IMG/VR virus record: IMGVR_UViG_3300008339_000456
Coordinates: 1-24,489 of that record
Origin: a virus
Reading direction: 5' to 3' (one strand)
DNA length: 24,489 bases
The notes beneath the pieces were generated by a model. It did no database searches. It had not been told where the DNA came from and saw nothing but the letters and a program-made list of their open reading frames with translations. Shown in pieces: positions 1 through 24,489 of the stretch (its first letter is position 1; every line of letters starts with the position of its first letter). A program made the position numbers and the translations under genes.

Positions 1-2
1 GT

Positions 3-374
3 TACATCGTCTACAACCTAGATGACCCGCAGTTAGTTGACGACGCGACAAACCACGACGCGACCACGACAACACTCTACACAGCCGACCAACTACGCCA
101 AGCAATAGCCGATGATCGGGCGAAGCGAGATGCTCCAGTCTATCGTCAAGGGGACCACCAGCCAATTCCGACAAAAGACGAAAGTAAGTGGGTAGCCGAT
201 GCGCTGGAGAAGCAAGTGCCGCAGGATTGCAGATTGTGCGCGAACTACACAGCAGCCACCGGGGGCTGTACGTCAGTTGTGCAGTGCGTAGATGCTAGTC
301 AGTTTAGGGGCACATTGCCGCGCCGTTATTGGACAGCCGCACCAGACCCAAAGGATACAGATGCCAAGACCTAA
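3..374 (+). CDS. Cysteine-cluster phage protein, 5' truncated
   Basis: Open frame that enters from the left edge and ends at TAA 372-374; the start lies outside the window. About 123 residues are visible. The C-terminal half carries C-x2-C-x9-C-x5-C (CRLCANYTAATGGCTSVVQC), a spacing that fits a small zinc-binding or redox cluster, followed by a basic/aromatic tail (LPRRYW). The N-terminal visible part is acidic and Asp/Thr rich. Small proteins with a similar Cys pattern occur in accessory regions of many phages, but I know no function for them. It overlaps the next gene by 14 bases, so the two are probably co-translated. That it is a real gene is fairly sure from the uninterrupted frame and the Cys pattern; a metal-binding role is inference only. 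Confidence 0.72.
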   Translation, partial: YIVYNLDDPQLVDDATNHDATTTTLYTADQLRQAIADDRAKRDAPVYRQGDHQPIPTKDESKWVADALEKQVPQDCRLCANYTAATGGCTSVVQCVDASQFRGTLPRRYWTAAPDPKDTDAKT

Positions 375-621
375 ACCACAGGAAGAAATAAAACCCAGAT
401 GCGTAAGACTCAGCGACAAACAATGGATAAAATTCAAAACAATAGGGGGTTCCGAGTGGTTGCGTACCACACTAGACGGCAGGGTAACGCGACCTACAAC
501 TGCTGAAAAAACAGAACGTAACCGCCGAGTACGCATAGATCGAATTACAGGAATGTTGATAAATGATATTGCCGCGAAACACAATATATCGTGGCGCACT
601 GTTTTAAGGATACTAAAATGA
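361..621 (+). CDS. Small basic protein with a C-terminal HTH-like segment
   Basis: 86-residue protein. The ATG at 361 is chosen over an upstream in-frame start at 292 because AAAGGA sits at 350-355, five bases before it, and because the N-terminus MPRPKPQEEIKPRCVRLSDK looks like a family start. The body is basic with WIKFKTIGGSEWLRTTLDGR. The C-terminal 20 residues (INDIAAKHNISWRTVLRIL) match the helix-turn-helix spacing of resolvase/Hin-type DNA-binding domains (hydrophobic-x-x-IA-x-x-x-x-IS-x-x-TV-x-x-IL). It may therefore be a DNA-binding regulator, but this rests on motif shape alone. It overlaps the upstream gene by 14 bases and the downstream gene by an ATGA junction. Confidence 0.75.
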   Translation: MPRPKPQEEIKPRCVRLSDKQWIKFKTIGGSEWLRTTLDGRVTRPTTAEKTERNRRVRIDRITGMLINDIAAKHNISWRTVLRILK

Positions 622-827
622 AACAAAGTCCATTTGACTGGCAAGGCAAACCTTCAATGTTCAGCAGTGACCCGGAGTTCAACGGGGTCAAGACTGCAAT
701 CTCAGACCGAGCACGACTCAACGTGAAACAGACGATTAAACTGTCAGGTTCTACGCTATTGTCAGACATAGAGGAAGTTCAACTCAACGCTTACAGCAAA
801 GCAAAGGTTGCCAAAAATGGTCAATGA
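618..827 (+). CDS. Hypothetical 69-aa phage protein
   Basis: Starts at ATG 618, which overlaps the stop of the preceding gene (ATGA) and has AAGGA at 606-610, seven bases upstream. The protein is hydrophilic, begins MKQSPFDWQGKPSMF and has a Lys/Ala-rich end. No signal peptide, membrane segment or catalytic motif is visible. I do not recognise the family. The ribosome site and coupling to its neighbours make it a likely real gene in the same operon as the flanking small genes. Confidence 0.65.
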   Translation: MKQSPFDWQGKPSMFSSDPEFNGVKTAISDRARLNVKQTIKLSGSTLLSDIEEVQLNAYSKAKVAKNGQ

Positions 828-1200
828 AAATCTCACTTGGAAATTCGCTACGTTTGCGATAGGGTTCGCATGGCTGATCTATGGTGCGCTGTTCTTTGAT
901 TATCCTGATTGGGACATTGGGGTGTCTGTTGTCATGGCTTTTTCTACGCTCGGCGCAGCAGACGTTGTGTGGAAAATAATGAAGCAGAAGATTTACCGCT
1001 TGTTTCCAGTGGCCGCTATGGCGACATGGTGGTGTGTAGATGGTAGCTACACGACCTATTGGAGCATTGTAGACCCGTCTGTAATGATTCGTGAGGGTCA
1101 GTGGCCCATGAGCCTTTGTTTGTTTTTGCTGTGTGGTGCTGTGTGGAATATCGACCAACGATTCACAATGCATCAGTTGCTTGTTTTCTTTCGGAAGTAA
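817..1200 (+). CDS. Multi-pass membrane protein of unknown function
   Basis: 127 residues from ATG 817. AAAGG at 803-807 fits it better than the TTG at 808. About four hydrophobic stretches can be seen: residues ~9-27 (FATFAIGFAWLIYGALFF), ~35-52 (IGVSVVMAFSTLGAADVV), ~63-80 and ~100-116 (MSLCLFLLCGAVWNI). Many Trp and Phe residues fit an integral inner-membrane protein. It is the last plus-strand gene of this block and converges with the late operon, overlapping the last late gene by 28 bases. A holin role is possible from size and topology. However, the lysis genes lie on the other strand and have their own candidates, so I leave it unassigned. Confidence 0.75.
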   Translation: MVNENLTWKFATFAIGFAWLIYGALFFDYPDWDIGVSVVMAFSTLGAADVVWKIMKQKIYRLFPVAAMATWWCVDGSYTTYWSIVDPSVMIREGQWPMSLCLFLLCGAVWNIDQRFTMHQLLVFFRK

Positions 1201-1604
1201 TCCATCATTCCCTCACCTATCCCTTGGTAGCTTCGCTGAACTTGCCGAAGGGATGGTGGGGTAGCCCCTTCACCAACAACACCTAATTTTTGACCAATAC
1301 GCATCATTCCCGGCTGTTTGGCTAGGTAGTATAGAGGTGCAGCCACACCAATGGGAATACTCATCAGCGGATTTTCTGCAACCATCGTGCGAGCAAAATC
1401 TTGGTGCTCGTATGGTGCAATCTTTGCATATTCTTCCGGGTTGTCTTTGAACAACTCTCTGAACGACTGAACTTGACCAACCGGTATTGTTTTGAGTTGT
1501 GCCATTCGTTCTGGTGACAAACCTTCACCGAGCAAATAACGAATCACTTTGTCCTTTAAGTCAGGGTCAGTCAGTCCCGAAATACTTTCAAAAATTCCGG
1601 TCAT
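1173..1604 (-). CDS. Last gene of the late operon, unknown phage protein
   Basis: 143 residues. ATG 1604 shares a base with the TGA of the o-spanin gene (TGATG) and has GGGG seven bases upstream; a GTG at 1607 is the alternative start. The N-terminal half is charged and helical (SGLTDPDLKDKVIRYLLGEG). A central segment AENPLMSIPIGVAAPLYYLA is hydrophobic but contains Pro and looks amphipathic rather than a clear membrane helix. The C-terminus is GATPPSLRQVQRSYQGIGEG. The protein resembles uncharacterised phage proteins encoded next to lysis genes; this is from memory and not checked. It is coupled to the spanin genes, so a late role (virion-associated or lysis-related) is inferred. Confidence 0.8.
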   Translation of the reverse strand: MTGIFESISGLTDPDLKDKVIRYLLGEGLSPERMAQLKTIPVGQVQSFRELFKDNPEEYAKIAPYEHQDFARTMVAENPLMSIPIGVAAPLYYLAKQPGMMRIGQKLGVVGEGATPPSLRQVQRSYQGIGEGMMDYFRKKTSN

Positions 1605-1840
1605 CACTTAACCCCGACCGCTGCGATGCATTCGTAATAAATGCCACTCACCTGCACCGAATTGCTCACCAACGCACCCAAGGTGTCATCGGCCAACTGG
1701 GGCAGCTTCTTGGGGCAGCTTGCCACCACCAACGGGGACGGCTCCGCCGTTGAGGGCTTGCTGAACGAGCCGCAACCCATCAGCAGGCAACTTGCAATCA
1801 CGGTACACAACATTGTTTTGAACTTCACGCTGCACCTCAT
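1604..1840 (-). CDS. Rz1: Outer-membrane spanin lipoprotein (Rz1-like)
   Basis: Encoded in a different frame, starting inside the i-spanin gene and running past its stop. From ATG 1840 the protein is 78 residues: basic n-region (MRCSVKFK), hydrophobic segment (MLCTVIASCLLMG) and the lipobox LLMGC with the lipidated Cys at residue 23. A mature Ser/Pro-rich part follows, as in Rz1 proteins (KPSTAEPSPLV). Further in-frame starts are ATG 1876 and ATG 1813. I prefer 1840 because it gives a normal-length signal peptide. By family knowledge, the mature lipoprotein sits in the outer membrane and contacts the i-spanin across the periplasm to fuse the membranes at lysis. The lipobox plus the nested position beside the Rz-like gene make this strong. 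Confidence 0.85.
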   Translation of the reverse strand: MRCSVKFKTMLCTVIASCLLMGCGSFSKPSTAEPSPLVVASCPKKLPQLADDTLGALVSNSVQVSGIYYECIAAVGVK

Positions 1841-2036
1841 TTTGAATGGTTTTGTTGACGACTTTGATCTTCGCAATGGCTTCTGCTGACGCTTTGTTGG
1901 CAGCTTCTACGGCTTCCGCGATGTGCTTTTCCTCACGCGCTTTTGCTGCAACTTCATGGTCAGCACCGAGTTTGAAGCCGCCTGCACCAGCAGCTAGGAC
2001 AGCAACCAATGTGGCAATGATTAGATATGGGTTCAT
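1686..2036 (-). CDS. Rz: Inner-membrane spanin (Rz-like)
   Basis: 116 residues. A single N-terminal membrane anchor spans residues ~4-20 (YLIIATLVAVLAAGAGG). It is followed by a long Ala/Glu/Lys-rich helix (residues ~27-75, AKAREEKHIAEAVEAANKAS) typical of the periplasmic coiled coil of i-spanins. The motif VYRDCKLPADGLRLVQQAL near residue 80 is common in Rz-like proteins. ATG 2036 overlaps the stop of the holin-like gene (ATGA). The o-spanin starts within this gene in another frame. Family role: with the lipoprotein it joins the inner and outer membranes in the last step of Gram-negative lysis. Confidence 0.87.
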   Translation of the reverse strand: MNPYLIIATLVAVLAAGAGGFKLGADHEVAAKAREEKHIAEAVEAANKASAEAIAKIKVVNKTIQNEVQREVQNNVVYRDCKLPADGLRLVQQALNGGAVPVGGGKLPQEAAPVGR

Positions 2037-2224
2037 TGCTTGGGTGTTCCTGTCTTATTGTCGATTGTCCCACCAGCGATGTACGCTCCAACAGTGCCAA
2101 TGATGACCATTGAGTAAGCTGCTCCGGCAGGGTCGAGTTTGCCCATGTACTGCAACACGGTGGTCATGACGCCAGCACCCATTGTCACAACGAAACGTCT
2201 GCCGCCTAGCTTGGTGAAGTTCAT
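2033..2224 (-). CDS. Small membrane protein, holin-like
   Basis: 63 residues with two hydrophobic segments: ~12-26 (VVTMGAGVMTTVLQY) and ~33-51 (AGAAYSMVIIGTVGAYIAGG), joined by a short KLDP turn, with a basic N-terminus (KLGGRR) and a polar tail. The motif VIIGTVGAYIAG recurs in small phage proteins encoded beside endolysins. It sits between the endolysin and spanin genes with ATGA overlaps on both sides. Size, topology and position fit a class II holin that would permeabilise the inner membrane. The family assignment is inference, because the upstream XhlA-like protein could instead play that part. Confidence 0.72.
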   Translation of the reverse strand: MNFTKLGGRRFVVTMGAGVMTTVLQYMGKLDPAGAAYSMVIIGTVGAYIAGGTIDNKTGTPKQ

Positions 2225-2634
2225 GGCATGAACACCCGGTTACCTGAGCGCGGCGCACGTGTGGTCATATGACACCACCCCTTTGTTGCGTCAGGGTGCT
2301 CAATGTAGATGCCGTGGTTAGCCAGTCGCTCTTGGTTTGCCACACACCACGCGTCGATTGTGTCCTTGGGGTCGAACAGGTCGATTCCCTGTCCTTGCTT
2401 ATGGCTGCTGTTGGGTGCGCCTTGCGTTGCGTCTTGTGGGCGAAACCCGCCAAGGGTCTTACCACTAATCTGACTACGAGTAGCAGGGTTTATCTGCATT
2501 ACTAGTCCGTCAGACTGCATCTCGCCACAAAGCGCGTTCACCTTGTCCAGCAGCGTCATTGCTGCCTTCTGTCGCTCAAATGTCCAGTCCTTAGACTGTG
2601 CGTGGGGGCCGACATACTGCGCGAGCGTTATCAT
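2221..2634 (-). CDS. Endolysin, M15-type D-Ala peptidase
   Basis: 137 residues. ATG 2634 (MITLAQYVGPHAQ) overlaps the upstream stop as ATGA, so the longer in-frame extension to 2706 is rejected. The M15/VanY-like zinc site is visible: SSHKQGQGIDL gives the SxHxxGxxxD pattern (His78, Asp85) and GWCHM gives the third ligand His122. Glu112 in IEH is a candidate general base. No signal peptide is present, so release by a holin is expected. Family role: cleavage of the peptidoglycan stem peptide during lysis. Neighbours are a coiled-coil/TM protein upstream and the holin-like and spanin genes downstream, which supports the lysis role. Confidence 0.88.
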   Translation of the reverse strand: MITLAQYVGPHAQSKDWTFERQKAAMTLLDKVNALCGEMQSDGLVMQINPATRSQISGKTLGGFRPQDATQGAPNSSHKQGQGIDLFDPKDTIDAWCVANQERLANHGIYIEHPDATKGWCHMTTRAPRSGNRVFMP

Positions 2635-2981
2635 ATTAGCCCGACTCGTTTTGCCACAAACACAGCAACTAGACACGCACCTGCCCACACACCAGCTAAT
2701 GTCCAATCGCTTGTTTTCTTTTGCAGCGGTTGGACTTGCTCTAAGACAGTCAACCTCGAACCCAAATTGTCAATAGCCTTGAATGCTCGCTCCTGAGCTT
2801 GCACACTGGTAGCTAGACGTTCTTCGACAACTGCCAGTTTTGTGATGGCTACAGCAAGGTCTTTTAGACCTTCCTTCATGTCACCTACATCTTTTTGCAG
2901 CGTTTCCAATCGGGCAGCGATTAGGTTTAACGCAGGGTCGCCTTTGCGTCGATCTTCCATTTTTACAAACTCAACACTCAT
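2631..2981 (-). CDS. Coiled-coil protein with C-terminal TM, XhlA/holin-like
   Basis: 116 residues. Residues ~17-85 form a long heptad-rich helix (ARLETLQKDVGDMKEGLKDL and LTVLEQV). One membrane segment lies near the C-terminus, ~93-110 (WTLAGVWAGACLVAVFVA), ending in KRVGLI. An N-terminal coiled coil with a C-terminal anchor is the architecture of hemolysin XhlA-type and related lysis-accessory proteins. ATGA overlaps join it to the genes on both sides. It may cooperate with the endolysin or act as holin/antiholin; this is inferred from architecture and place. Confidence 0.75.
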   Translation of the reverse strand: MSVEFVKMEDRRKGDPALNLIAARLETLQKDVGDMKEGLKDLAVAITKLAVVEERLATSVQAQERAFKAIDNLGSRLTVLEQVQPLQKKTSDWTLAGVWAGACLVAVFVAKRVGLI

Positions 2982-3280
2982 TTGATTGCTGCCTTAATGT
3001 GATCTCCAGTGGGAGATATACGGTTGATCTTGCGAGCCAACCCATAGTACATAGGCCAGTCGGGGTTATTTATATCGACGCACAAACGCTCTAGTGTTTG
3101 ACTGATAGTCCACTCATTCTTGCGCGGTTTGCCTGCAATCAGCGCCCATGTCGTGTGTGCGAGCACAATGTCTAGCACCCAAGCAATCAGCGCAGCAATG
3201 ATGTGGTGCGGTTTACGTGAACCAGCGTCCACGCACATGAGCGCGGGGCGCAGCAGGAGTAGGAATACGTCGAGCATCAT
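2978..3280 (-). CDS. Small membrane-associated protein, start of the lysis cassette
   Basis: 100 residues from ATG 3280 (a second ATG follows at 3277), overlapping the upstream stop. A hydrophobic N-terminus (MMLDVFLLLLRPALM) and a second hydrophobic segment at ~27-48 (IIAALIAWVLDIVLAHTTWA) suggest membrane association. The second half is soluble: NEWTISQTLERLCVDINNPD, then MYYGLARKINRISPTGDHIK. I do not recognise a family with confidence. Its place between the fibre-associated small gene and the lysis genes, and the coupled junctions, suggest a late function. Confidence 0.7.
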   Translation of the reverse strand: MMLDVFLLLLRPALMCVDAGSRKPHHIIAALIAWVLDIVLAHTTWALIAGKPRKNEWTISQTLERLCVDINNPDWPMYYGLARKINRISPTGDHIKAAIK

Positions 3281-3567
3281 GGTATCTGCGCCCGTAACGC
3301 CGCAATCTCCGATTCAAGCGAGACAATCTTTTGTACTGCGGGGTTCACCATTGGGTCAGTGCCAGTCACCGCAGCAGCAATCTGCGCCACGGTCATGCTC
3401 AGGTCACGCAAGTTGCGATGGGTGATTGGGTTAGCAGCTTCAATGGCGAGTATCTTCTCTGCGGACGTTGGTTCTACTGGTGCAGGCAGCGCGTCAATCT
3501 CAGCCTGCGTGAGTTCAACCTCAGTAACTTCACCCGTCAGGCAGTTAATTTCTTTGCGTGTTGGCAT
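3277..3567 (-). CDS. Small tail-fibre-associated protein, possibly chaperone-like
   Basis: 96 residues from ATG 3567 (MPTRKEINCLTGEVTEVELT). GGGAG eight bases upstream supports this start over the ATG at 3582. The pattern of an N-terminal line quoting the gene's own metabolic-looking phrase (CLTGEVTEVELTQAEIDALP), a Glu/Ala-rich linker and a C-terminal helix (VQKIVSLESEIAALRAQIP) is shared by many small phage proteins encoded just after fibre genes. Some of these are thought to be assembly chaperones. Here it directly follows the last fibre-like gene by three bases. Chaperone function is inference from place and helical content. Confidence 0.75.
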   Translation of the reverse strand: MPTRKEINCLTGEVTEVELTQAEIDALPAPVEPTSAEKILAIEAANPITHRNLRDLSMTVAQIAAAVTGTDPMVNPAVQKIVSLESEIAALRAQIP

Positions 3568-3569
3568 GA

Positions 3570-4250
3570 TTAGAACTCCCAAAAGATGTTGGCAGTACCG
3601 CCATCAAACGTGTTTACACCGCCCGTTGTCGTTAGTCGGATTCTATCAAGTACTGCCGAAAGCGATTTGCTGCCCGCCCCAAGGTCTATGCCAGGCCCAG
3701 CAGTATAGGCTAACTGCGAAGCAACAGACCAAAGATTAGTCGCGGCATCTATTAACGTGTAAACAACTATACCGCTGTACAAGTTTGTTGCGTTGGGTGC
3801 GATTGCCAAGCCAATACCAGTAGTTAGTGAACCACTGGCCCCGCCACCTAAGTTGTTGTATGCGGAGGTGTAGCCTGTATTCTCGATGCCACCAGAATCC
3901 CCAAGCTGGGTGCAGATGGGGGATGTCCCGCTAATACTCATTAGAGATAGTGCTAGTGTCAGCCGCTTAACGCCAGTGGGGATGCCTATGAAGTCAACAG
4001 AAGTCCCGCTTGTTGTTGCTACAGCCGTGCCATTGCCGAGGTTTGTGAAGTACACCCAATCAGTATTGAGCACATGACCAGAGCCTGTAGTCAGGCGCTT
4101 CCAGCCGGAGAGTCGGTTAGAGGTGGTTAGCTCAAGGACAATACTGCCAGCGGTGTATGTTCCGCTGGAGGGCATGGCTGCCTTAACGTCAACAATTGCG
4201 CCACTGGCGCACTGGATGCCGTCATTTGAAAGGATTAAATCTGCTGGCAT
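3570..4250 (-). CDS. Tail fibre-like protein, terminal beta-rich part
   Basis: 226 residues, almost entirely Ser/Thr/Gly-rich beta-type sequence. The C-terminus LDRIRLTTTGGVNTFDGGTANIFWEF matches the ending seen in many phage fibre or receptor-binding proteins (D-x-I/V-R-hydrophobic-T-T, F-D-x-G-x-x-N-hydrophobic, aromatic). No membrane segment or signal is present. It starts at ATG 4250, overlapping the upstream stop by one base (TAATG). With the three genes upstream it forms a fibre set spread over four small genes. The likely role is a distal fibre or tip contacting the host surface; exact binding is unknown. Confidence 0.78.
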   Translation of the reverse strand: MPADLILSNDGIQCASGAIVDVKAAMPSSGTYTAGSIVLELTTSNRLSGWKRLTTGSGHVLNTDWVYFTNLGNGTAVATTSGTSVDFIGIPTGVKRLTLALSLMSISGTSPICTQLGDSGGIENTGYTSAYNNLGGGASGSLTTGIGLAIAPNATNLYSGIVVYTLIDAATNLWSVASQLAYTAGPGIDLGAGSKSLSAVLDRIRLTTTGGVNTFDGGTANIFWEF

Positions 4251-4753
4251 TATGATGTTACCCCTTTAACAACATTAAAGTTGAATACCGGCTGTTCAGA
4301 AGTGGTTCCACCAGTTGTGGCAAACGAAATGCGGAAAGACCCTGCGGCAACTGCGGTAACAAGCACAATATACAAATCAGTCCCTGATTTCTGATTCACC
4401 GTCACTGTATCCGTTGCGGCGACACTTGAATTTGTGACAGTGAAAGATTGATAAGCTGCCGAACCCGCAGCAGACACTAGTGTTATCGCACCAGTTGGTG
4501 TATTGATTGTTACACCGGTGGTGCGCGAAGTTATTTGTGTGACAGACCCGCCAGCGCCAGTCCCATAACCAATTGCATTTGCGTTCGCAGTAACCAGCGT
4601 TGATTTCAAGAACGTAGGTGTTCCGTCAGCAGCAAACGCCAGCGCATTGACCTTAGCCCCGCTAGGCCCGGTTTGCAGTGTCAGCAGGCCATCGTTGCTG
4701 CTCGCTAGAGCTAGGCTATCGGATGCGCCACCGGCTGTGATTGTTGTTGGCAT
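4250..4753 (-). CDS. Tail fibre-like structural protein
   Basis: 167 residues, low in charge and rich in Thr, Ala, Ser and Gly. An N-terminal part (SLALASSNDGLLTLQTGPSG) is followed by a module with SVTQITSRTTGVTINTPTGA and a C-terminal beta domain ending FATTGGTTSEQPVFNFNVVK. This module is common in phage fibre and virion decoration proteins (family memory, not searched). ATG 4753 lies four bases past the stop of the upstream gene. It probably assembles with the neighbouring fibre genes; a standalone virion protein is an alternative. Confidence 0.77.
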   Translation of the reverse strand: MPTTITAGGASDSLALASSNDGLLTLQTGPSGAKVNALAFAADGTPTFLKSTLVTANANAIGYGTGAGGSVTQITSRTTGVTINTPTGAITLVSAAGSAAYQSFTVTNSSVAATDTVTVNQKSGTDLYIVLVTAVAAGSFRISFATTGGTTSEQPVFNFNVVKGVTS

Positions 4754-4757
4754 GGTG

Positions 4758-5114
4758 TTATGTCGCAGTCGTCACGTTGGTCCAACCGGTGGTGCTGTTG
4801 GTGTTTACATAAAGTCGAGTGGATGTTGAACTGCCATCAGTTCGAAGATAGAGCGAACCTTGTGCCGCAGAAAGCGTCGGCACGCCAGAGCCAAAAAACA
4901 CCCCCAAATTTGTCACCGAGGACATCAAGTATCCTGCGCCTGCTGTTCCACCGGCAGGCACTGCGGTCGCTGATTGGCAAACAACGCTGCCTGTCACTGT
5001 TGGGGGCTGCGCTAAGTCGCCGCCAACAATAGTCGAGTCCACTATCTTTGCGGAAGTGATTGTGCTGTCTTGCACCATGTCGATGCCTGTTGTCCCGTCG
5101 ATTACTACTGTCAT
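4758..5114 (-). CDS. Short tail fibre-like protein
   Basis: 118 residues from ATG 5114, which overlaps the upstream stop as ATGA; the ORF reaching 5126 is not used. The N-terminus MTVVIDGTTGIDMVQDSTIT resembles fibre repeat starts. The C-terminal part (SAAQGSLYLRTDGSSTSTRL, ending TTGWTNVTTAT) is a frequent small beta module of phage fibres and collagen-like tail proteins. No catalytic residues are visible. It is one of four consecutive fibre-type genes, probably products of module splitting. Confidence 0.77.
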   Translation of the reverse strand: MTVVIDGTTGIDMVQDSTITSAKIVDSTIVGGDLAQPPTVTGSVVCQSATAVPAGGTAGAGYLMSSVTNLGVFFGSGVPTLSAAQGSLYLRTDGSSTSTRLYVNTNSTTGWTNVTTAT

Positions 5115-5995
5115 GAGATTCCCCAAGTTGAGCCGCTAGGTATGGTCACGCTCACACCAGAAGCAATACTGATTCGACCCTTTGACATAGCATTCTTGAT
5201 TTTCCCACAAGTATGAATGCCAGATTGTGTACCGCTGGTGTTTATCGCAGCGCCCCCGTCAGTCAGTGAAATCTGAAACGACGATGTGCTCAGTCCTGTC
5301 GAAAGCACGTAATACTCACCGTTCACTGTAATTCCGGTAGGTAGCGCACCAGTTGTTCTAAAGCGCACCCGCTGACCTGCAACATAGTTGTTCGTCTGAG
5401 TTATTACAGCAGGGCTAACAATCGCAATGGTGCAGGTCTTGAGTGCATCTTGTCCGATTGTCCAATTTTGTGTTACGTGGGTGTCATTCTCAAAGAACAC
5501 CAAGTCTTGCGCGTCACCAGCACCACCACCCGTAGCACCAGCACCAGCAGACCCGATACCACCCATTGCCTGAAAGCGAGTGCCGTCATAGGTTATTTGA
5601 ACCACTGTTCCCGCGACCAGGTCACCCCCAGCAAGTGCTGTAGCACCCTCTTTGGTGATGCTTTTCGCGCCCTGACCGTCTATATTGATTGTGACTGCAC
5701 CAGTGTTGGTATTAGCCACCAAAAAGCGAAACGTCTGCCATGCCATATAGCCGGTCAACGCAGGTGTTGCGTCGGCGGTGATTGTGTCCGTACCGGCTAT
5801 ATTCGTGAGTGTGATGTACGTAGCATTTTGCTGTGCGACTCTGGTTACGCCATCTGCGGTCTTTAGATTCAGTGCGTCAGCTGCTGCTACTGCGTCGAAG
5901 TCAGCGCCAATCTCTGTACCTCGGATAACCTTACTCGGGTTTCCACTTAGCAGCGCATCTTTTGCCGCATAGTCTGTAAGTTTTGTGTAAGACAT
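5111..5995 (-). CDS. Tail fibre protein, virion-proximal part
   Basis: 294 residues. The N-terminus MSYTKLTDYAAKDALLSGNP, followed by VIRGTEIGADFDAVAAA, is a conserved opening of phage fibre proteins that attach to the tail. Residues ~55-150 form a beta module (TLTNIAGTDTITADATPALT), and then a Gly/Ala linker follows (SAGAGATGGGAGDA). Next come a segment with RFRTTGALPTGITVNGEYYV and a C-terminal SKGRISIASGVSVTIPSGST. The protein follows the propeller-like tail gene by a TAATG junction, as expected for the first fibre component fixed to the tail. Fibre identity is fairly strong; receptor is unknown. Confidence 0.82.
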   Translation of the reverse strand: MSYTKLTDYAAKDALLSGNPSKVIRGTEIGADFDAVAAADALNLKTADGVTRVAQQNATYITLTNIAGTDTITADATPALTGYMAWQTFRFLVANTNTGAVTINIDGQGAKSITKEGATALAGGDLVAGTVVQITYDGTRFQAMGGIGSAGAGATGGGAGDAQDLVFFENDTHVTQNWTIGQDALKTCTIAIVSPAVITQTNNYVAGQRVRFRTTGALPTGITVNGEYYVLSTGLSTSSFQISLTDGGAAINTSGTQSGIHTCGKIKNAMSKGRISIASGVSVTIPSGSTWGIS

Positions 5996-7533
5996 TACAA
6001 CCGTCCCTCTTTGGAATGAATGTCTATCTTTTGGATAGAAATTGACTGCGATTCAAGCTGCGCCTCAAACCCGATTTGCACCACTGTACCACTGCCAGAA
6101 GCAGGAATTGTAACCAAATTTGTGACCTGATTTGAGGAATATTCGGCTATTCCGTACTCACCGACACCATACTCTGCTGGAGTGATACTACTTAACGTAA
6201 CTGTACCTATGTCTGTCCCGGGAATATAGTCATACCCCCACTTCACCACAATGTCCTGACTTTGTGCTCCTAAAACGATCATCTTGATCTTTTTGAGCAT
6301 GGATAGGGCGGACGGACGACCAAAATCCATCCATGTAGTGTAGTAGGTCATTCGGTAGGTAGCACCTCCGTCAGTGAACCCGTCGTACTTTGCCACGTAC
6401 CCTGCTTTACCAATCAGCAGACTTCTACTCTTGGTATAAAGGTATGACCGTGGGGTGATGCTCGTCCAAACCGTCACCCTTGCCGCACCATCTGGAAGCA
6501 TGAACCGAGTGTCAAAACAGTAAGTAATCCCGCTGCTTCTGAATGACAGTACATAGAACGAGTCTGATATTGAGAATGCCGACTTCACATCTACAGCGAC
6601 TACCGACCCAATATAACCCAAAATATCGTCGTTGACGTTGCGGCTGACCGCGTTGATTGGGGCAGACTTTTCCTGAATGGTTCGGGAAATCGACTGTACC
6701 CCACCGCTTGACAAGAACAGTACGTCCCTACCCGTCACCTGTACGCTGTCCCTTGCCACGCACCCAATACCAATGATCGAGTCGGCTAGGGTCATTGTGG
6801 ATGGCGTAAGCGCACCAGAGTAAATCAGTATCTGTCGTGTGCCGAATATGATGAGGTTGTTGTTGTGCGCTGCCAGTGCGGTAATCTCATCTGCGCCACC
6901 GGGCCACACACTAGTCAGGTCAAGTGAACCGGATGTACCGCCAGTCCACTTTTGATGTGTGCCTGTATCCGACCACTTGACAGTCACCTTATCTGTCGTA
7001 GTTCTAGCAGCCCACACACGCCCATATGCACTAATTCCGCAATCGGCCAAGGGAACAGTACCAGAATAGGTCGGATGCTCACTCATCCGGCGATACTGTG
7101 TAGTGCTGAGTGCGGTGTCGTAAATCAACGGGTCATGGCCAGATTGGAATAAGACTAAAGCATTGAAATGTGGAGCCATCTGCCAGTTACTTGCCGTGAT
7201 TGTAGGTGCTACTCCACCACCTCCGTAAGTCAACTCAGTCAGTGCAGTACCTGTGAATTTGAATATCTTGTTGTTGCCAGCAGCAATGATGGTGGTCGTA
7301 CCGTTTACATCGGTATGCTCACCCATCGCGTCGATATTGGCTGTCCCTAGTGCAGCTTCTGTCGCATGTTGTGCAACCCATCCTTTGCGGGATGCCACTC
7401 GTCCAGCCCTGTCTATGACGCAGTTGGTCGCATCAAGCGCAAACCGTGGGTCAATTTCAGTAGGGGAGTCTTGCGTGTTCAGCCCGTAAAACCCGGGTGA
7501 AATCAGACTGACCGGGAGAATCGGCGCAGCCAT
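5995..7533 (-). CDS. Propeller-like tail protein (nozzle / stabilisation type)
   Basis: 512 residues from ATG 7533 (MAAPILPVSLISPGFYGLNT), sharing one base with the upstream TAA; an ATG at 7548 is discarded. The N-terminus has the opening ISPGFYGLNTQDSPTEIDPRFA and NCVIDRAGRVASRKGW, typical of P22 gp10-like or tail tubular B-like podovirus proteins. Repeated blades follow (ITALAAHNNNLIIFGTRQIL, IGIGCVARDSVQVTGRDVLF, YVLSFRSSGITYCFDT). The C-terminal beta domain ends IQKIDIHSKEGRL. It probably closes the portal/adaptor channel and anchors the fibres. Its position directly after the adaptor gene and before the first fibre gene supports this. Confidence 0.82.
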   Translation of the reverse strand: MAAPILPVSLISPGFYGLNTQDSPTEIDPRFALDATNCVIDRAGRVASRKGWVAQHATEAALGTANIDAMGEHTDVNGTTTIIAAGNNKIFKFTGTALTELTYGGGGVAPTITASNWQMAPHFNALVLFQSGHDPLIYDTALSTTQYRRMSEHPTYSGTVPLADCGISAYGRVWAARTTTDKVTVKWSDTGTHQKWTGGTSGSLDLTSVWPGGADEITALAAHNNNLIIFGTRQILIYSGALTPSTMTLADSIIGIGCVARDSVQVTGRDVLFLSSGGVQSISRTIQEKSAPINAVSRNVNDDILGYIGSVVAVDVKSAFSISDSFYVLSFRSSGITYCFDTRFMLPDGAARVTVWTSITPRSYLYTKSRSLLIGKAGYVAKYDGFTDGGATYRMTYYTTWMDFGRPSALSMLKKIKMIVLGAQSQDIVVKWGYDYIPGTDIGTVTLSSITPAEYGVGEYGIAEYSSNQVTNLVTIPASGSGTVVQIGFEAQLESQSISIQKIDIHSKEGRL

Positions 7534-8183
7534 TAGACAACACTCCACTGTGCCACGCTTGCGTCACGCGACACTTCAATGGCAATCTGGTCTGACAATG
7601 CACTGCGAGCCATTGCGCTTATCTCACTAGATGATAGGCCACCGTCCTCACCGCGCTCCGCAGCAGCCCTAGCCCACGCCAGTAACTCTACCGCTTCTGG
7701 CAGTATCTGTAGAACATCAGAGTCGGCAGACAGCGGCAACTGAGGTACACACAAGTTCACGTTCATCGTGTATGTGCCATCTGGTGTTGGGTACAGCGAG
7801 ATAGTGCTGTCAGTACCATCATTGCCATTCCATGCGTAATACACCGGAATGCCATTGGTCAGGGTCAACAGTTGCAACTGGTTCTGAATCCACTTGTACG
7901 AAACGCTAGTCAGGCTAGTCTGACGACCGGCGGTGACGCAGTTTACAGTGGTGTCTTTGTAGCGCAGACCTGACCCAACCACCAAATAGTCATTCACTCC
8001 AACAGTGGTGATTACAGGTATGGTCGTGTACTGCGCGTCCCACTGCCAAGCGTCCTCTACTTGCCGCTTAGCATCGTTGACGAACTGACCAATGAGGGTT
8101 GAGTATTTCCTCTCCGTGACTGTACTTACGGTGTTCTCACGCAGTCTACGCAGCACGTTATTGACGAGTTCTAGGTATGTCAT
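7533..8183 (-). CDS. Head-tail adaptor (SU10-adaptor / tail tubular A type)
   Basis: 216 residues. The N-terminus MTYLELVNNVLRRLRENTVS, then FVNDAKRQVEDAWQWDAQYT, is the hallmark of the podovirus adaptor family found in phage SU10 and related to T7 gp11. Next come a beta part (TTIPVITTVGVNDYLVVGSG) and ISLYPTPDGTYTMNVNLCVP. The C-terminal helices include ILPEAVELLAWARAAAERGE. Family role: a ring that binds below the portal and joins head to tail. ATG 8183 directly abuts the stop of the ejection-type gene upstream. Its presence argues for a short-tailed virion. Confidence 0.85.
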   Translation of the reverse strand: MTYLELVNNVLRRLRENTVSTVTERKYSTLIGQFVNDAKRQVEDAWQWDAQYTTIPVITTVGVNDYLVVGSGLRYKDTTVNCVTAGRQTSLTSVSYKWIQNQLQLLTLTNGIPVYYAWNGNDGTDSTISLYPTPDGTYTMNVNLCVPQLPLSADSDVLQILPEAVELLAWARAAAERGEDGGLSSSEISAMARSALSDQIAIEVSRDASVAQWSVV

Positions 8184-10394
8184 TTATTGTTCGCCTGTAA
8201 GTAAACCCTTGGGACGTGCTCTCATCGTAACAATTCTACGAATCTCCACGGGGGCCTTTTCCCATGCTACTTTTTCAGCAGCGGTCATTCGAAAACCTTG
8301 TCCAGATGCTATTTTTTCAGCAGCCTTTCGCAAATTACCTCCGGTATCCCCAAGAAAAATCTCAGGTGTTGCACCTTTTACGCCTTGGTCTGCCGCACGT
8401 AGTTTTCCTGTGATGGGGTCAAGTTCGTACAACATACCTCCGCTTGCAGGTTTGCGAGGGGTTGCCGCTTCTGCTGCTGCTTGTGCTGCCTCTGCCGCCC
8501 GACCCTGACGCATGCTGAGGTCACGCACTCTGGCGTCCTCCATTCGCAACGCTCCAAGTTGTCCACTTACAGGTTCACTAGACATTCCAATACGAGGTGT
8601 AGTGATTTCATCGCCTACAAACATGGGATTTGGGTCAACCTTACCGCGAGTAAAGTTAGGTCGATACGGCATCTCACCTACCACCTCAGTAGGTGACACA
8701 TAAGGTACAACACCCCGCTGCGGTACTGCTTTTGGTTCTTCTACACTTACACCATATCCCAATTCGGCGCGGGTTGGCGCGGGTCTAAATTTCAAAGATT
8801 GTGCGAATGTGGATGGCTTGTTTAATTCCTCCACCATCAGTTTTCCGAGTTTTTTCTTGTCCCCTCCAAATTCAGTTGGGGCCATTAGTCTAGTAAGCGC
8901 TTTTTCAACTTTTGACCCTGCTGCACCCTCAGTGGCCCGAATTAAAGTGTTCGTTATGGTTGCAATTCGATCTAACAGATTGACACCTTTGATCGGGTTC
9001 TCAGTCCCTGTTACTATTTCTCGCGTAGACCCCATTGCCTTTGATGCTAAATCTACCTCTTTTTGCAACAAATCCTCGGTGTTTCTGATTGCTCTTGCAC
9101 CTTTTGCGTAAGGTTCTATGTAACCAGTAGACCACAACTTACCCGCATTGGGGTTAGCTCTCATTACTGCATCGTCAATAGCATCATCTATCGCTAGTTG
9201 AATGACTCGTTCAACTTTTGCAGCTTTCTTTTTGTCCCAATCGGCGGACTCCTTTGAGTATTTTCCGATAGTGGACGACAACTGTTTGCGTATGGTGTGC
9301 AATTCGGCGGGGTCTGGTGAGCCGTTTTCAGTCAACCGTGTGATTTTTGCTCTTATGTCGCCCGTTACATTTTGCAACACGTCATCCGATAAATTGCCGG
9401 ATGCTGTCCTGAAAGCATCAATTCTGTTGAGTATTGGCTGTGCGTTCACACCTCCGACTTTTGCCAAATTGAGTGAAGTTTCCCGCACAGGAGACAATGT
9501 GTTTTCTAACGTGGTTCTCGTATTTTGTATTTTGCGAGAAACCCCCTTGCTTACAAGTTCAGCAAAAGTTGCGTTATTCTCATTGGATAATTTCTGTAGT
9601 GCTGCTATGTCGGCATTATCTATAGCGGCTGCAACTTGGCCTGCCGTGGCGGATTCGTCGGCAGTTAACATCGCGTTCGATACTTGTCCTGCACGTTTTC
9701 CCGAAACCTTGAGTGCCAATCTTGCTGCCCCGCGCTCGGCGGCAGACTCGGAAACCAGCGGTGTAATAATATTTTTGGCTGTTCTGGCGGTTCCTTGTAC
9801 CCCCATTATCAGCGGCATTGCAGCCACTGGTGCAGCAACGCCTGCTACAAACTGCGCTGTTGGACTTAGCCCGCCCTCCTTTGCCATCTCAGCCGCTGTC
9901 CCACTTGTTCCTGCCATAGAAAGTTGTGCTGCCGGTTGAGATGCCATTACACGACCTACATTTTGGGCTGTTTGGGACAATGCCTGTGAACCCTGCATTG
10001 CTTGACCAAGTTTCATCAATGGTGTGCCACTCGCCATTGCCCTAGACCCCGCACCAACTACACGTTCCATTGATGTGCGTGGTTTTGGCGCACCCAAATA
10101 GTCAGCAAACATTTCACCCATGTTTGTGCTTGCGCCTCTGATCCCCATAGCCTCCATTGGCGCACCAATCAATTGCGGAATGCTTCCCAATCCCTCTAAA
10201 CCGTGACGCAAAGTCAACCCGCCCTGTCGGAGCAATTCTTGTGAGAATGTAGGCTGCAATGAAGGTTTGGACTGCTGCGCTTGTTGAGGTATAGAACTTG
10301 CAGAATTGGAAGAAACATCAAAATTAGATGATCTGGCTTCCAATTCTGCCATTCGGCGCAATGCTTCCAATTCTGCACGAGGATCGTTTGTCAT
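8184..10394 (-). CDS. Large internal virion / ejection-type protein
   Basis: 736 residues, largest gene in the window, with ATG 10394 overlapping the upstream stop as ATGA. Rich in Ala, Met, Lys and Ser. The first third is Gly/Ala-rich with a hydrophobic stretch near residues ~175-200 (AQFVAGVAAPVAAMPLIMGV). The middle is helical (IAALQKLSNENNATFAELVS and KKAAKVERVIQLAIDDAIDD). The C-terminal third is basic and Pro-rich and ends VTMRARPKGLLTGEQ. Similar long helical proteins upstream of adaptor genes in podoviruses are internal core proteins ejected with the DNA. No lysozyme or peptidase motif was seen, so ejection function is inferred from place and composition. Confidence 0.75.
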   Translation of the reverse strand: MTNDPRAELEALRRMAELEARSSNFDVSSNSASSIPQQAQQSKPSLQPTFSQELLRQGGLTLRHGLEGLGSIPQLIGAPMEAMGIRGASTNMGEMFADYLGAPKPRTSMERVVGAGSRAMASGTPLMKLGQAMQGSQALSQTAQNVGRVMASQPAAQLSMAGTSGTAAEMAKEGGLSPTAQFVAGVAAPVAAMPLIMGVQGTARTAKNIITPLVSESAAERGAARLALKVSGKRAGQVSNAMLTADESATAGQVAAAIDNADIAALQKLSNENNATFAELVSKGVSRKIQNTRTTLENTLSPVRETSLNLAKVGGVNAQPILNRIDAFRTASGNLSDDVLQNVTGDIRAKITRLTENGSPDPAELHTIRKQLSSTIGKYSKESADWDKKKAAKVERVIQLAIDDAIDDAVMRANPNAGKLWSTGYIEPYAKGARAIRNTEDLLQKEVDLASKAMGSTREIVTGTENPIKGVNLLDRIATITNTLIRATEGAAGSKVEKALTRLMAPTEFGGDKKKLGKLMVEELNKPSTFAQSLKFRPAPTRAELGYGVSVEEPKAVPQRGVVPYVSPTEVVGEMPYRPNFTRGKVDPNPMFVGDEITTPRIGMSSEPVSGQLGALRMEDARVRDLSMRQGRAAEAAQAAAEAATPRKPASGGMLYELDPITGKLRAADQGVKGATPEIFLGDTGGNLRKAAEKIASGQGFRMTAAEKVAWEKAPVEIRRIVTMRARPKGLLTGEQ

Positions 10395-11710
10395 TTATTA
10401 AACCTCGCCTTAAGTGCTGCCAATTCTGCTTGTTCCGCTGGTGTAAGTGGAGATTTTCCAGTTGGAAGTTGAGATTTTTGATCTTGCGCTTTTGTATCGG
10501 CTGGTGATTTCTCAATCTGAGGAAGCAACCCGACCTCAATCATTCGCGCCTTGGCAAATTGCCACGCGGCGAGTCTCGTCTCAATTGGTTTATTTGGATT
10601 AGCTATGTCCCCTAACTGACCAACAATAAAATCACGATCAGCATTACTCACGCCTGCGCCGAGTTTTCCACCCATCATTTCCATTACGATTCGATTTGAT
10701 GCTGCGGCAAGAGTATTTATAGCCTGTGCTCCTTTTGTGGAAGCACCAAAAAACCCGGCGATAGACGCGCCTGCTTGTTCTAATCCACCGCTTGTTGAAT
10801 TCTTAATTAGAGTCTCAATTTGGTCATTTCCAGTCGCCGGGTCATACCCCGCAGCCTTCAGGAATCCGGCTGTTTTCTTTTGATCTGCTTCGGATACCGC
10901 CTTGACCTTTCCTCCAGCAGTACCTGCCATTGCTGTATCGTAAACATCTTGGTCAATCAACCCATTGTCGAGTTCCCACTTGAGTCTAGCTTCGCGTGTC
11001 AAATTCTTTGGTGGTGTCACTCCGCCAGCGCCAGCACCATCACCGCCTCGCCCACGCGTTCTATCCGGTTGAATCAAGACCTTCGGTTCCCCTGTGACCA
11101 TGTTTCTAACAACCGTCGCACCGTTTAGTTGATACGGGTCGCTCCATTCACCCTTGGTTTTCGCTTTTCCATCCAACCATGCGCGAATATTCTTTGCCGC
11201 GCCTGATTCGGGGGGCAGCTTCTCAAGCATCATCATGGCTTGAACTTCAGGGGGAAGATTCGGAAACTCATTGGATTTTGGTTCACGTAAAGCACGTTCC
11301 GCAACAGCCAACTCGCGCTGGGTCTTTGCGTCCTCGTAGGTCAACTTTGATGCGGCAGCCTGCATCTCACGCGCTTTGTTCAGGGCAATCTGCGCCTCAC
11401 GCGACATCCCGGCATCGTTGAATGCCTTGGCAGTCTGCATCAAACCGTCAGCAGTGGTAGTGTCGTACTTGGAGCTAATGTCCTGTACTTTCTTGATTCG
11501 ACTCTCAGCGGTGTTCTCGTAACCGAGCGCACCCATGATAGGCTTCATCAACATACCGCCTGCTTTATACATCAGGTAGCTGTTGCGCTGATTGTCGTCC
11601 ATTCCGGCAAAATTAACCGCAGCCTGATCGTCACGCTGGGTCTGAGCCTGTGTGTACTCGTCAAGTGAGGGGCCAAATAGCCCACCTTGGGGCATTGCTT
11701 GTGTAGCCAT
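10391..11710 (-). CDS. Internal virion / ejection-type protein
   Basis: 439 residues. The N-terminus is MATQAMPQGGLFGPSLDEYT, then a helical region (SSKYDTTTADGLMQTAKAFN, EAQIALNKAREMQAAASKLT). A Gly-rich linker (RTRGRGGDGAGAGGVTPP) separates it from a second helical part with AGASIAGFFGASTKGAQAIN and FIVGQLGDIANPNKPIETRL. The C-terminus is Lys/Gln-rich (SPLTPAEQAELAALKARFNK). The sequence DKPIETRLAAWQFAKARM-type ending is seen in ejection proteins that follow coat genes. It lies between two other Ala/Met-rich genes. I infer a virion-internal role; no enzyme motif is visible. Confidence 0.72.
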   Translation of the reverse strand: MATQAMPQGGLFGPSLDEYTQAQTQRDDQAAVNFAGMDDNQRNSYLMYKAGGMLMKPIMGALGYENTAESRIKKVQDISSKYDTTTADGLMQTAKAFNDAGMSREAQIALNKAREMQAAASKLTYEDAKTQRELAVAERALREPKSNEFPNLPPEVQAMMMLEKLPPESGAAKNIRAWLDGKAKTKGEWSDPYQLNGATVVRNMVTGEPKVLIQPDRTRGRGGDGAGAGGVTPPKNLTREARLKWELDNGLIDQDVYDTAMAGTAGGKVKAVSEADQKKTAGFLKAAGYDPATGNDQIETLIKNSTSGGLEQAGASIAGFFGASTKGAQAINTLAAASNRIVMEMMGGKLGAGVSNADRDFIVGQLGDIANPNKPIETRLAAWQFAKARMIEVGLLPQIEKSPADTKAQDQKSQLPTGKSPLTPAEQAELAALKARFNK

Positions 11711-11712
11711 GA

Positions 11713-12726
11713 TTAATCGCCCCCCGTTCCGCTACCGAAGAAATGACTATCCATTCCCGGCGTACCGTAGGAAGGTTGCTGCTGCACTGGTCGTTGATAC
11801 TGACCGTAGGCACTGGCGGCACCTTGGAGCATTCCACCCCAATCCATTGGCTTGACATTAGACATTATCGCACCCGCCCTTGCCATTCCTGTAGACATGG
11901 CAGTGGACGGGTTGTACGCTGTCTGTGACGATTTGCCCATGCTCATACCTGCATCAAATGAACTGCGGCCCATTTCCTCAAGTGTTCCCGCACCACCCAT
12001 TGCGGTAGCGTAAGGAGAATATGCTGCGTTCTGAACGCCGTACATGCCCGTTAGCATCTGACCACCAGAACCGACTAGACCTGACCCAAAATTGGCAAAC
12101 TCCATGCCTCCTTTTACAGCCTGCGAAGCTAGATCGCGGTCTTGTTGTGCAATGGAGTTGTAGTACGCCGCCATTTCAGGGTTTGCGGCAAGCATTCCAG
12201 CGTCACCACCAACAGCTAGACCAACACGGCCCGTAGCGTTGAGGTTTTCACGCACTTTGGCGTATTCCCGCGCTCTCGGTGCAGACAATGCGAGTTGCAT
12301 GTCCTCCATGTACTTTTGCGCTTGCTCGCGTGGGTCGGTAGCCAAATACCTGTTGCCAAGGCTCATCATGCCCTGTGCAGCTTGGCCCATTGGTGCAGTA
12401 GCCGAACGTGCTTGCTCAAACTGGTCAAGCAACCCCGGAGCCATACCCATGAGTCGGGATTGTTGTGCGAGTAGTTCGGGACTGAGAGTGTATCCGCCAC
12501 CCTTCAACCGACCGTCACCGTCAAATTGAAAACTGGATGTGCCGAAGCGATTGGTCGTACCTACAGGGCGAAATCTGGCTTCGCGTCGAGCTTCTGCGTC
12601 AGAAGCTGCCTGCATTTCAGCAGCCGCCATCTGTGCGTCTGCTGCTCTTGATGCTGCCTGCCGCTGGGCATTTGCGGAGATCATGCCGCCCGCAAGGTTT
12701 GCTACTATTGGTACTGCTGCTGGCAT
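11713..12726 (-). CDS. Ala/Met/Gly-rich ejection-type protein
   Basis: 337 residues from ATG 12726 with AAGGA upstream (minus strand, about nine bases before the start). The N-terminus MPAAVPIVANLAGGMISANA is hydrophobic and could act as a membrane-active segment. A helical Ala-rich region follows (AADAQMAAAEMQAASDAEAR), then FRPVGTTNRFGTSSFQFDGD. The C-terminal half is rich in Gly, Met, Ser and Tyr and ends MDSHFFGSGTGGD. Such proteins accompany the other internal virion proteins in short-tailed phages. Its start lies inside the GNAT-like gene's end (22-base overlap). Function is inferred from neighbours. Confidence 0.72.
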   Translation of the reverse strand: MPAAVPIVANLAGGMISANAQRQAASRAADAQMAAAEMQAASDAEARREARFRPVGTTNRFGTSSFQFDGDGRLKGGGYTLSPELLAQQSRLMGMAPGLLDQFEQARSATAPMGQAAQGMMSLGNRYLATDPREQAQKYMEDMQLALSAPRAREYAKVRENLNATGRVGLAVGGDAGMLAANPEMAAYYNSIAQQDRDLASQAVKGGMEFANFGSGLVGSGGQMLTGMYGVQNAAYSPYATAMGGAGTLEEMGRSSFDAGMSMGKSSQTAYNPSTAMSTGMARAGAIMSNVKPMDWGGMLQGAASAYGQYQRPVQQQPSYGTPGMDSHFFGSGTGGD

Positions 12727-13181
12727 AAAAACTCGTCCTTTGTCACACCTAATGAAAACTGGTCTATCAATTCGCCAGATACACGAATGCTCTTGCGGTT
12801 AATACCCTCGTCCTTCATTCCGGCTCTGCGAGCATACGCTAGAGCAAGCGGGTTGTTGACAGGAACATGAGTCACAACTTTCTCAAATTCTGTGTTTGAG
12901 AACAGCCACAATAATACCTCATTTGCGGCAATTTTTGCCAATTTTCCACGCGCTTCCGGCATTAAACACGTATGTATCTCGCAAGTTGTCCTGCTGTGGG
13001 GGTGAACATAATACACCCCCAAGTGCTTACCGTCTTGCGAATACTCTAACCAATACACAACCTCATCGACACATGGAGTGTACGTCTGAGACTCGGAATA
13101 ATCATCCGATGACCAAGGCCAATTGTGTGGGTGCGTTACTGCATCCCTGATAACATCTTTGTCAAAGATTCTTGTTATCAC
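12705..13181 (-). CDS. GNAT-fold acetyltransferase-like protein
   Basis: 158 residues from a GTG at 13181 that overlaps the upstream stop (GTGA); no ATG near the start suits it. The central part shows a GNAT outline. A beta strand (GVYYVHPHSRTTCEIHTCLM) is followed by the motif-A-like loop and helix ARGKLAKIAANEVLLWLF (R/Q-x-x-G/A position), then motif B VNNPLALAYARRAGMKDEG with the usual N-x-x-A-x-x-x-Y-x-x-x-G-M pattern. Phage GNAT-like proteins of this size occur among virion genes (DUF2824-type). Substrate is unknown. Placed between virion proteins, it may modify a virion or host protein; that is inference. Confidence 0.78.
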   Translation of the reverse strand: MITRIFDKDVIRDAVTHPHNWPWSSDDYSESQTYTPCVDEVVYWLEYSQDGKHLGVYYVHPHSRTTCEIHTCLMPEARGKLAKIAANEVLLWLFSNTEFEKVVTHVPVNNPLALAYARRAGMKDEGINRKSIRVSGELIDQFSLGVTKDEFLCQQQYQ

Positions 13182-13486
13182 GACTGCATGAGAGCTTGTT
13201 TGATCTGCATCACCATCTGAACCAGTTGGTTCGGGTCGTTCATTACTTTTTGCAAAGCTGCTGCAACCTCTTGCGTACCCTCGCCACCCATTTGCGTCAA
13301 TTGCTGAATGACTTGCGTTACAGTTTGTGGGCTCGGGTCTTGCAAAATCGCGTCTGCCATTTGCAAGTAAGCCGAATTGTCAACCGGGGCTTGCTGTGGC
13401 ATTCCTCCACCACTCATCATCCCACCTTGGGGCATCCGAGCCTGCTGTGGCATTTGTTCGCCACCCATCATGTCCATCATTCCCAT
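13178..13486 (-). CDS. Met/Gln-rich small phage protein
   Basis: 102 residues. The N-terminus is a low-complexity Met/Gly/Gln/Pro stretch (MGMMDMMGGEQMPQQARMPQ and MMSGGGMPQQAP). The C-terminal two-thirds is helical (VTQVIQQLTQMGGEGTQEVA, VMNDPNQLVQMVMQIKQALM). No membrane segment is visible. It follows the small Lys/Pro-rich gene by two bases and is coupled to the GNAT-like gene by a 4-nt overlap. It could be a minor virion protein. I do not know the family's function. Confidence 0.72.
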   Translation of the reverse strand: MGMMDMMGGEQMPQQARMPQGGMMSGGGMPQQAPVDNSAYLQMADAILQDPSPQTVTQVIQQLTQMGGEGTQEVAAALQKVMNDPNQLVQMVMQIKQALMQS

Positions 13487-13488
13487 GA

Positions 13489-13710
13489 TTAGTCCTGTAA
13501 AAAAGAGGGTACTTTAGGTGGTTTGCCGGAGCGTTTTTTCAGCACTTCTTGGGTGGGCGCTTGCTGCGGTTCTGCTTCGATGGTTTTTGGGGTTTCAGCA
13601 TCTTTTACTTCCTCGTAGCCTTCATGCTTACGCATCGAATCAATGTCTCCCTCTTTGGTGAAGGATACAGTGTTGCCGGAGCGTTTGCACTTGAAGGTTA
13701 CAGTGTTCAT
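13489..13710 (-). CDS. Small Lys/Pro-rich protein, translated from a terminator-embedded RBS
   Basis: 73 residues (MNTVTFKCKRSGNTVSFTKE; tail PTQEVLKKRSGKPPKVPSFL). The N-terminal 35 residues resemble a short beta module found in phage virion-associated small proteins, and the C-terminus is an extended basic/proline tail. Its ATG lies directly after the T-tract of the terminator at 13711-13734. The only purine-rich ribosome site is GGGGGAG in the 3' arm of that hairpin, seven bases upstream. The gene would thus be expressed from read-through transcripts and with its ribosome site in a stem. No function is known to me. Confidence 0.68.
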   Translation of the reverse strand: MNTVTFKCKRSGNTVSFTKEGDIDSMRKHEGYEEVKDAETPKTIEAEPQQAPTQEVLKKRSGKPPKVPSFLQD

Positions 13711-13734
13711 AAAAAGACTCCCCCGAAGGGGAGT
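13711..13734 (-). terminator. Intrinsic terminator with UUCG loop
   Basis: On the minus strand: ACTCCCC, loop TTCG, GGGGAGT, then C and TTTTT. This is a perfect 7-bp GC-rich stem closed by the extra-stable cUUCGg tetraloop, followed by a short T-tract. It lies ten bases after the stop of the small virion gene at 13745-14104. It should reduce transcription into the genes to the left while leaving capsid expression high. The five-base T-tract is short, so read-through is likely. The 3' arm also provides the ribosome site of the next gene. Confidence 0.85.
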
Positions 13735-13744
13735 AGATCAAGGA

Positions 13745-14104
13745 TTACCAAGAGGGGCGACCAACTAACATTTTGAAACCGCCATCATTCAACACATCGG
13801 CGTCGTATGCGTCGGCTACTTCGTCCACATTGGTCAGAACCATTATCACAGTATCTGCCGCAGAAACGAAGCCTGTGACAATAAGTTGCGAATTGGCATC
13901 AATTAGCGCTTTGCCAAAACTGATACCGAGCACCATGTCACCCAAGGCGACACCGGGAACAGTAAGAGTAATGCGAACCGATACGTCATCTGCAATAGCA
14001 TCTTGGTCGGTAACCGTTCCGGTAACCGCCCACATTTCTTTGAACATACCTTGGAACTGTTTAGTTCCCTGTTCCACTCGGCTGACAGCCATCGTATTTG
14101 CCAT
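13745..14104 (-). CDS. Small virion protein after the major capsid gene
   Basis: 119 residues (MANTMAVSRVEQGTKQFQGM, body beta-rich with DDVSVRITLTVPGVALGDMV and VTGFVSAADTVIMVLTNVDE). It starts at ATG 14104 with AAAGGA seven bases upstream. Length, beta content and position between the major capsid gene and a strong terminator fit a head decoration or auxiliary capsid protein, probably made in high amount. No family was identified with certainty; a small head-completion protein is an alternative. Confidence 0.75.
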   Translation of the reverse strand: MANTMAVSRVEQGTKQFQGMFKEMWAVTGTVTDQDAIADDVSVRITLTVPGVALGDMVLGISFGKALIDANSQLIVTGFVSAADTVIMVLTNVDEVADAYDADVLNDGGFKMLVGRPSW

Positions 14105-14120
14105 GATTTATTCCTTTGTA

Positions 14121-14146
14121 AAGCGGGGAGGTTATTACACCTCCCC
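14121..14146 (-). terminator. Hairpin between capsid and downstream gene, possible leaky terminator
   Basis: On the minus strand: GGGGAGGT, loop of six bases (GTAATA), ACCTCCCC, then GCTTTAC. The 8-bp stem is perfect (arms 14125-14132 and 14139-14146). The T-run after it is only three bases, so it is a weak terminator or an mRNA 3'-end stabiliser/processing hairpin. It sits just after the capsid stop, so it could shape the capsid to decoration protein ratio. Confidence 0.6.
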
Positions 14147-14153
14147 TAAACCA

Positions 14154-15194
14154 TTAGGCCGGTACTACGAAAGCCAATCCAGCGTAATCACGAAGTTCTT
14201 TTGTGCCGTACACAGTGTCAGAAGTAACCATAGTACCAAGGTACTCCTGCTTGTACTGAGACTGAGTGCGGATAGCTTGCTGAGTAGCCAAGGCCATTGC
14301 GTCTTTGTGGAAGATCATGCCAGCGCGATAACGGGTATCGGTAGGTGTAGAAGTGTTCCAGTCCACAGTCAGACCGAACTCATCAACATACGCAGCACCA
14401 CCAGAAGTCAAGCTCGTTGCTGAGAAGTTGACAGACTGTGTGGAGGTCACGCTATTAACGTGAATGAACGGGCAGTTGGACGAGGTGAATACTTCCACGC
14501 CGTACAGATTGCCCAACATGCCCGTCTTGATGGTGTCGCCATCACCCTTGAACGCTTGTTCGGTAAAGCGAGCAATACCGCGCAAAGTGTTGGACTCCAC
14601 AGGTGGGATAATCATGTACAACTCATTGGAAGCAATGTCGCTGTCCTCAAGTGTCTGAATCATCTTGCGAATGCCAGCATCAGTGAGGGTCGTACCGTTG
14701 CCCGGAGTCGCACCGGAGAACAAGGTAGAACCGTTACCGCCGATTACGGCTTTCTCGTACAAGTTAGTCGCACCAGCGATGGAACCACCGTTGAACCCCG
14801 CACCCAACAGATGCAAGTCACGATCAATACGACGAGCCAGTGAATAACCGGCATCTTCGGTGTAGAACTTACGCATGGATGACAACGATTGCATTTCGGC
14901 AATGTCCTCATACATTTTGGTGTACTCAAAGTGGCGATTGATGACAACCAGCACCTCAGTTGCAGTATCTGCAATTGGGTTGACTTGGGTGTTAGCCAGT
15001 TTCAGCGAGGGGTCGCCACGTCCGGGCACTGGAATGTGCAGTGTGTCACCCTTTTTACCTTTGAATGAAATGGGGGTAACAAGATTGCCAACGACCAGCT
15101 TTTGCTTGTACGTGGCAATGACTTCATCTGACCAAATCTCGGGGATGAATTTGTCGGATGTGGTGGTGGTTACGTGATTAGAACCTAAAGGCAT
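14154..15194 (-). CDS. Major capsid protein
   Basis: 346 residues. ATG 15194 has AGGAG seven bases upstream. The N-terminus has TTTSDKFIPEIWSDEVIATY, then LVVGNLVTPISFKGKKGDTL and IPVPGRGD, the typical opening of HK97-fold coat proteins of podoviruses and related groups (P-E-I-W-S near the start, hydrophobic N-arm, GDT-x-x-I-P). A long helix follows (RKFYTEDAGYSLARRIDRDL), then LYMIIPPVESNTLRGIA. The C-terminal part is AGMIFHKDAMALATQQAIRT, with the F/H-K/R-x-A/S-x-x-L/A motif of coat proteins. Its place after the scaffold gene supports the assignment. No cleavage peptide is evident. Confidence 0.9.
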   Translation of the reverse strand: MPLGSNHVTTTTSDKFIPEIWSDEVIATYKQKLVVGNLVTPISFKGKKGDTLHIPVPGRGDPSLKLANTQVNPIADTATEVLVVINRHFEYTKMYEDIAEMQSLSSMRKFYTEDAGYSLARRIDRDLHLLGAGFNGGSIAGATNLYEKAVIGGNGSTLFSGATPGNGTTLTDAGIRKMIQTLEDSDIASNELYMIIPPVESNTLRGIARFTEQAFKGDGDTIKTGMLGNLYGVEVFTSSNCPFIHVNSVTSTQSVNFSATSLTSGGAAYVDEFGLTVDWNTSTPTDTRYRAGMIFHKDAMALATQQAIRTQSQYKQEYLGTMVTSDTVYGTKELRDYAGLAFVVPA

Positions 15195-15211
15195 GATTAA
15201 CTCCTGCGAAT

Positions 15212-15964
15212 TTATTTAACTCGACCTGATCGGTATGCTTCCAATATCTCATCAGACATGGCCTCATACTTATTCGGGTCACGGATTTTCAAACGAATCA
15301 GATCAGCACGACGATACATTTTCTTAGAACTCTCACCGCTACCGCCAGTCTCTACGGCCGCTGCGCTCAAAGCCTTGTCTCGGGCGGTGTTATCCGCAAC
15401 TTCGACCTGCTTTTGACGCACTGACCGCAATTCCTTGTAGGTAGACAACAACTCGTTGGCAGCATCTACGTCATAGTTGTCGGCTTGTTGGAACAACTGT
15501 TGGCGAACCTTACTTGCTTTGACCCAAGTTTGGAACCCCACATCCTTGACGACTTCATGCGCGTCAGGATGCATTGCTGCAAGCCTTTGCTTTGACTGTT
15601 CCGCTTGTACTTGTTTCGCGTATTGCTCAACAGCGATTACTCGCGGATTATTCTCAATCTGCTGACGAATTGCCTCTTGTGGATTTTCAAAAAAATCTAT
15701 CTCTTTCGGCTCATCTGCTACTTTTTTGGGCGAACTCAATTGCGACTTGATTAGCTCGTCAGCAAGTTGTCGCACCTCATGGACTTCACGACCCTGACGA
15801 TCAATCAGCTTCTCAGCCTCTTGATGCATCCTAGCCACTTCCGCAACTGACTTACCTTTGTATTTTTCCGGCAAATCTGCTGTGTTGTCCTGCTGCGTAG
15901 CGTGTTGTTGTTCAACCGCTTCTAACTCACCTACGTCACCGTCAATGTCTTGAAATTCACTCAT
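15212..15964 (-). CDS. Scaffolding protein
   Basis: 250 residues, highly charged and helical. The motif LPEKYKGKSVAEVARMHQEA, then KLIDRQGREVHEVRQLADEL, is characteristic of podovirus scaffolding proteins (acidic N-terminus, L-P-x-K-Y-x-G-K-S, long helix). Further helices span residues ~100-200 (FQTWVKASKVRQQLFQQADN). The basic C-terminus (KMYRRADLIRLKIRDPNKYE) may bind the coat protein. ATG 15964 has GGAGGA upstream, a strong ribosome site. It lies directly before the major capsid gene, the usual order. Confidence 0.88.
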   Translation of the reverse strand: MSEFQDIDGDVGELEAVEQQHATQQDNTADLPEKYKGKSVAEVARMHQEAEKLIDRQGREVHEVRQLADELIKSQLSSPKKVADEPKEIDFFENPQEAIRQQIENNPRVIAVEQYAKQVQAEQSKQRLAAMHPDAHEVVKDVGFQTWVKASKVRQQLFQQADNYDVDAANELLSTYKELRSVRQKQVEVADNTARDKALSAAAVETGGSGESSKKMYRRADLIRLKIRDPNKYEAMSDEILEAYRSGRVK

Positions 15965-16037
15965 ATTGTCCTCCGGCCCAATGGGTTGTCGGTTAAAAAT
16001 GACTCACGCCTAGAAGGGTTAGTGAGCACGTACTACA

Positions 16038-16066
16038 TTTATACCATAAATCAAGAATAAACTGAA
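16038..16066 (-). promoter_or_regulatory. Extended -10 promoter candidate ahead of scaffold and capsid
   Basis: In the 113-base gap between the SGNH protein gene and the scaffold gene. Minus strand: TTCAGT (weak -35, 16066-16061), 17-base spacer ending TGG, then TATAAA (16043-16038), giving an extended -10 (TGGTATAAA). The gap is one of only two in the late operon long enough for a promoter, and it precedes the capsid genes, which need high expression. The -35 match is poor (3 of 6), so this is a moderate call. Confidence 0.5.
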
Positions 16067-16077
16067 ATATTGCGTAC

Positions 16078-17943
16078 TTACGCATCCATTGGCATCATGC
16101 GAACGCTGCCAATCTTGATAGTTACAGCAGTGCCTGCCGCGTCAAATTCAAGTTTGAAAGTTGCGCTGCAATTGGTTACCGCGCCAGATGGAATAACAAA
16201 CTCTGGACTTGTGAAGAAAAACACACCGTCACTGTCAATTGCGATCTGACTAGCGGTGGATGATCCGTTTATTGCCGCAGCCAGTGTTCCACTGGGGCCA
16301 CCGATTGAAGCCGAGTTGTAAAACTGGAGGTTGCGGATATTTGCCCCACTAGCCCCGGTAATCGCAACTTCTGCAACCCATCGGTAGGTTTTGCCCACAA
16401 AGGTCGGCAGTCGTGCGTTTTGTGCTGTCGAATCTGTACGGACAGTAAGTACCGAACTTGCAACGCTTGGTGTCATGATTGCGGTGATGTCAAACCCGCG
16501 ACCATCAGAGCGTGAAACACACGAAATTGCTGGAGCTACGGCCCAAGTTGCCGTTGCATCAACAATCCAGCCTGTAGGTGCTGTTCCTGTTGCTGGAGCA
16601 TTGACAGTGCCGCCAGAATTTGTCCAAGGCGCTCTATCGTGCAAATCCAAGTTAGCCGTGTTGAATCCGTAGTTGTCAGTAATGCTTGTGACTTTGTTGT
16701 CTACTTCCGGTAGCAAATTGACTAAGGCTGTATAAGCTTTGCGACCAATAGCCAATGCACCTTTGCTGTTGTAGTGTACGGTGTCAGATGCTTGATACAT
16801 TGATGCCGTACCGTAGCCGTTAGCGTCCGTAGGATTAATAATCGCGTTGTAAGCATCTACAACAACCAGGCCTTTGTAGACAGTTGCAGCCCTGCGAATC
16901 CATTGGTTAATGTTTTGCAAGTTCGCATTTCGTGCTGCGGTGTAGAAAGCGCCTGCTCCACCATAGGGGGGAATGGTCTTAATTACGCACAAGATATTGC
17001 GGCTGGTGATTTGCGTAATGATGGATTGCAGGTTTGCAATGATGGTTGCGTATGCCACATCGCCATTCACATCATTGGTGCCGCCTTGGAAATAAACAAC
17101 TTGCGGGTTTAGTGCAAAAACACCGTTGATACGTGCCAGCATTTGCGTAGTCGTCTGAGTCGCAACGCCCATATTCGCCACAAATCGCATGCGCCCACCA
17201 AGTAAGGCATTTGCCCAAACAAAATCGCCAGCTTGGAAAAGTTGATTTTGCGCAACAACAGTGCCGCCAGAGGTCGAGCCGTTTGAGCCACTATTCACGT
17301 AAGAGAATGACGTGCTACTGATGTATGTTATTGGCGTATTGAGTGCCTGATACGTGGCATCTGACATATTGACAATGTTGGCGAACTGCCCTGTACGCAT
17401 GCCGTGGGCTGAGGCAGTTGTGACCGTCACCACATTTGATGCGCGGCTGATAGTTGAAACAGAAACAGAGCTATTGTTGTATTGGGAGAGGCTATCACCA
17501 AACAATACAGTTCTCAGGCCGTTTCCCCCGGCCAAAGAGATTATTGATCCATCCGGGCCGACCATGCCGGTAATATTGCCATCACTGCTCAAACTGTACG
17601 CCGGACCTAATGAATTGACGACAGTTTTCGCATAACTTCGCAATGTGATGCGGTCTGACACACCCAACTCGCCCTCAACGGAATAGTTGACATCCCCTGT
17701 TGTTGCGGTCAACTTAAAATACAAACTCTGCAAGTCCTCATCAACTCTCAGCGCAGTCCTAACCGAGTATGAACCTTGGGTGATCCATGTTGCACTATTG
17801 CCGTTAATGTCAGAAAGGGTCGAGGTCGTATATGTTACGGTAACTGTCGCTCCACTTGAGGGAGTCAGAATTAACCAACCGTCAGCGTTGACAAATATCT
17901 CGGAGGTTGTTGTACCTGCACTAACTGTAGTCGGTGTGTTCAT
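16078..17943 (-). CDS. SGNH/GDSL-hydrolase spike-like protein
   Basis: 621 residues. An N-terminal beta domain (~1-100) precedes an SGNH hydrolase: block I GDSLS with Ser151, a block II-like Gly259 (VANMGVAT), block III GGTND with Asn290, and block V DTVH with Asp387 and His390. Residues ~161-232 (ISRASNVVTVTTASAHGMRT, then TYISSTSFSYVNSGSNGSTS) form a fibre-type module inserted between block I and the rest. The C-terminal ~440-621 is beta-rich, possibly carbohydrate-binding. ATG 17943 has GAGGG upstream. Many phage SGNH domains are O-acetyl esterases acting on host capsule or LPS, so a tailspike or decoration enzyme is likely. It lies in the head cluster, far from the fibres. Hydrolase identity is strong; substrate is inference. 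Confidence 0.88.
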   Translation of the reverse strand: MNTPTTVSAGTTTSEIFVNADGWLILTPSSGATVTVTYTTSTLSDINGNSATWITQGSYSVRTALRVDEDLQSLYFKLTATTGDVNYSVEGELGVSDRITLRSYAKTVVNSLGPAYSLSSDGNITGMVGPDGSIISLAGGNGLRTVLFGDSLSQYNNSSVSVSTISRASNVVTVTTASAHGMRTGQFANIVNMSDATYQALNTPITYISSTSFSYVNSGSNGSTSGGTVVAQNQLFQAGDFVWANALLGGRMRFVANMGVATQTTTQMLARINGVFALNPQVVYFQGGTNDVNGDVAYATIIANLQSIITQITSRNILCVIKTIPPYGGAGAFYTAARNANLQNINQWIRRAATVYKGLVVVDAYNAIINPTDANGYGTASMYQASDTVHYNSKGALAIGRKAYTALVNLLPEVDNKVTSITDNYGFNTANLDLHDRAPWTNSGGTVNAPATGTAPTGWIVDATATWAVAPAISCVSRSDGRGFDITAIMTPSVASSVLTVRTDSTAQNARLPTFVGKTYRWVAEVAITGASGANIRNLQFYNSASIGGPSGTLAAAINGSSTASQIAIDSDGVFFFTSPEFVIPSGAVTNCSATFKLEFDAAGTAVTIKIGSVRMMPMDA

Positions 17944-17948
17944 AATAG

Positions 17949-18179
17949 TTACCCTCGTCTCGCTTTAATTTTTGCGTTATCCTCTCGGATTCTAGCCCAT
18001 TTTTCAGCAGCACCGGGGAATGATCCAGTGATACCTTCAAGGCGTACCGTAGGCATACCCATGATTTGCACAGCGTCACCTTGACATTCAGGACACTCGA
18101 TGTTGTGAAAGTCAGTATCCACTAACTTCTCGGTGGTCGTACCGCAGTGTCCACAAACGAAATCTCTAAGTGTTCTCAA
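17949..18179 (-). CDS. FmdB-like zinc-ribbon protein, TTG start
   Basis: 76 residues. The frame starts at TTG 18179, which has AGGAG seven bases upstream; no ATG lies near the N-terminus. The N-terminal half carries CGHC and CPEC (residues ~9-33), a four-Cys zinc ribbon like that of FmdB-family small regulatory proteins. A basic C-terminal helix follows (AAEKWARIREDNAKIKARRG). It overlaps the upstream gene by 14 bases and is followed by the SGNH gene after five bases. Such proteins occur near portal genes in related phages; what it binds is unknown. Confidence 0.8.
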   Translation of the reverse strand: MRTLRDFVCGHCGTTTEKLVDTDFHNIECPECQGDAVQIMGMPTVRLEGITGSFPGAAEKWARIREDNAKIKARRG

Positions 18180-18402
18180 GTTTCAACTCCTCGTAAGCCA
18201 ATTCACTAGTTTCCTTCAATGACACCAGCCAGCGCATGATAGAGATTTCACCTTGGCGAAATCTCAGTGTATCGGCGGTAACGCCAGCCAGCGTGTCTGT
18301 GGTTTTGAGCATCACCTCAACGTCTGCGATGAGGTCTTTCCACCCCTGAGAACCCATCATGTCAAGGCGGTTCTCATAGTATTTTTGAAGTTCCGGTGTC
18401 AT
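18166..18402 (-). CDS. Small helical protein next to portal
   Basis: 78 residues from ATG 18402, which directly abuts the portal stop (TAAATG). The sequence is helical and charged (MTPELQKYYENRLDMMGSQG, then DLIADVEVMLKTTDTLAGV and FRQGEISIMRWLVSLKETSE). No motif is visible. Proteins of this size and type are often encoded after podovirus portal genes, sometimes called portal-associated, but their function is unclear to me. Translation probably depends on coupling with the portal gene, since no good ribosome site is seen. Confidence 0.75.
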   Translation of the reverse strand: MTPELQKYYENRLDMMGSQGWKDLIADVEVMLKTTDTLAGVTADTLRFRQGEISIMRWLVSLKETSELAYEELKLENT

Positions 18403-20388
18403 TTACATGCTCTGATTTGTTGATTTTGCTGCCATCTGCATCCGGGCAATGTTCTCATTGGAGTCAATGTCCTTCTCTTTGAGAATCAACTCAGCAATAC
18501 GCGCCCGACGCTCAAAGTCAGCACCCTCATTGTCCTCATTCAAATTGTTTGACAACGCGGAGACAATCTTCGCCTTGGCAATGTCCGGTGCAACTTGGGT
18601 TTCGACCATGATCTGCTGTGTCTCGGCTTGGGTTTTCTCAACCTTGGCCTGTTTCTCAGCCATCTCAAGCTGCATGCCCTGCTGCTGCATCTGCTGCTGT
18701 TTCGGGTCTGGTTTCGATGCTTTATCCAGTTGGGTCAGCATATCCTCGCGGTTCGGCAAAGAACTATTCTTGACCACGGCCTGCATCAGAATCGGGGTCA
18801 GTGGGCTGTTCGCACCTAAAGTCTGAATCAGGAAAGCCAGTTGTTTCTGCTCGTACTCACGCGCAATGATACCCAAAGTCGCTGTGGGGATGAACTTCAC
18901 GTCAACGGACGGGTATCGCTTCGGGTCGAATTGCATATAACGCCACGCGGCCTTATATATGAACGGAATAAGGAAATCCTCTTGAAAATTGACCAGTACC
19001 CGCTTGTACTTCTTAATCATGGTGGCAGTTGCCATGTCCATGTTACCGTCACGCGACACCTGAGACACCGCACCATTGGAGTCAATTGTGCCCGATGCCA
19101 TCGTCAGCATACGCTCAAACTCTTTGGAAGTCTGCATTGCCTGACCATCCGTAGAGCCGAACTTGAACGGCATCAGAATCTCGTTCGGATTGCCGCTGAC
19201 CATGAAGTTGTTACCCGGTTTGACCTCGTACTTCGCACCGCGAGGCAGTCGTGTAGCGTCCATTGCCATCATGGGTGCTGTGGTCAGCGCCAGCGAGTCC
19301 ATGTGGGAGCGCATGGATCCATCAATCGCAGCCTGCATGTTCATTGACTTCTCGACAGTACCACGCCCCAATAGTCGCAACGGCACGGTGTCGGCCTGAT
19401 AGGACAGAACAGGCCTGTCCTTCATCATGTAGGGGGATTCCTCTGCCTTGAGCAGCAAGTCACCGTTGGCAATAACCACTATGGCCTCCACCATGTCGGA
19501 GTAGTCCTCCAACTCGTCCTCCATCACCTTCTCGAACTCGTCGTTACCACTCAAATACTCTCTAGGTACTAACCCGTAGTAAGTGAGCACTAACACCTTG
19601 TTATCTTCAAAATTGGTGATTTCTTGAGTGACTTCCTGCGAATCGTCTTGGTACATCGAGGTCACATCAACGTCGAAATACTTACCGGAGGCAATGCCCT
19701 CGGCAATCTTGTGGATGCTGACGTACTTCTCAATGGCAACACCCATACAGTCATCAATTTCAGTCCCATTGGGGTCGAAAAGGAAGTTTTTGGGGTTGAC
19801 TGGGTTCAATTTGATCGAAATGCGCTCGCTCTCACCCACACCATAGGCTTGAGTTGTCGCATCCAACGGAACGGTCATTGGTTTGTAGTTTTTGACCTTG
19901 GAAACGATGATTTCACCGATACCAGTGCCATAAATCTCAGCCAACAGTGCAATCTGGTCGAAATTCTTGCGAATCTTGTCCTGTGCAAAGTCCTCTTTTA
20001 GCTGATTCTTCAACTTCTCAACGTCAACTCCGCCATTCTTGTCAGCCAAGTCGTCCTTGATGTCGAAATACTCACCCTGACCAAAGATCGCCTCCATAAT
20101 CTCGGCATGGCGAGTCTCTACGGCCTGTTGTGTAGCTGGAGAAATTAGCTTAGATCGCTCGGAGTTACGAATCTTGTCCTCAGACGCCCACTGACCACGG
20201 AAAATTCGCTCATACTTGAGCCAATCGTCCATGTAGTTCTGGTCACGGTACTCGCGCCAACGGTCTGTATGGTCGATGATGAACGCAGTCAGCTCCTTCT
20301 GAGCCTCAGATGGCTCGAAGTGCTTCGGCTCAGGAGGTTCATCCCCCATGTCATCCACAATCTCTCCGGTATTCTCGTAGTCGCTCAT
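18403..20388 (-). CDS. Portal protein
   Basis: 661 residues from ATG 20388; GAGG lies seven bases upstream. The adjoining ATG at 20391 is possible but only four bases from it. The N-terminal third is acidic with WREYRDQNYMDDWLKYERIF, then SKLISPATQQAVETRHAEIM, a pattern of podovirus portals. The middle has MQAAIDGSMRSHMDSLALTT and APMMAMDATRLPRGAKYEVK. The C-terminal part is Gln-rich and helical (KQQQMQQQGMQLEMAEKQAK), possibly the barrel or crown helix. It follows the large terminase gene by about 40 bases and precedes the head genes. Family role: dodecameric DNA channel at one capsid vertex. Confidence 0.9.
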   Translation of the reverse strand: MSDYENTGEIVDDMGDEPPEPKHFEPSEAQKELTAFIIDHTDRWREYRDQNYMDDWLKYERIFRGQWASEDKIRNSERSKLISPATQQAVETRHAEIMEAIFGQGEYFDIKDDLADKNGGVDVEKLKNQLKEDFAQDKIRKNFDQIALLAEIYGTGIGEIIVSKVKNYKPMTVPLDATTQAYGVGESERISIKLNPVNPKNFLFDPNGTEIDDCMGVAIEKYVSIHKIAEGIASGKYFDVDVTSMYQDDSQEVTQEITNFEDNKVLVLTYYGLVPREYLSGNDEFEKVMEDELEDYSDMVEAIVVIANGDLLLKAEESPYMMKDRPVLSYQADTVPLRLLGRGTVEKSMNMQAAIDGSMRSHMDSLALTTAPMMAMDATRLPRGAKYEVKPGNNFMVSGNPNEILMPFKFGSTDGQAMQTSKEFERMLTMASGTIDSNGAVSQVSRDGNMDMATATMIKKYKRVLVNFQEDFLIPFIYKAAWRYMQFDPKRYPSVDVKFIPTATLGIIAREYEQKQLAFLIQTLGANSPLTPILMQAVVKNSSLPNREDMLTQLDKASKPDPKQQQMQQQGMQLEMAEKQAKVEKTQAETQQIMVETQVAPDIAKAKIVSALSNNLNEDNEGADFERRARIAELILKEKDIDSNENIARMQMAAKSTNQSM

Positions 20389-20428
20389 CATCGAACCTCA
20401 CGTTAGGCTAACTTGGCGTAGTATACCG

Positions 20429-21694
20429 CTAGAACCCGCACAAGTCGTTCAAAATCTCAGGCTCATACGGCTCCTCAACCTTAGCATAGGTCGTTCTGAC
20501 AAGGTTCGCCACCAAGCTCAAAGCGTCAATCAGGTCATCATGGGCCTTGCTGGACGGGAAGCTCATGTACTCAATCTTGAACTGATCCCACTTCTCCCGG
20601 CTATTCAACGTAATCCTACCGTGCTCAAACAATCCTTGAAGGTTGTAAGTAATCCGGTCGATCTTGTTGCCGCTGATCGCAATGTGCTCAACGTGGGTGT
20701 AGATGTTGTTTTTACGCATCAGGTCGGACAGGTACGGCATCAACGCCTTAGCCAGCGCCCCACGCTCGATACCAGTCGCCAGTGGCTTGTGTGTGCGTAT
20801 GGCTTGAAGTATCCGCACCGCAGTCTCTCGCACGTCCCAGCGCCCGTACTCCACCTTACGCACCCACCACTTACCCTCGTCGTCCACCAGCACCACAGCG
20901 ATGGCGGTATGGTCGAGGTGCTTCTTCTTACTACTCTCAGCCAGCCCCACCGCTTCGAACCCAGCGGGGTCAACTGCGATGAACGTGCTGTACTGCTTGG
21001 GAGGTGTGTCCGAATACTTCAACCATTCCTCTTTGAAAATCGCCCCCTCCATTGTCTGAAACGATGCCATGAACTCTTGGTTAAACGCCTGAGTGCTCAT
21101 GGAACGCCTAGCCTCCTCAATCTCAACCGGGTCGATCAACTCGTTGTCCAGCGTAGTCAGGTGCTTGCTGTACCACTCGGGGAAACTGTCGTCCTGTCCT
21201 CGGTCGAACATATCCCGGAACTCACTAGGACCAGCCTCCGGCGTACCAATGATAGTCGCCGTACCCTTCATGTCAGACAGGGCAGGGCGCACGATCATCG
21301 TCCACACATTCCCCTTCATATCCTTAAACTCATCCAGCGTGGCGTGGTACAGCTTCATACCCCGCAGACTGTCCGGGTTATCCGCACCACGCACGTACAC
21401 CTTCACACCATTAGCGAAAGTAATCTCACTGCTCGAAATGTTAATCTTACTGATGACAGGTCTACCAAGCTCGCATAACAAGTCCCAGACCAGCGTTCGT
21501 GCCATTGACAGCGTTGGGGCTACGTACAGCACACCACCAGTCTTGTCCGGGCACTGCAGCGCCTTAATGATAGTCTCCACCACACTGAACCGAGTCTTAC
21601 CACAGCGCCTACCAGCCACGATAGTCTTGAATCGCTGCTTGACAGCCAGAACCTCACGCTGCCATTTGAGTAAGGGAAAGTCCAAGCTACTCAT
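20429..21694 (-). CDS. terL: Terminase large subunit
   Basis: 421 residues. ATPase motifs: Walker A AGRRCGKT (residues 27-34), Walker B ATLDEF with Asp121-Glu122, and a coupling motif GTPEAG (150-155). Nuclease motifs: AVDPAG with Asp242, GIERG with Glu310, and HDDLIDAL with Asp386/Asp387. This is the full set of an ATP-driven packaging motor with a headful-type nuclease. ATG 21694 overlaps the stop of the HExxH gene (ATGA). The length is normal to slightly short. The downstream gene is the portal, the usual partner. Confidence 0.94.
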   Translation of the reverse strand: MSSLDFPLLKWQREVLAVKQRFKTIVAGRRCGKTRFSVVETIIKALQCPDKTGGVLYVAPTLSMARTLVWDLLCELGRPVISKINISSSEITFANGVKVYVRGADNPDSLRGMKLYHATLDEFKDMKGNVWTMIVRPALSDMKGTATIIGTPEAGPSEFRDMFDRGQDDSFPEWYSKHLTTLDNELIDPVEIEEARRSMSTQAFNQEFMASFQTMEGAIFKEEWLKYSDTPPKQYSTFIAVDPAGFEAVGLAESSKKKHLDHTAIAVVLVDDEGKWWVRKVEYGRWDVRETAVRILQAIRTHKPLATGIERGALAKALMPYLSDLMRKNNIYTHVEHIAISGNKIDRITYNLQGLFEHGRITLNSREKWDQFKIEYMSFPSSKAHDDLIDALSLVANLVRTTYAKVEEPYEPEILNDLCGF

Positions 21695-22074
21695 AGTCGA
21701 TCGGCGTAAGCCGCCATTAGTTCTTGACTTATTGACTGAATCGCATACGCTTCCTGTTCTGCACCGGGGGTATGTTCACCAATACATTCACAATAACGCT
21801 GCCAAATATGCACCGCTTCATGTACCAGCAGTCCGGCAATTTCTACGGCAGTCCTATTCTCACTAACTCGAATACAGACAACCGACGCTTGCTGACCATC
21901 TTTGCTTGTAGCGTGATGTACCGTCGCGTCAGCATGTTCTGTTTTTATCCAATCATCTATTGGTTTGATTCCCAATCCCCTCATGGCAGCAAGATACTCA
22001 CTTTCGCTTGTGCACAAAGTTAAGTAAGGGCCGGGGTGTGCGATGCGCCGATCAAGCCATTTTATTTTACTCAT
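21691..22074 (-). CDS. Small HExxH putative zinc metalloprotein between terminase genes
   Basis: 127 residues from ATG 22074, with GGAG seven bases upstream; the longer frame to 22176 is rejected. Residues 85-89 are HEAVH within a hydrophobic helix (AGLLVHEAVHIWQRY), the zinc-peptidase signature. EQEAYAIQSI lies 17 or so residues later and offers Glu106 or Glu108 as a third ligand, as in gluzincin-like families. The N-terminal half is mixed (KIKWLDRRIAHPGPYLTLCT). No signal or membrane segment. It overlaps the small terminase by 8 bases and TerL by 4 bases. It could be a protease acting in assembly or a catalytically inert zinc protein; the peptidase activity is inference. Confidence 0.8.
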   Translation of the reverse strand: MSKIKWLDRRIAHPGPYLTLCTSESEYLAAMRGLGIKPIDDWIKTEHADATVHHATSKDGQQASVVCIRVSENRTAVEIAGLLVHEAVHIWQRYCECIGEHTPGAEQEAYAIQSISQELMAAYADRL

Positions 22075-22618
22075 CAGATGACTCCAGTAGGGTCGGCTCG
22101 GTGGGTTGAATGTCAATAGTCTCCATTGGCTTACCGTAGGGGGACTCCACCGCACCAATGTTGATCGTGATGCCACCAGCTAGTGCTTGGTCGTTCATGC
22201 CGGGGTTATCGCCAAAGGTGTCCTTATCGTAAGCCTTGATATACAAGCGGCGGGTGTTCACACGCAGCGTTGATCGCGCCACATCCTCCATTGAGTCCTT
22301 GGCATCGGATATGTCCAGCATCTCCTCCAGCACCATGTGAGCACCCATCTTCTTAGCCTCACGGTACTCTTTGGCACGCTTGGGGTCCTTGGTTATCCAG
22401 CGGTTCAACTTAGCCAAGTCGATCTCTCGGGGGTCGTCGCTAACAATATCTTTGAGTCTATGGCCAAGGGAGGTGCGGTCTAGGATTTGCTCCCAGATGG
22501 ACTCGTAGATCGACAACTGACGCTCCATGAGGATGGCGTAGTTCGATTGTGTTTGCTCAGTGGTAGTGGGTTGGGTTGTCCCAATCCACGCTGGCAATAT
22601 GTGCGTGGTGGTTTCCAT
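22067..22618 (-). CDS. terS: Terminase small subunit
   Basis: 183 residues from ATG 22618; no good ribosome site is seen upstream. The middle has EIDLAKLNRWITKDPKRAKE, an HTH-like DNA-binding segment (DLAKLNRWITKDP). It is followed by KKMGAHMVLEEMLDISDAKD and a pattern RSTLRVNTRRLYIKAYDKDT that is shared by phage small terminases. The C-terminus is acidic and beta-rich (GGITINIGAVESPYGKPMET, ends LLESSDE). It is the first gene of the late operon and lies two genes before TerL. Family role: recognition of viral DNA and loading of TerL. Confidence 0.83.
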   Translation of the reverse strand: METTTHILPAWIGTTQPTTTEQTQSNYAILMERQLSIYESIWEQILDRTSLGHRLKDIVSDDPREIDLAKLNRWITKDPKRAKEYREAKKMGAHMVLEEMLDISDAKDSMEDVARSTLRVNTRRLYIKAYDKDTFGDNPGMNDQALAGGITINIGAVESPYGKPMETIDIQPTEPTLLESSDE

Positions 22619-22705
22619 GTAGGGATATTACCATGAGTAATGCAAATTGATTTCGTTATTCGCTGTATGTCATTTACATGATTCTTGGAGGATGGATGGG
22701 GAAGT

Positions 22706-22748
22706 GAATAGCATTGAGATTTTGAATAGCATTGAGATTTTGAATAGC
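22706..22748. repeat. Tandem repeat, 18-bp unit, about 2.4 copies
   Basis: Two exact copies of GAATAGCATTGAGATTTT (22706-22723, 22724-22741) followed by a partial copy GAATAGC (22742-22748). It lies about 90 bases upstream of the small terminase start, so it could be an operator or binding site for the late promoter, or a packaging-related site near the terminase genes. The unit length is a multiple of three, but no convincing reading frame uses it. Confidence 0.85.
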
Positions 22749-22936
22749 TCAAACAATTTATAACTTAAAAACCTGAATCGGTGGGTGTGGTGGTCTAGCT
22801 AAAACAAACAAACAGCAGCTCACTGACTCCCCCCCCCATAGGTCAATCAGTAAATCTGTGACGGGTATGCCCTCCCCTATGCTGCACTGCACCATGCCTA
22901 CCAGTAGGTCACACGATCATTGACCAATAGCAACAG

Positions 22937-22952
22937 TTCAACAGTTGTTGAA
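22937..22952. repeat. Inverted repeat, operator-like
   Basis: TTCAACA-GT-TGTTGAA: 7-bp perfect arms around a two-base centre. It overlaps a direct repeat of CAACAGTT (22931-22938 and 22939-22946). Size and symmetry are those of a dimeric HTH repressor site. The region lacks a visible repressor gene in the window, so the binder is unknown. Confidence 0.65.
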
Positions 22953-22990
22953 GCATTACAGAATGTGCAACCCTCATATGATTCGGTTAT

Positions 22991-23019
22991 AGATTGTGTA
23001 ATCAATCTGCCTCTTTTTT
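22991..23019 (+). terminator. Weak AT-rich hairpin followed by T-tract
   Basis: AGATTG (22991-22996), loop TGTAAT, CAATCT (23003-23008), then GCCTC and TTTTTT (23014-23019). The stem has only two G-C pairs and five bases separate it from the T-run, so efficiency would be low. It might terminate stray rightward transcripts or be a binding site. Low confidence. Confidence 0.25.
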
Positions 23020-23026
23020 AAGCATT

Positions 23027-23066
23027 TGTGGTGAAAATGAGACAAAAGTGTGGTGTAAATGATACA
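23027..23066 (+). repeat. Pair of 18-bp direct repeats spaced by 22 bp
   Basis: TGTGGTGAAAATGAGACA (23027-23044) and TGTGGTGTAAATGATACA (23049-23066) differ at two positions. Their starts are 22 bases apart, close to two helical turns, so proteins bound to both would lie on the same face of DNA. The core GTGTAAATG of the second copy is the reverse complement of CATTTACAC, which is repeated in the other direction at 23159 and 23177. They look like operator or iteron sites. Confidence 0.7.
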
Positions 23067-23085
23067 TCATAAATTGTTTGGCATT

Positions 23086-23097
23086 TTTTCCGGAAAA
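23086..23097. repeat. Perfect 12-bp palindrome
   Basis: TTTTCCGGAAAA, perfectly self-complementary, lying between the forward repeats (23027-23066) and the reversed CATTTACACA copies (23159-23187). Could be a regulator site or part of an origin; nothing in the sequence decides between them. Confidence 0.55.
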
Positions 23098-23158
23098 TCA
23101 TCTTACGCATGGTGGATAGGGTTTACTACTACTTTTTCAAATGGTCTTTTCCAGCTCC

Positions 23159-23186
23159 CATTTACACAAACCCGAGCATTTACACA
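23159..23186 (-). repeat. Two CATTTACACA repeats, 18 bp apart
   Basis: CATTTACACA occurs at 23159-23168 and 23177-23186. Read on the minus strand the core is TGTGTAAATG, matching the GTGTAAATG core of the repeats at 23027-23066, so the four sites form an inverted set around 23067-23158. A near copy, CATTTACA, lies at 22671-22678 by the late operon start. Confidence 0.6.
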
Positions 23187-23327
23187 CTAAAATATCAAAC
23201 AATCTGAAACACCCCAAAGCGTAGAACATAGGACAATGCTTAAAAGAACTGGAACTGATCTATCTAGTACACCTTCACCGAATAGCGAAACTTAATCGCT
23301 TGTCACACATTCATTGAAAAGATTGTT

Positions 23328-23355
23328 TTGATAATCACAAAATCTTTGATATAGT
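23328..23355 (+). promoter_or_regulatory. Sigma70-like promoter for the early operon
   Basis: TTGATA (-35, 23328-23333), 16-base spacer, TATAGT (-10, 23350-23355). The predicted start is near 23362, 27 bases or so before the first small gene, which has AGGAG at 23376-23380. Four of six -35 bases and five of six -10 bases match consensus. Host RNA polymerase would probably use it early in infection. Confidence 0.65.
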
Positions 23356-23388
23356 TACATCACTGCAAACAACTTAGGAGCTAACCAA

Positions 23389-23508
23389 ATGATGAAACAA
23401 TTTTCAGTAGTGAACGGCTATCTATGCATAGTCGATACGTCACGCTATGACCGCTTTTATGGTTTTCGCCGTGTACTAGTCAAACTCTACGACACAAAAT
23501 GGAACTAA
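23389..23508 (+). CDS. 39-aa small protein, first early gene
   Basis: ATG 23389, immediately followed by a second ATG, with AGGAG at 23376-23380. The peptide begins MMKQFSVVNGYLCIVDTSRY and ends VKLYDTKWN; it is basic and aromatic-rich. It lies 27 bases downstream of the expected transcript start. The region around the start (CTAACCAAATGA) is repeated at the next gene. Real-gene evidence is the promoter, the ribosome site and the uninterrupted frame; no function is known to me. Confidence 0.55.
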   Translation: MMKQFSVVNGYLCIVDTSRYDRFYGFRRVLVKLYDTKWN

Positions 23509-23512
23509 CCAA

Positions 23513-23656
23513 ATGACAAACAAACTTCGCACCCTCTATTCGCGCCATGCCCTATGCGCTCACCTTGGCGGCTGGCAACCCCTCACCCTGCGCCAATTCG
23601 TGGCTGTAGTGGCCTCTATCCGCTTTGAATCCGTATCAACTAACCTTGGAGAATAA
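23513..23656 (+). CDS. 47-aa small protein, doubtful
   Basis: ATG 23513, four bases after the preceding stop, with GGAA eight bases upstream as a weak ribosome site. Peptide: MTNKLRTLYSRHALCAHLGG, then WQPLTLRQFVAVVASIRFES, ending TNLGE. It has an amphipathic or mildly hydrophobic middle. Its last codons lie inside the repeated initiation cassette of the next gene, so this end may be fortuitous. It shares the CTAACCAAATGA start region with the first early gene, which favours real translation. Moderate confidence. Confidence 0.5.
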   Translation: MTNKLRTLYSRHALCAHLGGWQPLTLRQFVAVVASIRFESVSTNLGE

Positions 23657-23663
23657 CCATGAC
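23640..23663 (+). repeat. Translation-initiation cassette, copy 1
   Basis: 24 bases, from CTAACCTTGGAGAATAACC to the ATGAC start of the 100-aa gene. The same 24 bases occur exactly at 24095-24118 before the 97-aa gene. It holds the strong site TTGGAG eight bases before the ATG. Two other early genes share a shorter version, CTAACCAAATGA (23381-23392, 23505-23516). Confidence 0.85.
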
Positions 23664-23961
23664 CAAAGAGAAAATAAACAAAGATGCTCGGATAGCTACC
23701 CTTGAGCGCCAAGCGAAGGAAAATCTATCAGGCCAAGTACATAACTACCATTTTGCAGATTCTGCGCTAAACAAGGCAGGCACTGACTCTCTAATTGGTT
23801 CGGGTGTAATCCTTGAATTAACGGTATTAGGTGGTCGGAAAATCTGTAGCCCCGTCCTGATACGCGATGGCTTGAGCGCTGAATTAATCGCGGCCTTGCG
23901 TGCTGACTTGGTGCGCAGTTATGAACTGGCGACTATGTACAAACCAAAGGGGGCCAAGTAA
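23659..23961 (+). CDS. Early phage protein, unknown (100 aa)
   Basis: 100 residues from ATG 23659 with GGAG eight bases upstream, in the repeated cassette. The N-terminal part is basic and helical (KEKINKDARIATLERQAKEN); the middle is beta-like (LIGSGVILELTVLGGRKICS); the C-terminal helix is ELIAALRADLVRSYELATMY, ending KPKGAK. No motif is recognised. Similar small proteins occur in early regions of phages of Betaproteobacteria and Gammaproteobacteria (memory, not checked). A host-interaction role is a guess. Confidence 0.77.
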   Translation: MTKEKINKDARIATLERQAKENLSGQVHNYHFADSALNKAGTDSLIGSGVILELTVLGGRKICSPVLIRDGLSAELIAALRADLVRSYELATMYKPKGAK

Positions 23962-24098
23962 TGAAAACTACACTACAAACAATCCGCAAGTACGCGAAAA
24001 GCCCGGAAACCATCGACACGGGTAAACATTTGGGCAAGCGTGTAACTTTTGAAAGCCTACCCTCTGACGTACAGAAATTCATCTTGCAATCAATCTAA
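23961..24098 (+). CDS. 45-aa small protein
   Basis: ATG 23961 overlaps the upstream stop by one base (TAATG), so translation is probably coupled; AAAGGGGG-like purines lie about ten bases upstream (23945-23953). Peptide: MKTTLQTIRKYAKSPETIDT, then GKHLGKRVTFESLPSDVQKF, ending ILQSI. Basic, helical, without membrane segments. It ends at TAA 24096-24098, inside the start of the second initiation cassette. It is too short for the usual length limits but the context supports it. Confidence 0.6.
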   Translation: MKTTLQTIRKYAKSPETIDTGKHLGKRVTFESLPSDVQKFILQSI

Positions 24099-24118
24099 CC
24101 TTGGAGAATAACCATGAC
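24095..24118 (+). repeat. Translation-initiation cassette, copy 2
   Basis: Exact second copy of the 24-base stretch at 23640-23663, here running from the stop of the 45-aa gene through TTGGAG to the first five bases of the next gene (ATGAC). Identity over both spacer and start codon, with no similarity beyond it, marks a duplicated or selected ribosome-binding module. Confidence 0.85.
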
Positions 24119-24407
24119 TAATCGAATCACCGACAAAATGCTAGAAGCCCGTGTAGCCTACCTGAACAAGCTGACCGGCAACCCGCTGGAATACTCCACA
24201 CCTACCGACAATGGTAGAAATATCAACATAGGCCACTATCACATTAGCCATGCATACGGCGGTGTATGCCTACATCAGACAGTCAACAGTGGCGGTGGTG
24301 TCACTTGCCCCTTGTCTAATGGTCATGGCCCCAAGCGTGACCTATACAATGAGCTAAACGCTTTCATTCGCGGTGTTGAGACTGGTAAAGAATCAGCAAA
24401 GGGGTAA
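24114..24407 (+). CDS. Conserved early phage protein, unknown (97 aa)
   Basis: 97 residues from ATG 24114 in the second cassette. The sequence MTNRITDKMLEARVAYLNKL, then TGNPLE, INIGHYHISHAYGGVCLHQT and GGGVTCPLSNGHGPKRDLYN, with a final helix ELNAFIRGVETG, looks like a widespread family of small phage proteins with this same order of motifs. I know no established function. Two Cys and several His residues are conserved-looking, but no metal site is clear. Confidence 0.8.
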   Translation: MTNRITDKMLEARVAYLNKLTGNPLEYSTPTDNGRNINIGHYHISHAYGGVCLHQTVNSGGGVTCPLSNGHGPKRDLYNELNAFIRGVETGKESAKG

Positions 24408-24414
24408 ATTAAAC

Positions 24415-24489
24415 ATGAAAAAACTATATTTTGTAGAAATAACGGACACCTTTGGGGGTGAAGCGAATTATTCATGGGTTACACGTCAC
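24415..24489 (+). CDS. Early phage protein, 3' truncated by window end
   Basis: ATG 24415 opens a frame that runs off the right edge; 25 codons are visible (MKKLYFVEITDTFGGEANYS, then WVTRH). AAAGGGG lies at 24398-24404, ten bases upstream. The opening resembles small phage proteins that begin with a beta strand and contain TD-x-x-GGEANYSWV (family memory). Nothing can be said about the rest. Confidence 0.7.
   Translation, partial: MKKLYFVEITDTFGGEANYSWVTRH

Follow-up and report, generated by a model that had tools for sequence, protein, structure and literature searches.

The window, that is the whole stretch of 24,489 nucleotides of viral DNA that was analysed (IMG/VR virus record IMGVR_UViG_3300008339_000456), contains at positions 16078..17943 a complete gene for an SGNH/GDSL hydrolase of 621 amino acids, identified from the ORF list and by the Pfam GDSL families. 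It runs on the minus strand from an ATG start at 17943 down to 16078; its parts, the neighbouring packaging and head genes and the DUF2824/GNAT-like gene described below share this strand. Upstream lie terL (21694-20429), the portal protein gene (18403..20391; Pfam SU10_portal and phrog_1216), an ORF of 78 amino acids and, immediately before the SGNH gene, an FmdB-like zinc ribbon gene (17949..18179). Immediately downstream are the genes for a scaffold-like protein (15212..15964; phrog_19777, head scaffolding) and the major capsid protein (MCP; 14154..15194; phrog_267). The order terL-portal-78aa-FmdB-SGNH-scaffold-MCP, obtained from the ORF list and the Pfam and phrog matches, confirmed the sequence-only reading, which had placed the gene between portal-associated genes and the scaffold, some 10 kb from the fibres; the fibre genes lie leftward at approximately that distance. 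The interval from 15000 to 18500 showed nothing resembling a promoter or a terminator, which is consistent with co-expression of the SGNH gene with the head genes, and the Rfam and tRNA scans of the whole window returned nothing. A DUF2824/GNAT-like protein is encoded at 12705-13181, and a GNAT/acetyltransferase gene is present at a comparable spot, after the stabilisation protein, in L112, L113 and L115, phages related to contig L003 by portal (see below).

The SGNH catalytic domain (residues 141-412; 16708..17523), supported by Pfam and by its fold neighbours, is split by an insert. Lipase_GDSL_2 (PF13472) matched residues 243-396 with E=1.1e-16 and 62.3 bits (curated cut-off 32.9), and Lipase_GDSL (PF00657) matched residues 146-401 with E=1.2e-7 and 32.6 bits (cut-off 23.6). 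The nucleophile Ser151 is in the block I motif GDS (17491..17499), recognised from the sequence and from the alignment with relatives. The other three motifs, invariant in an alignment of 18 sequences at G259, N290, D387 and H390, are NMG (N257-G259; 17167..17175) with the oxyanion Gly259, GGTND (17071..17085) with Asn290, and the block V motif DTVH (16774..16785) with Asp387 and His390. With both Pfam scores above their cut-offs and the block I Ser, block II Gly, block III Asn and block V Asp-x-x-His conserved, the protein belongs to the SGNH/GDSL superfamily. The sequence-only reading had picked out GDSLS with Ser151, GGTND with Asn290 and DTVH with Asp387 and His390 correctly, but had taken GGTND for block II; in the block definitions followed here block II carries the oxyanion Gly and block III the Asn (PMC9487903), so that NMG is block II and GGTND is block III.

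In the full-length AF2 model of the monomer, residues 240-410 had high pLDDT and matched SGNH structures, and part of the C-terminus was reliable. Since pLDDT was below 50 over most of residues 1-237, block I included, it is conservation, and not the model, that speaks for an intact active site. The fold neighbours of this model retrieved with Foldseek were SGNH acylhydrolases, sialate O-acetylesterases and CBM4/22 modules, and against a viral structure library they were phage GDSL lipases and esterases plus one tail fibre protein. The C-terminal part (residues 413-621; 16081..16707) is a jelly-roll-like domain resembling CBM4/CBM22 according to Foldseek and the AF2 model, and it is common to the uninterrupted phage relatives. 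The acylhydrolase and sialate-O-acetylesterase neighbours and the CBM-like C-terminus favoured the earlier suggestion of a spike-type esterase acting on surface glycans.

The insert was delimited by an iterated domain profile at residues 162-229 (68 amino acids; 17257..17460; i-Evalue 6e-22). The spacing between the block I Ser and the block II Gly was 108 residues in the window protein and in its two close relatives from the viral contigs L003 and L004, versus a median of 39 and a maximum of 56 in the uninterrupted relatives as parsed automatically, where the few distances shorter than 37 stem from faulty parsing or from an additional GDS motif. The extra length equals one 68-residue domain. 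Because block I is much nearer in the phage relatives found by tblastn, these aligned only from residue ~234-257 onward. The combination of this module with an SGNH domain was found only in the window clade, some 25 other SGNH relatives being devoid of it. Hence, the proposal that a segment had been inserted behind block I, ahead of the catalytic block that follows it, in a family that usually keeps blocks I and II much closer, was borne out: the profile, the match to solved structures described next, the fold and the spacing all pointed to a separate, portable domain rather than to an ordinary SGNH lid.

A profile built from 31 instances of the insert matched, in the PDB, the beta-barrels of the endosialidases of phi92 (4hiz; E=3e-4 over positions 3-68 of 68) and K1F (1v0e; E=0.0036), followed by E1 enzymes (E 0.2-0.3). 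The AF2 model of the insert alone reached a pLDDT of 87.6 and a pTM of 0.73, and the top 20 structures retrieved with it by Foldseek were all either E1 FCCH domains or endosialidase barrels (probability 0.77-0.99, rmsd 2.2-4.9 A). Since the Foldseek E-values were 0.1-0.5, as expected for 68 residues, the fold assignment rests on the agreement between the sequence profile and the structural comparison. The Pfam gathering cut-offs were not reached by the insert (E1_FCCH, 13.4 bits versus 29.5) nor by the related domain of Klebsiella phage RothD (E1_FCCH, 16.5; End_beta_barrel, 16.3 versus 35), and the insert is therefore described as related to these two families, not as a member of either. From these profiles and models, the insert is a mobile all-beta module related to the endosialidase-barrel/E1 FCCH type.

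Additionally, in the fetched loci the barrel profile detected the module 145 times, spread over 100 ORFs, among them fibres, major tail proteins and arrays of several copies; as much of this locus set had been fetched through matches to the insert, the figure reflects the spread of the module and not its frequency. In RothD (L033:5485-6345) an unannotated protein whose gene directly precedes a capsid-like one contains the module, an arrangement repeated in related contigs (e.g., L050-L054, L058, L060, L068, and L070), and in RothD and these contigs the module is present again in a second gene. Single large proteins with five to seven copies were observed in L044, L061, L075, L088, and L102. 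A second barrel suspected in the fibre ORF at 5111-5995 of the window was discarded, as this ORF had no relevant Pfam match and was not hit by the insert profile.

The promiscuity of the module, its presence in major tail proteins and arrays, and its absence from most SGNH relatives would also suit a passive role, as a spacer or stiffener that a surface loop accommodates and that binds no glycan. Accessory Ig-like domains of phage virions are similarly promiscuous, and FCCH, the E1 counterpart of the barrel, is to our knowledge not a glycan binder; both points count in favour of a spacer. Nevertheless, the closest solved matches to the profile are endosialidase barrels, and the barrel of K1F is a binding site for polysialic acid and a hotspot of host discrimination (PMC12632334). 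Moreover, the barrels of the window, L003 and L004 are 83-87% identical, a degree of conservation similar to that of the rest of the body. A passive role is a serious possibility, although not the one that we favour, and the barrel is treated below as a putative glycan-binding module.

When the full SGNH protein was scanned against genome contigs no relative was found, and it was the scans of viral contigs that yielded L003 and L004, the protein of the latter being cut by its contig end. The three proteins share a common body, insert included, from residue ~117 (89% overall identity with L003 and 71% with L004). It starts in a shared linker (residues 117-142; 17518..17595), where the protein identity to both relatives begins and where the DNA identity to L003 starts at 17580. 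The N-termini of L003 and L004 showed no detectable relation to that of the window. The terminases of L003 and L004 are distantly related (34% identity), neither has significant similarity to the window terL (E 0.099 or worse), and the portals also differ among the three phages. At the DNA level, the window resembled L003 in the enzyme body and nowhere else (codons 122-621, positions 17580-16083 of the window; 1498 bp at 89%), and the similarity to L004 covered 939 bp at 76%. In all three the SGNH gene is located in the head/packaging cluster. These comparisons showed an enzyme body that has evidently been exchanged between phages of different lineages, on different N-termini.

The N-terminal domain of the window protein (residues 1-115; 17599..17943), a lineage-specific and presumed particle anchor, was not matched in a tblastn search against phages, nor were those of L003 and L004, and for none of the three anchors did that search bring up a homologue whose place on the virion is known. 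Relatives of these domains were instead recovered through the relatives of the neighbouring portal and terminase genes, eighty of which were fetched for each of three lineages: A (relatives of the window portal), B (relatives of the L003 portal) and C (relatives of the L004 terminase). In lineage A, the window N-terminal domain, absent from L003 and L004, recurred in the proteins of the post-portal slot of L125 and L127 (E 1e-28 to 1e-37), joined to other C-terminal enzymes. The L125 body has a weak match to a polysaccharide deacetylase (NodB-like; Pfam E=0.0065) with SIDDG and HGYNNH motifs, and that of L127 is an SGNH enzyme different from the one in the window. In the latter (L127:10035-11573), a segment of ~190 amino acids, beta-rich by eye, lies between GDST and the remaining catalytic domain, and insertion after block I may be recurrent.

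The slot proteins of lineage B opened, in 8 of the 8 filled slots, with the same N-terminus of ~25 amino acids, of the MAGSADITGRQNYVMGIGHPK type. Behind it were four SGNH bodies including that of L003, one protein of 508 amino acids, and, in two cases, a shortened protein with a further gene behind it. The four further SGNH genes besides that of L003 represent three distinct bodies, one of which is common to L205 and L206; in these two (L205:12137-13810 and L206:7101-8774), located directly before the scaffold, the SGNH domain is accompanied by a K1 capsule-lyase C-terminal domain of the tailspike type (Pfam E=2e-20). The two-gene slots (L203:12421-14456 and L259:13121-15132) encode a protein of ~255 amino acids with the lineage B N-terminus and then one of ~420 amino acids, possibly an anchor and a separate enzyme. 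In lineage C, the L004 N-terminus was also found on other bodies, one of them GH5-like (E=6e-14) and another, in L290, with a match (E=7e-17) to a solved structure that the PDB lists as a carbohydrate-binding protein. L290 is not claimed as a glycosidase, given that its PDB match is only to that carbohydrate-binding protein, nor is L213 claimed as a beta-helix lyase, as it had no usable solved match. A lineage-shared N-terminal anchor followed by an exchangeable C-terminal body, the mark of tailspikes and receptor-binding proteins, was found here, and this constant front end with exchangeable enzymes is a tailspike-style organisation.

The order terL-portal-scaffold-MCP is kept in lineage A, and a gene of at least 200 amino acids was present at the portal-scaffold junction in 16 of 47 genomes; the junctions without such a gene measured 0.6-1.4 kb and contained only small ORFs. 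In lineage B, a gene was found just before the scaffold in 8/41 genomes, the other 33 being empty at this point. At the portal-scaffold junction there is thus a slot for cargo that may be filled or empty. Furthermore, in lineage A a large gene directly followed the MCP in all 12 genomes with an empty slot and enough sequence, versus two of nine with a filled slot (Fisher p=3e-4, with kinship among the genomes ignored). Five of the post-MCP genes were scanned and gave matches to tail-fibre or tail-protein families, some with a chaperone-like or collagen-like tail. The filled slot and the post-MCP tail-fibre gene hence appear to be alternatives in lineage A (L121-L199).

These data bear on where the enzyme would be mounted. 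The N-terminal domain could bind the capsid or the portal/neck, so that the esterase would decorate the surface of the head and not the tail, as would suit a gene inside a head operon free of internal promoter- or terminator-like sites in a phage that has separate fibre genes. SGNH genes also adjoin the portal or the MCP in unrelated phages: after the portal in Gordonia phages Lambo and Ranch, after the MCP in Arthrobacter phage Casserole and in L027, between portal and protease in L026, and two genes after the MCP in L013. However, several relatives are in tail or lysis regions (Hum25, after the holin; L015, near an amidase; L016 and L019), and because clear tail-fibre genes of lineage A sit within the head cluster, right after the MCP, the position of the gene cannot argue for attachment to the head. 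A head-mounted enzyme is considered unlikely. The sequence-only reading had called the location unexpected for a spike enzyme, yet in this lineage fibres and adhesins are regularly encoded in the head cluster. Of the two options offered there, the capsid- or portal-linked esterase gains nothing from the position, whereas the tailspike moved from the tail block came close; the gene is better described as a swappable module of the tailspike type, in a slot that typically holds adhesins in its lineage. Two tandem GDSL enzymes were observed directly after the portal or the MCP in Lambo (L005:3410-6464) and Casserole (L008:5779-8571).

Taken together, we consider it probable that the gene encodes a virion-borne, modular carbohydrate esterase of the tailspike or fibre type, with a body that can be swapped between phage lineages. 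The lineage-specific N-terminal domain would anchor the protein to the particle, and the SGNH domain would remove ester groups, most likely O-acetyl, from the surface polysaccharide of the host. Catalysis would proceed through Ser151-His390-Asp387, with an oxyanion hole formed by Ser151, Gly259 and Asn290. The C-terminal jelly roll and the barrel placed just after the catalytic-Ser motif may keep the polymer close to the catalytic residues, and the body from residue ~117 is a module passed between lineages and grafted onto the presumed anchor of each phage. Esterase activity is known for the SGNH tail fibres of Klebsiella prophages (PMC13123978), and purified virions of Vibrio phage Peru-2 contain a GDSL esterase in abundance, its place on the particle not being settled in that study (PMC13320782).

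A broader version, in which the portal-scaffold junction of several podovirus-like lineages would be a display locus for swappable esterase, deacetylase and glycosidase spikes mounted on the head or neck, is distinctly unlikely. Lastly, a late enzyme outside the virion, located by chance among the head genes and devoted to lysis, to masking of the receptor against superinfection or to deacetylation of lipids or peptidoglycan, could be imagined from the SGNH relatives in lysis regions (Hum25, L015), but is very improbable given the reuse of the N-terminal domain with spike-type enzyme bodies, the CBM-like C-terminus and the virion-associated esterase of Peru-2.

The proposed tailspike-type esterase was compared with known systems. 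Its top fold neighbours, Gordonia phage Lambo gp5, the GDSL lipases of Pseudomonas phage nickie and gp21 of Rhodococcus phage ReqiPine5, can be aligned to the window protein and likewise combine an SGNH core with a C-terminal jelly roll, and in Lambo, Ranch and Casserole the gene is beside the portal or the MCP as in the window; nevertheless, this group has no barrel between blocks I and II and its N-termini differ. In gp63.1 of Escherichia coli phage G7C and in the Klebsiella prophage fibres (PMC13123978), an SGNH domain with esterase or deacetylase activity is part of a virion adhesin. These, likened to the window protein by domain class, are described tail fibres or tailspikes, whereas the window gene is in a head cluster and its product a putative virion protein. 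The endosialidases of K1F (endoNF) and phi92 (1v0e and 4hiz; End_beta_barrel) carry the same type of barrel in a polysaccharide-processing enzyme, but their catalytic domain is a sialidase beta-propeller and that of the window is SGNH, so no sialidase activity is implied. In the haemagglutinin-esterases and HEF of animal viruses the SGNH domain is also non-contiguous, with a binding domain in a surface loop (PMC3779223, PMC9487903), although insert and virus are unrelated to those studied here and the likeness is at the level of the SGNH superfamily. The FCCH domain of E1 ubiquitin-activating enzymes (PF16190) shares the small barrel fold of the insert through a weak profile match, a relation at the fold level only that implies no catalytic Cys function. 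The limited literature searched contained no description of such a combination, in which block I of an SGNH esterase is followed by a barrel of the endosialidase type and the gene occupies a slot for exchangeable adhesins.

The recognition of SGNH deacetylases as host-range enzymes of phages is growing, and in the present case the SGNH domain is made non-contiguous by a barrel of the kind with which phage endosialidases bind polymer. One body on three unrelated anchors, with each anchor also found on other enzymes, constitutes a natural test set for modularity. The optional slot beside the portal is a place in which to seek unrecognised adhesins in uncultured phages, and it warns against inferring a head protein from a gene's place in the head cluster.
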